Below are positions 1 through 64,000 of a stretch of 64,000 nucleotides of DNA, piece by piece. Location of the stretch: positions 1 through 64,000 of the forward strand of contig NZ_FXTO01000001.1 in NCBI RefSeq assembly GCF_900182725.1, read 5' to 3'. The notes beneath the pieces were generated by a model that saw only the letters and a list, made by a program, of their open reading frames with translations, was not told the DNA's origin and did not search any database. Source of the stretch: Thalassovita litoralis (GTDB taxonomy: Bacteria > Pseudomonadota > Alphaproteobacteria > Rhodobacterales > Rhodobacteraceae). Within the stretch, counting starts at the first letter, position 1, and every line of letters begins with the position of its first letter. Made by a program: the position numbers and the translations under genes.

Positions 1-317
1 CCGCCTCGCCGTCCGTCCGACCCACCGTCAAGCGCCTCAGCGCCGCCGGTGAAGGGGGTTCTAAGCATAACTCCCACTACCCGCAAGCAGTTTTTTCAAG
101 ATTTTCGATTTTCTTTGAAAATTCTTTATTTGTATTGAAAATCAATACCTTACGAATCTTCACATCGAGATACCTACGCGATACTGCATCTGCAATGCTG
201 CAAAACAGCATTAAGAGAGCCAGCACCCTGAGTTATCCCCAGACTTACCCACAAGATGTAGCGCAAATCACCGGAATCCACCGCGACTCGCCCCGCTGAC
301 ACTATGGCGTGGAACGG
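1..317. other. Non-coding left edge, AT-rich, DnaA-box-like words
   Basis: I see no convincing gene here. Bases about 90-160 are clearly more AT-rich than the rest of the window. At 233-241 (TTATCCCCA) and 245-253 (TTACCCACA) there are two words, each one mismatch from the DnaA box consensus TTATCCACA, in the same orientation. No replication genes lie nearby, so this is noted and not called an origin. The region lies downstream of msrQ (minus strand), whose stop codon is at 318. Confidence 0.4.
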
Positions 318-920
318 TCAGGCCGAGCGCTTTCGGGCTACGATCCCCGGCAAGCGCAGCCCCAAAAGCAGCACACACCCCGCCGCATACACCAGCGGCT
401 CAATCTGAATCCCCTTGCGTAGCATCACGAAATGCACCGCCGCCAAGAACACAGCCGGATAGGTCAAGCGATGCAATTTACGCCAATTCGGCCCCAACCG
501 CCGAACAGACCGATTGTTCGATGTGGCCGCCAACGGCAACAGCAGCGCCAGCGCGATCATGCCCACCGTGATATAGGGCCGCTTCACAATATCCGCCCAG
601 ACACGGGACAACGCCTGCACATCCAACGCAGCCCAAACCAAGACATGACACAAGACAAAGAAAACCGCCGTCAGTCCGATAGCCCGGCGAAATCGCAACA
701 GGTTCAGCCCGGCAAGCCGCCGCAACGGCGTAACCGCCAGCCCCGCAATCAACAGGATCAGCGCCGCCTGCCCATAGTGGTGTTCCAACGCTTTGACCGG
801 GTCCACACCCAACTGGCCAGTGGCACCCTGCCAGAACAGGATTGTCGCCCATGCCAGCCCGCCAAGATACACGATCCATGTCGGCACATGGCGCAACGCC
901 TGATTAATCCCTGGTATCAT
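318..920 (-). CDS. msrQ: MsrQ, heme-binding membrane subunit of the MsrPQ system
   Basis: 200-aa integral membrane protein of the ferric-reductase-like/YedZ family, with about five to six hydrophobic segments. Conserved family features include histidines in helices (HHYGQA near residue 46, CHVLVW near 91, KLHRLTYP near 148) that would bind b-type heme. Family knowledge: MsrQ passes electrons from the quinone pool or flavin reductase to periplasmic MsrP. It starts 2 nt after the msrP stop codon on the same strand, so the two are co-transcribed. The length is normal for the family. Confidence 0.93.
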   Translation of the reverse strand: MIPGINQALRHVPTWIVYLGGLAWATILFWQGATGQLGVDPVKALEHHYGQAALILLIAGLAVTPLRRLAGLNLLRFRRAIGLTAVFFVLCHVLVWAALDVQALSRVWADIVKRPYITVGMIALALLLPLAATSNNRSVRRLGPNWRKLHRLTYPAVFLAAVHFVMLRKGIQIEPLVYAAGCVLLLGLRLPGIVARKRSA

Positions 921-922
921 CG

Positions 923-1828
923 TCAGAAATTCTTCTTCAGGTTCATGCCCGCGTATAGCCCGGCCACTTGATCCGCATATCCGTTGAACATCAGCGTATC
1001 CTGCCGACTGGCAAACAAACCGCCGCCGATCCGTCGTTCCGTTGCCTGCGACCAGCGGGGATGGCTGACCTGCGGGTTCACGTTACTGTAGAACCCATAT
1101 TCCCGCGCATTTGCCTTGTTCCAGCTTGTCGGAGGCTGTTTATCCGTCAGCGTGATCCGAACCACGGACTTGATGGATTTAAATCCATATTTCCACGGCA
1201 CCACCAAGCGCAGCGGGGCGCCGTTCTGATTGGGCAGCGGTTTGCCATAAATCCCGGTGGCCATGATCGTCAGGGGATGCGTCGCCTCGTCCAGACGCAA
1301 CCCTTCGACATAGGGCCAATCCAGAACAGGGTATTTCAGCCCCGGCATTTCTTCGGGGCGGTATAGGGTTTCAAAGGCCACATATTTCGCCCCCGATTGC
1401 GCCCCGGCCGAATTCAGCAAGTCCGCCAGTTCGAATCCATTCCACGGCACCACCATCGACCACGCTTCGACACAGCGGAACCGATATATCCGCTCTTCGA
1501 TCGTCATCTTCGACAGGATATCTTCCAGCGCATAGGCACCGGGCCGGTCGACCAGCCCATCAATCGTGACCGACCACGGGGCTGTCGTCAGCCGCTTGGA
1601 ATTCTGCTTTGGGTCATCCTTGCCCGTGCCGAACTCGTAATAGTTATTGTAACTGGTGATGTCCTCCCAGCTATTCGGGCTTAGCGCTTCGGCATGGGCA
1701 GTTTTGGGCAGGGCAACGCCCGCCAGACCGGCCCCAGCCAAACCCGCCATGATTTGACGACGGTTCATATAAATCTTCTCGGGCGTGACGTCCCGCGCGG
1801 CCACATCGGATTTCCAGCGATTTGCCAT
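923..1828 (-). CDS. msrP: MsrP, periplasmic molybdopterin methionine sulfoxide reductase
   Basis: 301 aa. I chose the ATG at 1828 because a GAGGGG Shine-Dalgarno precedes it; an in-frame upstream extension to 1891 has no such support. The N-terminus carries a twin-arginine signal ([12 protein letters not shown] at about residues 21-32), as expected for a cofactor-loaded Tat substrate. The sulfite-oxidase-fold motif [13 protein letters not shown] contains the Cys that ligates molybdenum. Family role: repair of oxidised methionine in envelope proteins, with electrons from MsrQ encoded immediately downstream. Divergent from the DUF302 gene at 2088; an FNR-like palindrome (1987-2000) lies in the shared upstream region. 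Confidence 0.94.
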
Positions 1829-1986
1829 GTGTTCCCCTCTCTTATTGATGAACACAAAGATAAGGCGCACCGGGCCAAACGGCCAAACCACTTCCTCTCA
1901 CGATGGCGTGGCCGGATTGTAACGTTTGTGGATTTGGGTTGGCCCAGCGGCTTCGCTGTTCCACGCTGGCATCAGCCCTATATCTT

Positions 1987-2000
1987 TTGATGTAGGTCAA
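1987..2000. promoter_or_regulatory. FNR/FixK-type palindrome between msrP and DUF302 gene
   Basis: TTGAT-GTAG-GTCAA, a near-perfect match to the FNR-family consensus TTGAT-N4-ATCAA. It lies 88 nt upstream of the DUF302 start at 2088 and about 160 nt upstream of msrP. The distance suits activation of the DUF302 gene better. Oxygen-responsive control is inferred from the motif alone. Confidence 0.6.
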
Positions 2001-2087
2001 AGAGAGACACAAAGGTAAGTGCGAAATAACACTTTCACCCAAATCCCGATCCGCCGGGATGCGCAGAAACACGGAGGAGGCAATTAA

Positions 2088-2531
2088 ATGAAAGCACTGG
2101 TTCTGGCCGCAGGCCTGACAATGGCCGCAAGCGCGGCACTGTCAGACGGCATCGTGACCTACACCACAGATGAATCGTTCGACGATGTGGTGTTCGGGTT
2201 GGAAAACGCCATTCTGGATCAGGGGCTGGTGGTCGATGGCACCTCGCATGTCGGTGAAATGCTGGAACGCACCAAGGCAGATGTGGGGTCGGACATAACC
2301 GTATTCCTAAAGGCTGACGTTTATTCCTTCTGCTCTGCCAAACTGTCGCGCAAGGTGATGGAAGTCGACCCGATGAATATCCGCTTTTGCCCCTATGATA
2401 TTTTCGTGGCCCAACTGCCGGATAGCCCCGATCAAACCATCATCGGCTATCGTGAATTTCCCGAAGGCGAAATGAAAGAGGTGCAGGCCCTGTTGGACAC
2501 CATCGCACGGTCTGCAATCGGAATGGACTGA
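2088..2531 (+). CDS. Secreted DUF302 family protein
   Basis: 147 aa. Residues 1-19 form a short Sec signal ending around ALSDG; the remainder matches the DUF302 pattern (hydrophobic strand, VVDGTSHVG region, a Cys in YSFCSAKL near residue 82 and RFCPYDI near residue 103). DUF302 proteins are small periplasmic or cytosolic alpha/beta proteins with no settled function. A GGAGG motif precedes the ATG. A strong terminator follows directly, so the gene is a single transcription unit. The upstream FNR-like box suggests a link to low oxygen or redox. Confidence 0.8.
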   Translation: MKALVLAAGLTMAASAALSDGIVTYTTDESFDDVVFGLENAILDQGLVVDGTSHVGEMLERTKADVGSDITVFLKADVYSFCSAKLSRKVMEVDPMNIRFCPYDIFVAQLPDSPDQTIIGYREFPEGEMKEVQALLDTIARSAIGMD

Positions 2532-2553
2532 TCCCCGTTTGCCCCCTGAAATG

Positions 2554-2588
2554 AAAAGGCCCGCCAGTTATCCCGGCGGGCCTTTGTT
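2554..2588 (+). terminator. Rho-independent terminator after DUF302 gene
   Basis: Stem GGCCCGCC (2558-2565) pairs with GGCGGGCC (2575-2582) and is followed by TTTGTTGT. The hairpin is preceded by an A run, so it may also stop clpB transcription coming from the other strand. Confidence 0.85.
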
Positions 2589-2591
2589 GTA

Positions 2592-5210
2592 TCAGTGGAC
2601 CACGGCGTCCTGCGGCGGGGTCTGATTGGAATTCCCAATCCGGTCCCCGATAATCAGCCCCTCGGCCCCTGCGGATACCGGAATGGCATCGCCATCCTTC
2701 ACCTCTCCGCCCAGCAGCAGTTCGGCCAGCGGATCCTGCAAGGCGCGTTGGATCACCCGTTTCAGCGGACGCGCACCGAACACCGGATCATATCCTTCGT
2801 CGGCCAGCCATTTCTTTGCATCCGTATCCAGTTGCAGCGCGATTTTGCGCTGCGCCAGACGTTTGCCCAAACGGGCAAGCTGAATATCCACGATCCCGTC
2901 CATATCCTTGCGTCCCAGACGATCGAAAATGATGATCTCGTCCAGACGGTTCAGGAACTCGGGCCGGAAATGTGCGCGCACCGCATCCATCACATCGCGT
3001 TTCGCATCCGCGCTGTCGGCCCCGTCGGGCAACTGGCTTAGCGCCTGCGCCCCAAGGTTCGACGTCAGGATGATCAGCGTCTGCTTGAAGTCCACGGTCC
3101 GGCCCTGACCATCGGTCAGCACACCGTCATCCAGCACTTGCAGCAGCACGTTGAACACGTCCGGGTGGGCTTTTTCCACCTCGTCGAACAGCACCACCTG
3201 ATAAGGACGCCGCCGCACCGCTTCGGTCAGAACCCCGCCTTCGTCATATCCAACATATCCCGGAGGCGCACCGATCAGGCGGCTGACCGAATGTTTCTCC
3301 ATGAACTCGGACATATCAATGCGCACCATCGCGTTGTCGTCGTCGAACAGGAATTCGGCCACGGCCTTGGTCAGTTCGGTTTTCCCCACGCCGGTCGGGC
3401 CAAGGAACAGGAACGACCCCAGCGGACGATTTTCATCGTTCAACCCGGCCCGCGCCCGGCGCACGGCATTTGCCACCGCCTTCACTGCCAGGTTCTGACC
3501 GATCACCCGCTTGTGCAGGCCGTCTTCCATCGCCAGCAGCTTTTCACGCTCGCCTTCCAGCATCTTCGCGGTCGGGATGCCCGTCCAGCGTTCGACAACC
3601 TGGGCAATCTGTTCCGGGCGCACGGCTTCTTCGACCATGACGCCATTATCTTCGGCGGCTTCGGCCTCGGCCAGTTGCTTTTCAAGCTGCGGGATCACGC
3701 CATAGGACAGCTCCCCGGCCTTGGCCAGATTGCCCTCGCGTTTAGCGATTTCCAAATCGGCGCGGGCCTTGTCCAACTGTTCTTTCAGATCACGCGCCCC
3801 GGCCAGCTTGTCCCGCTCTGCCTGCCATTTGGCTGTCAGCTCGGCGCTGCGGTCTTGCAGGTCGGCCAATTCCTTTTCCAGATTGGCCAGACGATCCTTG
3901 GATGCAGCATCGTCTTCCAACTTCAACGCCTCAACCTCGATCTGCATTTGCAGGATATTGCGGTCCAGTTGGTCCAGTTCTTCGGGCTTGCTGTCCACTT
4001 CCATCCGCAACCGGCTGGCCGCTTCGTCCACAAGGTCAATCGCCTTATCCGGCAGGAAACGGTCCGTGATATAGCGGTGCGACAGCGTTGCCGCCGCCAC
4101 AAGGGCCGAGTCGCTGATCCGTACCCCGTGGTGCAGTTCGTACTTTTCCTTGATCCCGCGCAGGATGCTGATCGTGTCTTCGACCGTGGGTTCCTCGACC
4201 ACGACAGGCTGGAACCGACGGGCCAGCGCCGCGTCTTTTTCAACATACTTGCGGTATTCATCCAGCGTGGTCGCACCGATACAGTGCAGTTCCCCCCGCG
4301 CCAGCGCCGGTTTGATCAGGTTCGCGGCATCCATCGCACCATCGGTTTTACCCGCGCCCACCAGCGTGTGCATCTCATCAATAAACAGGATGATTTCGCC
4401 CGCAGCGGCCTCGATCTCTTTCAGAATGGCTTTCAGCCGCTCCTCGAACTCGCCCCGATATTTCGCGCCAGCAATCAGCGCGCCCATGTCCAGCGCCAAC
4501 AGTTTTTTATTGCGCAGGGATTCAGGCACATCACCGTTGATAATGCGCAGGGCCATGCCCTCGGCAATCGCGGTTTTACCCACGCCGGGTTCCCCGATCA
4601 GAACCGGGTTGTTCTTGGTCCGGCGGCTTAGCACCTGCATGGAACGGCGGATTTCTTCGTCCCGGCCAATGATCGGGTCGATTTTGCCCTGTTCTGCGGC
4701 CTCTGTCAGGTCGCGGGCGTATTTCTTCAGCGCGTCATAACCTTCTTCGGCGGATGCACTGTCAGCAGTCCGCCCCTTGCGGATGTCATTGATCGCAGCG
4801 TTCAGCTTTTGTGGCGTCACCGCCCCGGCATCCAAAGCGTCCTTGGCCTTGGATTTCACCATAGCCAGCGCCAACAGGATACGTTCGACCGGAACAAAAC
4901 TGTCCCCGGCTTTTTTGGCAACCTGCTCTGCCTCGTCCAGCACCTTAGCGGCAGCGGTATCCAGATACACCTGCCCCGCATCGCCCGACACCTTGGGCAG
5001 CTTGTCGACGGCAGCATTCACCGCCTCGATCACGGCGGCGGCATTCCCACCGGCGCGATTGATCAGGTTTGCCGACAAACCCTGATCGTCATCCATCAAT
5101 GCTTTTAGAATGTGTTCGGGCAACAGCCGTTGGTGGCCTTCCCGCATAGCAATCGTTTGGGCAGCCTGAATAAAGCCGCGCGACCGCTCCGTGAACTTGT
5201 TCAAGTCCAT
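2592..5210 (-). CDS. clpB: ClpB, disaggregating AAA+ chaperone
   Basis: 872 aa, typical for the family. The start at 5210 ([10 protein letters not shown]) matches the conserved ClpB N-terminus; an in-frame extension to 5684 would run into pyrF and is not supported. Domains: Clp-N repeats (about 1-145), AAA-1 with Walker A GEPGVGKT (Lys212), the coiled-coil M domain (about 400-530), AAA-2 with Walker A GPTGVGKT (Lys610), and the C-terminal ClpB small domain. It resolves protein aggregates together with DnaK. Divergent from pyrF across about 195 bp. Confidence 0.97.
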
Positions 5211-5405
5211 CGCTCTCTCCTTTGCTAAGCGCCCTGTTTGCCGGATGCCCACCTGTGCGGCACATCCCTTTTCGGGCCTCGGGATATAGGTGGCAATCAC
5301 TCCGCCCCTGTTCAAGCCCCCGTGATGCTTTTCGTAACCGCGCACAGCTTGACGGACCGGGCCGATCCCGCGAAAAGGGCGCAACCTTATATATAGGAGT
5401 CCCCC

Positions 5406-6101
5406 ATGTCCGATGACCGCCTGATTGTTGCCCTTGATGTGCCGAATGTTCTGGATGGCCTTGAACTGGCCAAAACGCTTGGTGATGCGGTGTCCTTCTA
5501 CAAAATCGGTCTGGGAATGCTGACCGGCGGCGGACTGGCCCTGGCGAATGAACTGAAACAGGAATACGGCAAACGTATCTTTCTGGACATGAAGTTCTTT
5601 GACATCGGCGCGACCGTAGAAGCCGCCGTGCGCGGTGTGGCGCAATACGATCTGGATTTTCTGACCGTCCACGGCGACCCCCATGTTGTCCGCGCCGCGA
5701 AAGAAGGTGCCGCAGGCAAAGACCTGAAAATTCTGGCCGTCACGATCCTGACGTCGCTGGACCGGGCCGATCTGGATGCCAGCCTAATCAAATCCGGCGA
5801 TGTCAAAGATCTGGTACTGGAACGCGCCGCCAATGCGCTCGAAGCCGGGGCCGATGGCGTGATCGCCAGCCCGCAAGAAGCCGCGCTGATCCGTGCCCTT
5901 CCGCAGGCCGAAGGCCGCCTGATCGTCACCCCCGGCGTGCGCCCCGCAGGTGCAGCACTTGGCGATCAGAAACGCGTTGCCACTCCGGCGCAGGCGCTAA
6001 CCGATGGGGCCGATCATATCGTGGTGGGCCGTCCGATCTGGGCGCAGCCCGATCCCCGCGCCGCCGCGCTGGCGATTTTGGACAAAATCAAATCCATCTG
6101 A
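5406..6101 (+). CDS. pyrF: PyrF, orotidine 5'-phosphate decarboxylase
   Basis: 231 aa; catalyses the last step of UMP synthesis, OMP to UMP plus CO2. The active-site signature [11 protein letters not shown] is present at 61-71 with the Asp61-Lys63-Asp66 network. The C-terminal phosphate loop (TPGVRP and VVGRPIW) is intact. The ATG has a good ribosome site (AGGAG at about 5395). It stands alone, is followed by a terminator, and is divergent from clpB. Confidence 0.97.
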
Positions 6102-6106
6102 CACAA

Positions 6107-6138
6107 CAAGGCCCGGACCATTCCGGGCCTTCGCTTTT
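6107..6138. terminator. Terminator between pyrF and the convergent NUDIX gene
   Basis: GGCCCGGA (6110-6117) pairs with TCCGGGCC (6122-6129) around a 4-nt loop, followed by TTCGCTTTT. It sits between convergent genes and probably serves mainly pyrF. Confidence 0.8.
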
Positions 6139-6142
6139 CCGC

Positions 6143-6571
6143 TTAGCGCACCACGGCCTGATCCCGTAGGAATATCCCGACCCTATCGGCAAAATGCGGA
6201 ATGCGGCGCGGGTGCTGCCGGTACACCTCGGGCGGCATCAATTCCCAATACTGCCCTTCGTTACCGAACCGAATATCCGCCTCGCGCCCTGCCTCCAGCA
6301 TCGCCGCAAAAAACCAAACCGGCTCGCCCGTGCTGGCCGGAAAGACGCGTTTCCAAATCAGGTCGCGCGGATGCAGCAACAGCCCCAGTTCCTCGTGTGT
6401 TTCACGTAACACGCAGGTTTCAGGGCTTTCCACCCCTTCCCGCCCGCCGCCCGGCAGGTCCAAATGCCCCGCCCAGACCAATCCGGGCTTTTCATCCCGC
6501 ATGATCACCGCCAGTTCACCACCAATAAACAGCGCCAGTTTGGCACCCCGAAAATCTGTATCTTCACTCAT
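6143..6571 (-). CDS. NUDIX hydrolase
   Basis: About 142 aa from the ATG at 6571; an alternative start at 6607 (or GTG at 6616) would add up to 15 residues, and no clear ribosome site decides. The full Nudix box is readable at about 42-64: G-x5-E-x7-RETHEELGL, with the metal-binding glutamates intact. Such enzymes cleave nucleoside diphosphates linked to another group; the substrate cannot be told from sequence. Its 5' end lies close to dinB, which is divergent. Confidence 0.85.
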   Translation of the reverse strand: MSEDTDFRGAKLALFIGGELAVIMRDEKPGLVWAGHLDLPGGGREGVESPETCVLRETHEELGLLLHPRDLIWKRVFPASTGEPVWFFAAMLEAGREADIRFGNEGQYWELMPPEVYRQHPRRIPHFADRVGIFLRDQAVVR

Positions 6572-6630
6572 GCCCGTTATATAATCATGCGCAGACGACT
6601 TGCCCATGACAGTCACGAAACTCTGATCGA

Positions 6631-7884
6631 ATGCCCGCCCTGTGCCGTTCCTGCCTGACCGTGTTTGAAAGCGGCAACCGCTGCCCGTCCTGCCGTGGGC
6701 CGCGGATCGTTTCGCATCCTGAACTGCTGACGCTGTCCATCGCCCATATGGATTGCGATGCCTTCTATGCCTCGGTTGAAAAGCGCGAAAACCCCGATTT
6801 AGCGGACAAACCAGTGATTATCGGCGGTGGGCGGCGTGGCGTGGTGTCCACCGCCTGCTATGTGGCCCGCATCCGGGGGGTGCGTTCCGCCATGCCGATG
6901 TTTCAGGCGCTGAAACTATGCCCGGACGCGGTGGTGATCCCGCCCCGCATGGCGCTATATGTTGAAGTCAGCCGCGCCATCCGCGCGATGATGGAGGAAC
7001 TAACCCCCGCCATCCAACCCCTGTCATTGGACGAAGCATTTCTGGACCTGTCCGGCACCGAACGCCTGCATGGCGCCCCGCCCGCCGTGATGCTAGCCCG
7101 CCTGACCAAACGCATGCGGGATGAACTGGGCGTTACCGGGTCCATCGGGCTAAGCCACAATAAGTTTCTGGCCAAGATCGCATCAGATCTGGATAAACCA
7201 AACGGGTTTTCCGTCATCGGTCAGGCCGAAACCACCGATTTCCTAAAGGATAAACCCGTGCGCATGATCTGGGGCGTTGGCACCGCCACACAAGCGGCGC
7301 TGGAAAAGGCCGGGATTCGCACCTTTACCGATCTGCTACGCTGGGACAAAAATGATCTGCGCATGCGGTTCGGCGCAATGGGGGATCGCCTGTGGCATCT
7401 GGCACGAGGGCAGGACAATCGCCCGGTCACGCCGCACGAACCGATCAAATCCATTTCCAATGAAACCACGTTCAACGAAGATACCAGCAACCCCGATATT
7501 CTGGACGGCCACCTGTGGCGGCTGGCTGAAAACGTCGCGGACCGCGCCAAGGCACGCGGGTTGGCCGGGCGCGTCATTACCCTGAAACTGAAAAAATCCG
7601 ATCACCGCATTCTGACCCGCCGCCAAAGCCAGCGCGAACCCGCGCAACTGGCGGACCGGATTTATCGGGTGGCACGGGCGCTATACGATCAGGTGCCGGG
7701 CGAAGGTCCGTATCGGCTGATCGGGGTGGGTATTTCCGACCTGTGTCCAGAACACGAAGCCGGACATTCCGGCGACCTGCTGGACCCGCTGGCCGAAACC
7801 CGCAGCCGCGCGGAACGCGCCACGGACGAGATTCGCAAACGCTTTGGCAAGGATGCCATCACCAAGGGCCGCTCCCTGCGGTGA
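6631..7884 (+). CDS. dinB: DNA polymerase IV (DinB, Y family)
   Basis: 417 aa. The catalytic carboxylates are present: HMDCDAFYASVE (Asp41) and SLDEAFLDLSG (Asp134-Glu135). The C-terminal little-finger domain is complete. Compared with the E. coli enzyme there is an extra leader of about 35 residues containing CxxC (5-8) and CPSC (18-21), a likely zinc ribbon; the ATG at 6631 is followed at once by this leader, so it appears to be translated. Family role: error-prone translesion synthesis. No LexA box was identified upstream. Confidence 0.94.
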   Translation: MPALCRSCLTVFESGNRCPSCRGPRIVSHPELLTLSIAHMDCDAFYASVEKRENPDLADKPVIIGGGRRGVVSTACYVARIRGVRSAMPMFQALKLCPDAVVIPPRMALYVEVSRAIRAMMEELTPAIQPLSLDEAFLDLSGTERLHGAPPAVMLARLTKRMRDELGVTGSIGLSHNKFLAKIASDLDKPNGFSVIGQAETTDFLKDKPVRMIWGVGTATQAALEKAGIRTFTDLLRWDKNDLRMRFGAMGDRLWHLARGQDNRPVTPHEPIKSISNETTFNEDTSNPDILDGHLWRLAENVADRAKARGLAGRVITLKLKKSDHRILTRRQSQREPAQLADRIYRVARALYDQVPGEGPYRLIGVGISDLCPEHEAGHSGDLLDPLAETRSRAERATDEIRKRFGKDAITKGRSLR

Positions 7885-7885
7885 T

Positions 7886-8746
7886 TCATTCAGCCGCTAA
7901 TTGCTGCTGCCCCTCGCCATAGGCGGCGATTTTACCGATGATCCGCGCCATCGCCTCTTGCATGGCGCGAAAGTTATTGTTCGGTCGAATTAACGGCTCG
8001 TTCATGTAAAGCGAACGGTCGATTTCCACCTGAATCGTGTGTTGCCTGCGGGATGGGCGGCCATAATGCTGTGTCGTATAAGCCCCGGCAAAGGGAACAT
8101 TTCGCACCACGCTCAGCCCTTCGTCCAAAAAGGCGCGTTCAACCACATCCATCACAGCGGCGCTGGCCGATGCACCGAATCTGTCCCCCAGAACCACCTC
8201 GGGCCGACGCATCCCCGACCGGGCCAAATTATCCAGCGCTTCATGTGGCATGGAATGACAATCAATCAGAATCGCCTGCCCGAACAGCTCGTGCGATTCG
8301 TTCAGAAGCGACTGCAATTTTTCATGATAGGGGTGCCAATAGGTATCAATCCGCGCCTGCACCTCCTCCATTGTCAGCTTTCCGCTGTAAATACAGCGCG
8401 AATTCGCCACCACACGCGGCACCACCCCCAACCCTGACACGATTCGCGGATTGTAGGTCACGCTGCGCATTCCCTGAATCAGCGCCGGGTCCAATTCATC
8501 CGGGCTGCGGTTCATATCCACATAGGCGCGGGGGGCGGTCGCTTCGATAAACGGCGCACCAGAATCGGATGCGCCTGCGAACAATCGGTCCACAAACGCA
8601 TCTTCGGATGACCGAATCGCATGATCGTCCAGAACTGACTGCTGCAAAAAGCTTTTCGGATAGTCCCGGCTGCTATGCGGGGACGCAAAAATCACGCTGC
8701 TTGTGCGCGATTGTGGCATCAATACTCTATACGCAGCCTTGGGCAT
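7886..8746 (-). CDS. N-formylglutamate amidohydrolase family protein
   Basis: 286 aa. The start at 8746 is chosen for its AGGAGAG ribosome site. Recognisable family motifs are the early FASPHSSRDYP, the RAYVDMNRSPDELD segment, the metal-site DCHSMP near the middle, and the C-terminal VQVEIDRSLYMNE-type motif (here TIQVEIDRSLY). The classic reaction is hydrolysis of N-formylglutamate in histidine degradation, but no hut genes are nearby, so the real substrate is uncertain. Convergent with dinB; the stops are 2 nt apart. Confidence 0.85.
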   Translation of the reverse strand: MPKAAYRVLMPQSRTSSVIFASPHSSRDYPKSFLQQSVLDDHAIRSSEDAFVDRLFAGASDSGAPFIEATAPRAYVDMNRSPDELDPALIQGMRSVTYNPRIVSGLGVVPRVVANSRCIYSGKLTMEEVQARIDTYWHPYHEKLQSLLNESHELFGQAILIDCHSMPHEALDNLARSGMRRPEVVLGDRFGASASAAVMDVVERAFLDEGLSVVRNVPFAGAYTTQHYGRPSRRQHTIQVEIDRSLYMNEPLIRPNNNFRAMQEAMARIIGKIAAYGEGQQQLAAE

Positions 8747-8896
8747 GTACTCTCCTGTCCTAAGAAATATCATAGACTGAATAATCTTGTGACCAAAAGC
8801 CCTTGATCACCCCTGCGACTCCTTTTATAGAGCGCAGACCGGCGCGGATTTCCGCGCCCCTTTCTTTAGGGGTTCGGGCCGTTTCGGGACAAATAC

Positions 8897-8971
8897 GGGC
8901 GATTAGCTCAGCGGTAGAGCACTTCGTTGACATCGAAGGGGTCACAAGTTCGATCCTTGTATCGCCCACCA
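8897..8971 (+). tRNA. tRNA-Val (anticodon GAC)
   Basis: Cloverleaf read directly: acceptor GGGCGAT pairs with ATCGCCC, the D-arm contains AGCTCAGCGGTAGAGC, the anticodon stem CTTCG/CGAAG encloses loop TTGACAT with anticodon GAC (8929-8931), and the T-arm has GTTCGATC. The terminal CCA is encoded at 8969-8971. Confidence 0.97.
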
Positions 8972-9036
8972 TTAACCTCGCCTTTTAGGCGACCCGCAAA
9001 CCCAGGCGCAAGGCGCCGCGAATGAAGGAGAAGGCC

Positions 9037-9162
9037 ATGAAGGTCAAAAACTCGCTCCGCTCGCTCAAGCAGCGTCACCGCGACTGCCGTGTCGTGCGCC
9101 GTAAAGGCCGCGTCTACGTCATCAACAAGACGCAGCGCCGTTTCAAAGCCCGTCAAGGCTAA
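9037..9162 (+). CDS. ykgO: 50S ribosomal protein L36, type B (YkgO-like)
   Basis: 41-aa basic protein ([17 protein letters not shown]...). It matches the Zn-independent L36 form: only one Cys is present (residue 17), not the four-Cys/His set of the zinc form. This is the usual L36 of Rhodobacterales. A strong AAGGAGAAGG ribosome site lies at 9024-9033, and a terminator follows at 9182. It is 65 nt downstream of tRNA-Val on the same strand. Confidence 0.95.
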
Positions 9163-9181
9163 GAACGGTTAGAGTTCAAGC

Positions 9182-9219
9182 AAAAGACCGCCCCACGCAT
9201 TTGCCGGGGCGGTCTTTTT
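9182..9219 (+). terminator. Terminator after ykgO
   Basis: AAAAGACCGCCCC pairs with GGGGCGGTCTTTTT, ending in a T run. The hairpin has 12 or more base pairs and is very strong. Confidence 0.93.
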
Positions 9220-9239
9220 CTTTGTGGTGTTGGCAAAAT

Positions 9240-9253
9240 TTGACCCCAGTCAA
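9240..9253. promoter_or_regulatory. FNR/FixK-type palindrome upstream of phaC
   Basis: TTGAC-CCCA-GTCAA, a perfect inverted repeat with the spacing of FNR-family sites. It lies 70 nt upstream of the phaC ATG, a typical position for class II activation, if transcription starts about 30 nt before the gene. Confidence 0.55.
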
Positions 9254-9322
9254 CAATGTGACATCCTAAATGTGTCATATGGCACGGGAATCGGAACCCG
9301 TTCCCAACCCCAAAGGCACCAC

Positions 9323-11134
9323 ATGTCCGCAAAACCAAAACCCGCCACTGTCACGCCTTTGCCTATTGCCGCGAAACCCACGCAGCCACCGGCCCCGCGC
9401 CCCGCTGCCCCCCAGCACAAATACGAGACATTTGACAAAGCCTTGCGCGCATCAATGGCGCGTATGACCTCGGGGCTGTCGCCCTATGCCGCCGCTGCCG
9501 CATGGGCGGACTGGATGGCCCATCTGGCCACCGCCCCCGGACGGCAAATAGAACTGATGGAACAAGCCGGGCAAAACGCGCTGAAACTGACCACTTACCT
9601 GACACGGCAGTTCCGCGAAGACGCAGAAGCCCCGTTCAATCCCAAACCCGAAGATCACCGTTTCACCCACGAAGGCTGGACCAAGCCGCCCTTTAACATG
9701 ATGCAGCAGGGGTTTCTGGCCGTACAGGATTGGTGGGATCACGCCACCTGCTGCATTCCCGGCGCCCTGCCCCAAAACACTGACCGCGTGGATTTCATGG
9801 TGCGGCAACTGCTGGACATGATCGCCCCGTCCAACCTGCCACAGCTAAACCCTGAAATTTTGGCGCAGGCCCGTGACACCAAAGGCCAATCGCTGATCGC
9901 TGGGCTAAACCTGCTGATGCGGGACATCGAGGACGCCGCCACCGACCGGCCCCACGCCGATTCCGGCGATTTCATCGTGGGCGAAACGCTGGCCTGCACC
10001 CCCGGTCAGGTCGTGTTCCGCAACGAAATCATGGAGTTGATCCAATACAGCCCGCAAACCGAAACCGTGCAGGCTGAACCGATCCTGATCGTGCCTGCAT
10101 GGATCATGAAATACTATATCCTTGACCTTAGCCCACATAATTCGCTGATCAATTATCTTGTCGGTCAGGGCTTTACCGTTTTTGCGATTTCTTGGGTCAA
10201 TCCAGGCGCGGAATTGCGCGATACCACGCTGGACGATTATCGCACCAAGGGCGTGATGGCTGCTGTCGACGCCGTTGCAACGATTGTGCCGGATCAAAAA
10301 ATCCACGCCTGCGGCTATTGTCTGGGGGGCACGATCCTGTCCATTACCGCCGCCACAATGGCGCGGGACGGCGATTCCCGTCTTGGTTCTGTCACGCTGC
10401 TGGCTGCGCAGACAGATTTCACCGAGGCCGGGGAATTGCTGCTGTTTCTGGATGAAAGTCAGGTCGCCTATCTGGACGATATGATGTGGGATCAGGGCTA
10501 TCTGGATCAGCGGCAGATGAGCGGTGCTTTTCAGGCGCTCCGCGCCGAGGATCTGATCTGGACCCGCGCCGTGCGCCGCTATCTGATGGGATTGGATGAC
10601 AAGGCCGCAGATATTTCTGTTTGGAATCAGGATGCCACCCGAATGCCCTATAAAATGCATTCGCAATATCTGCGCAGCCTGTTCATGGAAAACCGCCTGA
10701 GCGCCGGGCGCTATGCCGTGGATGGCCGCGTTATCGCGCTCAAGGATATCAAGGTGCCGTTCTTTGTCGTTGGCACCGAAAAAGACCACATCGCACCGTG
10801 GCATTCAGTTTACAAAACCGCACTGTTCACGGATGGCGATCTGACCTTTGTGCTGACCAAAGGCGGCCACAACGGCGGCATCGTCAGCGAACCGGGGCAC
10901 CCCCACCGCCATTACCGCATCGGCCACCGCACGGCCGGGGCGCTGTATACCGATCCTGATACATGGCTGGCCAGCCATGACAAACAGGACGGTTCATGGT
11001 GGCCGCAATGGCGGGATTGGCTGATGCAGTCCCAATCCGGCACCACGCCTGTGCAACCACCGCGCATTGGCGCACCGGGCCAAAGACTAGCACCACTTTG
11101 CCCGGCACCGGGCACATATGTGTTCCAGAAATAA
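9323..11134 (+). CDS. phaC: Class I poly(3-hydroxyalkanoate) synthase PhaC
   Basis: 603 aa. Polymerises 3-hydroxyacyl-CoA to PHB/PHA granules. The lipase-like box GYCLGG carries the nucleophile Cys333; the remaining triad is read as Asp488 (EKDHIAPW) and His516 (KGGHNGG). The start at 9323 is preferred to an in-frame upstream start at 9224, which would lie inside the terminator and FNR box. No phaA, phaB, phaP, phaR or phaZ gene is adjacent, so the synthase stands alone here. A strong terminator follows. Confidence 0.95.
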   Translation: MSAKPKPATVTPLPIAAKPTQPPAPRPAAPQHKYETFDKALRASMARMTSGLSPYAAAAAWADWMAHLATAPGRQIELMEQAGQNALKLTTYLTRQFREDAEAPFNPKPEDHRFTHEGWTKPPFNMMQQGFLAVQDWWDHATCCIPGALPQNTDRVDFMVRQLLDMIAPSNLPQLNPEILAQARDTKGQSLIAGLNLLMRDIEDAATDRPHADSGDFIVGETLACTPGQVVFRNEIMELIQYSPQTETVQAEPILIVPAWIMKYYILDLSPHNSLINYLVGQGFTVFAISWVNPGAELRDTTLDDYRTKGVMAAVDAVATIVPDQKIHACGYCLGGTILSITAATMARDGDSRLGSVTLLAAQTDFTEAGELLLFLDESQVAYLDDMMWDQGYLDQRQMSGAFQALRAEDLIWTRAVRRYLMGLDDKAADISVWNQDATRMPYKMHSQYLRSLFMENRLSAGRYAVDGRVIALKDIKVPFFVVGTEKDHIAPWHSVYKTALFTDGDLTFVLTKGGHNGGIVSEPGHPHRHYRIGHRTAGALYTDPDTWLASHDKQDGSWWPQWRDWLMQSQSGTTPVQPPRIGAPGQRLAPLCPAPGTYVFQK

Positions 11135-11140
11135 CACCTG

Positions 11141-11181
11141 AAACAGGCCCGGATCGCATAAACCGATCCGGGCCTGTCTTA
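11141..11181. terminator. Bidirectional terminator between phaC and convergent gene
   Basis: ACAGGCCCGGATCG (11143-11156) is perfectly complementary to CGATCCGGGCCTGT (11164-11177), giving 14 bp with a 7-nt loop, followed by CTTATTT. Confidence 0.88.
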
Positions 11182-11186
11182 TTTAC

Positions 11187-12827
11187 TCAGCGCCCGGTTC
11201 TGCTCATCAGGCGCACCATCGTGGTTTGTGACACATATCCCGTCACCGGCAATTGGCTGGCTCGCTGGAACTGTCGAATCGCACGGCGGGTCTGCTTGTC
11301 GAATTCCCCATCCGCCGGACCCGGATCGAACCCGACATTTTTCAACGTCTTTTCAACCAGCAGTCTGGCAATCGCGTTACCAGCAACCAATGCCTCTTCG
11401 GCTTTGTCCTGTTCGGTTTGGTCGCGGTTGCTACGCTCTGCCTCCAGTTCCTCGATCCGATCCCGCGCGGTAGCGGAAAAATCGCTGTTGGGATAATCTG
11501 ACAGATATTGCCGATACGCCTCGATCGTGTCAGCGGTTCGCGCCTGATCCCATGCAACACGCATCTGGTAATCCGCCTCGCGGCGACGACGCAGGTCGAT
11601 CTCGTCCAAGCGGGAGCGCGCCTCATCGGCATACAGCCCATCGGGGAAACGTCGCAAATAGGTCCGCAACCCCTCCTCGCTGCCCGGACTGCCGGTCGAG
11701 AGCCAGAACTCACGATCCCGGCGTTCCTCCTCGGCCCGGCGCTGTCGTTCTTCCTCTTCCAATTCCCGCGCCCGGCGATCCGCGTCCCGGCGCAATGTGG
11801 TCAATTGTTCCGCATTCACGAACCCGGTTTCGATCCAGCCTTTGCTGCTTTGATAGGCTGTAATCGCCGCACGGGTGCCACGCCCGAACACGCCGTCAAT
11901 GCCGCGCGTATCGAAGCCCAACAAGCTCAACTGCCGTTGAATTTCACGCCGCGCCTCTCGCGACAGGTTCAAGGCCGCCTCGGCGGCTTCGGCTTCGCGG
12001 TTCGGCCGCTGCAAGATGTCTTCGATCAGGCGCCGCGCTTCGGATACATGCGTCCCCCGCGGGAAACGGGTCATATAGGCGCGATATGCCTCTATCGTGG
12101 CTATATCGCGCACCGCATCCCAATACGCGCCATCCTGATCGACCGAACCAACGCCAGTACCGCCCAACGGCTGCATATCCGGCAGATACCCCGACAGCGA
12201 AACCCCCGTTCCCTGTTGCCGCGCCAACTGCCCCAGCGGCATTCCAGCCCCAAGCACCCGATCCCGCAGCACCACCAGCGCCCGATCTGCCGGGCCACGC
12301 ATCGCCGTTACACCCTGCGGCAAGGTCACATCCACGGCGTCCCCCTGCATCCCCGCGCCCACCTGTGTCGCAGGTCGCAAGGCCGGGGTCATCACCACCA
12401 GCGCCTTGCCCGGATGGGCGGCCAGCAGTTGCAGCACAGCATTCACCGACACCCCGTACTGGCCCACATTCAGCGCCGTTACATTGTTGGCATCACGCCC
12501 CAACAGCCAGCTTTCGCCGGGGCCTTTGGCCATGCGCCCCGACAGCACCACAACGACCCGATCCACATCAGACCGCGCCAACGCCTGTCGAAAATCTTCG
12601 GCGGTCTGGCTCATGCTGCGGGCGATCCAATCCTGTCCGCCATACACCTGAAACCCGGCCCGGCGCAGCGCATCGGAATAATCCCGATATTGCGCCGCAT
12701 CCGGCGCATTCTGCATCTGGTCATAGCTGCGATTGGTTAAAATCAATGCCAGATCTTCGGCCCAAGACGGCAAGGCCGTGGTCGCCCAAAGCGCCACGGC
12801 CCCAAAAATCAAACGATGCGCTTTCAT
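11187..12827 (-). CDS. Secreted caspase-fold (pseudoprotease-like) protein with two peptidoglycan-binding-type domains
   Basis: 546 aa; the start at 12827 is supported by an AGGGAGG site. Sec signal peptide at 1-23 (cleavage after PSWA). Residues about 25-240 resemble the C14 caspase-like fold, but the positions of the catalytic pair differ: the expected SGHG reads SGRM (Arg98) and the expected D-x-C-R reads P148-A-L-R, so His and Cys both look lost. Next come a PG_binding_1-like domain (about 315-370), a charged Glu/Arg-rich coiled coil, tetratricopeptide-like or Sel1-like spacing motifs, and a second PG_binding_1-like domain at the C-terminus. It starts 31 nt after the PaaK-like gene stop, so it may be co-transcribed. 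Probably an envelope scaffold; the function is unknown. Confidence 0.72.
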   Translation of the reverse strand: MKAHRLIFGAVALWATTALPSWAEDLALILTNRSYDQMQNAPDAAQYRDYSDALRRAGFQVYGGQDWIARSMSQTAEDFRQALARSDVDRVVVVLSGRMAKGPGESWLLGRDANNVTALNVGQYGVSVNAVLQLLAAHPGKALVVMTPALRPATQVGAGMQGDAVDVTLPQGVTAMRGPADRALVVLRDRVLGAGMPLGQLARQQGTGVSLSGYLPDMQPLGGTGVGSVDQDGAYWDAVRDIATIEAYRAYMTRFPRGTHVSEARRLIEDILQRPNREAEAAEAALNLSREARREIQRQLSLLGFDTRGIDGVFGRGTRAAITAYQSSKGWIETGFVNAEQLTTLRRDADRRARELEEEERQRRAEEERRDREFWLSTGSPGSEEGLRTYLRRFPDGLYADEARSRLDEIDLRRRREADYQMRVAWDQARTADTIEAYRQYLSDYPNSDFSATARDRIEELEAERSNRDQTEQDKAEEALVAGNAIARLLVEKTLKNVGFDPGPADGEFDKQTRRAIRQFQRASQLPVTGYVSQTTMVRLMSRTGR

Positions 12828-12858
12828 GGCAGACCTCCCTTTGGTTCTGCCAGTCAGC

Positions 12859-14079
12859 TTAATCGTAAGTGCGTTGATCTTCGATAACTTTCCCGTCATT
12901 CGGCAAAGAACCGGGTGCCAGAACTTCGATCTTGCCCTTCAATTTCAACACGTCAGCAACGGATGCGGCATAGGACGCGGCATCGCCGCCCTGTGCCTCG
13001 ATCTGCACGGTCATCGTATCCATTTCGCCTTCGCGGCCTGCGATCACGCGGGCTTTGACGATCTCGGAATGCTTAGCGACCAGCGTAGCCACCTGTTCGG
13101 GGCGCACGAACATGCCCTTGATCTTGGTGGTCTGATCCGCGCGGCCCATCCAGCCCTTGATCCGGGTATTGGTCCGCCCACAAGGGCTGGTCCCTTCCAG
13201 AACGGCGCTCAGGTCGCCAGTTGCAAACCGGATCAGCGGGTAATCGGGGTTCAGCGTGGTCACGACCACTTCGCCCACCTGACCGGGGGCAACAGGGTCG
13301 CCGGTGCCGGGGGTTACGATTTCCACGATGACATGTTCATCCACGATCATGCCTTCCATCGCGTCAGTTTCATACGCAATGTTGCCCAGATCGGCAGTGG
13401 CATAGGATTGCAGACAGGAAATGCCGCGATCCTTGTATTCCTGACGCAAGGACGGGAACAACGCGCCGCCACCGACTGCGGCCTTGGTGATCCCCAGCTT
13501 CAGGCCCATTTCTTCGGCCTTGTCCAGAATCACCTTCAGGTAATCGGGTGTCCCGGCATAGGCAGTCACGCCAATATCTGCTGCCGCGCGGGCCTGCAAT
13601 TCGGTCTGCCCGGTCCCAGCGGGCAATACGGCAGCACCAACGGCGCGCGCCCCGGATTCAAAAATCATCCCCGCAGGTGTCAGATGATAGCCAAAACAGT
13701 TCTGCACGATATCGCCCTTGCCAATCCCGGCGGCGTGCAGGAACCGGCCCATCCGCCACCAATCATGTTCCGTGCCGCCCGGTTCGTAGATCGGGCCGGG
13801 GGATTGGAAAATATGCGCGAATCCGCTGACGCCCCGCGTTGTCAGCCCGCCAAAGGGGGCGCTGGCGGCTTGGGCCTTGCCCAGATCGGATTTGCGCAAA
13901 ACCGGCAGTTTCGCCAGATCGGCAATCCCGGTGATCGCCGTTGCCTCGACCCCGGCCAGACTGTCACCATATCCGGGCAGCACCTGTGCGCGGGCAATCT
14001 GCCGGGGCAGGTCGCTGGCGATGGCCGCGGCACGGGCATCGGCGCTGCGGGTTTCCAGATCGTCAAAATAACGGGTCAT
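12859..14079 (-). CDS. Phenylacetate-CoA ligase-like AMP-forming acyl-CoA ligase
   Basis: 406 aa, the length of PaaK-type ligases. Motifs: the substrate/adenylate-pocket segment SYATADLGNIAYE, the C-terminal hinge GRADQTTKIKGMFVRPEQV, and a small ACT-like C-terminal domain. It would activate an aryl or other carboxylic acid to its CoA thioester with ATP. It is the last enzyme of the minus-strand transporter locus, separated from livF by a terminator-like hairpin. Phenylacetate itself is not established as the substrate, because no paaABCDE genes are present. Confidence 0.85.
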   Translation of the reverse strand: MTRYFDDLETRSADARAAAIASDLPRQIARAQVLPGYGDSLAGVEATAITGIADLAKLPVLRKSDLGKAQAASAPFGGLTTRGVSGFAHIFQSPGPIYEPGGTEHDWWRMGRFLHAAGIGKGDIVQNCFGYHLTPAGMIFESGARAVGAAVLPAGTGQTELQARAAADIGVTAYAGTPDYLKVILDKAEEMGLKLGITKAAVGGGALFPSLRQEYKDRGISCLQSYATADLGNIAYETDAMEGMIVDEHVIVEIVTPGTGDPVAPGQVGEVVVTTLNPDYPLIRFATGDLSAVLEGTSPCGRTNTRIKGWMGRADQTTKIKGMFVRPEQVATLVAKHSEIVKARVIAGREGEMDTMTVQIEAQGGDAASYAASVADVLKLKGKIEVLAPGSLPNDGKVIEDQRTYD

Positions 14080-14133
14080 CCTACTGGTCTCCTTGCCGGG
14101 CAGGTCAGGCGGGCATCCGGCGGTAGTTCTGGG

Positions 14134-14159
14134 AAAAAGGGCGGCAAATAACGCCGCCC
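14134..14159 (-). terminator. Terminator or attenuator between livF and PaaK-like gene
   Basis: On the minus strand GGGCGGC-(7 nt)-GCCGCCC is followed by TTTTT (plus-strand A run 14134-14138). This is a standard intrinsic terminator that should reduce read-through from livF into the ligase gene. Confidence 0.75.
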
Positions 14160-14178
14160 GGTTGAAATAGGCGCTGGA

Positions 14179-15003
14179 TCAGCTCAGCCAACGCTTGCGG
14201 CGGCGATAGGACCGCACATCGCGGAAGCTTTTGCGCCCATCGTCGGACATACCCAGATAGAATTCCTTCACATCCGGGTTTTCCCGCAATTCCTTGGCGG
14301 GGCCATCCATCACAACACGGCCCGATTCCAGAATATAGCCGTAATGCGCGAACCGCAGCGCCACGTTGGTATTCTGTTCCGCCAACAGGAAAGTCGCGCC
14401 TTCCTTTTCGTTCAGATCCCGCACGATGTTAAAGATTTCTTCAACCAATTGCGGGGCCAGCCCCATCGAAGGTTCATCCAGCAGGATACATTCGGGCCGC
14501 GACATGATCGCCCGCCCAATCGCAACCATCTGCTGTTCGCCGCCCGATGTATAACCGGCCTGACTGCGGCGGCGTTCTTTCAGACGTGGGAAATAGTCGT
14601 AAACCATGTTCAGATCGGCATCAATGTCACCACGCGATGCGCCGCACGTATACGATCCGGTCAACAGGTTTTCTTCAACGGTCAGGTGTTCAAAACAGTG
14701 ACGGCCTTCCATCACCTGAATCACGCCCTTTTTCACCAGCTCTGCCGGGTTCAGGTCCTGTACGCGTTCGCCGCGATAGATGATGTTGCCCTTTGTCACC
14801 TCGCCGCGTTCGGAATGCAGCAAGTTTGAAATCGCCTTGAGCGTGGTCGTCTTGCCCGCGCCGTTACCCCCCAGCAGGGCGGTAATCCCGCCTTTGGGGA
14901 CTTTCAGGCTGACACCTTTCAGCACAAGGATCACGTGGTTGTAGATCACCTCGATGTTGTTGACCTCCAGAAGGGTCTCATCGGTGGGTCCAGCGTCCAG
15001 CAT
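14179..15003 (-). CDS. Branched-chain amino acid-type ABC transporter ATPase (LivF-like)
   Basis: 274 aa. Walker A GGNGAGKTTT, Q-loop VMEGRHCFEH, signature TSGGEQQM (variant of LSGGQ, first residue Thr), Walker B CILLDEPSMGL and the switch LAEQN. It is longer than usual LivF (about 235 aa) through a short N-terminal tail and a basic C-terminal tail of about 35 residues (RSYRRRKRWLS). One of two ATPases energising the LivH-LivM importer. It is preceded by the substrate-binding protein gene with a 76-nt gap holding a hairpin. Confidence 0.92.
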   Translation of the reverse strand: MLDAGPTDETLLEVNNIEVIYNHVILVLKGVSLKVPKGGITALLGGNGAGKTTTLKAISNLLHSERGEVTKGNIIYRGERVQDLNPAELVKKGVIQVMEGRHCFEHLTVEENLLTGSYTCGASRGDIDADLNMVYDYFPRLKERRRSQAGYTSGGEQQMVAIGRAIMSRPECILLDEPSMGLAPQLVEEIFNIVRDLNEKEGATFLLAEQNTNVALRFAHYGYILESGRVVMDGPAKELRENPDVKEFYLGMSDDGRKSFRDVRSYRRRKRWLS

Positions 15004-15037
15004 CTGCGTCTACTTTCTGATAATCGTTCGGGTAGGC

Positions 15038-15064
15038 CCCGGCCACGCACAAGGCGCAGCCGGG
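15038..15064 (-). other. Intercistronic hairpin between substrate-binding protein gene and livF
   Basis: CCCGGC (15038-15043) pairs with GCCGGG (15059-15064). No T run follows on the minus strand. Such hairpins downstream of binding-protein genes often stabilise the 5' message; that role is inferred. Confidence 0.45.
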
Positions 15065-15079
15065 ACGGTGATCAAGGAC

Positions 15080-16363
15080 TTAGTTACAGCCCGGCGTGAT
15101 GCCATTTTCCTTGGCATACGCTTCCGAGTCGCCAGCGATCAGCGGGTTCAGAACCTCTTGATCCGACTGCATGTACTCGGTGATCATGTTCCATTTGCCA
15201 GCTTTTGCATCCCACTGGGTCACAGCACCAAAGCCGTCACCACCGTGGTTGGCGCAGGACACCTTGAACGACGGGCCGAAGTTCGGCAGACCCAGAGCGG
15301 TCATTTTGTCTTCGGTCATTTCAAGGTTTTCCATCCCGTCACGCATTTGCTGCGGGGTGATGGTGGCAGTGCCGTGCATCGCCTGTGCGGTCTTGGCGGC
15401 TTCTGCGGCCAGCATTGCGGCGTACAGACCACGGTTATACAGAACCGTACCCAGTTGATCGCCCGCGCCTGCGGCTTTGCCTGCGTCAACGACATATTTC
15501 TTGATGTCGTCATACAGCGGGTAATCCGAACCCACGTTGTGGAAGGTCAGCGCCTTGTAGCCGTTGGCACCTTCACCGGCGGGCAGCACGTCGTTTTCCG
15601 AACCCGACCACCAGATACCGATGAAATTTTCCATCGGGTAACGGATGTTTACAGCTTCCTGAATGGCAACCTGGTTCATCACGCCCCAGCCCCACATGAT
15701 CACATAATCCGGGCGTTCGCGGCGGATTTGCAGCCACTGGGATTTCTGTTCCTGACCGGGGTGGTCAACAGCCAGTTGGGTCAGAGTGTAGCCGTGCTTT
15801 TTCGACAGTTCTTCCAGCGTGCGGATCGGTTCCTTACCGTAGGCCGAGTTGTGGTAAACCAGCGCGATTTTCTTGCCCTTCAGATCACCGCCATTGAGGT
15901 CCAGCAGGTGCTTGATCGCAACCGAAGCGCCATCCCAGTAGTTTGCGGGATAGTTGAAGATGTTGTTGAACACAGCGCCGTTCTTGGCCGAGGTCCGACC
16001 ATAGCCCATCGAGTGAACCGGAATACCGTCTGCGGTGGCTTTGGGGATCAGCTGATAGGTGATACCAGTCGACAGCGGTTGATACACCAGCGCGCCCGAA
16101 CCTTTGGTGGATTCATAGCATTCCACGCCTTTTTCGGTGTTATAGCCGGTTTCGCATTCCACCAGATTGATCTTTTCACCGCCGATGCCGCCATCGCGTT
16201 CGTTCAGCAGGGTGAAATAATCCTGATAGCCATCCGCAAAGGGGATGCCGTTCGCGGCATAGGGACCAGTCCGGTAGCTCAGCGCGGAAAAGGTCAGGTC
16301 AGCCATTGCCGGGGCTGCGGCCACAATGGCAGCAACAGCGGCAGAGATCAGTTTCAGTTTCAT
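15080..16363 (-). CDS. ABC transporter periplasmic substrate-binding protein (type I fold, Liv family)
   Basis: 427 aa. Sec signal at 1-21 (APAMA/DLTF). The mature part follows the Peripla_BP_6 pattern: an early FSALSYRTGPYAANG ligand loop, INLVECETGYN, and KIALVYHNSAYGKEP in the second lobe. Cys positions (ECETGYNTEKGVECYE, FKVSCANHG and the C-terminal PGCN) suggest disulfides in the periplasm. Strong ribosome site GGGAGGAATTA. Given the flanking CoA ligases, the ligand is more likely a carboxylic or aromatic acid than an amino acid; this is inference. Confidence 0.92.
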   Translation of the reverse strand: MKLKLISAAVAAIVAAAPAMADLTFSALSYRTGPYAANGIPFADGYQDYFTLLNERDGGIGGEKINLVECETGYNTEKGVECYESTKGSGALVYQPLSTGITYQLIPKATADGIPVHSMGYGRTSAKNGAVFNNIFNYPANYWDGASVAIKHLLDLNGGDLKGKKIALVYHNSAYGKEPIRTLEELSKKHGYTLTQLAVDHPGQEQKSQWLQIRRERPDYVIMWGWGVMNQVAIQEAVNIRYPMENFIGIWWSGSENDVLPAGEGANGYKALTFHNVGSDYPLYDDIKKYVVDAGKAAGAGDQLGTVLYNRGLYAAMLAAEAAKTAQAMHGTATITPQQMRDGMENLEMTEDKMTALGLPNFGPSFKVSCANHGGDGFGAVTQWDAKAGKWNMITEYMQSDQEVLNPLIAGDSEAYAKENGITPGCN

Positions 16364-16406
16364 CGGTTTAATTCCTCCCTTTGGTCATATCCGATGGTTT
16401 CGGTTT

Positions 16407-16428
16407 ACCGGGGGTTTTGCCCCCCGGT
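16407..16428 (-). other. Intercistronic hairpin between livM and binding-protein gene
   Basis: ACCGGGGG (16407-16414) pairs with CCCCCGGT (16421-16428) around a 6-nt loop. No terminator T run follows on the minus strand, so it may be a processing or stability element within the operon. Confidence 0.5.
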
Positions 16429-16445
16429 GTTTGGCTGGCCCCGCC

Positions 16446-17522
16446 TTAGTGCGGGAAGGGCCAAAGCCGTAGTTTTTCCTTGGCGACGCGCCACAGTTGC
16501 GCCAGCCCATGTGGTTCGGCGATCAGGAACGTGATGATCAGACCACCCACAATCATGAATTCCAGATGCGCGGCCAGATCGGTGGGCCAGCCCAGACCGG
16601 ACACCAGTACGTTCTTCAGCAGCACCGGCAACAGCACCAGGAACGCTGCCCCGGCGAAAGAGCCAAAGATCGACCCCAGACCGCCGATGATGATCATGAA
16701 CAGCACCAGGAACGATTTGTTGATGCCGAAAGCCTCCCCAACTTCGACAGCGCCCAGATACACCGAGAAGAACAGCGCCCCGGAAATCCCGATAAAGAAC
16801 GAGCTGACAGCAAAGGCGCTCAGCTTCGACCGCAGCGGGTCCACGCCGATGATTTCAGCCGCAATATCCATGTCACGAATGGCCATCCATTTACGGCCAA
16901 CGGTGCCACGGGTCAGGTTGCGGGCGATCACGGCACACAGCACCACGAACACCAGACAGAACAGATAGGTCGCCCATGCGCTTGTATGCGGGCCGGTCAC
17001 GGCATAGCCGAACACTGTGCGTTCCGGAGAACTGATCTGTCCCGAAGCCGAGTAGTTGTAGAACCACGGCACTTTGTTGAACAGCCACACCAGAAAGAAC
17101 TGCGCCGCCAACGTGGCCACCGCCAGATAGAACCCTTTGATCCGAAGCGAGGGCAGGCCGAACAGCACACCAACCACTGCGGTCACGCCACCGGCCAACA
17201 GCACATGGAAGAAGATATTCACTTCGGGGAACGCAGTCATCAGCTTGTAGCAGGCATAAGCGCCCACAGCCATGAAGCCCCCGGTCCCCAGCGACACCTG
17301 CCCGCAATAGCCCACCAGAATGTTCAGCCCGATTGCCGCGATCGAATAGATCAGGAACGGCATGAATACGGCGTTCACCCAGTAGTCATTGATTACAAAC
17401 GGCACGACCAAAAAGGCGAACAGCAGAACGAAATAGTAGCGATAGCGATCAAACTTGATCGGAAAGGTTTGGTTGTCATCGACATAGGACGTTTTGAAAT
17501 CGCCCGCTTCACGATAGAACAT
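16446..17522 (-). CDS. ABC transporter permease (LivM-like)
   Basis: 358 aa with about nine to ten hydrophobic segments and the family motif GIGGLGS..G-type loop (here IIIGGLGSIFGSFAGA). It pairs with LivH to form the membrane channel. The N-terminus has an extra hydrophilic stretch of about 30 residues before the first helix. The start at 17522 follows a TAAGGAAT site, 5 nt after the 75-aa small gene. Confidence 0.92.
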   Translation of the reverse strand: MFYREAGDFKTSYVDDNQTFPIKFDRYRYYFVLLFAFLVVPFVINDYWVNAVFMPFLIYSIAAIGLNILVGYCGQVSLGTGGFMAVGAYACYKLMTAFPEVNIFFHVLLAGGVTAVVGVLFGLPSLRIKGFYLAVATLAAQFFLVWLFNKVPWFYNYSASGQISSPERTVFGYAVTGPHTSAWATYLFCLVFVVLCAVIARNLTRGTVGRKWMAIRDMDIAAEIIGVDPLRSKLSAFAVSSFFIGISGALFFSVYLGAVEVGEAFGINKSFLVLFMIIIGGLGSIFGSFAGAAFLVLLPVLLKNVLVSGLGWPTDLAAHLEFMIVGGLIITFLIAEPHGLAQLWRVAKEKLRLWPFPH

Positions 17523-17527
17523 ATTCC

Positions 17528-17755
17528 TTACCCCTGTTGCTGGGCGTGGGTATGTCCCAACGCCGAATTATTGATTTTGTGACCCTGCGACAGCTTCAGA
17601 TAGGCCACCACGCCGGACAAGAAGCCCAAACCAGCCAGAACACAGGCGGTCAGAATTTGCCGTTGGCTTAGCTCTGTTGCGGTCAGGGCGATGTACCCAA
17701 AGGCCCAGAACCCCGACCATGCGATAACATTGATAACAGCGATCAGTTTACGCAT
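17528..17755 (-). CDS. Small two-helix membrane protein inside the liv-type operon
   Basis: 75 aa with two predicted transmembrane helices (about residues 4-26 and 33-55) and a short polar tail rich in His and Gln (HTHAQQQG). No known domain recognised. It starts 3 nt after the livH stop and ends 5 nt before the livM start, so it is certainly in the operon and tightly coupled. Its position between the two permease genes suggests an accessory subunit or assembly factor; this is inference. Confidence 0.8.
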   Translation of the reverse strand: MRKLIAVINVIAWSGFWAFGYIALTATELSQRQILTACVLAGLGFLSGVVAYLKLSQGHKINNSALGHTHAQQQG

Positions 17756-17758
17756 AGA

Positions 17759-18760
17759 TCAGACCCTTTCGATGATCTTGTCACCGAACAGACCTTGCGG
17801 ACGGAACACCAGAAAGATCAGCGCCAGCACATAAGCGAACCAGTTTTCAGTCGCGCCGCCCACCATCGGGCCAACGATGAATTCAAACATCTTTTCGCCC
17901 ACGCCGATGATCAGACCGCCCACAATCGCACCGGGGATCGAGGTAAACCCGCCCAGCATCAGAACCGGCAGCGCCTTCAGCGCGATCAGCGACAGCGAAA
18001 ACTGCACGCCCGATTTTGCGCCCCACATGATGCCCGCAACCAGCGCCACGAACCCCGCGACCGACCACACCATCACCCAGATGAAGTTCAGCGAAATCCC
18101 CACCGACAGCGCGGCCTGGTGATCGTCCGCCACAGCGCGCATGGCGCGGCCTTGCTTGGTGTATTGGCTGAACAGCACCAGCACGATCACCAGAATGGCG
18201 GCAATCACGGTGGCTACGATGTCCAGTTGATCCAGAAAGAACCCATAGAAGTTTTCATTCCCGAACCCCAGCCATTGGGTGTTTTCTTCGATCCAGAAGC
18301 TACCGCCCTGCGGCAGGCCAACATCCAGTTTCTTGATGTCAGACCCCCACATGATGTCGCCAAAGCCTTCCATGAAATAGGCCAGGCCGATGGTTGCCAT
18401 GAACAGAATGATAGGTTCCTGGTTGACCAGATGGCGGAAAATGAACTGCTGCACGGCCCAAGCCAGAACAACCATCACCCCCATCGTCAGAATGATTGCC
18501 AGAACGGCGGGGACATTCCAGCCAAAGTGGTGAATATCCGTTCCCAGCACCGCGTTGATCAGGTGGCTGAACGGAACCTGCCCGTCCATGATCCCCACCA
18601 GCGTCAGCGCCGCGAACAGCGCCATAACGCCTTGAGCGTAGTTAAAGATGCCCGACGCCTTGTAGATCAGAACGAAGCCAAGCGCGACAAGAGCATACAA
18701 AACCCCCGCCATCAGGCCGTTCAGAAAGACCTCGGTCCCAAAGAGTAGTTGATCAGGCAT
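17759..18760 (-). CDS. ABC transporter permease (LivH-like)
   Basis: 333 aa with eight or more hydrophobic segments and the LivH signatures GLMAGVLYALVALGFVLIYKASG at the N-terminus and LGGFTSIPGAIVGGL near residue 275. Forms the channel with LivM. A hydrophilic periplasmic insertion of about 60 residues near 130-180 makes it somewhat longer than E. coli LivH (308 aa). Starts 41 nt after livG. Confidence 0.92.
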   Translation of the reverse strand: MPDQLLFGTEVFLNGLMAGVLYALVALGFVLIYKASGIFNYAQGVMALFAALTLVGIMDGQVPFSHLINAVLGTDIHHFGWNVPAVLAIILTMGVMVVLAWAVQQFIFRHLVNQEPIILFMATIGLAYFMEGFGDIMWGSDIKKLDVGLPQGGSFWIEENTQWLGFGNENFYGFFLDQLDIVATVIAAILVIVLVLFSQYTKQGRAMRAVADDHQAALSVGISLNFIWVMVWSVAGFVALVAGIMWGAKSGVQFSLSLIALKALPVLMLGGFTSIPGAIVGGLIIGVGEKMFEFIVGPMVGGATENWFAYVLALIFLVFRPQGLFGDKIIERV

Positions 18761-18801
18761 TGGTTTTGCCTCCGGTCTGATTGATCTGGAAAGTGGCGAA
18801 A

Positions 18802-19623
18802 TCAGTCATGAGCAACCCCCAGATAAGCGTCGATCACGTCTTGATTGTTGCGCACCTCATCAGGCGGGCCGTCCCCGATCTTTTTACCATAGTCCATAAC
18901 CACCACGCGGTCGGACAGGTCCATCACCACGCCCATATCGTGTTCGATCAGGGCAATCGTGGTGCCGAATTCGTCATTCACATCCAGAATAAAGCGGCTC
19001 ATGTCCTCTTTTTCTTCGACGTTCATGCCCGCCATCGGTTCATCCAGCAGCAGCAGCTTGGGTTCCGCCGCCAGTGCGCGGGCCAGTTCCACCCGTTTTT
19101 TCAGACCATAGGGCAGACGCGCCACCGGGGTTTTGCGGATGGACTGGATTTCCAGAAAGTCGATGATCTTTTCAACGACTTCGCGGTTTTCCACTTCTTC
19201 CTTTTCCGCCTTCCCCTTCCAGATTGCCTGCTGGAACATGTTGGTTTTCATGTTGTTCAAGCGTCCGGTCATCACGTTGTCCAGCACAGACATGCCTTCG
19301 AACAGCGCAATGTTCTGGAAGGTCCGGGCAATCCCCTGTTGTGCAACCTCATAGGGTTTCATCGGCGGGCGTTTTGCGCCACGGAACCAGACTTCGCCTT
19401 CTTGCGGGACATAGAACCCCGAGATCACGTTCAGCATCGAGGACTTCCCGGCGCCGTTCGGGCCGATGATGGCGCGAATTTCGCCTTCCTTGATGTCGAA
19501 ACTGATATCCGTGATCGCCTTCACACCGCCAAACCGCAGCGTGATATTCTTCATCTCCATCAGAGTGCCGCCGATTTTGCGACCGTCTGCGGTGACGTAG
19601 CCTTCTTCTTTTTGAACGGTCAT
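18802..19623 (-). CDS. ABC transporter ATPase (LivG-like)
   Basis: 273 aa. Walker A GPNGAGKSS, Q-loop TFQNIALF, a signature region reading LPYGLKKRVELARAL (the LivG variant of LSGGQ), Walker B LLLDEPMAG and the H-loop LIEHDM. Translationally coupled to the upstream acyl-CoA ligase: its ATG overlaps the ligase stop codon by 4 nt (ATGA). The first 20 residues are an extra leader before the conserved start of the domain. Confidence 0.92.
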   Translation of the reverse strand: MTVQKEEGYVTADGRKIGGTLMEMKNITLRFGGVKAITDISFDIKEGEIRAIIGPNGAGKSSMLNVISGFYVPQEGEVWFRGAKRPPMKPYEVAQQGIARTFQNIALFEGMSVLDNVMTGRLNNMKTNMFQQAIWKGKAEKEEVENREVVEKIIDFLEIQSIRKTPVARLPYGLKKRVELARALAAEPKLLLLDEPMAGMNVEEKEDMSRFILDVNDEFGTTIALIEHDMGVVMDLSDRVVVMDYGKKIGDGPPDEVRNNQDVIDAYLGVAHD

Positions 19624-21593
19624 TCCGCAGCCACCTTCTGAGTTTTCACCGGCTGAATCGCCGCATCAATCAGTTTCAGCGTCGCGCTGATCGAGCCTTT
19701 GCGACCGTCCTCATAGGTGACTTCGGTCGTGGTAAAGATCTCGTCCTTGCCCGCATAAAGCGCCTGAATCAGGTCGTCGAATTTTTCTTCCACGATCCGG
19801 CGGCGTACTTTGCGGGTGCGGGTCATTTCACCGTCATCCGCATCCAGTTCCTTGTGCAGCACAAGGAAACGATGCACCTGACAGCCCGAAAGCATCTCAT
19901 CCTCGGCAACCGAGCGGTTCACCTCCTCGACGTGATCTTTGATCGCTTCCAGCACACGCGGATGCCCGGCTAGTTCCTGATAGGACGAATAAGCGATGTT
20001 GTTCCGCTCGGCCCAGTTGCCCACGGCGCTCATGTCGATGTTGATAAAGGCCATGCACTTGTCGCGGCCATTGCCGAACAGTACCGCTTCGAGAATATTC
20101 GGGAAAAACTTCAGTTTGTTTTCCACATATTTCGGCGCGAACAGGCTGCCATCGGCCATTTTGCCAACGTCTTTGGCGCGGTCGATGATACGCAGATGCC
20201 CGGTATCCGGTTCGATGAACCCCGCGTCGCCGGTGGCGACCCAGCCTTCGGCGTCCTTGGTCGATGCCGTGCTTTCCGGGTTCTTGTAATAATACTCGAA
20301 CACGCCCGGACTGCGATAATGCACCTCGCCATTGTCGTCGATCCGCAGTTCCACACCCGGCGACGGTACGCCAACGGTGTCATTGCGCACTTCGCCATCA
20401 GGCTGTTGGGTGATGAACACGGTCGCTTCGGTCTGGCCGTACAACTGTTTCAGGTTGATCCCCAGCGAACGGTAAAACTCGAAAATCTCGGGGCCGATAG
20501 CTTCGCCAGCGGTATAGCCCACGCGCACGCGGCTCATCCCCATGGTATTTTTCAGCGGGCCATAGATGAACAGATCACCCAAGGCATAGCTGATCCGATC
20601 CCCAAGGCTGACCGGCTTGCCGTCCAGAATTTTCGGCCCGACACGTTTCGCAACAGCCATGTACTTGTCGAACAGGGCTTTTTTGAACTTACCCGCGTCT
20701 TCCATGCGGATCATCACATTGGTCAACTGGGTTTCAAACACCCGCGGCGGCGCGAAATAATAGGTCGGCCCGATTTCCCGCAGATCCGCGTTCATGGTTT
20801 CCGGGCTTTCGGGGCAGTTCACGCAGAACGCACACCAATAGGCCTGCCCGACCGAGAAGATGAAATCCCCCACCCATGCCATCGGCAGGTAGGCAAGGAT
20901 TTCTTCGTTTCCACCCAGATGATCGAACTCGGACGAATTCTTCGCGCTTTCGATCACGTTGCGGTTCGACAAAACCACGCCTTTGGGTTTGCCCGTCGTC
21001 CCCGAGGTATACAGCATCACACATGTGCTGTCGTAATCCAGCTTTGCGCTACGGCGCTGCAATTCAGGGGTAAATTCATCGCGGGCCGCATGACCCTGTT
21101 CCTGAATATGGCTGAATTCGTGCAGACGGGAATGATCGTATTTCCGCATCCCGCGCGGGTCCAGATAGATCATGTGTTCAAACTGATGCAGGCGGTCCTG
21201 CACGTCGATCACCTTGTCGACCTGTTCCTGATCTTCCGCGATCACGAACCGCGCGCCGCAATGGTCCAGCACATAGGCCATCTCTTCGGCGGCACTGTCC
21301 TGATACAGTGGCACGGGCACAGCGCCTACGGCCTGTGCGGCCACCATCGACCAATAGAAATACGGACGGTTGCGCCCGATAATGGCGATAAAATCGCCCT
21401 CGTTGACGCCAAGATTGATCAGGCCCAACGCAAGGTTCGTGATTTGAACCTCGGTGTCCTTCCACGTCCAGCTTTGCCAGATGCCAAACTCTTTTTCCCG
21501 ATATGCGGGCCGCGACCCGAATTCGGTGGCGTTACGGTGCAAAAGCGCCGGGATGGACTGTAGTCCACCGGCCGCCTGTGACGACTGTGCCAA
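19620..21593 (-). CDS. Long-chain acyl-CoA synthetase family ligase (AMP-forming)
   Basis: 657 aa from a TTG start at 21593, chosen because GGGAGG sits 7 nt upstream; a reading from 21608 would begin inside that ribosome site. Adenylation motifs: YTSGTTGKPKG (P-loop), YGQTEAT, the TGDAGFIEPD hinge, and the C-terminal acylation-lysine region RTRKVRRR (the Lys is the catalytic candidate). Belongs to the ACSL/FadD15 group. First gene of the transporter operon, overlapping livG by 4 nt, so import and CoA activation are directly coupled in translation. Confidence 0.9.
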   Translation of the reverse strand: MAQSSQAAGGLQSIPALLHRNATEFGSRPAYREKEFGIWQSWTWKDTEVQITNLALGLINLGVNEGDFIAIIGRNRPYFYWSMVAAQAVGAVPVPLYQDSAAEEMAYVLDHCGARFVIAEDQEQVDKVIDVQDRLHQFEHMIYLDPRGMRKYDHSRLHEFSHIQEQGHAARDEFTPELQRRSAKLDYDSTCVMLYTSGTTGKPKGVVLSNRNVIESAKNSSEFDHLGGNEEILAYLPMAWVGDFIFSVGQAYWCAFCVNCPESPETMNADLREIGPTYYFAPPRVFETQLTNVMIRMEDAGKFKKALFDKYMAVAKRVGPKILDGKPVSLGDRISYALGDLFIYGPLKNTMGMSRVRVGYTAGEAIGPEIFEFYRSLGINLKQLYGQTEATVFITQQPDGEVRNDTVGVPSPGVELRIDDNGEVHYRSPGVFEYYYKNPESTASTKDAEGWVATGDAGFIEPDTGHLRIIDRAKDVGKMADGSLFAPKYVENKLKFFPNILEAVLFGNGRDKCMAFINIDMSAVGNWAERNNIAYSSYQELAGHPRVLEAIKDHVEEVNRSVAEDEMLSGCQVHRFLVLHKELDADDGEMTRTRKVRRRIVEEKFDDLIQALYAGKDEIFTTTEVTYEDGRKGSISATLKLIDAAIQPVKTQKVAAE

Positions 21594-21854
21594 TTCTGTT
21601 CCTCCCAAATGGCCGTAATTGGTGGCCTGCGACCGCCTGCGGGGGCGATTCTCCTCTCCGCTAGGGTGCGCAGATATGTTTCAGGGTCAACTTTTTCGTG
21701 AACATTTCCCAATTCTAACGAATTGTAACAACGCACATTTCCTGCGTATCCCCCCGCTGCACTGCGGCAACATCGCCCGTGCCACACGCTTTCTTTTTGT
21801 GCCCTGATGGTGCTAACTCTCTGAAATCCGTGGGGTCCAAGCAGGAGAAAACCC
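21594..21854. promoter_or_regulatory. Divergent promoter region, ligase operon versus kinase
   Basis: 261 bp between the divergent acyl-CoA ligase operon and the histidine kinase gene. AT-rich around 21680-21740. It must hold both promoters; I could not identify a convincing operator. The kinase start has AAGCAGGAG upstream. Confidence 0.5.
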
Positions 21855-23771
21855 ATGAGCCGTGAAACCGACGCCCTGACAATGGCCGGTCTGAACCTGA
21901 TTCAGCAGGCGCTTTCGATTTATGACAGCAATCTGAATCTGGTGGTTTGTAACCGCCGTTTCCGTGAAATGTTCGACCTGCCAGATACGCTTGTGACGCC
22001 CGGCGCCCGGTTTGAAGACACCATTCGCTTCATGGCGGAACGCGGGGAATACGGAAGAATGGAGGACGTTGAAACCGGCGTTACCCTGCGTGTGGCGCAG
22101 GCCCGCACCTTTACCCCGCATTATCTGGAACGCATTCGCCCCAACGGGCAACGTATATCGGTCGAGGGAAATCCCCTGCCCCAAGGCGGCTGGGTTGCCG
22201 TGTACACCGACATCACCCGCACCAAACAGCAAGAGGAACTGCTGCGCGCCCGATCCGAGGAATTGACGGACAAGGTACTGGCCTATGCCGAAGAGCTGGC
22301 CACCACCAACCGCAAGCTGGAATCCACCATCGCGGCGCTGGAAGAAACCAAGCGCATCCTGACGGAAACAGAGGCCCGCACCCGTCTGACAACGGAAATG
22401 ATGCCTGCCCATATCGCTCATGTCGGGCCGGATCGGTGTTATACTTTTTCCAACCGGCGCCTGTCATCCGTCATGCCCGGCCGCCCCGCCGATATTCTGG
22501 GCCAACCGATTGATCAGGTACTTGGCCCCGCGTTCAAAGCCATTGAACCGCATCTGGAACAGGCGTTTGCCGGGCAGCCTTCGGCCTTTGAATTCACGGA
22601 CGAGGACAGTTCCCGTCGCATCCGCGCCGCCTTTACCCCCGATCTGGCCAAGGATGGCAGCGTGGCCGGGGTCTATATCATGTCGATGGACATCACCGAA
22701 GAAACACAGGCCCGCGCCGCCTTGCAACAGACCCGCCGCCGGGAAATGGCCGCACAACTGACCAGCGGGATGGCGCATGATTTTTCAAATCTTCTGACCA
22801 TCATTCTGGGCAGCCAATCGCGCCTGCAAAAAATCGACCTGCCCGATGCCGCCCGTGAACTGGTCAACGCCACCCTGTCCGCAGCCCATCGGGGCGGATC
22901 GCTGCTGAACCGGCTGGCGGACATCACGGGCGCACGGGACTGGAATCCGCAACCCGCCAGCCTGTCCGCCCTACTGAACGATTTGAAAACGCTGGCGTTC
23001 CCTGCCCTGCCGGAAACCATCCGGTTGAACATTAACAACCTGATGAAAGAAGACATGCTGATACTGGACACCGGCATGTTACAGGATTCACTGCTGAACC
23101 TGATCCTGAATGCCCGCGATGCCTGTGAAGGCACTGGAAAAATCACCATCACAGCATCCCCAATTCAGGGGCTTTGGCTGGAAATCACGGTACGCGACAG
23201 CGGCCCCGGATTTTCCGATTCCGCATTGGATCACGCGCTGGAACCCTTTTTTACCACAAAGGGCGGCGAAGGGTCAGGGCTGGGGCTGGCAATGGTTTAT
23301 GACTACACCAAGCTGGCCGGGGGGCGTGTCCGGCTAAGCAATGCCGAAGATGGCGGCGGGCAGGTCACGCTGCGCCTGCCGCTGCGCCGCCCTGCGCAAA
23401 TGGCCGCCGAACCCGGTTTGGTCCTGCTGGTCGAAGACAGCCCGGACCTGCGCATTCGCATCCGTGAAATGCTGACCGATATGGGCGAAACCGTCATCGA
23501 AGCCGCCAGCGCCGAAGAAGCCTTGGTTCTGTGTTCCGAGCTGCCAGAGATTTCGCGCATCCTGTCGGACATTTCGCTTGCAGGTGATATGACCGGCGTG
23601 GATTTCCTGCGTACCCTTCCAAACGGGCACCCGCCCTGCTACCTGATGACCTCGCTGCCACCTGAACACGCGCTGCACCGGGCGGGGGCCGAACTGGCCC
23701 CGGTTCTGCGCAAACCGTTTTCAACCGCGCAGCTTTCTGCCCTGTTTCTGATGACGGCCCCGATACAATGA
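21855..23771 (+). CDS. Hybrid sensor histidine kinase (PAS-PAS-HisKA-HATPase-REC)
   Basis: 638 aa, no transmembrane segment, so a soluble sensor. N-terminal PAS_7-like domain (about 8-125), a coiled-coil linker, a second PAS domain (about 180-290), HisKA with phospho-acceptor His308 (GMAHDFSNLL), HATPase with N-box (LNLILNARDA), G1 (DSGPGF) and G2 (GSGLGLAM), and a C-terminal receiver whose Asp572 (LSDISL) is the likely phosphate acceptor. Its stop overlaps the regulator start by 4 nt. Divergent from the ligase/transporter operon, hence probably its sensor; the ligand is unknown. Confidence 0.9.
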   Translation: MSRETDALTMAGLNLIQQALSIYDSNLNLVVCNRRFREMFDLPDTLVTPGARFEDTIRFMAERGEYGRMEDVETGVTLRVAQARTFTPHYLERIRPNGQRISVEGNPLPQGGWVAVYTDITRTKQQEELLRARSEELTDKVLAYAEELATTNRKLESTIAALEETKRILTETEARTRLTTEMMPAHIAHVGPDRCYTFSNRRLSSVMPGRPADILGQPIDQVLGPAFKAIEPHLEQAFAGQPSAFEFTDEDSSRRIRAAFTPDLAKDGSVAGVYIMSMDITEETQARAALQQTRRREMAAQLTSGMAHDFSNLLTIILGSQSRLQKIDLPDAARELVNATLSAAHRGGSLLNRLADITGARDWNPQPASLSALLNDLKTLAFPALPETIRLNINNLMKEDMLILDTGMLQDSLLNLILNARDACEGTGKITITASPIQGLWLEITVRDSGPGFSDSALDHALEPFFTTKGGEGSGLGLAMVYDYTKLAGGRVRLSNAEDGGGQVTLRLPLRRPAQMAAEPGLVLLVEDSPDLRIRIREMLTDMGETVIEAASAEEALVLCSELPEISRILSDISLAGDMTGVDFLRTLPNGHPPCYLMTSLPPEHALHRAGAELAPVLRKPFSTAQLSALFLMTAPIQ

Positions 23772-24472
23772 CCCAAGCCCCCCTTGTCACCATTCTGGAC
23801 GATGAACCGGCCATCCGCACCATGCTGGCCGACGCATTGGAAGAAGCCGGATTTCGCACTCTGGGCTTTGCCCGTGCCACGGAATTTGAAGCCGCCCTGA
23901 AAACCGCCACCCCCGATGTTTGTCTGGTGGATCTGTCGCTGCCAGACCGGGACGGGCTGACGCTGGTGCATCGGTTGGCGCTGGAACAGGGGGCGACCGT
24001 CATCATCATTTCAGGCCGCGCACAGGTGCAGGACCGCGTGACCGGGCTGGAACTGGGGGCGGATGATTACATCATCAAACCCTTTGACCCGGCCGAGGTC
24101 GTGGCCCGTATCCGCGCCCGCCTGCGCCGCGAAAAGCCCACCACCCAAACCGGCAACACCGCCCGGTTCAACGGCTGGACCGCGCATTTCGACAGTTACA
24201 TGCTGGAAGACGAAACCGGCACCCCCACCCCGTTTTCCCATGCCGAGGGCGAGGTGCTGCGCCTGTTTCTGGAACGCCCCAAACGGCTGATTTCCCGCGC
24301 TGTGATGCAGGAAACACTGGGCGGTGCAGCAGGTGACAGCTTTGACCGGGCTATGGATGTGCGGATTTCACGCCTGCGCACAAAGCTGAAAGAAGACCCC
24401 AAAAACCCCCGCCTGATCAAAACGATCTATGGCGCGGGCTATATTTTTCTGGGTGATGTGAACTGGACCTGA
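23768..24472 (+). CDS. Two-component response regulator, OmpR/PhoB type
   Basis: 234 aa. Receiver domain with Asp10-Asp11 pocket (ILDDEP), phospho-acceptor Asp55 (CLVDLSLP) and Lys105-region motif YIIKPFDP; winged-helix DNA-binding domain at about 135-230 ending GAGYIFLG. Translationally coupled to the hybrid kinase (ATGA overlap), which makes it the cognate regulator. Target operon likely the divergent ligase/ABC transporter; this is inference from position. Confidence 0.93.
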   Translation: MTQAPLVTILDDEPAIRTMLADALEEAGFRTLGFARATEFEAALKTATPDVCLVDLSLPDRDGLTLVHRLALEQGATVIIISGRAQVQDRVTGLELGADDYIIKPFDPAEVVARIRARLRREKPTTQTGNTARFNGWTAHFDSYMLEDETGTPTPFSHAEGEVLRLFLERPKRLISRAVMQETLGGAAGDSFDRAMDVRISRLRTKLKEDPKNPRLIKTIYGAGYIFLGDVNWT

Positions 24473-24547
24473 CCCAGCAGTTTCACGTTTAGACTCAGCG
24501 TTTTGAACCCTCTTGCGCTGATTCGGGGGCCGCGTTACGATTCGGCT

Positions 24548-24784
24548 ATGCTAAGCTGCCTGATGTATCGCACCTGCCCCAAAACCGGCCTTGCGCGTTA
24601 TTACCGCGTGGAGCTGACCTATAACCTGTTCGAGGAGGTGTCGGTATTGCGTGAATGGGGCCTGAAGGGCGGGCGCGGCGCATCCCGGATCGACATTTAC
24701 GGCAGCTTGCGCGGGGCATCCGAAGCAGCGGATAAAATCCGCAACCGCACCCTGAAACGCGGCTACCTTCGCGCTGCGGCCTGA
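24548..24784 (+). CDS. WGR domain protein
   Basis: 78 aa from the ATG at 24548; a TTG at 24503 would add 15 residues, and neither start has a clear ribosome site. Nearly the whole protein is one WGR-type fold: YYRVELTYNLFEEVSVLREWG then GRGASRIDIYGS, where WGLKGGRG replaces the usual WGRIG. WGR domains are nucleic-acid-associated modules; this stand-alone form has no assigned function. Confidence 0.72.
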   Translation: MLSCLMYRTCPKTGLARYYRVELTYNLFEEVSVLREWGLKGGRGASRIDIYGSLRGASEAADKIRNRTLKRGYLRAAA

Positions 24785-24823
24785 CGGCACGGGGACCACA
24801 GCCCCACGCACCGTTCGCCAGCC

Positions 24824-26020
24824 TTAGCCCAACGCCGCCACCGCCCGCGCCAAAACCTGCAACCCCGTCACCAGATCGCGTTCATCGGTGTCTTCGGCAA
24901 AATCGTGGCTGATCCCGTTGATGGACGGCACGAACAACATCGCCGCAGGCATGTGCCGCGCCACATTCGCCGCGTCATGCAACGCGCCGGACTGCATCTT
25001 GCGCCAGCGCCCCGGCGCCTCGGCCTCGGCTGCTTCTGCCAGCGCCGTTTGCAATCGGGCATCCATCAAAACCGGCTCTAGCCCCAGCATCTGACCATAG
25101 CTCAGTTCCATCCCCATTTCCTCGGCCACCTCGGCGGCGGTGTCGCGGATAATGCGGTCCATCCGTGCCAGACGATCACTATTGCCATCTCGCCATTGCA
25201 TCGAAAACACCGCCCGCCCCGGCACGACCGAATGCGCGTTGGGATGCAGGCTGACATGCCCGATTGTCCATACGGTTTGCGGCGTCACCACGTTTCGCAT
25301 CCGCTGATTCAGCCGCGTGTTGAAAATACTTAGCGCCTGAAACGCGTCCTGCCGCCGGTGCATCGGCGTGGTGCCTGCGTGGTTCTGCTGCCCGTCAAAG
25401 GTGATCCGCATATCACGGATACCCACGATATCCGTCACCACCCCCACGGCCTCGTTCGCTTCGTCCAGCCAGGGGCCTTGTTCGATGTGGCATTCGATGA
25501 ACCCGGTGAAGCGTTTCGGGTCCACGAAATCGTGGGTCAGATGCGCCATACTGGCCCGCGCTTCGGCAAAGGTGATGCCGTCACGGTCCTGCAATTCATC
25601 CGCCATTTCCAGCGATAGCACCCCGCCCCAGATCGAACTGCCGGTGGTCACGCCAAACCGGCCTTCTTCGTCCTGAAAATTCACCACGGACACGGGCGGG
25701 CCACCAACCTCTTGCGCAGCGCGAGCGATTTCCAACCCCATGATCACCCCCAAGGCCCCGTCCAGCCAGCCGCCTTCGGGTTGGGTATCCGTATGCGACC
25801 CCAACAGGATCGACGGCCCGTCCACCAGCCCCCACAGCGACCCCACCGCATCGAAATGCGGCACCAGCCCCGCGTCTTCCATCCGGCCCGCCAGCCATTG
25901 TCGGGCGGCAATGTCATCCTTGGAATAGGCCGGACGCACCACGCCCTTCCCCTGCCCGGCGGCCCCGAACTGACGCAGGTTGTGCAAATCCTGCAAAAAG
26001 CGGGTCGGGTTGATCTTCAT
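24824..26020 (-). CDS. M20-family amidohydrolase (N-carbamoyl amino acid hydrolase / allantoate amidohydrolase type)
   Basis: 398 aa; the start at 26020 follows GGAGGCCACC. Metal-site motifs: [18 protein letters not shown] (about 75), [10 protein letters not shown] (about 118) and [13 protein letters not shown] (about 182); the HIEQGP signature is diagnostic for the hydantoinase/carbamoylase and allantoate amidohydrolase group and not for general peptidases. It would release ammonia from N-carbamoyl substrates. No hydantoinase gene is adjacent, so the substrate is open; puuD, in purine catabolism, lies about 8 kb away. Confidence 0.87.
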
Positions 26021-26167
26021 GGTGGCCTCCGTTTCGTTTTCCTTACCCAATACCAGCAGCGCGGCAGGCGCAAGCATCCATGAACGCCGTGGAATACCGG
26101 GCTTTTCACAGGTTGCACCCGCCCCCGGCATTGCCTACCCCTGTGAGCGAACAACCAAGAGGCCCCC

Positions 26168-26827
26168 ATGTCTACCATCACACTTGTTCGCCACGGTCAG
26201 GCCAACACCACCGCCCAGGACGAAGACAGCTATGACAACCTGTCCGATCTGGGTCAGCAACAGGCCCATTGGCTGGGCGACCATCTGGATGCCACCGGCG
26301 AACATTTTGAACGGGTCTTTTGCGGCACGCTGCGCCGCCATGTGCAAACCGCCCAGGGAATGCGCGCAGAAACCCGCGCCGACATCGTGCAGGATGCCCG
26401 CCTGAATGAAATGGAATTTTTCACATTGGCCAACCTGCTGCGCGACCAGCAAAACGTGGCAATGCCTGCCTCGCGCGAGGAATTCGTGACCTATATGCCG
26501 ATGCTTCTGGGCAAATGGCAGGCGGGCGAGATCGACAACGCGCCTGAAACCTTTCAGCATTTCGAATCCCGCGTGGCCGCCGCCATCGACGACATCAACG
26601 CCGGGCGCGGCCCCGCGCTGGTCGTGACCTCGGGCGGGTTGATCGGGATGGTCGTTCGGCAGGCAATGGGGCTGGATTTGACCACGTTTTCACGCACCTG
26701 CATTGCTATCATGAACACCTCGGTGCATCGTCTACATCGCGTGGGCGGGACGCTGGCTGTCACACAGTTCAACGCCGTTCCGCATCTGGACCACCCCGAA
26801 CGCCAATTCGCCCAGACCCATCTGTAA
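26168..26827 (+). CDS. Histidine phosphatase family protein
   Basis: 219 aa. The phosphoglycerate-mutase/phosphatase superfamily signature LVRHGQ is at residues 6-11, with a second catalytic His in the VVTSGGLIG region replaced by a Ser-Gly motif; usually this position is SHG, so activity should be treated as uncertain. Arg in TLRRHVQTA and Glu in LNEMEFF are conserved. Precedes the saccharopine operon by 44 nt on the same strand. Confidence 0.8.
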   Translation: MSTITLVRHGQANTTAQDEDSYDNLSDLGQQQAHWLGDHLDATGEHFERVFCGTLRRHVQTAQGMRAETRADIVQDARLNEMEFFTLANLLRDQQNVAMPASREEFVTYMPMLLGKWQAGEIDNAPETFQHFESRVAAAIDDINAGRGPALVVTSGGLIGMVVRQAMGLDLTTFSRTCIAIMNTSVHRLHRVGGTLAVTQFNAVPHLDHPERQFAQTHL

Positions 26828-26870
26828 CCCGGCCCCGTGCCGCACCGACCGCCAGACAAAGGACAAGACC

Positions 26871-27926
26871 ATGACACATCTGTGGGTCCGCGCCGAACAA
26901 CGCCAAAACGAAGACCGGGTGGGCCTGACCCCCGAAGGCTGCGCCAAACTGATCGCCGCAGGCATCCGCGTCACTGTCGAAGACAGCAGCACCCGTGCCA
27001 TCCCATTACAGGGTTACATTGATGCCGGGGCCGAAATCGCACCGGAAAACAGTTGGCCCACCGCCCCACATGACGCCATCATCTTTGGCCTAAAAGAACT
27101 GCCCGAAGATGGCACACCCCTACCGCATCGCCACATCATGTTCGGTCACGCCTTCAAGGGGCAGCATTCCGGCAAAGCCCTGCTGCAACGGTTCAAAACC
27201 GGCGGCGGCACGCTGTACGATCTGGAATATCTGGTCGATGAAAGCGGGCGCCGCGTTGCTGCCTTTGGCTATTGGGCGGGCTATGCCGGGGCCGCTGTCA
27301 CGCTGAAAACATGGGCGGCGCAACAGCGCGGCGACCTTTGCGGCCCTGTCGGGGTCTATCCCAACAAGGACGCCCTGAATGCCGAACTGAAGGCCGAACT
27401 GGACGCGCTGACCACCCCGCGCCCGCGTGCCATTGTGATTGGCGCGCTGGGGCGCGTCGGCACCGGCGCGGCGGACCTGTGTCAGGCGATGGGAGTACAT
27501 GTGACCAAGTGGGACATGGCCGAAACCGCGCGGGGCGGGCCGTTCCCGGAAATTCTGGAGCATGACATTTTCCTGAACTGTATCTTCGCCCGCCCCGGCA
27601 CCCCGGTTTTCGTCCCGAAAAAATCGCTGACAGCCCCCCGCAAACTGACTGCCATCGGCGATGTCGCCTGTGACCCCGACAGCGATTACAATCCGGTCCC
27701 GGTTTATGACCGCGCGACCACATGGGACGCCCCCGCCCTGCGGGTGGCGGACGATCCCGTGATGGATGTCATGGCGATTGATAACCTGCCCTCAATGCTA
27801 CCCGTCGAAAGCTCTGACGATTATGCCGCGCAATTGTTACCTTCGCTGATGACACTGACCCAGATTGAAACCGGGGTCTGGGGCCGCGCCAAGGCGACCT
27901 TTCAGGACCATGTGGCAAAGGTCTGA
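26871..27926 (+). CDS. Saccharopine dehydrogenase (NAD+, L-lysine-forming, LYS1 type)
   Basis: 351 aa. N-terminal alanine-dehydrogenase-like domain beginning MTHLWVRAEQRQNEDRVGLTP, then a Rossmann domain with VIGALGRVGTGA (about 190). Interconverts saccharopine with lysine and 2-oxoglutarate. First gene of a three-gene operon; the next ATG is 2 nt after this stop. The route could run toward lysine breakdown or synthesis; in this bacterial group degradation is more plausible because lysine is made via diaminopimelate. Confidence 0.87.
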   Translation: MTHLWVRAEQRQNEDRVGLTPEGCAKLIAAGIRVTVEDSSTRAIPLQGYIDAGAEIAPENSWPTAPHDAIIFGLKELPEDGTPLPHRHIMFGHAFKGQHSGKALLQRFKTGGGTLYDLEYLVDESGRRVAAFGYWAGYAGAAVTLKTWAAQQRGDLCGPVGVYPNKDALNAELKAELDALTTPRPRAIVIGALGRVGTGAADLCQAMGVHVTKWDMAETARGGPFPEILEHDIFLNCIFARPGTPVFVPKKSLTAPRKLTAIGDVACDPDSDYNPVPVYDRATTWDAPALRVADDPVMDVMAIDNLPSMLPVESSDDYAAQLLPSLMTLTQIETGVWGRAKATFQDHVAKV

Positions 27927-27928
27927 TC

Positions 27929-28177
27929 ATGGCGATCTATGTCGGCTATCTGGCGGCACTTCTGGGGATGATCTGCTGGATTCCTCAGGCGTTTCAGGTC
28001 TGGCGTACACGGGATACGAAATCCCTGTCCCTGTCTGCCAACCTGTTATTTCTGATCACGGTCAGCCTGTGGCTGATCTATGGCTTGATGATTACCGATT
28101 GGCCGATCATTCTGGCCAATATCGTATCGGTCACGGCGATGATTGCCATCGTCGCGGCCAAACTGAAATACAAATGA
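27929..28177 (+). CDS. SemiSWEET/PQ-loop family small membrane transporter
   Basis: 82 aa with three predicted helices (about 3-23, 37-57 and 59-78). The PQ motif is present in CWIPQAFQVWRTRDTKSLS, followed by LFLITVSLWLIYGL, the SemiSWEET pattern. Dimers of such proteins carry sugars in known cases, while larger PQ-loop relatives in eukaryotes (PQLC2/LAAT-1/Ypq) carry lysine and arginine. Its place between the two saccharopine enzymes, 2 nt after the first and 12 nt before the second, points to a lysine-pathway substrate; this is inference. Confidence 0.85.
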   Translation: MAIYVGYLAALLGMICWIPQAFQVWRTRDTKSLSLSANLLFLITVSLWLIYGLMITDWPIILANIVSVTAMIAIVAAKLKYK

Positions 28178-28189
28178 CGGAGTAACCCC

Positions 28190-29329
28190 ATGACGATCCA
28201 CTGGTGCGGCACCGGCCTGTCCGCAATTCCCGGCCTGCGCAGACTGCTGGAAGCAGGACAACCTGTCACCGTCTGGAACCGGACCATCGCCAAAGCCGAA
28301 CAGGCCGTGGGCGATCTGACCAAGGACATTCGCGCCTTTGACATGCCCGCCATCGCGGCGGTTCTGGAACCCGGCGATGTGGTCGTATCCATGCTACCCG
28401 GTGACTGGCATGTTCCGCTGGCCAAACTGTGCCTTGAAAAGGGGGCCAATTTCGTATCCTCGTCCTACATCGCGCCGGAAATGCGCGATCTGGACGATGC
28501 CGCCCGTGAAAAGGGCCTGCGCTTCGTGAACGAGGTGGGGCTGGACCCCGGCATTGATCACCTGATGGCCCATGCGTTAGTGGCGGATTACCGGGCGTCG
28601 GATGCCTATGATGCGGGAAACCAAATCTCCTTTACCTCTTATTGCGGCGGGGTGCCGAAACACGCCAACCCGTTCCGCTATAAATTCAGCTGGTCGCCGC
28701 TGGGTGTGCTAAAGGCGCTGCGCTCCCCGTCCCGCTCGATCCGGGATTTTGCGGAATTGCGGGTGAACCGCCCGTGGGATGCGATCAGCAGCTACACCGC
28801 CCCCCTGCCCCAGCCCGAAGCGTTCGAGGTGTACCCGAACCGCGATTCAATTCCCTTCATTGCGGATTACAAATTCGATGCGGATTGGCCCGTCAAAGAA
28901 TTCGTGCGCGGCACCCTGCGCCTGAATGGCTGGGCTGACGCTTGGGACAGCGTATTCCGCGAAATCGAAACGCTGGAAGGGGCCGCAGGCGATGCCCGTC
29001 TACAGGAAATGTCGGCCCAGTTCTGGGACGAAAATGCCTATGACGAAGGCGAACCGGATCGCGTAGTGCTGTGCGTCGGGCTGAAGGCCGAAAAAGACGG
29101 GCAGGACGTGTGGCATAAAACCTATGTCATGGACGCCTGGGGCGATGAACGCGGCACGGCAATGGCGCGTCTGGTGTCCATCCCGGTATCATTGGCGGTC
29201 GAGGCCGTGCTGAACCGCGCCGTTCCAGTCGGCGTAACCGCCGCCCCGTCCGATCCAAAGCTGGTCAGCGAATGGATGGGCGAGATTGGCAAACTGGCGC
29301 AGCATCTGGACATCGTGACCGCCGCCTGA
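28190..29329 (+). CDS. Saccharopine dehydrogenase (L-glutamate-forming, LYS9 type)
   Basis: 379 aa. N-terminal Rossmann fold, here starting IHWCGTGLSAIPGL, where the usual G-x-G-x-x-G is altered to GTGLSAIPG. Signature GLDPGIDHLMAHALV (about 120) and the catalytic-domain segment SYCGGVPKHANPFRYKFSWSP are typical. Splits saccharopine to 2-aminoadipate semialdehyde and glutamate. Completes the lysine/saccharopine pathway begun by the LYS1-type enzyme. Followed by a strong terminator. Confidence 0.9.
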   Translation: MTIHWCGTGLSAIPGLRRLLEAGQPVTVWNRTIAKAEQAVGDLTKDIRAFDMPAIAAVLEPGDVVVSMLPGDWHVPLAKLCLEKGANFVSSSYIAPEMRDLDDAAREKGLRFVNEVGLDPGIDHLMAHALVADYRASDAYDAGNQISFTSYCGGVPKHANPFRYKFSWSPLGVLKALRSPSRSIRDFAELRVNRPWDAISSYTAPLPQPEAFEVYPNRDSIPFIADYKFDADWPVKEFVRGTLRLNGWADAWDSVFREIETLEGAAGDARLQEMSAQFWDENAYDEGEPDRVVLCVGLKAEKDGQDVWHKTYVMDAWGDERGTAMARLVSIPVSLAVEAVLNRAVPVGVTAAPSDPKLVSEWMGEIGKLAQHLDIVTAA

Positions 29330-29338
29330 TCTGCAAAT

Positions 29339-29372
29339 AGAAACGCCCGCCAAATCTGGCGGGCGTTTTCCG
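29339..29372 (+). terminator. Terminator after the saccharopine operon
   Basis: AAACGCCCGCCA (29341-29352) pairs with TGGCGGGCGTTT (29357-29368), 12 bp around a 4-nt loop, followed by T. It probably also serves the convergent small gene at 29386. Confidence 0.92.
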
Positions 29373-29385
29373 GTTTGTTGCGACC

Positions 29386-29691
29386 TTAGCGGTAGGTGTA
29401 ACCACCAGCCGCAGAAGATACCGCACCGCCAAAGTCATAGCTGACCACAGTACCATCCTGCGCCTGCCCCAGTTCCGAGGGGTGCAGTTGGTCGTCAGCT
29501 TCCTGAACCACTTTCTGACCAACCGTGACGCGCAGATACCCATCTTGCAGCAGCCCAGCATTACGCGGCCCCAGCACCGACGCTGCCGGAACGTTCCGCG
29601 TCATCAGCGTGTCATTGGCAAAGGTGCTGTCGGCGGTCGCAGCCGATGCAAAACCAAGTGCGGCAACGGTCGAAATCAAGACGTATTTCAT
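29386..29691 (-). CDS. Small secreted protein of unknown function
   Basis: 101 aa; the start at 29691 follows AAAGGAAACC. Clear Sec signal (about 1-21, ending SAATA/DS). The mature part of about 80 residues is acidic and Gly/Ser-rich near the end (GGAVSSAAGGYTYR) with no recognised domain and no Cys. Monocistronic. Confidence 0.75.
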   Translation of the reverse strand: MKYVLISTVAALGFASAATADSTFANDTLMTRNVPAASVLGPRNAGLLQDGYLRVTVGQKVVQEADDQLHPSELGQAQDGTVVSYDFGGAVSSAAGGYTYR

Positions 29692-29948
29692 GGGGTTTCC
29701 TTTCCATTTCAATCAGGATCGTCGTTCGATCTGGACCTCAGATGGCCCCGCAAGGGACGGCCTTCAACTGTAACAACCGTATGAAATCCGTGCATAAATT
29801 CAGGACAAATCTGCATATCTGCACGACACAACTGCGTGAACACGCATCCCCCGTAAAACAAGGGGAAAGCCCCCGGATGACGCCCCAAAACCTTATCGTG
29901 TTCACGAAACTTCACAGCGCACGACGGGCATATGCCTCCCCTTGAAAC
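29692..29948. other. Intergenic region, no gene seen
   Basis: About 257 bp upstream of the small secreted protein gene. Short open frames on both strands lack ribosome sites and recognisable sequence. It must hold the promoter of the 29691 gene; no operator was recognised. Confidence 0.4.
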
Positions 29949-29975
29949 GAAAAAAGCGGGCCAACTGGCCCGCCC
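29949..29975 (-). terminator. Terminator of the DUF3775/rmuC side (minus strand)
   Basis: GCGGGCC (29956-29962) pairs with GGCCCGC (29967-29973); on the minus strand it is followed by TTTTTT (plus-strand A run 29949-29955). Confidence 0.88.
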
Positions 29976-29998
29976 AAATCCGGCAATCGCACGACGCT

Positions 29999-30325
29999 TC
30001 AGCCGCCCCGGATCAAATCATCCTCTTCATCCGCCGCAGACAGGCCCAGTTCATCCAATCCCGATTCCAAATGATCGGACAGGTGCGGCGTCCCAATCAG
30101 GTAATCAGGTGTCGGAACGGTGGCTTCGGCAATTGCGGTTTCGCGGGCTTCCTGAAATTCATCCGCATCGAAACTGCCGCGCCCGATCCACATCAAGGCC
30201 ACCAGATCAACCTGTTCGTCTTCGCTCAGGCGTTCCAGAAACGCCCTCAACTCCCCCTCGGCCCGGCCCAGTTCCCGTGCCATCAGGATCACATTGGCCA
30301 CTTTGGTCAACGAAATCTCAAGCAT
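29999..30325 (-). CDS. DUF3775-type small acidic protein
   Basis: 108 aa, helical and very acidic. It begins MLEISLTKVANVILMARELG and carries the LVALMWIGRGSFDADEFQEA segment that I associate with DUF3775. No function is known for the family. It is 89 nt downstream of rmuC on the same strand and ends at a strong terminator, so it closes the mutL-rmuC unit or is its own unit. Confidence 0.7.
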   Translation of the reverse strand: MLEISLTKVANVILMARELGRAEGELRAFLERLSEDEQVDLVALMWIGRGSFDADEFQEARETAIAEATVPTPDYLIGTPHLSDHLESGLDELGLSAADEEDDLIRGG

Positions 30326-30414
30326 TCTGAAGTCCTCCTGTCAGCGCATCTTCGCACGACAAATTCGCTTCCGACAAGCGCGAAGTCCTTGATCTGGGGC
30401 AAATGCCTTGCGGT

Positions 30415-31590
30415 TTAGCTTCCCTTGGGTCTGTCGATACGCACCACCGGGCTTTCAGGCTCGGGGGCCAGTTCCTCGAAATCGAAATTGTCCAGCCGCC
30501 GGGCGCGGCGTCCGGCTTTGTCGGCGCTGATCTTGATTTCGGCAATATCCTTGGCCGCCTGCCCGAAATGGCGGTCCAGATTTTCCACCCGCGTCCCCAG
30601 CCGGTCCACATCCGCGAACAGCAATCCCAATTCGCGCCGGATCGCCCCCGCCTGTTCCCGCATCCGCGCATCCTTTAGGATTGCGCGCATGGTATTCAGC
30701 GTGGCCATACAGGTCGTGGGCGACACGATCCAAACCCGCGCGGCGAAGCCTTCGCGCACCAGTTCGGGGAACCGCGCGTGCAATTCGGCATAGACCGCCT
30801 CGGACGGCAGGAACATCAATGCCCCGTCAGCGGTTTCGCCCTCGATCAGATATTTTTCTGAAATCGCCTTGATATGTCCGCGCACCGCCTGCCGCATCAG
30901 CGTGGCCGCGCGGTTGAATTGTTCCTGCGTTTCGGCCCGCACCAGCGCCTCATAGGCCTCTAACGGGAATTTGCTGTCGATCACGATCGGCCCCGGCGGA
31001 TTGGGCAGATGGATCAGACAATCCGCCCGCTTCCCATTGGAAAGCGTCGCCTGCCAAGTATAGCTATCCGATGGCAGCGCCTTTCCCACGATGTCGCGCA
31101 ATTGGATTTCCCCGAATGCGCCGCGCGTCTGCTTGTTGGACAGAATATCCTGAAGGCTCAGCACATCACCGGACAGTTTGGTGATATTTTCCTGTGCCTT
31201 GTCGATGGCTTGCAACCGCTGTTGCAATTCCCCCAGCGAATGCGCGGTGCGGCGGGCGCTGCCTTGCAGGTTTTCGTTCATATGCTGGCTGACCTGCGCC
31301 AGCCGCTTTTCCATCAGTTGCAGCATATTCGCCTGCGATGCGGCCTGTGCCTCGGACACATGGGTTAACCCGCCCGCCAATTGCTGCTGCCCATCAGACA
31401 GCGATTGCACCCGCTGCCCCAACATCTGAATCTGCTGCGAAATCGGGGCCGCCATCTGCGCCGACCGGCCTGCCGCACGCACCGCCATGATCAACAGGAC
31501 CACGATCAGCAGCGCCACAACTGCCGCCAGCAAAAGCCCGATCACCACCGGATCGTTCAGATCCACGTTCACCCCGTTTACCGTCAGCAT
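30415..31590 (-). CDS. rmuC: DNA recombination protein RmuC
   Basis: 391 aa. N-terminal transmembrane helix (about 15-42), a long coiled coil (about 60-150), then the RmuC nuclease-like domain with the SYTWQATLSNGKRADCLIHLPNPPG region, VIDSKFPLEAYE and YLPSEAVYAELHAR-type motif (here MFLPSEAVYAELHAR). Implicated in limiting DNA inversions and recombination. Starts 3 nt after the mutL stop, which suggests co-expression with mismatch repair. Confidence 0.94.
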   Translation of the reverse strand: MLTVNGVNVDLNDPVVIGLLLAAVVALLIVVLLIMAVRAAGRSAQMAAPISQQIQMLGQRVQSLSDGQQQLAGGLTHVSEAQAASQANMLQLMEKRLAQVSQHMNENLQGSARRTAHSLGELQQRLQAIDKAQENITKLSGDVLSLQDILSNKQTRGAFGEIQLRDIVGKALPSDSYTWQATLSNGKRADCLIHLPNPPGPIVIDSKFPLEAYEALVRAETQEQFNRAATLMRQAVRGHIKAISEKYLIEGETADGALMFLPSEAVYAELHARFPELVREGFAARVWIVSPTTCMATLNTMRAILKDARMREQAGAIRRELGLLFADVDRLGTRVENLDRHFGQAAKDIAEIKISADKAGRRARRLDNFDFEELAPEPESPVVRIDRPKGS

Positions 31591-31593
31591 TCC

Positions 31594-33462
31594 TCAAGTC
31601 CGCCCGAAAAGTCGTTCAATATCAGAAAGTTTCAGCTCGACATAGGTCGGGCGGCCGTGATTGCACTGCCCGGAATGGGGCGTTGCTTCCATCTCGCGCA
31701 GCAGGGCGTTCATTTCCTCGGCCCGCATCCGGCGGCCCGACCGGATCGACCCGTGACAGGCCACGCGGGACAGGATCGCTTCGATCCGGGATTGCACGGT
31801 CTGGCTGTCGCCCAGATCGGCCAGTTCGTCCAGCACATCCAGAACCAGCGCACGAGCGTTGATTTCCCCCAAAATCGCCGGGGTTTCACGCACCGCCAAA
31901 GCCCCCCCGCCAAAGGGTTCGATCACCAGCCCCAGCCGATGCAAGTCATCGGCAATATCCATGATCCGGGCGCAATCGCCTTCGGATAGTTCGACAATCT
32001 CGGGGATCAGCAACGCCTGCGCAGCAACGCCATTCTGCGCCATTTGCGCCTTTAGCTTTTCATAGACCAGCCGCTCATGCGCAGCGTGCTGGTCCACGAT
32101 CACCATGCCCGTTTCCGTTTGGGCGATGATATAGTTTTCATGCACCTGCGCCCGTGCCGCGCCCAACGGCAGGCGTTCTTGTGGTATGTCTTGCGGGTCC
32201 GGGTCCACCACCCGTTCCACGCGGGCGCTGTAACTATTCCCCAGATCGGCAAAGCCCGGCATGGGCGCTGGCGCAGGGGCCTGCGCCTGATAACTGCGGC
32301 TGATCGCACCGGCAGAGGGGCGGTCCATCTGATACACTCGTGCAGGTCCGGCAGGTGCCGGTTCAGGGCGGAACGCCCCCAAAGTCGCCCCTGCCACGGT
32401 CGAGGACGCCCGATGCCCCGCATCCGCCAGCGCATGACGCAACGCCGAAACGATCAGACCCCGCACCACGCCGGGATCACGGAACCGAACCTCGGATTTC
32501 GCGGGGTGTACGTTCACATCCACCAAATGCGGATCACATTCCACGAACAGCGCCGCAGCGGGATGACGATCCCGGCTTAGGAAATCATGAAACGCCCCGC
32601 GCAATGCCCCCACCAACAGCTTGTCCCGCACCGGGCGGCCATTGACGAACAGATATTGTGCAATCGCCGATCCCCGCGAATAGGTGGGCAGGGCGGCATA
32701 GCCCGTTAACAGAAAGCCTTCGCGCTCGGCATTGATTTTCAGCGCGTTTTCCGCAAATTCCGCCCCCAGCACGCGGGCTAAACGCCCGTGCAGCGCATCG
32801 AATAAATCGCCGGTTTCGGGATCGGCGCGGAACGTCACCCGGCCTTCGCCACCGCCAGACACATCGCGCAACGTGAATCCCACAAAAGGTTCCGCCATCG
32901 CCAGACGTTTGATCGTGTCGCTGATGGCCTGCATTTCGGCCCGGTCCGTGCGCAGGAATTTCAGCCGCGCCGGGGTGGCAAAAAATAGATCGCGTAATTC
33001 CACCACGGTGCCGCCCGTCAGCGCCGCTGGTTTCACCGGCCCCATTTGCCCGCCGGAAACCGCAATCTGTGCAGCGTCCTGCCCGGATACGCGGCTGGTG
33101 ATGGTTAACCGCCCCACCGCCCCCAACGAGGGCAGCGCCTCGCCCCGGAAGCCGAAGCTGTGAATATCCAGCAAATCCGACCCGTCGATTTTCGAGGTCG
33201 CATGACGCGACAACGCCAGCGGCAACTGATCCGCCCGGATACCGCATCCGTCATCCGCCACGCGGATCAGGGTCTTTCCCCCGTCGGCAATCGCAATATC
33301 AATGCGGTTGGCGCCAGCATCCAGCGCGTTTTCGACCAGTTCCTTGACGGCGGATGCAGGGCGTTCAACCACTTCACCCGCGGCGATACGGTTGATTGCG
33401 GCGTCATCCAACTGCCGGATAACGGGGGGGGCTGTGGATATCTTGGGGTTTGGCTGCGACAT
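31594..33462 (-). CDS. mutL: DNA mismatch repair protein MutL
   Basis: 622 aa; the start at 33462 gives the family N-terminus with [30 protein letters not shown] ATPase motifs follow (DDGCGI, TSKI, GFRGEAL). The C-terminal domain has the endonuclease motif DQHA-x2-E-x4-E ([12 protein letters not shown]), as in bacteria lacking MutH, plus CHGSIR and the terminal HGRP-type motif. So this MutL should nick DNA itself. An upstream in-frame extension to 33549 is rejected. Confidence 0.96.
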
Positions 33463-33535
33463 ACCGCAATCACTAGCATAGCCCGCGCCGATTCTGCCAA
33501 CGGGTTTTCGGCAGCACACCCCCACCCAGCCAACG

Positions 33536-33562
33536 CAAAACGCCCCCAATCAGGGGGCGTTC
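33536..33562 (-). terminator. Terminator of puuD (minus strand)
   Basis: AACGCCCCC pairs with GGGGGCGTT (33539-33547 with 33553-33561); read on the minus strand it is followed by TTTGCG. Confidence 0.75.
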
Positions 33563-33589
33563 AGGAACAGCATATCGGATGCAGGTACC

Positions 33590-34813
33590 TTAGCTTTTGA
33601 TCGCGTTCCGATACCATGCAACGATTTTGGCCCGTTCTTCGGGTTCAATGAACGACAGGTTCGCCGGGGGCATGGCATGGCTGATCCCCGCCTGAAGATA
33701 GATTTCACGCGCATGGCGGGCGATTTGGGATTCGGTTTCCAGCCGGATGCCCTTGGGCGCATGGCGCAGCCCGTCCCAACCCGGCTCAGCGGCATGACAC
33801 ATCGAACAGCGCCCCATCACGATGTCATAGGCATCCTCGAACCCTTCGGCCTGCGCGAACCGCAATTCAGCGCCTCGTGCCTCCTCGGGTTCTTCGGCCT
33901 GCCACATCGGGGCCAGCGACAGCGCCATTACGGCAATGAACAGCGCAGCGGTGGCCGCCCATGTCCACCACGGCATCCCCTTGCGGGCGTGCATCGAGTT
34001 AAAGAAATGCCGGATCGTCACCCCCATCAGAAACACCAGCGCCGCAATAATCCAGTTGTATTCGGTCGCAAAGGCCAGCGGATAATGGTTGGACAGCATC
34101 ATGAAAATCACCGGCAGCGTCAGATAGTTGTTATGCGTGCTGCGCTGCTTGGCGATTTTACCGTATTGCGGATCGGGTTTACGGCCATTGATCAGATCAT
34201 CGACCACGATTTTCTGGTTCGGGATGATGATAAAAAACACGTTGGCCGACATGATTGTGGCCGTAAACGCCCCCAGATGCAGCAACGCCGCCCGCCCGGA
34301 AAACACCGAGGTGTAGAAATAGCTCATCCCGACCAGCACCACGAAAAGCGCAATCATCAGGCCAGTTTGGTTGGCGTTCACGAACAGCTTGCACAGGGTA
34401 TTATAAACGATCCAGCCAAACGCCAGCGAGGCCACGGAAATCGCAATCGCCTGCCATGGCGTCAGGTCCATCACCGCCGGATCGACCAGATAAAATTCGG
34501 CACCCATGTAATAAACCACGGCCAGAAGCGCGAAACCGGACAGCCATGTGGAATAGCTTTCCCATTTAAACCAAACCAGCCCGTCAGGCATGTTTGCCGG
34601 GGCCACGAGATATTTCTGGATGTGATAGAACCCGCCACCGTGAACCTGCCATTCTTCGCCATCCGCGCCGGTGGTCAGGTTGCGATCCCGGTGCAGCCCC
34701 AGATCCAGCGCGATGAAATAAAATGACGACCCGATCCATGCAATCGCGGTGACAACGTGCAGCCAGCGCACGGCAAATTGCAGCCATTCGGTGATGGCAA
34801 TCCAGTCCAGCAT
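33590..34813 (-). CDS. puuD: PuuD-type urate oxidase with C-terminal cytochrome c
   Basis: 407 aa. About eight transmembrane helices (residues 10-310) form the membrane part characteristic of PuuD (GFYHIQKYLVAPANMPDGLVWFKWESY, THNNYLTLPVIFMMLSNHYP). The C-terminal domain carries a heme c motif C336-x-x-C339-H340 and a plausible Met381 ligand (HAMPP). Family role: oxidation of urate to 5-hydroxyisourate with electrons passed to the respiratory chain. Divergent from a LysR gene; no other purine genes are seen nearby in this window. Confidence 0.92.
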   Translation of the reverse strand: MLDWIAITEWLQFAVRWLHVVTAIAWIGSSFYFIALDLGLHRDRNLTTGADGEEWQVHGGGFYHIQKYLVAPANMPDGLVWFKWESYSTWLSGFALLAVVYYMGAEFYLVDPAVMDLTPWQAIAISVASLAFGWIVYNTLCKLFVNANQTGLMIALFVVLVGMSYFYTSVFSGRAALLHLGAFTATIMSANVFFIIIPNQKIVVDDLINGRKPDPQYGKIAKQRSTHNNYLTLPVIFMMLSNHYPLAFATEYNWIIAALVFLMGVTIRHFFNSMHARKGMPWWTWAATAALFIAVMALSLAPMWQAEEPEEARGAELRFAQAEGFEDAYDIVMGRCSMCHAAEPGWDGLRHAPKGIRLETESQIARHAREIYLQAGISHAMPPANLSFIEPEERAKIVAWYRNAIKS

Positions 34814-34911
34814 GGGCCTCTCCTGTTTTTGCGTTTTTCGCAGACTATCGCAGCAGTGACTTGTTTGTTAATTCTTCTAATCACAGGAACAGTTTCAAGA
34901 GATCGTTGATA

Positions 34912-35847
34912 ATGTCCTATGTGAATAACATTCGCATGTTCGTCCGCGTCTATGAATTGGGCAACATGAGCGCCGCCGCACGCGATCAACGGGTTTCCCC
35001 GGCGGTTGCCTCGTCACGCATTGCCGAACTGGAACGCTATCTGGGGGTGCGGCTGTTCAATCGCACCACCCGCGCGCTCAGCCCCACCGAACATGGCGAA
35101 TTGTTCTATGACGGGGCGTGTCGCATTCTGTTGGCCATAGACGAGGCCGAAGCCGCCGTGATGGAGGCCACACGATCCCCCAAAGGCACCCTGTTCGTAT
35201 CGGCCCCGCTGGGCGTCGGGCGGCGTTTCATTGCCCCTGCCGTTCCCGCCTTCAAACACCAATACCCCGAAATCGACATTCGCCTGCGCCTGTCCGACCG
35301 GGTGATTGATGTCACCGGCGAAGGGCTGGATCTGGCCTTTCATCTGGGGCCGCTGGGGGATAGCGATCTGAAAATCCGGGTCATCGCGGATTGCCCGCGC
35401 GTATTGTGCGCCGCCCCATCCTATATTGCGCGGCGCGGTATGCCTGCCGATGGGCAGGCGCTGATTGATGACCGCCACGATTGCCTGAACCTGCGCTTTC
35501 CGGGAGCCAAGGAATTTCAATGGACGCTGCAAACCGATCGTGGCCCGCGCCGTTTTGAAATCCGGGGGCCGTTTGAATCGGATGACGGCGACGTGCTGAC
35601 CGCTTGGGCGCTGGACGGTGCCGGGATTGTGCTGAAACCCGTTTTCGAGGTGGCTGAACATCTGGCGCGGGGTGATCTGGTCCCCGTCGCCACGGCCACC
35701 CCACCGCTGCCCACGCAATTGGCTTCGCTGTCCCCCAGCCGCAAATTCCGCGACCCCAAAGTGCGGCTTTTTGCCGATTTCATCGCCGGGCGCTGCAAGG
35801 ACGCACTAAGCGCCTTACATTCCGGTTACACAATGCGTTCAGACTGA
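34912..35847 (+). CDS. LysR-family transcriptional regulator
   Basis: 311 aa from the ATG at 34912, where the conserved HTH begins (MSYVNNIRMFVRVYELGNMSAAARD..VSPAVASSRIAELE). The C-terminal effector domain is complete. Divergent from puuD, with 98 bp between the starts, so regulation of puuD is plausible. The rhodanese gene follows after 31 nt and could be co-transcribed. Confidence 0.92.
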   Translation: MSYVNNIRMFVRVYELGNMSAAARDQRVSPAVASSRIAELERYLGVRLFNRTTRALSPTEHGELFYDGACRILLAIDEAEAAVMEATRSPKGTLFVSAPLGVGRRFIAPAVPAFKHQYPEIDIRLRLSDRVIDVTGEGLDLAFHLGPLGDSDLKIRVIADCPRVLCAAPSYIARRGMPADGQALIDDRHDCLNLRFPGAKEFQWTLQTDRGPRRFEIRGPFESDDGDVLTAWALDGAGIVLKPVFEVAEHLARGDLVPVATATPPLPTQLASLSPSRKFRDPKVRLFADFIAGRCKDALSALHSGYTMRSD

Positions 35848-35878
35848 ACGCGCCTTACCCAATCAGGAGACCCCGAAC

Positions 35879-36259
35879 ATGAAAACCGAAACAGTTGACG
35901 GCGCGGTGCTAGAGACATGGACCGTGGACGAGGTTCAATCGGCCTTTGATCGCAACGAAATCGTGCTGATCGACGTGCGCACCCCGCAGGAATACATGTT
36001 TGAACATATCGACGGTGCCCTGTTGATGCCGATGGCCTTTTTCAAGGCGGGCAAACTGCCCGGCCAAAGCGAAAAGCGCATTGTATTCCATTGCGGTTCG
36101 GGCGTGCGCTCGGAACGGGTGGCCCGCGCAGCAATGGACGCAGGCATTGGCCTGATCGCCCATATGGAAGGCGGAATGGCGGGCTGGAAGGCCGCCCAAA
36201 AGCCATACATCGGCACCAATATGGCAACCGGCGCCCCGCAAAAAGTGGAAGCCGCCTGA
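35879..36259 (+). CDS. Single-domain rhodanese-like protein
   Basis: 126 aa. Rhodanese domain with LIDVRTPQEYMFEHIDGALLMP and active-site loop HCGSGVRSERVA, where Cys is the persulfide-carrying residue. No signal peptide, so cytosolic. Sulfur-transfer function expected. A terminator follows, and the next gene (TauE/SafE-like, convergent) is commonly linked with sulfur compounds. Confidence 0.9.
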   Translation: MKTETVDGAVLETWTVDEVQSAFDRNEIVLIDVRTPQEYMFEHIDGALLMPMAFFKAGKLPGQSEKRIVFHCGSGVRSERVARAAMDAGIGLIAHMEGGMAGWKAAQKPYIGTNMATGAPQKVEAA

Positions 36260-36267
36260 TTGTCCAG

Positions 36268-36303
36268 TATGGGGCCGCACCGTCCGGGTGCGGCCCCACC
36301 TTG
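36268..36303. terminator. Hairpin between rhodanese gene and TauE/SafE gene
   Basis: GGGGCCGCACC (36271-36281) pairs with GGTGCGGCCCC (36287-36297). No clear T run follows on either strand; probable intrinsic terminator between convergent genes. Confidence 0.6.
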
Positions 36304-36304
36304 G

Positions 36305-37054
36305 TCAACGCAGGAAAAACAGCACCGACATCCCCAGCCCGACAGCCGTCACGAAATGCCGCAACAAATCGGTGCGGGTGATCTTGCGGCTTTGATGCGC
36401 TCCGACATAGCCCCCCAGCGCGGCGCTGGCGGCCATGATCGCGGCTTGTTCCCACGCAATCAGCCCCGCCATGATGAAGGTCAGCGCAGAAACCAGCGAT
36501 AACATGGCGGACAGAACATTTTTCAACCCGTTCATGCCATGCAGGTTCCGGTAGCCCAGCAACCCGAACGCCGCCAACAGCATAATCCCCAAACCGCCGT
36601 TGAAATAACCGCCATAAACGAACACCGCCAGAAGCACCGCCGCCGATACCAACGGTCCCGCAGTCTGCTCCTGTTGCTGCCGCAGGCGGCTTAACAGCCA
36701 CGGCCCCAGCGCAAACATCCCCGTCGCCAACAACAACAACCACGGCACGATCCACAGAAACATATCCGAAGGCGTCACGATCAGCAAAATCGCCCCCGCG
36801 ATACTGCCCAGTGCCGCCAGTATCAAAATGGCCCGCAAACGCAGACGCCCCTCAGCCTCCATGTCATGGCGAAAGGCCCACGCACTGCTGATATATCCGG
36901 GCAACGCGGTCAGTGTCGCCGTCGCGTTGGCACTTACCGGCGGCACCCCGACATAGATCAGCGCAGGCAGGCTTAGGAATGTGCCGCCCCCGGCGACAGC
37001 ATTCAGCACCCCCGCCGCAAATCCCGCAACAGCCAGCAACATGATTTCAAACAT
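36305..37054 (-). CDS. TauE/SafE family membrane permease
   Basis: 249 aa from the ATG at 37054, which follows GGAGGGGG. About eight transmembrane helices with the two TauE/SafE repeats: AGVLNAVAGGGTFLSLPAL near the N-terminus and YFNGGLGIMLLAAFGLLG near the middle. Family members export sulfite, sulfoacetate or related organic anions. Divergent from a GntR-type regulator with 90 bp between starts. Confidence 0.88.
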   Translation of the reverse strand: MFEIMLLAVAGFAAGVLNAVAGGGTFLSLPALIYVGVPPVSANATATLTALPGYISSAWAFRHDMEAEGRLRLRAILILAALGSIAGAILLIVTPSDMFLWIVPWLLLLATGMFALGPWLLSRLRQQQEQTAGPLVSAAVLLAVFVYGGYFNGGLGIMLLAAFGLLGYRNLHGMNGLKNVLSAMLSLVSALTFIMAGLIAWEQAAIMAASAALGGYVGAHQSRKITRTDLLRHFVTAVGLGMSVLFFLR

Positions 37055-37105
37055 TACGCCCCCTCCTTTGAGTATTCTGCGCACAAAGGCTGTTGCAGGA
37101 TCGTC

Positions 37106-37126
37106 AATTGGTCTGCAAATTGGTCT
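37106..37126. promoter_or_regulatory. Direct repeat AATTGGTCT, candidate GntR operator
   Basis: AATTGGTCT occurs at 37106-37114 and 37118-37126, one helical turn apart (12 nt start to start), in the 90-bp gap between the divergent TauE/SafE and GntR genes. Spacing on one face of the helix suits a regulator dimer; the operator role is inferred. Confidence 0.5.
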
Positions 37127-37144
37127 AAAATCATCAGGATCACG

Positions 37145-37846
37145 ATGCCCCGCCCCTCTGACGATTCCCTATTGGCCCGGTTGCGGCAGGTGCTTGCCAC
37201 ACAGGCCCCCAACATCGGCGACCGCCTGCCTGCCGAACGCGATCTGGCCGCGCAACTGGGCTGTAGCCGCGAAGCCCTGCGCAAACGGCTGACCCTGCTG
37301 GAAACAGAAGGCCAGATTTGGCGTCATGTCGGTCAAGGCACGTTTCGCGGCCCACGCCCCCGCAATCTGCCGGTCCGGGATACACTGCAGGTCGAAGGGG
37401 CCGCGCCCCCCGATCTGATGCGGGCGCGGTTTCTTTTGGAACCGATCATCGCAGCAGAAGCTGCCCGATCCGCCACCGCCACAGACGTGACGCTGCTACG
37501 GGTTCGGGTACAGGCTGGCCGCATCGCGCAAGACACCCAAGCCTGTGAAACCGCCGATGATGCCTTTCACCGGGCGCTGGCCCAAGTGTCCGGTAATCCG
37601 GTGCTGATTGGCGTGCTGGCCTACCTGTCAGACGCCCGACGCCGCGCAGCGTGGCAGCACGAATGGGGCCGTACCTATCGGCGGATTGGGGTGAATGAAT
37701 TCCGGCACCTTCACAGCGATCAACATAGCCGGATCGTCGATGCCGTGGCACGGTCTGATCCCGACGCCGCCGCTTTGGCCATGACCCAACACCTGAATAC
37801 AATCGGGTTAGCAATGGCCGGGCATGATCCCTCACATGTGCCATAA
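37145..37846 (+). CDS. GntR-family transcriptional regulator (FCD-type)
   Basis: 233 aa. N-terminal GntR winged helix (about 10-75, with IGDRLPAERDLAAQLGCSREALRKRLTLLETEG), then an all-helical FCD effector domain with metal-binding His residues (DAFHRALAQVSGN and HSDQHSRIVDAV). Divergent from the TauE/SafE permease, so likely its regulator. Confidence 0.88.
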   Translation: MPRPSDDSLLARLRQVLATQAPNIGDRLPAERDLAAQLGCSREALRKRLTLLETEGQIWRHVGQGTFRGPRPRNLPVRDTLQVEGAAPPDLMRARFLLEPIIAAEAARSATATDVTLLRVRVQAGRIAQDTQACETADDAFHRALAQVSGNPVLIGVLAYLSDARRRAAWQHEWGRTYRRIGVNEFRHLHSDQHSRIVDAVARSDPDAAALAMTQHLNTIGLAMAGHDPSHVP

Positions 37847-37941
37847 TCCAACCGTTTTTCCCCATATTATTTTTTGTGCTGCGCTTGCAAAAAAACCGCG
37901 AAACGCGCGACGGAACAGCAATGGCCGGTCGTAAAATATAT

Positions 37942-38046
37942 GTCTCCTGCCTCGAAGGGGGTCGGACAACTGGAGAGTGCCAGGTTAGTGCGTAAGGTCC
38001 GGCTTTCTTGAGCGCAGGGGACCGGGCGTGGGTTTCACCCCGCCCG
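37942..38046 (+). ncRNA. Predicted structured 5' leader: long hairpin plus terminal hairpin
   Basis: An extended imperfect helix: GTCTCCTGC (37942-37950) pairs with GCAGGGGAC (38014-38022), CTC-G-AAG (37951-37957) with CTTGAG (38007-38012), GGG with TTT by wobble, and GTCGGAC (37961-37967) with GTCCGGC (37997-38003), capping a loop with CTGG-AGAGTG-CCAG (37970-37983). A second stem CGGGCG-(T)-GGGT / ACCC-CGCCCG (38023-38046) abuts it directly. It lies 33 nt upstream of the DUF4405 gene. No known riboswitch consensus recognised. Confidence 0.55.
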
Positions 38047-38078
38047 TCACATTTCCCGGTTTGACCAAAGGTTACACT

Positions 38079-38564
38079 ATGTCCACGTCTACTTTGCGCA
38101 AATATGCCACCCCACTGACCATCGGCAGCTTCATCCTGATGGCTGTGACCGGAACGCTGATGTTTTTCCATCTGAACACCACCTTCAACAAGGTCGCGCA
38201 CGAATATCTGGGCATAGTGATGATCGCGGCGGTGGTGCTGCATCTGGTTCTGAACTGGCGGGCGTTCACCACCTATTTCAAACGCCCGCTGGCGATGTGC
38301 ATCATGGGCATTTTCATTCTGGCACTGGGCCTGTCATTCATTCCGTCGTCGCAAAAGGGCGGGCGCCCGGAATTCGGGGCCGTGCGTATGGTCATCTCTG
38401 CGCCGGTGTCTACGCTGGCCCCGATGCTGGGGACAGATACGCAGGGCGTGATCGACCGTCTGGCCGCGCAGGATGTAGCCGCGACCCCCGATCAAAGCCT
38501 TAGCGATCTGACCGGCGGGGAAATGGGCAAGGCCGCCGCCTTGCTGGTCGCCCTAAAACAATAA
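38079..38564 (+). CDS. DUF4405-type membrane protein (cytochrome b561-like)
   Basis: 161 aa from the ATG at 38079. Three or four hydrophobic segments (about 11-30, 43-62 and 70-87); His residues in FHLNTTFNKVAHEYLG and VLHLVLNW suggest b-type heme ligation, as in the flavinylation-linked DUF4405 family. A soluble tail of about 65 residues follows. Monocistronic with a structured leader upstream and a terminator downstream. Confidence 0.75.
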   Translation: MSTSTLRKYATPLTIGSFILMAVTGTLMFFHLNTTFNKVAHEYLGIVMIAAVVLHLVLNWRAFTTYFKRPLAMCIMGIFILALGLSFIPSSQKGGRPEFGAVRMVISAPVSTLAPMLGTDTQGVIDRLAAQDVAATPDQSLSDLTGGEMGKAAALLVALKQ

Positions 38565-38579
38565 GACCCACTACGCGCA

Positions 38580-38618
38580 TGAAAACGCCCGCCAGCTCTC
38601 AGCTTGCGGGCGTTTTGC
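38580..38618 (+). terminator. Terminator after DUF4405 gene
   Basis: AAAACGCCCGC (38582-38592) pairs with GCGGGCGTTTT (38606-38616); an 11-bp stem rich in GC ends in a T run. Confidence 0.93.
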
Positions 38619-38674
38619 CATAGCGAAGCCCCCAAGACAGGGCGCTAACCGGATCAATGCAACGCGCAGCTTTC

Positions 38675-38929
38675 TTAGCTCTGCGCCAGTTGTTCCAGCA
38701 GATCCTTGTTGCGACAATAATCCGGGGTCGTATCAGAATGGGGATGTTCTGCCATCCACCCGGTACATTCGCCGTCATGTTTGCAATGACTGCACCGCAT
38801 CACCGCCTCGCGGTAGGTGGCCGTCATGTTGGGATCCTGAGTGATCTTCTCGGCGAAATCCACACCCAGCGTTTCGGCCATCTTGCCCATCACGCCTGCG
38901 CGCTGGTCGATCTTGTTAAAAAGGCCCAT
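38675..38929 (-). CDS. DUF6455-family Cys-rich small protein (paralogue 4 of 4)
   Basis: 84 aa. N-terminal amphipathic helical part (MGLFNKIDQRAGVMGKMAETLGVD), then the conserved cysteine block CSHCKHDGECTGW and a final Cys in DYCRN. Pattern CxxC-x5-C-x2-W-x13-C, shared by all four tandem paralogues. Four Cys could hold Zn or an Fe-S cluster; this is not demonstrated. GGAG ribosome site. Last gene of the array in transcription order. Confidence 0.8.
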   Translation of the reverse strand: MGLFNKIDQRAGVMGKMAETLGVDFAEKITQDPNMTATYREAVMRCSHCKHDGECTGWMAEHPHSDTTPDYCRNKDLLEQLAQS

Positions 38930-38966
38930 TGGGCAACTCCTTCTGATGTCGGTCTTTTTTGTCTGA

Positions 38967-39236
38967 TCAATGCCTTTGGCGCAGACTGTTCAACACGCCA
39001 CTATTGGCGCAAATTTCAGGGGCTTCGGCCGCGCCGGGAACCGTATGCGCCAGCCAGTTTTCACATTCGGCGGTAAACGGGCATTTCCGGCAATCCGTCA
39101 CCATCCGCGCATAACGCTGTGGGGACAGGCGGCCATCGCTCATGGCTTCGGACAGGCTGACGCCCAAGGACCGTGCGACTGAACGCGTCAGCCAGAAATG
39201 CCGCGCGGGATCGCCTAAGGACACGAAGATTCCCAT
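38967..39236 (-). CDS. DUF6455-family Cys-rich small protein (paralogue 3 of 4)
   Basis: 89 aa, strong AAGGAGG site. Cysteine block CRKCPFTAECENW followed by a Cys in PEICANSG, matching the array pattern. The N-terminus MGIFVSLGDPARHFWLTRS aligns with the neighbour starting MKPLGDRKQHYWLVKQ. Starts 17 nt after the previous paralogue, hence co-transcribed with it. Confidence 0.8.
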   Translation of the reverse strand: MGIFVSLGDPARHFWLTRSVARSLGVSLSEAMSDGRLSPQRYARMVTDCRKCPFTAECENWLAHTVPGAAEAPEICANSGVLNSLRQRH

Positions 39237-39253
39237 ATTCCGCCTCCTTTTCC

Positions 39254-39508
39254 TTACACCGCCTGAAGCGCCGCAAACCGATCACAATTCGGACAGCTTG
39301 CCGGTGCATCGCTGGCCTTGGGATTAGTGTGCAGCCATCGCTGACATCCTTCGGACCAATCACATTCCCGGCAGGTCTGAACCAAATTGGCCCAATCCGA
39401 TTGCGCCAACCGCCCCGAGGCGTGCGCCCCAACGACATCGGCGCCAGTCGCCTTTGCCATTTGTTTCACCAACCAATAATGCTGTTTACGATCTCCTAAG
39501 GGTTTCAC
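39254..39508 (-). CDS. DUF6455-family Cys-rich small protein (paralogue 2 of 4)
   Basis: 84 aa from a GTG start at 39508, chosen because GGAGGG lies just upstream and the product then aligns with its paralogues; an ATG at 39535 would add nine residues and contain the ribosome site. Cysteine block CRECDWSEGCQRW, final Cys in PASCPNC (one extra Cys follows). An FNR-like box (39569-39582) is about 60 nt upstream of this start. Confidence 0.78.
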   Translation of the reverse strand: MKPLGDRKQHYWLVKQMAKATGADVVGAHASGRLAQSDWANLVQTCRECDWSEGCQRWLHTNPKASDAPASCPNCDRFAALQAV

Positions 39509-39568
39509 GAAACAGGCCCTCCGATTAGTTAACATTGTCCATTATTTGCGATCATACCATGATGCGCC

Positions 39569-39582
39569 TTGACCAAGATCAA
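39569..39582. promoter_or_regulatory. FNR/FixK-type palindrome upstream of paralogue 2
   Basis: TTGAC-CAAG-ATCAA, matching TTGAY-N4-RTCAA. It overlaps the last codons of the upstream paralogue and lies 61 nt before the GTG of the next one, which suggests an internal promoter inside the array. Confidence 0.6.
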
Positions 39583-39845
39583 ATCGAAACCTGACCGCGC
39601 AAGTCGTCAAAAAGGCGGGTATTGCGGCAATAGCCCGGCGGATGGTCCGCCGTCCCTTGCTGCGCGTTCAACCAATGCTGGCAGGTGTCAGGGTCCACGC
39701 AAGAGGTGCAGCGCAGCACCGCATCGGCCAGTTCCTCGGGGTCCAGATGCCCCATCATCGTCTGCTCTTCCAGATCGACCCCCAGCGCGTCAGCCATATG
39801 GCTGATCAAAACGATGTGTTGTTTGATCTTTTCCCGGCTTTGCAT
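39579..39845 (-). CDS. DUF6455-family Cys-rich small protein (paralogue 1 of 4)
   Basis: 88 aa from the ATG at 39845 (GGGGG site upstream); a longer reading from 39887 is less likely. Sequence MQSREKIKQHIVLISHMADALGVDL then cysteine block CTSCVDPDTCQHW and final Cys in GYCRN. First gene of the array; a perfect FNR-like palindrome is 70 nt upstream. Confidence 0.8.
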   Translation of the reverse strand: MQSREKIKQHIVLISHMADALGVDLEEQTMMGHLDPEELADAVLRCTSCVDPDTCQHWLNAQQGTADHPPGYCRNTRLFDDLRGQVSI

Positions 39846-39914
39846 GATCGGTTCCCCCTGTCGCAGGCATAAACAGCAATCGGGCAAAGGCTACGCCACA
39901 TTGAGCGTTTGACA

Positions 39915-39928
39915 TTGACTCAGGTCAA
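39915..39928. promoter_or_regulatory. FNR/FixK-type palindrome upstream of the DUF6455 array
   Basis: TTGAC-TCAG-GTCAA, a perfect inverted repeat of FNR-family form, 70 nt before the first paralogue start (39845). The region is downstream of, not in front of, the IMPACT gene (39960 is its stop), so the array is the only sensible target. Confidence 0.65.
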
Positions 39929-39959
39929 TCTGCTGTAAAACCGGGGCAATTCGGCGCGA

Positions 39960-40376
39960 TTACCCGGCGGCCAGCGCATCCAGATAGGCCCGCACACAGG
40001 TTTGCACATGGCGGAACCGATCACCGCCCAGATGTTTGCCGCCATACCAACGGGTCACAACCACGATATGATCTGTCAGCCCTTCGCGTTCCAGCATCCG
40101 CAGGATCACCATCCCCGCCCCAGATTCCCCGTCATCGTTTTTGACGGGCGTTCCGTCGCTATACAGCACGGCCCATGTGTTATGCGTCGCCTTGGCATAG
40201 CGTTTATTACGCTTCAGTTGTTTCAAAAACGCATCAACCTGTTCCGGACTGCTGACAGGTTCACCGGAAACAGCGTATCGCGATCCGCGATCACTCACGA
40301 CATTTTCCAACTGAAGCATCAAAAGTCCGGGCAGTTTGGGCCACAAAAGCGGCGGTTCAGCGTCCACCCTAGGCAT
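39960..40376 (-). CDS. IMPACT/YigZ-family protein
   Basis: About 138 aa from the ATG at 40376; the start is uncertain because no strong ribosome site is seen. UPF0029/IMPACT domain with THNTWAVLYSDG, DDGESGAGMVIL and VVVTRWYGGKHLGGDRFRHV. It lacks the longer C-terminal half of E. coli YigZ. Related proteins are linked to translation control and peptidase-like folds, but the function is not settled. 33 nt after the M48 gene stop. Confidence 0.82.
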   Translation of the reverse strand: MPRVDAEPPLLWPKLPGLLMLQLENVVSDRGSRYAVSGEPVSSPEQVDAFLKQLKRNKRYAKATHNTWAVLYSDGTPVKNDDGESGAGMVILRMLEREGLTDHIVVVTRWYGGKHLGGDRFRHVQTCVRAYLDALAAG

Positions 40377-40408
40377 ACGCGGCCCTGCCCGAAGGGTCAA
40401 ACCCGCTG

Positions 40409-41104
40409 CTATCCGCCCACGGCCTGCCGGATCGCCTGCACCCGCTGCGCATTCGGCGGGTGGGTTCCCAAAAACTGATTCCCCGGATCGGGCATACGCG
40501 TAAAATAAACCACCCCGCGCAAGGGATCGAACCCGGCCTTGCGGGCAATCCGTGCGCCCAACTGATCGGCCTCGATTTCGTAATCCTTGGCATAGACGCG
40601 CGCGCCCACTGCGGCCCCCACATCCTGCATCTGACGAATTTCCGGCACAGAGGCCCCCGCCGCAGTCGCCAATTCGGTGAACAATTCCGCCCCGATGACC
40701 GCATCGACCTGCTGGCGCTCTATATGGCCCAAAATATGATGCGCAGCTTCATGCCCCATCACCAAAGCCAATTCATCGGCATTACCCACCTCTGCGATCA
40801 GGGAAACCGTAAACACCAGCACAGGCCGCCCACTGGGGCCTTCAAACTGAAACGCGTTCGGCGGCTGACGCATCCGGTCATCCACCGCGACCAGATAATC
40901 ACAGTTTCGGGCCGGGGACTGTCGGCGGCATTCCGCTTCGGCCACGGGTTCCACGGCATCGACAACCTGTACAAACCGTTCCACGGCCTGCCGCGCCTGT
41001 TGCTGTGCCTCGGCGCGTTCGGCGGGTGCCAGCATAACCGGGGCCATGACCTCGGCACAGCCAGCAAGCCACAGTGCCATGCCCAATAACAGCAAAACCC
41101 TCAT
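40409..41104 (-). CDS. M48-family Zn metalloprotease, lipoprotein
   Basis: 231 aa from the ATG at 41104. Lipobox LWLAGC with lipidated Cys16, so an outer-envelope lipoprotein. HExxH motif HEAAH at 118-122 and the M48 EIEAD motif at 176-180 for the third zinc ligand. It resembles BepA/LoiP-type periplasmic proteases but has no TPR domain. C-terminal GTHPPNAQRVQAI is family-typical. Co-directional with the IMPACT-family gene. Confidence 0.9.
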   Translation of the reverse strand: MRVLLLLGMALWLAGCAEVMAPVMLAPAERAEAQQQARQAVERFVQVVDAVEPVAEAECRRQSPARNCDYLVAVDDRMRQPPNAFQFEGPSGRPVLVFTVSLIAEVGNADELALVMGHEAAHHILGHIERQQVDAVIGAELFTELATAAGASVPEIRQMQDVGAAVGARVYAKDYEIEADQLGARIARKAGFDPLRGVVYFTRMPDPGNQFLGTHPPNAQRVQAIRQAVGG

Positions 41105-41194
41105 TTCACGCGGCCTTTCGTTTTCACCCTTTTGCGCTGCCCTGTCGCGTGGCACCATCACACAGGATATTCGCAGGCCGGGGAGAAAAGACAA

Positions 41195-41440
41195 ATGTTT
41201 TCAATCGAACATGAATTCGACGCCACAGTGATCACTCTGATCGACGAAGGCGCCACCCATCTGCAAGAGGACATCACAATCAACGCCTTCGAAGATTGCA
41301 TTGTTCTGGAACAGATGGACCCGCGTACCGAACGCGTAAACCAGATCACCCTGTCGATTTCACAGCTCAACGATCTGGCCGCTGCGCTGAATCTGCCCGA
41401 AGGGGTGTATCAGCGAGTTCGCACCGGACAAGACGGTTAG
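41195..41440 (+). CDS. Hypothetical protein, 81 aa
   Basis: Starts at the ATG at 41195 after GGGGAGAAAAG. Acidic, beta-strand-rich sequence (MFSIEHEFDATVITLIDEGA, then HLQEDITINAFEDCIVLEQMD and ITLSISQLNDLAAALNLPEG). No domain recognised, no signal peptide. Its last 4 nt overlap the stop of the convergent DUF167 gene. Confidence 0.7.
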   Translation: MFSIEHEFDATVITLIDEGATHLQEDITINAFEDCIVLEQMDPRTERVNQITLSISQLNDLAAALNLPEGVYQRVRTGQDG

Positions 41441-41691
41441 TCGACCCGAAACACCTTATCCCGACTGGTTTGGCCCCGTATCAGTTCCAGCCGCGATTTC
41501 GCAACGCCCACCGCCTTTGCCAGCAGTTTTTGAACTGCGGCCGTGGCTTTGCCATCTTCCGGCACCGTAGTAACATAAACACGGATTGCGCCATCCTCGT
41601 CTACAACAACCGCATTACGCGACGCTTTGGGGGTCACACGCACAGCAATTTCTGTTCCCGGTTCCGCCAAGCGGCTCAGATCGGTCTTCAT
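41437..41691 (-). CDS. DUF167 (YggU-like) family protein
   Basis: 84 aa from the ATG at 41691, preceded by a GGGGGC site. Compact alpha/beta DUF167 fold: AVRVTPKASRNAVV, VTTVPEDGKATAAVQKLLAKAVGVAKSRLELIRGQTSRDKVF. Widespread and of unknown function. The upstream sequence contains one copy of a dispersed repeat (41702-41739). Confidence 0.85.
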   Translation of the reverse strand: MKTDLSRLAEPGTEIAVRVTPKASRNAVVVDEDGAIRVYVTTVPEDGKATAAVQKLLAKAVGVAKSRLELIRGQTSRDKVFRVD

Positions 41692-41701
41692 GCTGCCCCC
41701 T

Positions 41702-41739
41702 TTTTCATCTTGCCCCAAATACTCTGGCCGAAGGCCTCC
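41702..41739. repeat. Dispersed repeat, copy A
   Basis: 38-nt segment beginning TTTTCATCTTGCCCCAAATA; it matches copy B at 51541-51578 at 33 of 38 positions, with a core of 23 nt differing only once. Sits just upstream of the DUF167 gene; on the minus strand it contains GGAGG. Confidence 0.7.
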
Positions 41740-41834
41740 AACGGGGCCACCCTGCGCGGGCCTTCCGGGCCTTGCGCATTTACATCCCCCACAAGGCACT
41801 GAATAGTTAGCCGGAAAATGCGAGGGAGACCAGA

Positions 41835-42947
41835 ATGACGACAGGGTTTTATTGGGACGAAAAATGTTTCTGGCACGCTGGCGGAAACTATGCGCTGACA
41901 TTGCCGCTGGGCGATTTTGTGCAACCACTGGCCGCAGGCGGGTTGCCAGAAAGCCCGGAAACCAAGCGCCGCCTGAAAAACCTGATGGAAGTATCCGGCA
42001 TCACCGAAGATCTGGCGATGCGCCACGCCCCCGCCGCCGCATGGGAAGATATGGCACGGGTCCATCCCGAAACCTACCTGTCCGCGTTCAAGGAAATGTC
42101 GGATGCGGGCGGCGGCGAACTGGGGCTACGCACCCCCTTTGCCAAGGGCGGGTTCGAGATTGCGGCCCTGTCTGCCGGGCTGGCCAAAGGGGCGTTATTT
42201 GCCGTGTTGCAGGGCGAATTGGACAATGCCTATGCCCTGTCGCGCCCGCCGGGGCATCATTGCCTGCCGGACTGGCCGAACGGGTTTTGCCTACTGAACA
42301 ACATCGCCATCGCTATTGAGGCCGCCAAAGCCGCCGGATTGGCGCAGCGCTTTGCCGTGGTGGATTGGGACGTGCATCACGGCAACGGGACCGAGGGCAT
42401 TTTCTATGATCGGGACGATGTGCTGACGATCAGCCTGCACGAGGCATTCAACTATCCGCTGGACAGTGGTGAAACCAGCGACCGGGGCAATGGTGCGGGC
42501 GCGGGTTACAACATGAATATCCCGCTGCCATCGGGCGTGGGACATGTCGGGTATCTGGAAGCAATGGACCGGCTGGTTCTGCCCGCGCTGCACCAGTTCA
42601 AGCCCGATGTCATCATCATCGCCTGTGGCTTTGACGCGGGTATTTTCGACCCGATCGCGCATCAGCTTTGTACTGCGGAAACCTATCGGTTGATGACACG
42701 GCAGGTCAAACAGGCAGCACAGGATCTGTGTGGCGGGAAACTGGTCATGGTTCACGAAGGCGGCTATTCCGAAGCCTATGTGCCATTTTGCGGCCATGCG
42801 GTGATGGAAGAACTGTCCGGCAGCACCAAAACCGCACCGGATCCAATGGCCCCCACAGTCGCCAAACGTCAGCCAAACGACCGCATGAACGCGGTGTTCA
42901 GCCAGCTTATTTCTGAAATGGTTGGGGAATTCGGGCTGGCGGGTTGA
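41835..42947 (+). CDS. Histone deacetylase family / acetylpolyamine amidohydrolase-like protein
   Basis: 370 aa. Class II HDAC-like fold: RPPGHHCLPDWPNGFCLLNNIAIA contains the active-site His pair, DWDVHHGNGTEGIFY gives the zinc ligands Asp and His, and ACGFDAGIFDP the second Asp. MVHEGGYSEAYVPF is typical near the end. Probable small-molecule or protein deacetylase; the substrate is unknown. Same strand as the nitroreductase after 51 nt. Confidence 0.9.
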   Translation: MTTGFYWDEKCFWHAGGNYALTLPLGDFVQPLAAGGLPESPETKRRLKNLMEVSGITEDLAMRHAPAAAWEDMARVHPETYLSAFKEMSDAGGGELGLRTPFAKGGFEIAALSAGLAKGALFAVLQGELDNAYALSRPPGHHCLPDWPNGFCLLNNIAIAIEAAKAAGLAQRFAVVDWDVHHGNGTEGIFYDRDDVLTISLHEAFNYPLDSGETSDRGNGAGAGYNMNIPLPSGVGHVGYLEAMDRLVLPALHQFKPDVIIIACGFDAGIFDPIAHQLCTAETYRLMTRQVKQAAQDLCGGKLVMVHEGGYSEAYVPFCGHAVMEELSGSTKTAPDPMAPTVAKRQPNDRMNAVFSQLISEMVGEFGLAG

Positions 42948-42998
42948 CCCGGTGGCTCACAGCCCCGACATAAGGCCTGACCAAGGAAAAGAACACCT

Positions 42999-43577
42999 AT
43001 GCCCGAAAAGAACCCCGCCGCGCTGGATTTTCTGCTGAACCGGCGTTCGCGTCCGCAAAAGACGCTAACCACCCCCGTGCCATCGCGGGACGATCTGTTG
43101 CCGATCCTGACCGCCGCAGCGCGCACGCCCGATCACGGCAAGCTGGAACCCTGGCGGTTCATCGTGTTGGAAAAACCTGCACTGACCCGGCTGGCAGCGG
43201 TTGCCCGCGACCGCGCTGCCGCATTGGGGCTGGATGACGAGAAAACCACCAAGGGCGCGGCCCAGTTCGACACCGGCGCATTGGCCGTGGCCGTGGTGGA
43301 AATCCAAAAAGACAGCGACAAAGTGCCGGGACTGGAAATGACCTATTCCGCCGGGGCGGCCTGTCTGGCGTTGCTGAACGCGGCGCTGGCGTCGGGTTGG
43401 GGGGCAAACTGGCTGAGCGGTTGGCCATCGCATGACCGCGGCTTTATGGCCGATGGGCTGGGTCTGGCCGATAACGAACGCATCGCGGGCTTTATCCATA
43501 TCGGAACCGAAACTTCGGCCCCGCCGGATCGGCCCCGACCGGACTTGAACGCAATCGTGACATGGCAATCGGAATGA
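42999..43577 (+). CDS. Nitroreductase family protein (YdjA-like)
   Basis: 192 aa. FMN-binding nitroreductase with RRSRPQKTL at the N-terminus, ARTPDHGKLEPWRFIVLE and the C-terminal IAGFIHIGTE. Short YdjA-like subfamily. Overlaps the next gene by 16 nt, so tightly coupled translation. Confidence 0.9.
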   Translation: MPEKNPAALDFLLNRRSRPQKTLTTPVPSRDDLLPILTAAARTPDHGKLEPWRFIVLEKPALTRLAAVARDRAAALGLDDEKTTKGAAQFDTGALAVAVVEIQKDSDKVPGLEMTYSAGAACLALLNAALASGWGANWLSGWPSHDRGFMADGLGLADNERIAGFIHIGTETSAPPDRPRPDLNAIVTWQSE

Positions 43578-44269
43578 TCTTTAGCGCGTTTCTGAAAACC
43601 CTGTCACAGATCGGGGATCGGCGCTTCCGCAAGGTGCTGTTTCTGGGCATCGCCCTGACAGTGGCCTTGCTGGTTGCGGTTTTCGCCGCCTTCTTGTGGT
43701 TCTTGCAGATCACCGTGGGGGATCAGGCGGTTATCCCGCTGGTAGGCGAAGTGACCTGGCTGGATGATCTGCTGTCATGGTCCAGCGTCTTTGTGATGAT
43801 CGTGCTGTCGGTGTTCCTGATGGTGCCAGTGGCATCGGCCATCACCTCTATGTTTCTGGACGAGGTGGCGCAGGCCGTCGAAGACCGCCACTATCCCCAC
43901 CTGCCCCCGGCCACTAAGGTGCCATTCGGCGAAGCGGTGAAAGATACCATCAACTTTCTGGGTATTCTGCTTGGGGCGAATATTCTGGCGATTATCCTGT
44001 ATGCCATGTTCCCGCCCGCAGCGCTGTTTATCTTCTGGGGGATGAACGGCTATCTGCTGGGGATGGAATATTTCACGCTGGCCGCAATCCGCCGCGTCGG
44101 GCGCGAAGGCGCCAAAGACCTGCGCCGCCGCTACCGTGGCACGATCTGGCTGGCGGGAACCCTGATGGCGATGCCGCTGTCGCTGCCGCTGGTGAACCTT
44201 GTGATCCCAATCCTTGGGGCGGCAACATTTACCCATATCTATCATGGCCTGACCGGCGGACGCCGGTAA
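43562..44269 (+). CDS. EI24-domain membrane protein (CysZ-like)
   Basis: 235 aa with about four to five hydrophobic helices in an EI24 arrangement (SAITSMFLDEVAQAVEDRHYPHLP then PPAALFIFWGMNGYLLGMEYFTLAA). CysZ members import sulfate, but most EI24 proteins are uncharacterised. It starts inside the nitroreductase coding end (16-nt overlap). A strong terminator follows. Confidence 0.85.
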   Translation: MAIGMIFSAFLKTLSQIGDRRFRKVLFLGIALTVALLVAVFAAFLWFLQITVGDQAVIPLVGEVTWLDDLLSWSSVFVMIVLSVFLMVPVASAITSMFLDEVAQAVEDRHYPHLPPATKVPFGEAVKDTINFLGILLGANILAIILYAMFPPAALFIFWGMNGYLLGMEYFTLAAIRRVGREGAKDLRRRYRGTIWLAGTLMAMPLSLPLVNLVIPILGAATFTHIYHGLTGGRR

Positions 44270-44290
44270 CACCGCCGCAGATTTGAAAAC

Positions 44291-44322
44291 AAAAAAGGGC
44301 AGCCCCAAAGCTGCCCTTTTGT
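44291..44322. terminator. Terminator between EI24 gene and DUF1467 gene
   Basis: AAAAGGGCAGC (44293-44303) is perfectly complementary to GCTGCCCTTTT (44310-44320); it can work on both strands. Confidence 0.92.
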
Positions 44323-44339
44323 ACATGTCGCAGGCGCGA

Positions 44340-44633
44340 TTACCGCCCCTGTTCCGTCAACGGCGCTGGCCCCATGCGGTTGAACCAATCAATGTCCCGC
44401 ACCGAAATCCATCCCGACAGGATGATCCCCGAAATGATACACCACAGCACCACCGAAACGATGGTGGTGATAACCGCCTTTTTCTTTAGCTGGTGATCCT
44501 CGGGCGCACCGGCATGGGTGCCGGGGACAACCGTGCCCACATCGCCCTGTGTTTTCAGGCGGATCGGGATGGCGATTAGGAAAGACATGAACCAGATCAC
44601 CGCAAACAGCACAATGGCCGAGGTAATGGTCAT
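44340..44633 (-). CDS. DUF1467 family membrane protein
   Basis: 97 aa with two hydrophobic helices (about 5-25 and 53-74). The opening MTITSAIVLFAVIWFMSFLIAIPIRLKTQGD and the VPGTHAGAPEDHQLKKK segment are characteristic of DUF1467. Function unknown. Its start codon overlaps the stop of the methylmalonyl-CoA epimerase gene, the usual alphaproteobacterial arrangement. Confidence 0.85.
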   Translation of the reverse strand: MTITSAIVLFAVIWFMSFLIAIPIRLKTQGDVGTVVPGTHAGAPEDHQLKKKAVITTIVSVVLWCIISGIILSGWISVRDIDWFNRMGPAPLTEQGR

Positions 44634-45037
44634 CAGACCTGCTCCAGTTCCACCAGCGTGCCGTTCATATCCTTGGGATGCAGGAACAGAACCGGCTTAC
44701 CATGTGCGCCGATCTTCGGTTCTCCATTGCCCAGAACACGCAGGCCGCTGGCTTTCAGATGGTCGCGGGCGGCGATGATGTCGTCCACCTCGTAGCAGAC
44801 ATGGTGGATGCCGCCAGCGGGGTTCTTTTCCAGAAAACCCGCGATGGGGGAATTTTCGCCCAGCGGGTACAGCAATTCGATTTTGGTGTTCGGCAATTCG
44901 ATAAACACCACGGTAACGCCGTGATCGGGTTCATCCTGCGGGGCGTTTACCTTCGCGCCCAATGCGGTGCGATACTGTTCGGATGCAGCTTCCAGATCGG
45001 GAACGGCGATAGCAACGTGGTTCAGGCGGCCAATCAT
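44633..45037 (-). CDS. mce: Methylmalonyl-CoA epimerase
   Basis: 134 aa from the ATG at 45037 (AGGAG site). Vicinal oxygen chelate fold: MIGRLNHVAIAVPDLEAA, HHVCYEVDDI, and LFLHPKDMNGTLVELEQV with the metal ligands (His, His, Glu). Interconverts (2R)- and (2S)-methylmalonyl-CoA in propionyl-CoA assimilation, a pathway that also connects to PHA metabolism. Confidence 0.93.
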   Translation of the reverse strand: MIGRLNHVAIAVPDLEAASEQYRTALGAKVNAPQDEPDHGVTVVFIELPNTKIELLYPLGENSPIAGFLEKNPAGGIHHVCYEVDDIIAARDHLKASGLRVLGNGEPKIGAHGKPVLFLHPKDMNGTLVELEQV

Positions 45038-45189
45038 GGCGGTCTCCTCTGACTCGGATATTTGCGCTGTTATGAATGTCACCCGCGATCAGCGCAAGCG
45101 ACAGGGGGTCACATTCGACACAGCGTTAACCGGGGATTCACCGATCTTACCCCATCCTGCACCGGATCATCACGCAGGAGGAACCCCGT

Positions 45190-45906
45190 ATGGACGACGC
45201 CCCGCTTTTTCAAAATGCCCGATACCCTACCCCCACCCGTCCGCTTTTGGGGCTGACTGTTTTGGTCGTCGAGGACAGCCGTTTCGCCAGCGAAGCGGTG
45301 CGCCTGCTGTCATTGCGATCCGGCGCCCGCATCCGCCGCGCCGACACGATCGAGGCTGCGGAACGGCATTTACAGATTTACCGCCCTTCGGTTTTGATCG
45401 TGGATATTGGCCTGCCCGATGGCGATGGCACCGATCTGATCCACACCGCCCACATGATGCGCCCCCGTATTCCCGTCATTCTGGGGACCAGCGGTGATGA
45501 CATGGCCGGGGATGCCTGCCGCGCGGCAGGGGCGGACGGATTTTTGCCCAAACCCGCCAACGCACTGGCACAGTTTCAGGAACTGATCCTATCGCACCTG
45601 CCCGAAGATCAGCGCCCAATGGGGCCGCGTATTGTGAATGATACGATTGTCCACCCGGATCGGGCGGCATTCCGCGATGATCTGGCCCATGCCACGGATT
45701 TGCTATGTGATGGGCTGGACGATGAAATGCTGGACTATGTGGCGCAATTCGTCACCGGACTGGCGCACAGCGCCGGGGACACGCCGCTGCGCACCGCAGG
45801 CGAAGCACTGACCATCGCGCGTATGCGCGGCCAATCCTGTCAATCCGCCGTGGCCCAACTGGCGGGGTTGATGCAGGCCCGCCTGTCCGCGCCCATCGCC
45901 GTGTAG
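45190..45906 (+). CDS. Response-regulator receiver protein with C-terminal helical extension
   Basis: 238 aa. Receiver domain at about 20-140 (VLVVEDSRFA, phospho-Asp in LIVDIGLPDGDG, switch Lys in FLPKPAN). The remaining 100 residues have no DNA-binding motif and look helical (MLDYVAQFVTGLAHSAGD...), possibly a Hpt-like or protein-interaction module. No kinase gene nearby; an orphan regulator. Good AGGAGG ribosome site. Confidence 0.85.
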   Translation: MDDAPLFQNARYPTPTRPLLGLTVLVVEDSRFASEAVRLLSLRSGARIRRADTIEAAERHLQIYRPSVLIVDIGLPDGDGTDLIHTAHMMRPRIPVILGTSGDDMAGDACRAAGADGFLPKPANALAQFQELILSHLPEDQRPMGPRIVNDTIVHPDRAAFRDDLAHATDLLCDGLDDEMLDYVAQFVTGLAHSAGDTPLRTAGEALTIARMRGQSCQSAVAQLAGLMQARLSAPIAV

Positions 45907-45916
45907 CCACACACTA

Positions 45917-45950
45917 GAAAACGCCGCGCATTCGGACGCGGCGTTTTCTG
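45917..45950 (+). terminator. Terminator after orphan receiver gene
   Basis: AAAACGCCGCG (45918-45928) pairs with CGCGGCGTTTT (45937-45947), followed by CTG; strong hairpin between convergent genes. Confidence 0.9.
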
Positions 45951-45972
45951 ATATATCCAACAAATGCGCGAC

Positions 45973-46692
45973 CTATCCGGCCAGCAACGGATCAGATGCC
46001 ACACGGGCCAATCGGGTCAGATCGGACAGGCTTTCTTTTTGCCGCCCATCGGCCCCGAAATTTTCAGGCGACAACCAAACCGCATAAGCCTCTTTCAGCG
46101 CGGGCCAATCCTGGTCCGTTGCCGCAAACCACGCCGTATCCCGGTTATGCCCCTTCACCACCGCCGCCTGACGGAACACCCCTTCGTAGCTTAGCCCCAA
46201 CCGCTGCGCCGCCCGGCGTGACAGTTTGTTCAGCGCGTCGCATTTCCATTCAAAGCGCCGGTAGCCCTGTGCAAAGCTCCAGTCCATCATCAGATAAAAC
46301 GCTTCGGTCGCGGCGCAGGTGTGCTGCAGTATCGGTGACAGATTGATATGGCCCAGCTCGATCGTTCCCGCCGCCGGGGTGATCCGCAGGAAACTGGCGA
46401 CACCGCCGTAACTGCGTTTTTCCTTGTCATAGATCGCATAAAACAACGGGTCCGCGCCTGCGGCGGCCTCTCTCATCCAGCGATGATATTGCGCAGCAGA
46501 CGAAAACGGCCCGTAAGGCAAATAATCCCACAGCCAGTCATGCCCTTCGACCGCGCGGAACAGCAGCGCAGCGTGGGTATCGGCATCCAACTTTTCCAGC
46601 CGGGCATAGCGCCCTTCTAATCCCTGCCCATCCGGGGCGGGGGGCGGCGTCCATCCGGGAACCGGCGCACCGATTGGTCTGCTCTCACTCAT
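45973..46692 (-). CDS. GNAT-family N-acetyltransferase (RimJ/RimL-like)
   Basis: 239 aa. Conserved features of the protein-N-terminal acetyltransferase group: GHDWLWDYLPYGPF, YGGVASFLRI, the ELGHINLSPILQHTCAATEAFYLM acetyl-CoA loop, and RFEWKCDALNKLSRRAAQRLGL. Likely modifies an amino or ribosomal-type substrate; the exact target is unknown. Convergent with the receiver gene. Confidence 0.88.
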   Translation of the reverse strand: MSESRPIGAPVPGWTPPPAPDGQGLEGRYARLEKLDADTHAALLFRAVEGHDWLWDYLPYGPFSSAAQYHRWMREAAAGADPLFYAIYDKEKRSYGGVASFLRITPAAGTIELGHINLSPILQHTCAATEAFYLMMDWSFAQGYRRFEWKCDALNKLSRRAAQRLGLSYEGVFRQAAVVKGHNRDTAWFAATDQDWPALKEAYAVWLSPENFGADGRQKESLSDLTRLARVASDPLLAG

Positions 46693-46803
46693 TGCGGTTC
46701 TCCTGCACTTACAGGGCCAAGGCTAGTGCAGGCGATGCCCCGACAAAAGCCCGGATTTCTACGGAAACCGGGCAGCAGCCGCGCAAACGGACACACCCAA
46801 GCA

Positions 46804-48036
46804 TCAAAGGATCAGGTTCGGGCGCGGCCCTAACTCCATCCCCGGAAAAATCGCCCGTTCCAATAGCGCCTTATCCAATCCGAAAAGGCCGCGCATCACC
46901 CATCCGACATAGGCACGGACATCGCGGGTCGGCAACAAATCACGCCCTTTGTACAAATCCCCCTGCGCCAGTCCCGGCCAATCGCCATAGACCTGCCCGC
47001 CCCGTAATGCCCCACCGGCCAGCACCATTGCGCCCCCGGTGCCATGATCGGTTCCCTTGGTGCCGTTTTCCCGCACGGTGCGGCCAAATTCCGTCACGGC
47101 CAACACCGCCGTCTTTGCCCATACATCGCCCAGCGTGGCCTGCAACACCAGCAGCGCATCCGACAGTTGTGCCAACGCACGCGGCAGCGCCGCCCCCTGC
47201 CCCCGATGCGTATCCCACCCCCCTATGGAAAAGGCCGCAATCCGGCTGTCCCCCCGCAGCTTTTCCCCGGTAAAGGCGGCGACCTGCCGAATGCCCCCAC
47301 CTTTGGGGTTCAACCCGGCCATGCCATCCATCATCCCCATGTCAGCCGGGGTCGCGTTCAGCCCGGCGTCCTTGTCACCGCCCAGCAACAAAGCCGCCTC
47401 GGCAAAGGCGTCGGAAAACGCGGGGTCATCATGCAGCACCAGTTCAGCCAGTCTACGCCCCTGTGGGGAAAGGGCCAGTTCGACATCCGGGGACCAGTTT
47501 GCCACCGGGGCCGCGCCATCCAGCAGCAGCATATTTTCATGCCCAATCGCATAGGCCAGATCGGGCCGCAGCCCCGGCACCGTCTGCAACATCCGGTTCA
47601 GCCAGCCATCCCGCCCGGTGGCCGCCCCCAATGCCGGGGTTCCCGCCTCTAACAGATCCTGCCCATCAAAATGGCTGCGTTTGTCCCGATACGGGGTGGA
47701 TACCGCATGGACGAACCCCAATTCCCCGGCGCGCCACATCGGCATCAATGCCTCTAAACCCGGATGAAGGGCGAAGAAGCCGTTCAAATCCTGTCCGCCC
47801 CCAGCTTCCCCACCCTTTAGCGTAGGGCGCGCGCTGGCATAGTTTGCATCCCCATACGGCTGCACCACATCCAACCCGTCCATCGCGCCGCGCAAGATAA
47901 TGACCACCAGCCGATTATCCCACGGCGCAGCAGCAAAGCTAACCGGGGTCATCAACGGGCTGGCCGCCGCCGAACACCCTATTGCCAAGGATCGGGTCAG
48001 CAGCTTGCGGCGGGTCCAGTTTGCAGTCTGGTTCAT
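46804..48036 (-). CDS. DUF1501 family Tat-exported protein
   Basis: 410 aa from the ATG at 48036. The N-terminus has a twin-arginine signal (WTRRKLLTRSLAIGCSAAASP). DUF1501 core: VVIILRGAMDGLDVVQPYGD and TEFGRTVRENGTKGTDHGTGGAM, resembling sulfatase-like folds with the GTDHGTGG motif. The function is unknown. It is paired with a DUF1800 gene 15 nt upstream, the standard two-gene unit for these families. Confidence 0.9.
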   Translation of the reverse strand: MNQTANWTRRKLLTRSLAIGCSAAASPLMTPVSFAAAPWDNRLVVIILRGAMDGLDVVQPYGDANYASARPTLKGGEAGGGQDLNGFFALHPGLEALMPMWRAGELGFVHAVSTPYRDKRSHFDGQDLLEAGTPALGAATGRDGWLNRMLQTVPGLRPDLAYAIGHENMLLLDGAAPVANWSPDVELALSPQGRRLAELVLHDDPAFSDAFAEAALLLGGDKDAGLNATPADMGMMDGMAGLNPKGGGIRQVAAFTGEKLRGDSRIAAFSIGGWDTHRGQGAALPRALAQLSDALLVLQATLGDVWAKTAVLAVTEFGRTVRENGTKGTDHGTGGAMVLAGGALRGGQVYGDWPGLAQGDLYKGRDLLPTRDVRAYVGWVMRGLFGLDKALLERAIFPGMELGPRPNLIL

Positions 48037-48051
48037 CACAACGCTTCCTTC

Positions 48052-49446
48052 CTATCGGCGCTGAAAAGCAGGGGAAATCAACACCAGCGCGATGCCTTCG
48101 TGTCGGCTTTCGGCAGCGCGGGCGGCGAATTGTACCGCCTCGGGGACATTTCCCCCAATCGCCTGTTCGACAAACATGCGCGGATCGGGCAGGTCTGGCA
48201 CCAACACCTGCGGCACCCGTAGCGCCCATTCCATGCGCGTGGCCACGCCTTGAGGGGTAATCCACATTTCATCCTGTTCCGGCCATCCATCTGGGCCTTG
48301 CGGCTCCTCCCACGGCTGCCCCATTCGGCGCAGGGGACGGATGAAGTGCTTTTTAATCCGCTGTTCCACATCGTTCGGACGGCCCCGAAACGGGTTTGGC
48401 GGCGCATTCAGCGCCCGCAAAGCAGAGGACATGAAGTCAAATGGCAGCTTCACATTGCGCCGCTCTGTCCGCCAGGCCTCGGAATGTCCCAGCATGGCGG
48501 CATATACCGCCAGCAGATCACCGCCCGTATCCAGCCACGCGGTTTCCATCGCACGGGTCAGCCCCGGATCAGGGACATCCCCCAGAAAATGTACAGCCAA
48601 CTTGCCAGACAAATGCCGCGCCGTTGCCGGGTGGCGGGCCAGATCATCCATCACCGCACGAATATCCGCGAATTGTGCCGGATCACCACCATAGCTGCGC
48701 CCCAGAACGGTTTCCGCCCCCGGTTCGGCCCATTCAGGTCGAAACACCCGCGCATGATCCGAACCGATTCCCAGCCCTGTCAGCAATTCCGCCAGTTCCC
48801 GCACATCCCGCTGCGAATACGGGGCCTCCACGCCCAGCGTATGAAGTTCCATCACCTCGCGCGCCAGATTCTCGTTCAATCCACGATTAGGCGGCATTTT
48901 TTCCCGCGCAGGGGCGTTAGGCCCTACGGAAAACTGCTGATCCAGATAATTCACCATCGCCGGGCTGGTCACAGCGGCCAGCAACAAATCGCTGAACTGC
49001 CCCGTCAGATAGGGGCGAATGAAACTGTCAGTGGTGGGGCTTGCCACGCGGCGCATCACGCCGCCTTTGCCTATGACGGTGAAATGATCCGCCCAAAACG
49101 CGGCCAACCGCTCACGAAACCCATCCGCCGTAGTGCTGCGCCGGGCCAAAGTCTGCATCATCCACACCGATTGAGCGCGCCGCGCCTCTTGCTTCACGTG
49201 GTTATAGGCTTTCCGCAATTCTTCGACATTCTGCGCGCCCCGGTTCCGGCGAAATATCTTTCCCTTTTCCTGCGCCTCGGTCATCCGCTGGCGGAACTGA
49301 TCATAGCTTTCGATCTGAAACTGATCCGCCGCGTGATCCGGCCCGGTCAACCACGCCAGCATGTCCTGTACCGAACGCGGCGCGTCCGCCACCGGCGACA
49401 GCCCCGTGCCAAAACGGGTTTCCGCAATCACTGGATCAAAGGACAT
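48052..49446 (-). CDS. DUF1800 family protein
   Basis: 464 aa from the ATG at 49446. DUF1800 features: RFGTGLSPVAD, FWADHFTV near the N-terminal half, NENLAREVMELHTLGV and a C-terminal VLISPAFQRR. No obvious signal peptide. Co-transcribed with the DUF1501 gene; the pair is likely an exported enzyme system, activity not described. Confidence 0.9.
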   Translation of the reverse strand: MSFDPVIAETRFGTGLSPVADAPRSVQDMLAWLTGPDHAADQFQIESYDQFRQRMTEAQEKGKIFRRNRGAQNVEELRKAYNHVKQEARRAQSVWMMQTLARRSTTADGFRERLAAFWADHFTVIGKGGVMRRVASPTTDSFIRPYLTGQFSDLLLAAVTSPAMVNYLDQQFSVGPNAPAREKMPPNRGLNENLAREVMELHTLGVEAPYSQRDVRELAELLTGLGIGSDHARVFRPEWAEPGAETVLGRSYGGDPAQFADIRAVMDDLARHPATARHLSGKLAVHFLGDVPDPGLTRAMETAWLDTGGDLLAVYAAMLGHSEAWRTERRNVKLPFDFMSSALRALNAPPNPFRGRPNDVEQRIKKHFIRPLRRMGQPWEEPQGPDGWPEQDEMWITPQGVATRMEWALRVPQVLVPDLPDPRMFVEQAIGGNVPEAVQFAARAAESRHEGIALVLISPAFQRR

Positions 49447-49556
49447 GTCCGGCCTCTCTTTCGCCCCCAAAACATTTCGAGGAAACGCTTCATGCGGATA
49501 AGATAGGGCATATTCCACCCGGTTTCATCTGCGTTCAGGAACCACAAACACAAAAC

Positions 49557-49590
49557 GGCAAAAGGGCGCCCGATTGGACGCCCTTTTAAA
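49557..49590 (-). terminator. Terminator of aspS (minus strand)
   Basis: AAAAGGGCG (49560-49568) pairs with CGCCCTTTT (49579-49587); on the minus strand a T run follows. Confidence 0.85.
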
Positions 49591-49610
49591 CATGCTTAGC
49601 CCTGTTTGGC

Positions 49611-51392
49611 TCAATCCTGCGGGATGATCCGCAGCGACAGTTCCATCAACTGATCGCTGGAGGCCTCGGACGGGGCGTTCATCATCAGATCCTCGGCGCG
49701 CTGGTTCATCGGGAACATGATGACCTCGCGGATGTTCGACGTGCCAGCCAGCAACATCACGATCCGGTCGATACCAGCCGCGCAACCACCGTGCGGCGGG
49801 GCACCATACTGGAACGCCTGATACAGCGCACCGAAACGGTTCTTCACCTCGGCTTCGTCATAGCCCGCGATTTCAAAGGCTTTCAGCATCACCTCGGGCT
49901 TGTGGTTACGGATCGCGCCGGACACCAGCTCATAGCCGTTACAGGCCAGATCGTACTGATAGCCCAGCACTTCCAGCGGATCGCCATTCAGCGCCTCCAG
50001 CCCACCCTGCGGCATCGAGAACGGGTTGTGTTCAAAATCAATCTCGCCGCTTTCCTCGTCCTGTTCATAGATCGGGAAATCGACGATCCAGGCGAATGCG
50101 AAACGGTCCTGATCGGTCAAGCCCAGTTCCTCGCCGATCACATCACGCGCCTTGCCTGCAACCTTCTCAAAGGCTTTCGGCTTACCGCCAAGGAAGAACG
50201 CAGCATCGCCCACGCCCAGCCCCAATTGCTGACGGATCGCTTCGGTCCGTTCCGGGCCGATGTTTTTCGCCAGCGGACCAGCGGCTTCCATACCCTGCCC
50301 CTGATCACGCCAGAAGATATAGCCCATACCCGGCAGGCCCTCTTTCTGGGCAAAGGCGTTCATGCGGTCGCAGAATTTGCGGCTACCGCCCGTCGGTGCG
50401 GGAATGGCGCGGATTTCTGTGCCTTCCTGTTCCAGCAGCTTGGCAAAGATCGCAAAACCGGACCCGGCAAAATGTTCGCTGACCACCTGCATCTTGATCG
50501 GGTTGCGCAGGTCGGGCTTGTCGGTGCCATACCACAGCGCCGCGTCTTTATAGGAAATCTGCGGCCACTCGGCGGGATTGTCCACCTTTTTGCCGCCGCC
50601 GAATTCCTCGAACACACCGGCCAGAACGGGGCTGATCGTGTCGAAAACGTCCTGTTGTTCAACAAAGGACATTTCTAGGTCAAGCTGATAGAAATCGGTG
50701 GGCGAACGGTCCGCGCGCGGGTCTTCATCACGGAAACACGGCGCAATCTGGAAATACTTGTCGAAGCCCGACATCATGATCAACTGCTTGAACTGCTGCG
50801 GGGCCTGCGGCAGCGCATAGAACTTGCCCGGATGCAGACGCGACGGCACCAGAAAATCACGCGCGCCTTCGGGGCTGGATGCGGTGATGATCGGGGTCTG
50901 GTATTCGCGGAACCCTTTATCCCACATGCGGCGGCGCATCGAGGCCACAACATCCGACCGCAGCGTCATGCTGCGCTGCATGTTTTCGCGGCGCAGGTCC
51001 AGATAGCGATACCGCAGGCGGGTTTCCTCGGGGTATTCCTGATCGCCGAACACCATCAGCGGCAATTCCTTGGCCGCGCCCAGCACCTCGATCCCGCGCA
51101 CGAAAACTTCGATCTCGCCGGTCGGCAGTTTGGGGTTCACCAGATCGTCAGCGCGGGCCTTCACCTCGCCATCGATGCGGATACACCATTCGCTGCGCAC
51201 TTTCTCGACCTCGGCAAAGGCGGCCGAGTCGGGATCGCACAACACCTGCGTCACGCCGTAATGGTCGCGCAGGTCGATAAACAGGATGCCGCCGTGGTCG
51301 CGCACCCGATGGACCCAGCCCGACAGGCGGACGGTCTGGCCGACATTGTCCTTGTTCAGGTCTGCGCAGGTGTGGCTGCGATATGCGTGCAT
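49611..51392 (-). CDS. aspS: Aspartyl-tRNA synthetase
   Basis: 593 aa from the ATG at 51392. N-terminal OB fold ([27 protein letters not shown]), class II motifs 2 ([24 protein letters not shown]) and 3 ([11 protein letters not shown]), plus the bacterial GAD insertion domain. The enzyme probably charges tRNA-Asp and, in organisms using the transamidation route, tRNA-Asn. Divergent from carB across 365 bp. Confidence 0.96.
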
Positions 51393-51757
51393 GATATGCT
51401 CCCTTTCACGGGCCGGAGGTTCAGCCGGAATTTCAGATTTGCGCCGATACACCTTGCCGCGCCCCGAAAGTCAAGGTGAACCCATCGAATGCCCCTAAAA
51501 CACCGCTGATTTTGCCCTGACAGCAAGAGCAGAACCGCGCTTTTCATCTTGCTCCAAATACTCGCGCCGCAGGCATCCGGGCCTTCGGCTGGCGTGATCG
51601 TCGGTGTCTGACGCAACAGCCAAACCCAGAACTGATGTGGAACTGGTCCGCAAGGGGTTGCGCATGGCCGATCCATGACTATAACCCACGACAATTTGCG
51701 CGGGGTGAGTCACACCCCTGCCCGATGCTGCCCAACGCCCAGACACAGAGGTCCGCC
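51393..51757. other. aspS-carB divergent intergenic region
   Basis: 365 bp with no supported gene. It contains copy B of the dispersed repeat (51541-51578) and both promoters. I could not identify a riboswitch or attenuator for carB. Confidence 0.5.
51541..51578. repeat. Dispersed repeat, copy B
   Basis: Matches copy A (41702-41739) at 33 of 38 positions, core TTTTCATCTTGCTCCAAATA with one difference. Intergenic, between divergent genes. Confidence 0.7.
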
Positions 51758-54700
51758 ATGCCTAAAAGAACCGATATCTCCTCCATCATGATCATCGGCG
51801 CGGGGCCAATTGTCATTGGGCAAGCCTGCGAATTCGACTATTCCGGCGCACAAGCCTGTAAGGCGCTGCGCGAGGAAGGGTATCGGGTTATTCTGGTCAA
51901 CTCGAATCCGGCCACGATCATGACCGATCCGGGACTGGCCGATGCCACCTATATCGAACCGATCACCCCCGAAACCGTAGCCAAGATCATCGAAAAAGAA
52001 CGCCCCGATGCGCTGCTGCCCACGATGGGCGGCCAGACCGGGCTGAACACCTCGCTGGCGCTGGCCGATATGGGCGTGCTGGAAAAATTCGGCGTGGAAC
52101 TGATCGGTGCGAACCGCGAAGCCATTGAAATGGCCGAAGACCGGAAACTGTTCCGCGAAGCGATGGATCGCATCGGGCTGGAAAACCCCAAGGCCACCAT
52201 CGTGTCCTCGCCCAAGGTTGATGGCAAATACGACATCAAGGCCGGTGTCGCGCTGGCAATGGACGCGCTGGAAGAAATCGGCCTGCCCGCCATTATCCGC
52301 CCTGCCTTTACGCTGGGTGGCACCGGCGGCGGCGTCGCCTATAACCGGGACGATTACGAACATTTCTGCCGCTCCGGTCTGGAAGCCTCGCCGGTCAGCC
52401 AGATTTTGGTGGATGAATCGCTGCTGGGCTGGAAAGAATATGAAATGGAGGTTGTCCGCGACAAAGCCGACAATGCCATTATCGTCTGCTCTATCGAAAA
52501 CGTGGACCCGATGGGCGTTCACACCGGCGATTCCATCACCGTTGCCCCCGCGCTGACCCTGACCGACAAAGAATACCAGATCATGCGGAACGGCTCGATC
52601 GCTGTGCTGCGTGAAATCGGTGTGGAAACCGGCGGGTCCAACGTGCAATGGGCCATCAACCCCGCCGATGGCCGTATGGTCGTGATCGAAATGAACCCCC
52701 GCGTTTCGCGGTCGTCGGCGCTGGCGTCGAAAGCCACGGGTTTCCCGATTGCGAAAATCGCGGCCAAACTGGCGGTCGGCTATACGCTGGACGAGCTGGA
52801 CAACGACATCACCAAAGTCACGCCCGCATCGTTCGAGCCGACCATTGACTATGTCGTCACCAAGATCCCGAAATTCGCGTTCGAAAAATTCCCCGGCTCT
52901 GAACCCTACCTGACCACCGCCATGAAATCCGTGGGCGAGGCAATGGCCATTGGCCGGACCATCCATGAATCGCTGCAAAAGGCACTCGCGTCGATGGAAT
53001 CGGGCCTGACTGGGTTCGACGAGGTGGACATCCCCGGCGCACCGGATAAGGCGGCGGTGATCAAGGCGATCTCGAAAACCACGCCGGACCGGATGCGCAC
53101 CATCGCGCAGGCCATGCGCCACGGCCTGACGGATGACGAAATCCACGCCACCACCATGTTCGACCCGTGGTTCCTGGCCCGTATCCGGGAAATCGTCGAC
53201 GCCGAAGAAGACATTCGCAAAAACGGCCTGCCCGTCACCGAGGACGGATTGCGCAAGCTGAAAATGATGGGCTTCACCGATGCCCGTCTGGGCAAGCTGA
53301 CAGGCCGGACCGAAGCAAACGTGCGCCGCGCCCGTCAGAATTTGGGTGTCACCGCCGTGTTCAAACGCATCGACACCTGCGCCGCCGAATTCGAGGCGCA
53401 AACCCCCTATATGTATTCCACCTACGAAGCCCCGATGATGGGCGAGGTCGAATGCGAGGCCCGCCCCAGCGACAAGAAGAAAGTCGTCATTCTGGGCGGT
53501 GGTCCAAACCGGATCGGTCAGGGGATCGAATTTGACTATTGCTGCTGTCACGCCTGTTTCGCGCTGACCGACGCTGGTTATGAAACCATCATGGTCAACT
53601 GCAACCCCGAAACCGTGTCGACCGACTACGACACCTCGGACCGTCTGTATTTTGAACCGCTGACCTTTGAACACGTCATGGAAATCCTGCGCGTGGAAAA
53701 AGAAAACGGCACCTTGCATGGCGTGATCGTACAATTCGGCGGCCAGACCCCGCTGAAGCTGGCGAATGCCCTGTTCGAGGAAGGCATCCCGATCCTTGGC
53801 ACCACCCCGGACGCAATTGATTTGGCCGAAGACCGCGAGCGTTTCCAGCAGCTTGTCAACAAGCTAGAACTGAAGCAGCCGCATAATGGCATCGCATCCA
53901 CCGACGCACAGGCCTTGGCGATTGCCGAAGACATCGGGTTCCCGCTGGTGATCCGTCCGTCCTATGTTCTGGGCGGTCGCGCAATGGAAATCGTACGCGA
54001 CATGGCGCAACTGGAACGCTACATCGCCGAAGCGGTGGTCGTATCCGGTGACAGCCCGGTTCTGCTGGACAGCTATCTGTCCGGTGCAATCGAATGTGAT
54101 GTGGACGCGCTGTCGGATGGCAAAACCGTTCATGTTGCCGGGATCATGCAGCACATCGAAGAAGCGGGCGTTCACTCGGGTGACTCGGCCTGTTCGCTGC
54201 CGCCCTATTCGCTGCCGCAGGACATCATTGACGAAATCAAACGCCAGACCGAAGCCTTGGCGCTTGCGCTGGGTGTTGTGGGCCTGATGAACGTGCAATT
54301 CGCGGTCAAAGATGGCGATATTTACCTGATCGAGGTAAACCCCCGCGCATCCCGCACCGTGCCTTTTGTCGCCAAAGCCACCGACAGCGCCATTGCGTCC
54401 ATCGCGGCGCGCCTGATGGCGGGTGAACCGATGGAAAACTTCCCCTTCCGCGGCGAATATCCCAAAGGCGCAAAACCCGGCACGCAGCCGATGGCAGACC
54501 CGATGACGCTGGCCGATCCGAATATGCCTTGGTTCTCGGTCAAAGAAGCGGTTCTGCCCTTCGCCCGTTTCCCCGGCGTCGATACGATCCTTGGCCCGGA
54601 AATGCGCTCCACCGGCGAGGTCATGGGCTGGGATGTTTCCTTCCCGATGGCTTTCCTGAAAGCGCAGCTTGGCGCCGGAACCCATCTGCCGACCGAAGGC

Positions 54701-55084
54701 AAAGTGTTCCTGTCGATCAAGGACGCCGACAAGACCGCCGCGATGGCCGAAGCCGCGCAAACCCTGATCGAACTGGGCTTTGAACTGGTGGCGACCCGTG
54801 GCACGGCAACTTGGTTGAAAGAGAACGATCTGGCCTGTGAATTGGTAAACAAGGTCTACGAAGGCCGCCCGAATATCGTGGACATGTTGAAAGATGGCGC
54901 AATCAAGCTGGTCCTGAACACCACCGAAGGCGCGCAATCGGTACAGGACAGCCGCGCCATCCGTTCGGTCGCGCTGTATGACAAGATCCCGTATTTCACC
55001 ACCGCAGCGGGCGCACAGGCCGCCGCGCAAGCGATGAAAGCCCGCGCTCAGGGCGATTTCGGGGTCATGGCGCTGCAAGGCTAA
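51758..55084 (+). CDS. carB: Carbamoyl-phosphate synthase, large subunit
   Basis: 1108 aa from the ATG at 51758. Two tandem ATP-grasp halves: first [21 protein letters not shown] (Rossmann start) and [10 protein letters not shown], second [21 protein letters not shown] and the C-terminal MGS-like allosteric domain (about 970-1108). Makes carbamoyl phosphate for pyrimidine and arginine synthesis. carA is not in the window. The first residue of the conserved N-terminus ([11 protein letters not shown]) fixes the start; upstream in-frame codons are rejected. Confidence 0.97.
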
Positions 55085-55506
55085 TCGCCAAGTGATAAAA
55101 AATCCCGGCCAGTCCATGCCTGTGCGCTTGGGCTGGCCGTTTTCATTTTTGGCGAATGCCCTTGGGTGCGAACGCGTACAGAATCGGAACAGCTTTGCCC
55201 GCCTTACCGCGAATCATGGGGCAGGCCGAAAAGCATTTAAATTCACTTAAAAAGTGATCCAATAATCAAACATCTCCTAAAAATTGCAATTCCGACTTCA
55301 CAAACCACCCAATCGGCATTTTTCCGCAACGCAGCGAAGCTTCTCTTCCGCAGGCAAAAAGATAGATTATAGTCTGTTTTCAATCATTTAGGATGCAGGC
55401 AAACACCCACACCACCACAGACTGTAAGTATTAACAGGCTCCGAATGCGATGCTTGTCACACATTTGACACGACAAACGATCAAAAGATGAACTATACTT
55501 TTGTAT
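55085..55506. other. AT-rich intergenic region after carB
   Basis: About 420 bp without a supported gene, markedly more AT-rich than its neighbours at 55240-55500. Contains an inverted repeat TCACTT-AAA-AAGTGA (55243-55257) and a promoter-like arrangement near the end: TTGACA at 55465-55470 and TATACT at 55494-55499, just ahead of the structured RNA. Confidence 0.5.
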
Positions 55507-55695
55507 ATGGGGCCGTACATCGACGTCAGATCCCCAACCGACGTCGATGGGGAGGGTTAAATTTAACCCGCTCTGGCCCCTGACAGGTGAAGTAACGTTG
55601 TCCTATGTCCCATACTATATGGGCAACGCTGAATTTCATAAGTCATTTCAGACCAGAACGGGGTCCTCCGCTATGCGGGGGCCCCTTATTTCTTG
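55507..55695 (+). ncRNA. Candidate structured small RNA
   Basis: The predicted RNA starts about 8-10 nt after a TATACT -10 element (55494-55499). GGGGCC (55509-55514) pairs with GGCCCC (55575-55580), enclosing CATCGACGTC/GACGTCGATG (55518-55527 with 55540-55549, 10 bp) and the 16-nt palindrome GGGTTAAATTTAACCC (55554-55569). Then a CCCATA-CTA-TATGGG hairpin (about 55616-55630), and finally a GC-rich hairpin ending in TTATTTCTT (about 55657-55695), a plus-strand intrinsic terminator. No coding frame is supported. Unknown family. Confidence 0.6.
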
Positions 55696-55697
55696 GA
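55655..55697 (+). terminator. Intrinsic terminator closing the structured RNA
   Basis: GGGGTCCTCCGC pairs with GCGGGGGCCCC (one bulged T), followed by TTATTTCTT. The minus strand lacks a T run, so it terminates plus-strand transcription, where no protein gene exists. Confidence 0.75.
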
Positions 55698-56573
55698 GGG
55701 CGTGGTCTGTGCTGACAGGCTTTGCATACGGGTTCCCGCCCCATCCATTTCGATCAGGAAATCAATCGTATCGGGATCGAACTGCGGATCAGGCAGCAAC
55801 CCGGTACACATCGCCAAAGCTGCAATTTCCGCCCTATTTCTCAGTTCAGCCTTGACCATCAGGCTGTGCATCCTCTGGCGCAGGGCAGAAATGGAAATGC
55901 CCAACTCAGCCGCAATCTGTTTGTCCTGCAACCCACGCCCGACCATCTGCAACAATTCGCGCTGCTTCTCGGTGATCTCGTTCCGTTCGTAAAATTCGTC
56001 GGTGAAATGGGTCATATAACGTTGATGCGCCACCATTGCGGCGACATTCAGCGTCCAGCCATGTTCTTGTAAAATAGCCATCATATCGGCCCGTGAATGA
56101 TCCCCCGAAAAGGTGATCAAGGCCGCCTGTGGGGGCGCATGAAGCCGCAACGGCACCGATAAACCCGCCCGAATTCCGCGCTCGGCAGCCATGCGCAGCA
56201 CATCACGCCGCCGCTGGGGCAGATCATGATAGTCCTCGATAAACTCTTCCCCGATAACGATCGGCGTCAAATGATGCAGGGCATGGCTGCGAAAGTAAGA
56301 CCACTTCTGAATATCGGGTTCTTTATTCAGTTCATTCAACCAAGTGGAATCGTATGACGTGCGAATAAACTGTGTCCGCCGCCAGTCCGAATAGCTGCTG
56401 GCCGCGATGAAGTCGATAAAGGGCAGCCCAACGCTGCGCCCCAATTCGACCAGCCGTTCCCACACTTGAACCGACCGCTCTGTTGTCTCCATATCCAGCA
56501 GAAAGCGGTGCAGCAATTTGGGCGTATAGGTTTCTGCCCCCAGCAAGTTCCTGTCTGAACGCTGTTGGGGCAT
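55686..56573 (-). CDS. LuxR-type transcriptional regulator (solo)
   Basis: 295 aa. N-terminal autoinducer-binding-like domain (about 25-190; IDFIAASSYSDWRRTQFIRTSYDSTWL contains the Tyr/Asp/Trp region), C-terminal LuxR HTH (about 205-260: ITEKQRELLQMVGRGLQDKQIAAELGISISALRQRMHSLMVKAELRNRAEIAALA). No luxI gene was found in the window, so it is a solo or responds to a signal made elsewhere. Starts 4 nt after the upstream partner gene. Confidence 0.85.
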   Translation of the reverse strand: MPQQRSDRNLLGAETYTPKLLHRFLLDMETTERSVQVWERLVELGRSVGLPFIDFIAASSYSDWRRTQFIRTSYDSTWLNELNKEPDIQKWSYFRSHALHHLTPIVIGEEFIEDYHDLPQRRRDVLRMAAERGIRAGLSVPLRLHAPPQAALITFSGDHSRADMMAILQEHGWTLNVAAMVAHQRYMTHFTDEFYERNEITEKQRELLQMVGRGLQDKQIAAELGISISALRQRMHSLMVKAELRNRAEIAALAMCTGLLPDPQFDPDTIDFLIEMDGAGTRMQSLSAQTTPSKK

Positions 56574-56577
56574 GGGG

Positions 56578-57036
56578 TCAGGTCGCTTCTTCTTCCAGGT
56601 GCAATTTCATTTCGATCAGCACCTTCTGTAATTCCAGCGTTTCCTTCAGCAAGCGCTTGGCCTCGTTGATGGTTATAATACCGTCCTGAATTGACTGGTT
56701 ATATTCCGCCATCAACATCGCAAAGCGGTGGCTTAACGCGATCACATCCGTATTAACCCCGCCCTTTTCGCCGGGATCATTCCGCCCCTCGTTATAGGAC
56801 AAGGAAATCCCTTTCAGATCGGCCAGCGCGCTGGTCACGTGCGGAAAGGACGCCACCTTTTCCAAGGCCGCCACAGCATCCAGCGGCATGAAGCGATCCG
56901 CATGTTCCGGGTTATCCGAATAGTAGCGCCCCAATGTGGCCTTGGACTTGCCTGTGATCTCACATGCCGCCTCGATCCCGACATCTTTCACCAATGCTTC
57001 GGTGTGTTTCTTCAGATATCCGGCGATACCAGCCAT
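56578..57036 (-). CDS. Phage-CII-like small regulatory protein
   Basis: 152 aa. Helical, with an N-terminal region that looks like a DNA-binding helix-turn-helix (EAACEITGKSKATLGRYYSDN) and a C-terminal helical oligomerisation part (INEAKRLLKETLELQKVLIEMKLHLEEE). It resembles phage regulatory proteins of the CII type, but I am not certain. Directly upstream of the LuxR solo and very likely co-transcribed with it. Confidence 0.6.
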   Translation of the reverse strand: MAGIAGYLKKHTEALVKDVGIEAACEITGKSKATLGRYYSDNPEHADRFMPLDAVAALEKVASFPHVTSALADLKGISLSYNEGRNDPGEKGGVNTDVIALSHRFAMLMAEYNQSIQDGIITINEAKRLLKETLELQKVLIEMKLHLEEEAT

Positions 57037-57396
57037 TCAACGTCCTTTGCCAACACCCCCGTTCGGGGGGAAAACCCTCTACCCTTTCCCATTACCCACT
57101 TTGCCGCCCTATGTCATTGAATAACAAGCGTCCAACAAGTTTCCCGGACGTCACAGTGATTGGAAAGATACAAGTTGCCGGGGATTTTACCGGTGTGTGC
57201 AAGTTCCCGCCTTTGTGTGCAGGCAGGAACCAGCCGGGCAACCGGCGAAACTGGCGGGCCTGCCTTTGGCGTGGTACCGATCATCCCCAGGGCTTCGGCC
57301 CGTCAGTCCTGCGTGTCGGGCAGGTCCGCCAGACCTACATTTTGCTGACCTCAGATCACGCTTGAAACTGCGCTGGGACAAGGCCAAAACCCACGC
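57037..57396. promoter_or_regulatory. Hairpin-rich leader upstream of tdk
   Basis: 360 bp between divergent genes, with three well-formed hairpins on the tdk strand: GGCAGG...CCTGCC enclosing GCCGG-GCAA-CCGGC (57222-57264, GNRA tetraloop), GGGC-TTCG-GCCC (57290-57301, UUCG tetraloop), and AGGTC-CGCCA-GACCT (57322-57336). No gene is supported. Confidence 0.5.
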
Positions 57397-57993
57397 ATGG
57401 CCAAGCTCTATTTCAACTACTCCACCATGAATGCCGGAAAATCGACGGTGCTGTTACAGGCGTCGCATAACTACCGGGAACGCGGGATGGATACCTATCT
57501 GCTGACCGCGCAATTCGACAACCGCGCGGGCGACGGACGCATTGCATCGCGCATCGGCATCGGATCGGACGCGGATACATTTGCCCCCGGCGAGGATCTG
57601 TTCAGCAAAATTTCCGCCCGTCTGTCACAGGGGCCGGTTGCCTGCATCTTCATGGATGAAGCGCAGTTTTTGGACAAGGAACAGGTTTGGCAACTGGTCC
57701 GTGTCGTCGACGACCTGAAAGTGCCCGTCATGTGCTATGGCTTGCGCGTGGATTTTCAGGGTGAGCTCTTTCCCGGTTCTGCCGCCTTGCTGGCTTTGGC
57801 CGATGAAATGCGCGAGGTTCGCACGATCTGCCATTGCGGGAAAAAGGCCACGATGGTGGTACGCATGGGACCAGACGGCAAAGCCCTGCGCGAAGGGGCG
57901 CAGGTTCAGATTGGTGGGAATGAAACCTATGTCAGCCTGTGCAGACGCCACTGGCGCGAAGCGGTCGGGGACCGCGCTGCACCTTCTGCTTAA
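57397..57993 (+). CDS. tdk: Thymidine kinase (type II)
   Basis: 198 aa. P-loop FNYSTMNAGKSTVL near residue 10, catalytic Glu in CIFMDEAQFLDKEQV, and the zinc ribbon (CHCGKKATMVVR...SLCRRHW). Phosphorylates thymidine in the salvage pathway. The ribosome site is weak, and the upstream leader is structured. Convergent with the indolepyruvate oxidoreductase gene. Confidence 0.96.
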   Translation: MAKLYFNYSTMNAGKSTVLLQASHNYRERGMDTYLLTAQFDNRAGDGRIASRIGIGSDADTFAPGEDLFSKISARLSQGPVACIFMDEAQFLDKEQVWQLVRVVDDLKVPVMCYGLRVDFQGELFPGSAALLALADEMREVRTICHCGKKATMVVRMGPDGKALREGAQVQIGGNETYVSLCRRHWREAVGDRAAPSA

Positions 57994-58044
57994 CCCCAAA
58001 TATGTTGCCCCCTGCTGCAATCCGCACCAAGGGGCATAGACCGA

Positions 58045-61000
58045 TCAAGCCGCCTTCTGGGCCTGTATCGCAGCCAACAGCGTTTCGCGGCGCTTGCCTG
58101 CGGCTTCTGCGTGACGTTCCCGAACATGCCCGTAACCACGGATGTGTTCGGGAAGCTCCAGTAGCTCTGTCAACTTGCCTGCTTTTTCTGCGGACCAGTT
58201 GGTCAGGGCAAAGTCGATATCGGCCTCGTAATCCGTCAGCAATTGCCGCGCCAGTTTCGCCTCGTCCGTATTGCGGAACGGGTCCAGCGCCGTGCCGCGC
58301 AGGAACCGCAGCCGGTTCAGCACGCCAAAGAACCGCATCGCCGTTTTGCCACGCACCGCGCCTTTGACCATTTTGCCGGTTTTTTCATCCCGCCCGCCAT
58401 AGGGCCACGCCCCGAAATAGAAGGTCAGGTCCAGATTGCCCTCGAACGCGTCATACAGCGATTTCTGGAAGGCGGGTTTGGAATACAGCCGCGCCACTTC
58501 CCATTCGTCCTTGACCGCCATCAGCTTGTACAGCCCCCGTGCCACGGCCTTGGCCGCTGCGTCAGGCAGGCCCGCGCGCTGCACCTGTGCCATCCGGTCG
58601 GCGTAGCGCCGGGTCAGGGCAGGTTTGCCGTAGGCCGTCAATTCCGTGGTCCGCTGGTCTATGATCTGAGCCAGACCTTGTTCCCGGTGCTGATCCAGCA
58701 AGACCGGCGCATTGCCGCCCATCATCCGCAGCGCCGCATCCGGGTCAGCATAGGCCAGCCGCCCCAGATCAAACGCCGTGCGGTTGCGGGCCACCGCCAC
58801 ACCGTTCAGTTCAATCGCGCGATGGATCGCTTCCAGTGACAGGGGGATGCCGCCCTGCTGCCATGCCGCGCCCATCAAAACCATGTTCGCAAACACCCGG
58901 TCGCCCATCACACGTTCGGCCAGCGTTTGGGCGTCCAGCCCCCGCGCCTTGTCACCCAATACGCGGGTCAGGCGCTGCAATTGTTCATCACCGTTCAGTT
59001 GCCAATCGGGGTTGGCCGAAAATTCTGATGTCGGCACAATCGTCATATCCGTGACCGCCACGGATTTGCCGGGGATCAGTTTCGAAAGGGCTTCGTCCCC
59101 TGCGGCCACCACCAGATCACAACCGATCAGCGCGTCAGCTTCGCCTGCGGCAATCCGGGTGGCCCGCATCTGTTCGGGGCTGGCGGCCAGCTTGATATGC
59201 GAATGCACCGCACCGTATTTCTGGGCCAGCCCGGTGATATCAAGGTTCGAGGCATAATACCCATCCGCATGGGCTGCCACGGCCAGCGTTTGGCCCACGG
59301 TCACAACCCCGGCCCCACCGATACCGGACACCAGAATGGACCAAGACCCATCGACCGGCGCCAGTTGGGGCATCGACAGGTGATCCACATCCACCCGTGC
59401 ATCAGCCACCTGCACCTTGCGCGGTTGTGCGCCTGTAACGGTCACAAAGGACGGGCAGAACCCTTCGACACAGGAAAAATCCTTGTTGCAGGACGATTGG
59501 TTGATCACACGCTTACGGCCAAAATCCGTTTCCAGCGGTTCAATCGCCATACAGCCCGACACGGTGGAACAATCGCCACAGCCCTCGCAGACCTCGGGGT
59601 TGATGAAGGCGCGCTTATCCGGGTCCGCCCATTTGCCGCGCTTGCGCAGACGGCGGCGCTCGGTCGCACAGGGCTGATCATAGATGATCACCGTCACGCC
59701 GGGCAGTTGGCGCAGTTCCTTCTGAATCAGTTCCATTTCCGTGCGCGGATGGATCGTGACGCCAAACCCGAAATCCTTACCTTCGTATTTTTCCGGCTCA
59801 TCCGCGACCAGCGCGATGCGTTCAATCCCTTCGGCCTTTAGCTGTTCCACCATCATCGGCGGCGAGATTTCACCGTCATGCGGTTGCCCACCTGTCATGG
59901 ATACGAACCCGTTGTGCAGCAGTTTATAGGTCATCGTTGCCTTAGCAGCCACAGCCGCGCGGATCGCCATCAACCCGGAATGGAAATAGGTGCCATCCCC
60001 CATATTCGCAAAAACATGCTGTTCGTTGGTAAAGGGGAACTGGCCCAGCCACATCGCCCCTTCGCCGCCCATATGACTGACCGAATTGGTTTTCATCGGA
60101 TCGCGCATCATTGCCATCGTGTGACACCCGATCCCGGCCAATGCCCGGCTACCATCCACCACCTGCGTTGAACGCCCATGCGGACAGCCCGCACAGAACG
60201 ACGGCGGGCGGATGACACCACCGCCCAATGCGGGCGGCTGGTCAGACTGGTTCGGCATCGACAGGCCACAATCCGGGTCCGTTTCACGGGCCACGCGGAC
60301 CAGAACGCTGCTGACCATATTCGGCGTGATTTCCCCAAAGCCGGGGAAGGCGCAATCGCCCGCATTGGCCGCAAAGGCCTGCCCGTCAAAGGTTTTCCCA
60401 ACGATCCGGGGCGTGTGATCCGATCCGTACAGAATGGCGCGGATTTGATCTTCCAGCAGGGGGCGTTTTTCCTCGACCACCAGAATGACATCCAGCCCCT
60501 TGGCAAAGTCGCGGATCGCCACATCGTCCAGCGGCCAGACCATCCCCACCTTCAGGCGGCGTACCGGCATATCGCCAATCCGGCCATCCCGATAGCCCAG
60601 CCCGGCCAGCGATTGATTCAGATCCTGCCATGCCTTGCCTGCGGCCACGATCCCGATCCGGGCATTATCCGGGCCATCCATCTGGTTCAGCCCGTTGGCG
60701 CGGGCATAGGCCAGCACCTTCCTTAGCTTCAGATCCCACAGCACGCGTTCCTGTTCCATGATCGGAACAAAGGGCTTAATCGCGGTGTCCGGTCCCTTAT
60801 CCTCGCGCAGGGTGATAACGGGGCTATCGGGGGCGACGTAAACGGACCCGCCGCCTTCCACCACATCTGTCACCAGCTTCATCCCGACAATGGTAGAGCT
60901 GTAGCGACTAAGGGCGATCCCGTGCAGGCCGTAATCCAGCACGTCCTGCGCATTAGCCGGGGCCAGCAGCGGCATCCCCAAAGAGGCAAAGTTCAGGTCG

Positions 61001-61488
61001 GAATAACACGCAAGGGTCGAAGATTTCGCCCCGTGGTCATCCCCCACCAACAAAAGGGTGCCGCCCTTGGCATTGGTTCCCGCCAGATTGGCGTGGCGCA
61101 GCGGGTCCATCGACCGATCCATCCCCGGTGCCTTGCCGTACCAGATGGAAAACACGCCTTCGACCGTCGCACCGGGGAATTTGCCCACCAGTTGCGATCC
61201 CCATGTGGCGGTTGCGGCCAGATCCTCGTTCACGCCGGGCTGGAAATGAATGTTGTGGGCTTTCAGTTCCTTTTCCGCCTGCCACAGGGACATGTCATAT
61301 GTCCCCATAGGCGACCCGCGATACCCCGAGATATAGCCCCCCGTATTCAGCCCCGCCGCCGCGTCCCGCTTGCGCTGTTGGATCGGCAAACGCACCAGCG
61401 CCTGCATTCCGGTCATATAGACCCAGCCTTCGTCTTGGCTCAGGCGGTCCGCCAAAGTCATCTCTAGCCGCTTGGTCAACTGGTTCAT
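58045..61488 (-). CDS. Indolepyruvate ferredoxin oxidoreductase (fused alpha/beta/gamma type)
   Basis: 1147 aa from the ATG at 61488 (AGGAG site). Long fused enzyme: N-terminal pyruvate-ferredoxin-like TPP region (GGYISGYRGSPMGTYD), a central TPP domain with FCAGCPHGRSTQVV, an iron-sulfur block CEGCGDCSTVSGCMAIEP plus further Cys (SSCNKDFSC), and a C-terminal gamma domain (VSGIGGAGVVTVGQTLAVAAH). Decarboxylates aryl 2-oxoacids to acyl-CoA and reduced ferredoxin. Divergent from the Crp/Fnr gene. Confidence 0.93.
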   Translation of the reverse strand: MNQLTKRLEMTLADRLSQDEGWVYMTGMQALVRLPIQQRKRDAAAGLNTGGYISGYRGSPMGTYDMSLWQAEKELKAHNIHFQPGVNEDLAATATWGSQLVGKFPGATVEGVFSIWYGKAPGMDRSMDPLRHANLAGTNAKGGTLLLVGDDHGAKSSTLACYSDLNFASLGMPLLAPANAQDVLDYGLHGIALSRYSSTIVGMKLVTDVVEGGGSVYVAPDSPVITLREDKGPDTAIKPFVPIMEQERVLWDLKLRKVLAYARANGLNQMDGPDNARIGIVAAGKAWQDLNQSLAGLGYRDGRIGDMPVRRLKVGMVWPLDDVAIRDFAKGLDVILVVEEKRPLLEDQIRAILYGSDHTPRIVGKTFDGQAFAANAGDCAFPGFGEITPNMVSSVLVRVARETDPDCGLSMPNQSDQPPALGGGVIRPPSFCAGCPHGRSTQVVDGSRALAGIGCHTMAMMRDPMKTNSVSHMGGEGAMWLGQFPFTNEQHVFANMGDGTYFHSGLMAIRAAVAAKATMTYKLLHNGFVSMTGGQPHDGEISPPMMVEQLKAEGIERIALVADEPEKYEGKDFGFGVTIHPRTEMELIQKELRQLPGVTVIIYDQPCATERRRLRKRGKWADPDKRAFINPEVCEGCGDCSTVSGCMAIEPLETDFGRKRVINQSSCNKDFSCVEGFCPSFVTVTGAQPRKVQVADARVDVDHLSMPQLAPVDGSWSILVSGIGGAGVVTVGQTLAVAAHADGYYASNLDITGLAQKYGAVHSHIKLAASPEQMRATRIAAGEADALIGCDLVVAAGDEALSKLIPGKSVAVTDMTIVPTSEFSANPDWQLNGDEQLQRLTRVLGDKARGLDAQTLAERVMGDRVFANMVLMGAAWQQGGIPLSLEAIHRAIELNGVAVARNRTAFDLGRLAYADPDAALRMMGGNAPVLLDQHREQGLAQIIDQRTTELTAYGKPALTRRYADRMAQVQRAGLPDAAAKAVARGLYKLMAVKDEWEVARLYSKPAFQKSLYDAFEGNLDLTFYFGAWPYGGRDEKTGKMVKGAVRGKTAMRFFGVLNRLRFLRGTALDPFRNTDEAKLARQLLTDYEADIDFALTNWSAEKAGKLTELLELPEHIRGYGHVRERHAEAAGKRRETLLAAIQAQKAA

Positions 61489-61856
61489 TCCCTTGCTCCT
61501 CTGTCGCCCGCACATGGCCCCGATCCGAAACCAGCCGCCACGTCGTTCATTCCCAACCGCAACTGTTCCTGAAACCCGGCGGGAAAACCAGATCACTGAC
61601 AGCAAAAAATTCTGAAAATTAATCAACGGCAAAACACCGTCTTACGTTGGAACAGGCGACGTCTTTTGATACAATTTCAACTTAAAGGCACCTATACCCC
61701 CCCCAAAGGGGCAGGCTATCGCGTCACACCTTGGGCCGAAGCCATCACACAAGGACGAAACCCGCGTTTCTGATGGTGCCTGACAGATACAGCCGCTAGA
61801 CCTTTGGCCCCCAATGGTCCAATACATTGCAAACCACATCTGGTATCCAGTCTGAT
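61489..61856. other. Intergenic region, ior versus Crp/Fnr gene
   Basis: 368 bp with no supported gene. Contains a weak CCCC-AAA-GGGG hairpin at about 61701-61711 and a loosely FNR-like word at 61666-61680 with a 5-nt spacer, which I do not accept as a site. Confidence 0.4.
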
Positions 61857-62555
61857 ATGCGCCCTGACGATCTGAAAATCATTCAATCCTCTTTGCTGTT
61901 TTCCGGCCTGCCCGGAAACCTGCAAGAAGACATCGCCCGCTCTGCCAATTCGCGGGAATATGATCGTGGCGCGACCATATTCTTGCAGGGCGAACAAGCC
62001 AGCGCGATCTATATCGTCGCCGAAGGCTGGGTAAAACTGTACCGCATTACCCCCAACGGGTCCGAAGCTGTCGTGGGGGTTTTTACACGGGGCCGTAGCT
62101 TTGGCGAGGCCGTCGCCTTTCGCCATGATATTTATCCCGTGTCAGCCGAGGCCGCCACGCAGTGCCGCCTGATCCGCATTCAAACCGAAGATTTCCTGCG
62201 TGGCATTCGGGAAAACCCGGAAATCGCGGTATCGGTTCTGTCCGCGACCTATGCACATTTGCACAATCTGGTGGCCCAGGTCGAAGCCCTGAAAGCCCGG
62301 ACCGGGGCGCAGCGCGTTGCAGAATTCCTGCTGGAACTGACCACCTGCGAAACCGGCCCCTGCGAAGTCGTCTTGCCCTATGACAAGGTATTGATTGCGG
62401 GCCGTTTGGGGATGAAACCCGAAAGCCTGAGCCGCGCCTTTGCCAAGCTGAAGGACCAAGGAGTCAAAATCGCTCAAAACCGCGCGGAGATTGACGATAT
62501 TGGCTTGCTTCGTGATTACGCCGAAGAAGACCCCGCAAATTCATGGGCCAGATAA
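61857..62555 (+). CDS. Crp/Fnr-family transcriptional regulator
   Basis: 232 aa from the ATG at 61857; an in-frame TTG at 61827 is less likely, and the ribosome site is weak. Cyclic-nucleotide-binding-type domain (about 10-130), dimerisation helix, and HTH_Crp with recognition helix E189-S-L-S-R193, which matches the FNR pattern for TTGAT/TTGAC half-sites. No FNR-type N-terminal cysteines, so it is more like the DNR/NnrR group, which sense NO with heme in known members. Convergent with nnrU. Confidence 0.9.
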   Translation: MRPDDLKIIQSSLLFSGLPGNLQEDIARSANSREYDRGATIFLQGEQASAIYIVAEGWVKLYRITPNGSEAVVGVFTRGRSFGEAVAFRHDIYPVSAEAATQCRLIRIQTEDFLRGIRENPEIAVSVLSATYAHLHNLVAQVEALKARTGAQRVAEFLLELTTCETGPCEVVLPYDKVLIAGRLGMKPESLSRAFAKLKDQGVKIAQNRAEIDDIGLLRDYAEEDPANSWAR

Positions 62556-63239
62556 TCAGGGAAGCGGACTGACGCCGATCACCGGCTGATGCAGGTGCCA
62601 CAAAGCCGCCCATGCCAACACCACGATCAAGGACCGGATAACTGGCGGAAACCCTTGTGGTTTCCATCGCCCTGTTAACAGCGCCGCCCCCGGAACCAAA
62701 GACGTATGGGCAATCCCCGCCTTCCACTCGGTTTCCCCCATCACCTTGCGCCGCCTGCGTTCGACAATCAGCATTCCCATCACGGAAAACCCGGCAAAGG
62801 TGCCAAACAGGATCACATGCGCCAGATCCCCGTTCGCCCACAGATGCACACCAGACCACAGCAACAACGCCCATAACAACGGTTGACGGGTCAGCCCCAC
62901 AATTCCCGGATGCTGTGGGTCAAACCCGCCTGAACGCCCCTCGAAAGCAAAAGGATTGGGGGCCGCCACGCCGAATGTGGCTAGGGCAATCACCAACGGC
63001 ATCACCAGATTAACGGCCCATCGGGCGGTTTGGGTTTGGTCCCACAGCGCCACGAAAGGCGCACGCCCTGCGGCCCAGATCACCCAAAACAGCAACAATG
63101 TAGATAAGACGCTGAACAGGATCGTATAGCCACGCGCACCCAAAAGCCGCACCAGCCCGTCCTTTACGCCGATAGCGGCGGGAATGCGGTGCGATCCCAT
63201 GAACAGCGCCATCGCGATTGCGAATTCGATCCAGCCCAT
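62556..63239 (-). CDS. nnrU: NnrU family membrane protein
   Basis: 227 aa with several hydrophobic segments. The start MGWIEFAIAMALFMGSHRIPAAIGVKDGLVRLLGARGYTILFSVLSTLLL and HPGIVGLTRQPLLWALLLWSGVHLWANGD match NnrU. Family members accompany nitric-oxide-related denitrification genes. Its stop is adjacent to the Crp/Fnr gene stop (convergent), and norF lies just upstream on the same strand. Confidence 0.9.
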   Translation of the reverse strand: MGWIEFAIAMALFMGSHRIPAAIGVKDGLVRLLGARGYTILFSVLSTLLLFWVIWAAGRAPFVALWDQTQTARWAVNLVMPLVIALATFGVAAPNPFAFEGRSGGFDPQHPGIVGLTRQPLLWALLLWSGVHLWANGDLAHVILFGTFAGFSVMGMLIVERRRRKVMGETEWKAGIAHTSLVPGAALLTGRWKPQGFPPVIRSLIVVLAWAALWHLHQPVIGVSPLP

Positions 63240-63252
63240 TTCTGCCCCCGTC

Positions 63253-63495
63253 TTAGCCTGCCGCTGCCAGCCCCATCATGCCCAGCATATACAGCCCCAG
63301 CACAAGGGCAAAGCCCCGGCTCCAGCTTGGGGCCTGCGCCAGCCCCAGATAGCGGCGCAGGATGATCTGCGCCTTGATCCACGCCAATGCCAGAATGGCC
63401 AACGCCGCCCAACCGCCTGCCACGCCAGACCATGCCAAAACGGTGCTGCCCAACGACAGCGCGATCAGAAACAGCCATGCTTGCGTAATGGTCAT
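63253..63495 (-). CDS. norF: NorF-like small membrane protein
   Basis: 80 aa from the ATG at 63495. Two to three hydrophobic helices; AWIKAQIILRRYLGL is the conserved feature of the cytochrome-oxidase subunit IV-like/NorF family. It supports NO reductase assembly or activity in known clusters. Starts 2 nt after the norE stop, so it is in the same operon. Confidence 0.85.
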   Translation of the reverse strand: MTITQAWLFLIALSLGSTVLAWSGVAGGWAALAILALAWIKAQIILRRYLGLAQAPSWSRGFALVLGLYMLGMMGLAAAG

Positions 63496-63497
63496 GC

Positions 63498-64000
63498 TTA
63501 CCCCAGCAAATACAGGATCGGGAACAGGATCACCCAAACCAGATCGACCATATGCCAAAAGGCCGTGCCTACCTCGGTATTGCGGGGGGTGGGGGCCAAG
63601 GCCACCAGCCCAAGGATGACAATCCCCGCCACCACATGAACCGCGTGGAACCCGGTCAGCAAATAGTAAAAGGTAAAAAACGAATGCGTTTCAAAGCTGA
63701 TCCCCTGCGCCGCCTTATCCGCGTATTCGATGGCCTTAATCCACAGGAACACCACCCCCAGCAACGCCGCCCCGGCCAGAAACAGCCGCGTGCGGGCGGC
63801 GCGCCCGGCCTCGGCCGCCTGCACGGCCAGCGCCGCCAGCCACCCCGAGGTGACAAGCACCACCGTATTGATCCCCGCCGCCGCCCGGTGCAGGTGCGAT
63901 TGCGCCTCGGCAAACCCTGCCACATCGGTCAGGCGCACCCCCATAAAAGCGGCCAGCCCCGCGCCGAACACCAGCAATTCGGACACGATCAGCAACCACA
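63498..64000 (-). CDS. norE: NorE-like heme-copper oxidase subunit III protein (partial)
   Basis: At least 167 residues are visible; the frame is open to the right window edge (VSELLVFGAGLAAFMG begins near the edge), so the start is outside. The HAVHVVAGIVILGLVAL and THSFFTFYYLLTGFHAVHV region is typical of cytochrome c oxidase subunit III/NorE. Part of a nor accessory cluster; norCBQD are presumably to the right. Confidence 0.88.
   Translation of the reverse strand, partial: WLLIVSELLVFGAGLAAFMGVRLTDVAGFAEAQSHLHRAAAGINTVVLVTSGWLAALAVQAAEAGRAARTRLFLAGAALLGVVFLWIKAIEYADKAAQGISFETHSFFTFYYLLTGFHAVHVVAGIVILGLVALAPTPRNTEVGTAFWHMVDLVWVILFPILYLLG

Follow-up and report, generated by a model that had tools for sequence, protein, structure and literature searches.

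A putative, apparently uncatalogued small RNA next to a LuxR-family receptor gene in marine roseobacters

The window (the whole 64,000-nucleotide stretch of Thalassovita DNA that was analysed) contains a spacer between carB and a LuxR-family gene. An earlier note on this DNA had proposed, as the simplest reading, a small regulatory RNA of about 185 nt. Covariation among relatives and a match of a structural model to the window, both set out below, support that proposal. The plus strand of the spacer looks like a conserved small RNA gene, and a structured plus-strand regulatory RNA of ~185 nt is the supported and best reading of positions 55507-55695.

Layout and predicted fold of the candidate RNA

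The putative small RNA gene is placed on the plus strand at 55507-55695, with a start and an end that we infer and a resulting length of about 185-189 nt; model R2 (described below) puts the RNA at 55510-55694. The TATACT -10 element that had been noticed earlier is present at 55494-55499 and follows a -35-like ACGACA (55470-55475) at a spacing of 18 bp, so that the two would form a sigma-70-like promoter at 55470-55499 on the plus strand. Promoter elements of the form (A/C)GACA and TAT(A/C)CT are retained among Thalassovita relatives. At the other end, a predicted plus-strand intrinsic terminator (55660-55695; stem 55660-55685, tail TTATTTCTTG) extends into the luxR stop codon; of the terminator with a T run claimed in the earlier note, the stem is there, whereas the T run in the tail is interrupted rather than pure. 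A promoter of its own together with an intrinsic terminator, the hallmark of a trans-acting small RNA, is thus found in the sequence. Matches to the promoter and terminator consensus are not above those in shuffled sequence (1 versus 1.3, and 2 versus 1.5, respectively), and the weight of both elements therefore rests on their conservation. The EcfG-type promoter pattern, GGAAC-N15-18-CGTT, is matched at two remote sites of the window (near 22977 and 32870) and not at this promoter. Separately, in two Thalassovita relatives (L004 and L006) the -10 element lies within the inverted repeat ACCCTA-TACTT-TAGGGT, possibly an operator for a second regulator.

The predicted fold consists of several hairpins. 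Its closing helix pairs the G-rich 5′ end (55509-55515) with 55574-55580, in agreement with the pairing to 55575-55580 described previously, and encloses the two repeats that had been reported with it. The first is a 10-bp perfect inverted repeat (55518-55527/55540-55549) forming hairpin 1 (55518-55549, plus strand); the second is the 16-nt palindrome GGGTTAAATTTAACCC (55554-55569, plus strand), with a 6-bp stem and a 4-nt loop, which is absent from the six Thalassovita relatives that were folded. Loop 1 exposes UCCCC (55531-55535, plus strand; mean unpaired probability 0.99), within AUCCCCAAC in the window and mostly UUCCCCAG in Shimia, and this motif is a candidate pairing seed. The further hairpin claimed 3′ of the palindrome corresponds to a second hairpin region (55596-55628, plus strand), with CCCAUACU in the predicted loop, comparable to UGUCCC in the loop of Shimia hairpin 2. 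Next comes a linker, TTTCATAAGTCATTTCAGA (55634-55652, plus strand), which is retained more or less closely in relatives and occurs at one single place in the genome itself when up to two mismatches are allowed. It may be an Hfq site or a second pairing site, and the U-rich linker and terminator tail would be compatible with Hfq binding.

The 189 nt at 55507-55695 fold with an energy of -82.8 kcal/mol, whereas shuffled versions average -58.0 (z = -5.9) and none of 200 is equally good, so the check by folding software that the earlier note had suggested came out in its favour. The reverse strand is equally stable (z = -6.0). The fold alone therefore gives no direction, which comes from the promoter, the T-tail and the relatives.

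The earlier statement that no protein gene runs in the plus direction holds with a qualification, in that a mechanical ORF of 102 aa does exist (55547-55855), yet traverses the terminator into antisense luxR. This same-strand ORF, along with a 21-codon frame starting with TTG at nucleotide 12 in six of 14 Shimia-type RNAs, would fit a riboswitch-like leader or a small mRNA. We regard that reading as extremely improbable: the terminator faces a convergent gene, so that there is no downstream gene for a leader to control, and no ORF of at least 15 codons is common to all 14 Shimia-type RNAs.

Known families offered no identity. Rfam 15 returned no match to the window RNA at the gathering threshold or at E ≤1, and none to the Shimia RNA L092 at E ≤1. 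A 6S RNA was considered and rejected, the one 6S-like match of the genome (RF00013; 41.7 bits, cut-off 46.4) being on another contig (C2) and the present fold being a multi-hairpin one, unlike the single long hairpin with its central bubble that marks 6S RNA. Among the open-access papers listed on LuxR or quorum sensing and small RNAs in roseobacters, Rhodobacteraceae or Thalassovita, PMC9426580 included, none describes the RNA as judged by its title and an excerpt of its abstract. It looks like an uncatalogued small RNA, situated next to a LuxR-family receptor gene in marine roseobacters.

Conservation and covariation among relatives

Nucleotide searches with the RNA recovered little. In 101 genomes, blastn found only the window itself and a weak 46-nt match in one genome of another family, with nothing in eight other Thalassovita genomes, and a DNA search of plasmids was likewise empty. 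Since direct DNA search was fruitless, synteny via luxR was used instead. Located through the LuxR protein, a carB-luxR spacer with the RNA is present in seven of nine Thalassovita genomes, the window included; the relatives of the LuxR protein include T. taeanensis, T. gelatinovora, T. aquimarina, T. autumnalis and Thalassobius vesicularis. All seven spacers have the promoter, an early hairpin with unpaired CCCCAA, the late linker and, next to the stop codon of luxR, a terminator. The linker is closer to TTTCATAAGTCATTTYAGA in L003, L005, L009 and L010 and less close in L004, L006 and L007, and the fold z of the seven RNAs ranges from -1.7 to -6.6. At E 1e-20, luxR has no match in the remaining two genomes (G003 and G007), in which carB is followed by other sequence, in G003 by the 152-aa gene described below (by eye); the RNA was sought in their carB spacers, and G003 is also without a match to R1, a model built from the seven Thalassovita sequences. 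Outside its training set, R1 scored 58.3 bits (E 2.8e-13) on T. taeanensis L067; in 15 more loci the 3′ part was matched weakly, with 9.4 to 23.4 bits.

Named genomes were scanned with a LuxR alignment, which gave 40 loci. Of these, 37 are related over most of the protein (five of them, L066, L068, L069, L072 and L090, come from genomes already counted in the Thalassovita set); L103-L105, short HTH matches in unrelated proteins, were dropped. In most loci outside Thalassovita, similar elements recur in the sequence that faces the end of luxR, and the RNA ends beside the luxR end in most relatives read. Of the carB-LuxR setting given in the earlier note, carB is the neighbour in Thalassovita, but across genera that role falls to luxR, and carB was rejected as the linked gene. 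Outside Thalassovita, carB is a neighbour in one metagenome contig only (L074), and in 29 loci of other genera (taken from 30 among the matches listed in 61 genomes) neither the promoter nor the linker pattern turned up within 1500 nt downstream of carB. An exception to adjacency with luxR is L083 (5858-6629), where about 770 nt of other sequence separates luxR from the RNA, and where the RNA and its boxes are intact beyond.

The earlier note had looked to compensatory changes in homologous intergenic regions for a decision on the RNA, and on the Shimia-type relatives these turned out in favour of it. Alignment A4, of 14 Shimia-type RNAs, has a consensus of 53 pairs that comprises a closing helix, hairpins 1-3, then a small hairpin whose loop is U-rich, and the terminator. 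The loops read (U/A)CCCCAG in hairpin 1, UGUCCC or AGUCCC in hairpin 2 and ACCC in hairpin 3, and CCCCAG is invariant in all 14 RNAs. In this alignment 95.3% of cells are paired, and both sides have changed in 25 of the 53 pairs, counts in which the cells are not independent events. The covariation score is 0.336 versus 0.187 shuffled; none of 500 shuffles reaches it, and slid controls stay at or below 0.101. Covariation includes the helices (1-3) corresponding to hairpin 1 of the window. The compensatory changes were thus found on the 14 Shimia-type RNAs, and the window is linked to them by model R2, which was built from these 14 RNAs alone and nevertheless recovers the window RNA from first to last position (55510-55694; 24.7 bits, E 1e-6 in 337 kb). 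On L083 it scores 129.8 bits, and at E ≤1 it matches 13 of 27 sources given, three of them training loci. On this evidence, the link of the putative window RNA to the Shimia type is clear; for several other genera, the proposed link rests on position, boxes and reading by eye, and RNA starts and ends outside the Shimia-type set were placed by eye.

The covariation and the locus L083 bear on a possible action in cis, according to which the two convergent transcripts share 3′-terminal sequence and the RNA, as an antisense or 3′-end partner, adjusts luxR mRNA or is itself sponged by read-through from luxR, with feedback on the receptor as the outcome. The RNA ends at the luxR stop codon, a position kept in most loci read. 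A pattern scan of the minus strand at 55000-56300 detected no terminator-like site; with no obvious T-rich terminator after its stop codon, the luxR transcript may run antisense through the RNA gene. A perfect antisense partner would, however, have no need of conserved single-stranded CCCC loops and covarying stems, and the RNA of L083 lies ~770 nt past the luxR stop codon and is still conserved (129.8 bits, as above). We consider action in cis unlikely.

Of 37 RNAs (36 loci plus the window, L088 being left out as its RNA start was not set), 34 fold with z < -2 (median -3.69), against 11 of 29 control spacers after carB (median -1.15). The controls begin at the carB stop codon and thus include any carB terminator, which makes them fairly strict. 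As these controls also fold somewhat better than shuffles, and as convergent genes often share terminators, the locus could in principle be a strong bidirectional terminator with a structured spacer and no RNA function. This has very little probability in our judgement: the promoter is conserved with boxes at fixed distance, the loops are conserved, the covariation falls in helices 1-3, far from the terminator, and the RNA is intact though apart from luxR in L083.

Family-wide scans with R1 (149 genomes) and R2 (198 genomes) yielded nothing convincing elsewhere. These scans were weak, with 12-15 candidates scored per genome and R2 missing even the genome of the window, so that absence of the RNA elsewhere is not proved by them. 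Four R2 scan matches were dismissed once their sequence had been read and found not to be RNA-like; their 3.1-kb loci have no luxR, carB, 152-aa gene or tdk, and three of the four end in apparently ordinary terminators. Two weak R1 scan matches (L064 and L065) cover the 3′ end of the model only.

A LuxR solo and lux-box-like palindromes

The gene convergent with the RNA (55686-56573, minus strand) encodes a LuxR-family protein with an autoinducer-binding domain (Autoind_bind, PF03472; E 4.3e-9, a modest match) and a GerE domain (PF00196; E 7.8e-7); by sequence, its matches in the PDB, RhlR included, are confined to the HTH region. Directly upstream of luxR is a conserved 152-aa gene (56578-57036, minus strand), without a Pfam match at E 0.001, which precedes luxR in many loci, is also found beside tdk and probably shares an operon with luxR. 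The genome has four PF00765 matches, all on contigs other than that of luxR, and the two of these genes read as luxI each have their own luxR alongside. As no luxI lies beside it and the luxI genes read have partners of their own, the LuxR at 55686-56573 is classed as a solo.

All seven Thalassovita genomes with luxR and the RNA have a LuxI match at E 1e-16 or better. G003 and G007 have neither luxR nor the RNA at this place nor such a LuxI, with one PF00765 match each (1e-6 to 1e-7), which in G003 looks like an OlsB-type acyltransferase. Of 18 genomes in a wider set, 17 belonging to other genera and one being T. taeanensis, none lacks a PF00765 match at 1.5e-9 or better; since roseobacters commonly carry LuxI, this co-occurrence is weak.

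Upstream of the RNA promoter stands a palindrome, CTGTNA-N4-TNACAG, with the recurring consensus ACCTGTCA-(AT-rich)-TGACAGGT. We take it to resemble the lux box of V. fischeri, and a 20-bp CTG...CAG palindrome at a promoter, the mark of a lux-box regulon, is what is found here. The promoter-proximal box of the window, GACTGTAAGTATTAACAGGC (55420-55439, no strand assigned), is a 20-mer that starts 87 nt before the assumed +1 and agrees with ACCTGTNANNNNTNACAGGT at 11 of 14 positions, a value reached by one of 100 shuffles. At the place of the promoter-distal box (55389-55408, no strand assigned), 31 bp upstream of the proximal one, the window has the degenerate TAGGATGCAGGCAAACACCC with fewer than 10 of 14 matches and so retains only one of two boxes; the distal box is clear in some other species, for example in L067, L069, L072 and L090. 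A palindrome-like sequence also occurs at 55451-55470 (TGCTTGTCACACATTTGACA; TGTCACACATTTGACA), exactly 31 bp downstream of the proximal box and overlapping the -35 region, and it corresponds to no conserved block in other promoters.

Across the set, 32 of 37 promoters have a box with at least 10 of 14 matches, with a mean best score of 10.9 versus 8.25 shuffled; no average of 100 shuffled promoter sets exceeds 8.54. In every one of the 10 promoters with two boxes of at least 10 of 14 matches, the spacing is exactly 31 bp, close to three DNA turns. Relative to the assumed start, the boxes usually lie 86-87 and 117-118 nt upstream, displaced by a few bases where the start was set by eye. The column statistics of the box omit L079, L097, L098, L100 and L101, which have no box, and the columns thus lean towards the box; L088 was left out of box scoring because its RNA start was not set, and its box has 20.1 bits by a fuller matrix. 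This fuller matrix, which includes the window box, gives the window site 23.1 bits (next best in 64 kb, 13.1) and finds a box in 32 of 37 luxR loci, L083 being outside the stretch scanned.

A non-circular matrix, built on the 23 boxes found in the Shimia-type set of 14 loci, was run on the window and on 24 other loci. The window site ranks first in 64 kb with 19.7 bits, the next having 9.4. In 20 of the 24 loci (among them L088, where the limits of the RNA were not set) the top-scoring site of the whole stretch is found past the luxR end and upstream of the RNA (11.1 to 24.1 bits). The matrix failed in L097, L098, L100 and L101, the loci with a LuxR of just 45-54% identity. One of 29 controls downstream of carB scores 15.4, apparently within a coding region, and the others score below 9.2. 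By the fuller matrix, 36 of 37 loci are free of sites of at least 10 bits in the 1500-nt stretch upstream of luxR, L079 being the exception with one 10.1-bit site, so the boxes go with the RNA.

These conserved lux-box-like palindromes suggest control of the RNA promoter by LuxR, and the solo is proposed as the activator of the RNA. It could be argued instead that the RNA acts in trans through its C-rich loops, that the boxes are bound by a luxI-paired LuxR or by an unrelated factor, and that luxR is a mere neighbour, given that at least two more luxR-luxI pairs are present in the genome and that luxR-type boxes are alike among family members. Yet ten PF00765 loci (eight LuxI and two OlsB-like) have no site of at least 8.5 bits by the fuller matrix, although the LuxR proteins of the eight LuxI loci would be expected to bind there. 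The RNA, the boxes and this luxR also occur together in most of the 37 luxR loci, luxR and the RNA are both missing at this place in G003 and G007, and box scores are low in the loci with the most divergent versions of this LuxR. Regulation by another factor is thus distinctly unlikely in our estimation.

In the genome as a whole, the strict box pattern occurs at five places versus two for a reversed control; apart from the RNA promoter, three sites are apparently within coding sequence and one is intergenic. The intergenic site (L109 1499-1518; C12:85213-85232) has 10.6 bits by the Shimia matrix. It lies ~60 nt upstream of a SulP-like transporter gene, possibly a second target of LuxR, and for this reason the RNA may not be the only one.

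C-rich loops, possible targets and a candidate switch

A (U/A)CCCC motif is present within the first 50 nt of 30 of the 37 RNAs and mostly unpaired in 29, L070 having it mostly paired; L076, L077, L095, L096, L097, L098 and L101 lack it at this early position. In the metagenome-derived L076 and L077, UUCCCGGUU lies 3′ of luxR and is possibly a variant of the UUCCCCAG loop.

Loops of this kind are known from other alphaproteobacterial RNAs. GsrN of Caulobacter is described as having a cytosine-rich 5′ loop, the best conserved part of the molecule, that binds G-rich mRNA leaders, and GsrN homologs as typically lying near genes of their regulators (PMC5869019). The present RNA resembles it in the exposed C-rich loop near the 5′ end, in its alphaproteobacterial origin and in the putative regulator gene nearby. 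GsrN belongs, however, to the sigma-EcfG general stress response, whereas a sigma-70-like promoter, lux-box-like sites and a LuxR solo are found here; the two are set apart by description rather than by direct sequence comparison. In CcnA, also of Caulobacter, a loop CCCC is reported to pair with GGGG in the 5′ UTRs of ctrA and gcrA (PMC8959179). The CCCC in a loop is shared, but in eight Thalassovita genomes the last 30 nt of the ctrA leader contain no GGGG, and ctrA as a CcnA-like target is unsupported.

A precedent for control of a small RNA by a LuxR-family protein is RhlS of Pseudomonas aeruginosa, described as a 70-nt RNA from the rhlI 5′ UTR whose level depends on LasR, with a Las box at the promoter (PMC6786874). 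It differs from the present case, a stand-alone gene of ~185 nt convergent with a LuxR solo. In the alphaproteobacterium Rhodopseudomonas palustris, an rpaR antisense RNA is reportedly made from the strand opposite a LuxR-family gene; the present RNA, in contrast, meets luxR at the stop codon only and has conserved loops of its own. Rhodobacter sphaeroides provides two further regulatory RNAs of the Rhodobacterales, CcsR, which is said to have C-rich loops, and StsR, described as being under RpoHI/RpoHII control; the present RNA, itself without an Rfam match, is distinguished from both by description and not by direct sequence comparison.

Among possible targets, luxI was considered. The main luxI of five Thalassovita genomes (L111-L115) has a conserved GTAGGGGAA(A)CC just 5′ of the ATG (about locus position 1453-1459, match orientation), and a sixth luxI carries AAGGGGAAGC. 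GGGGA is thus found at the start in six of the eight Thalassovita luxI loci read and is absent from L117 and L120; four more LuxI matches (E 1e-16 to 1e-18) lie outside these eight. GGGGA occurs near the start in eight of 28 luxI loci from 18 other genomes, counting any candidate start, and in one of 60 long ATG ORFs taken from the window, a rough background in which spurious ORFs are counted as well. As an aside, an upstream TTCCCC in L111 and L114 might pair, by eye, with the luxI GTAGGGGAA and hide the ribosome-binding site. The evidence at the luxI start is mixed, which makes feedback of the RNA on luxI translation a lead and not a result.

Computation has established the predicted structure, the cross-genus conservation, the covariation, the linkage and the boxes, and on these we base a model of how the locus may work. 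LuxR would bind to one or both CTGTNA-N4-TNACAG boxes, which lie some 70 to 120 nt before the start of the RNA; from the conservation of the boxes, their position and the linkage, bound LuxR would activate the sigma-70-like promoter. As no luxI stands beside this LuxR, its input is probably an acyl-homoserine lactone produced by neighbours or through a gene elsewhere in the genome. RNA polymerase would then transcribe the RNA and, as the sequence indicates, stop at the terminator beside the luxR stop codon. The stem-loops would present CCC or CCCC in loops 1 and 2 for pairing with G-rich ribosome-binding sites, and such pairing may alter the translation or stability of target mRNAs, in line with the conservation of the loops and the examples of GsrN and CcnA. 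We consider it fairly likely that the RNA is a free-standing, trans-acting molecule of ~185 nt, paired with a convergent LuxR-family receptor, whose C-rich loops act on G-rich ribosome-binding sites. More tentatively, the two may constitute a dedicated receptor-to-RNA switch, in which the main output of the LuxR solo would be this one small RNA with its C-rich anti-ribosome-binding-site loops, possibly with feedback on luxI. That narrower reading is based on the strength of the box at the RNA promoter, 19.7 bits, relative to the 10.6 bits of the next strict-pattern site in the genome.

Acyl-homoserine lactones are in wide use among roseobacters, which to our knowledge carry many LuxR solos with unknown targets. 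If a solo works through one linked RNA, an orphan receptor would gain a concrete and testable output, a chemical signal would be converted into RNA-level control of other genes, and an RNA family absent from Rfam would be added. The stems diverge so fast that blastn fails within the genus while the loops and boxes persist, which would explain why the RNA has gone unnoticed so far. Should the switch exist as proposed, a lactone signal, the cell's own or a neighbour's, would lead to direct post-transcriptional control.
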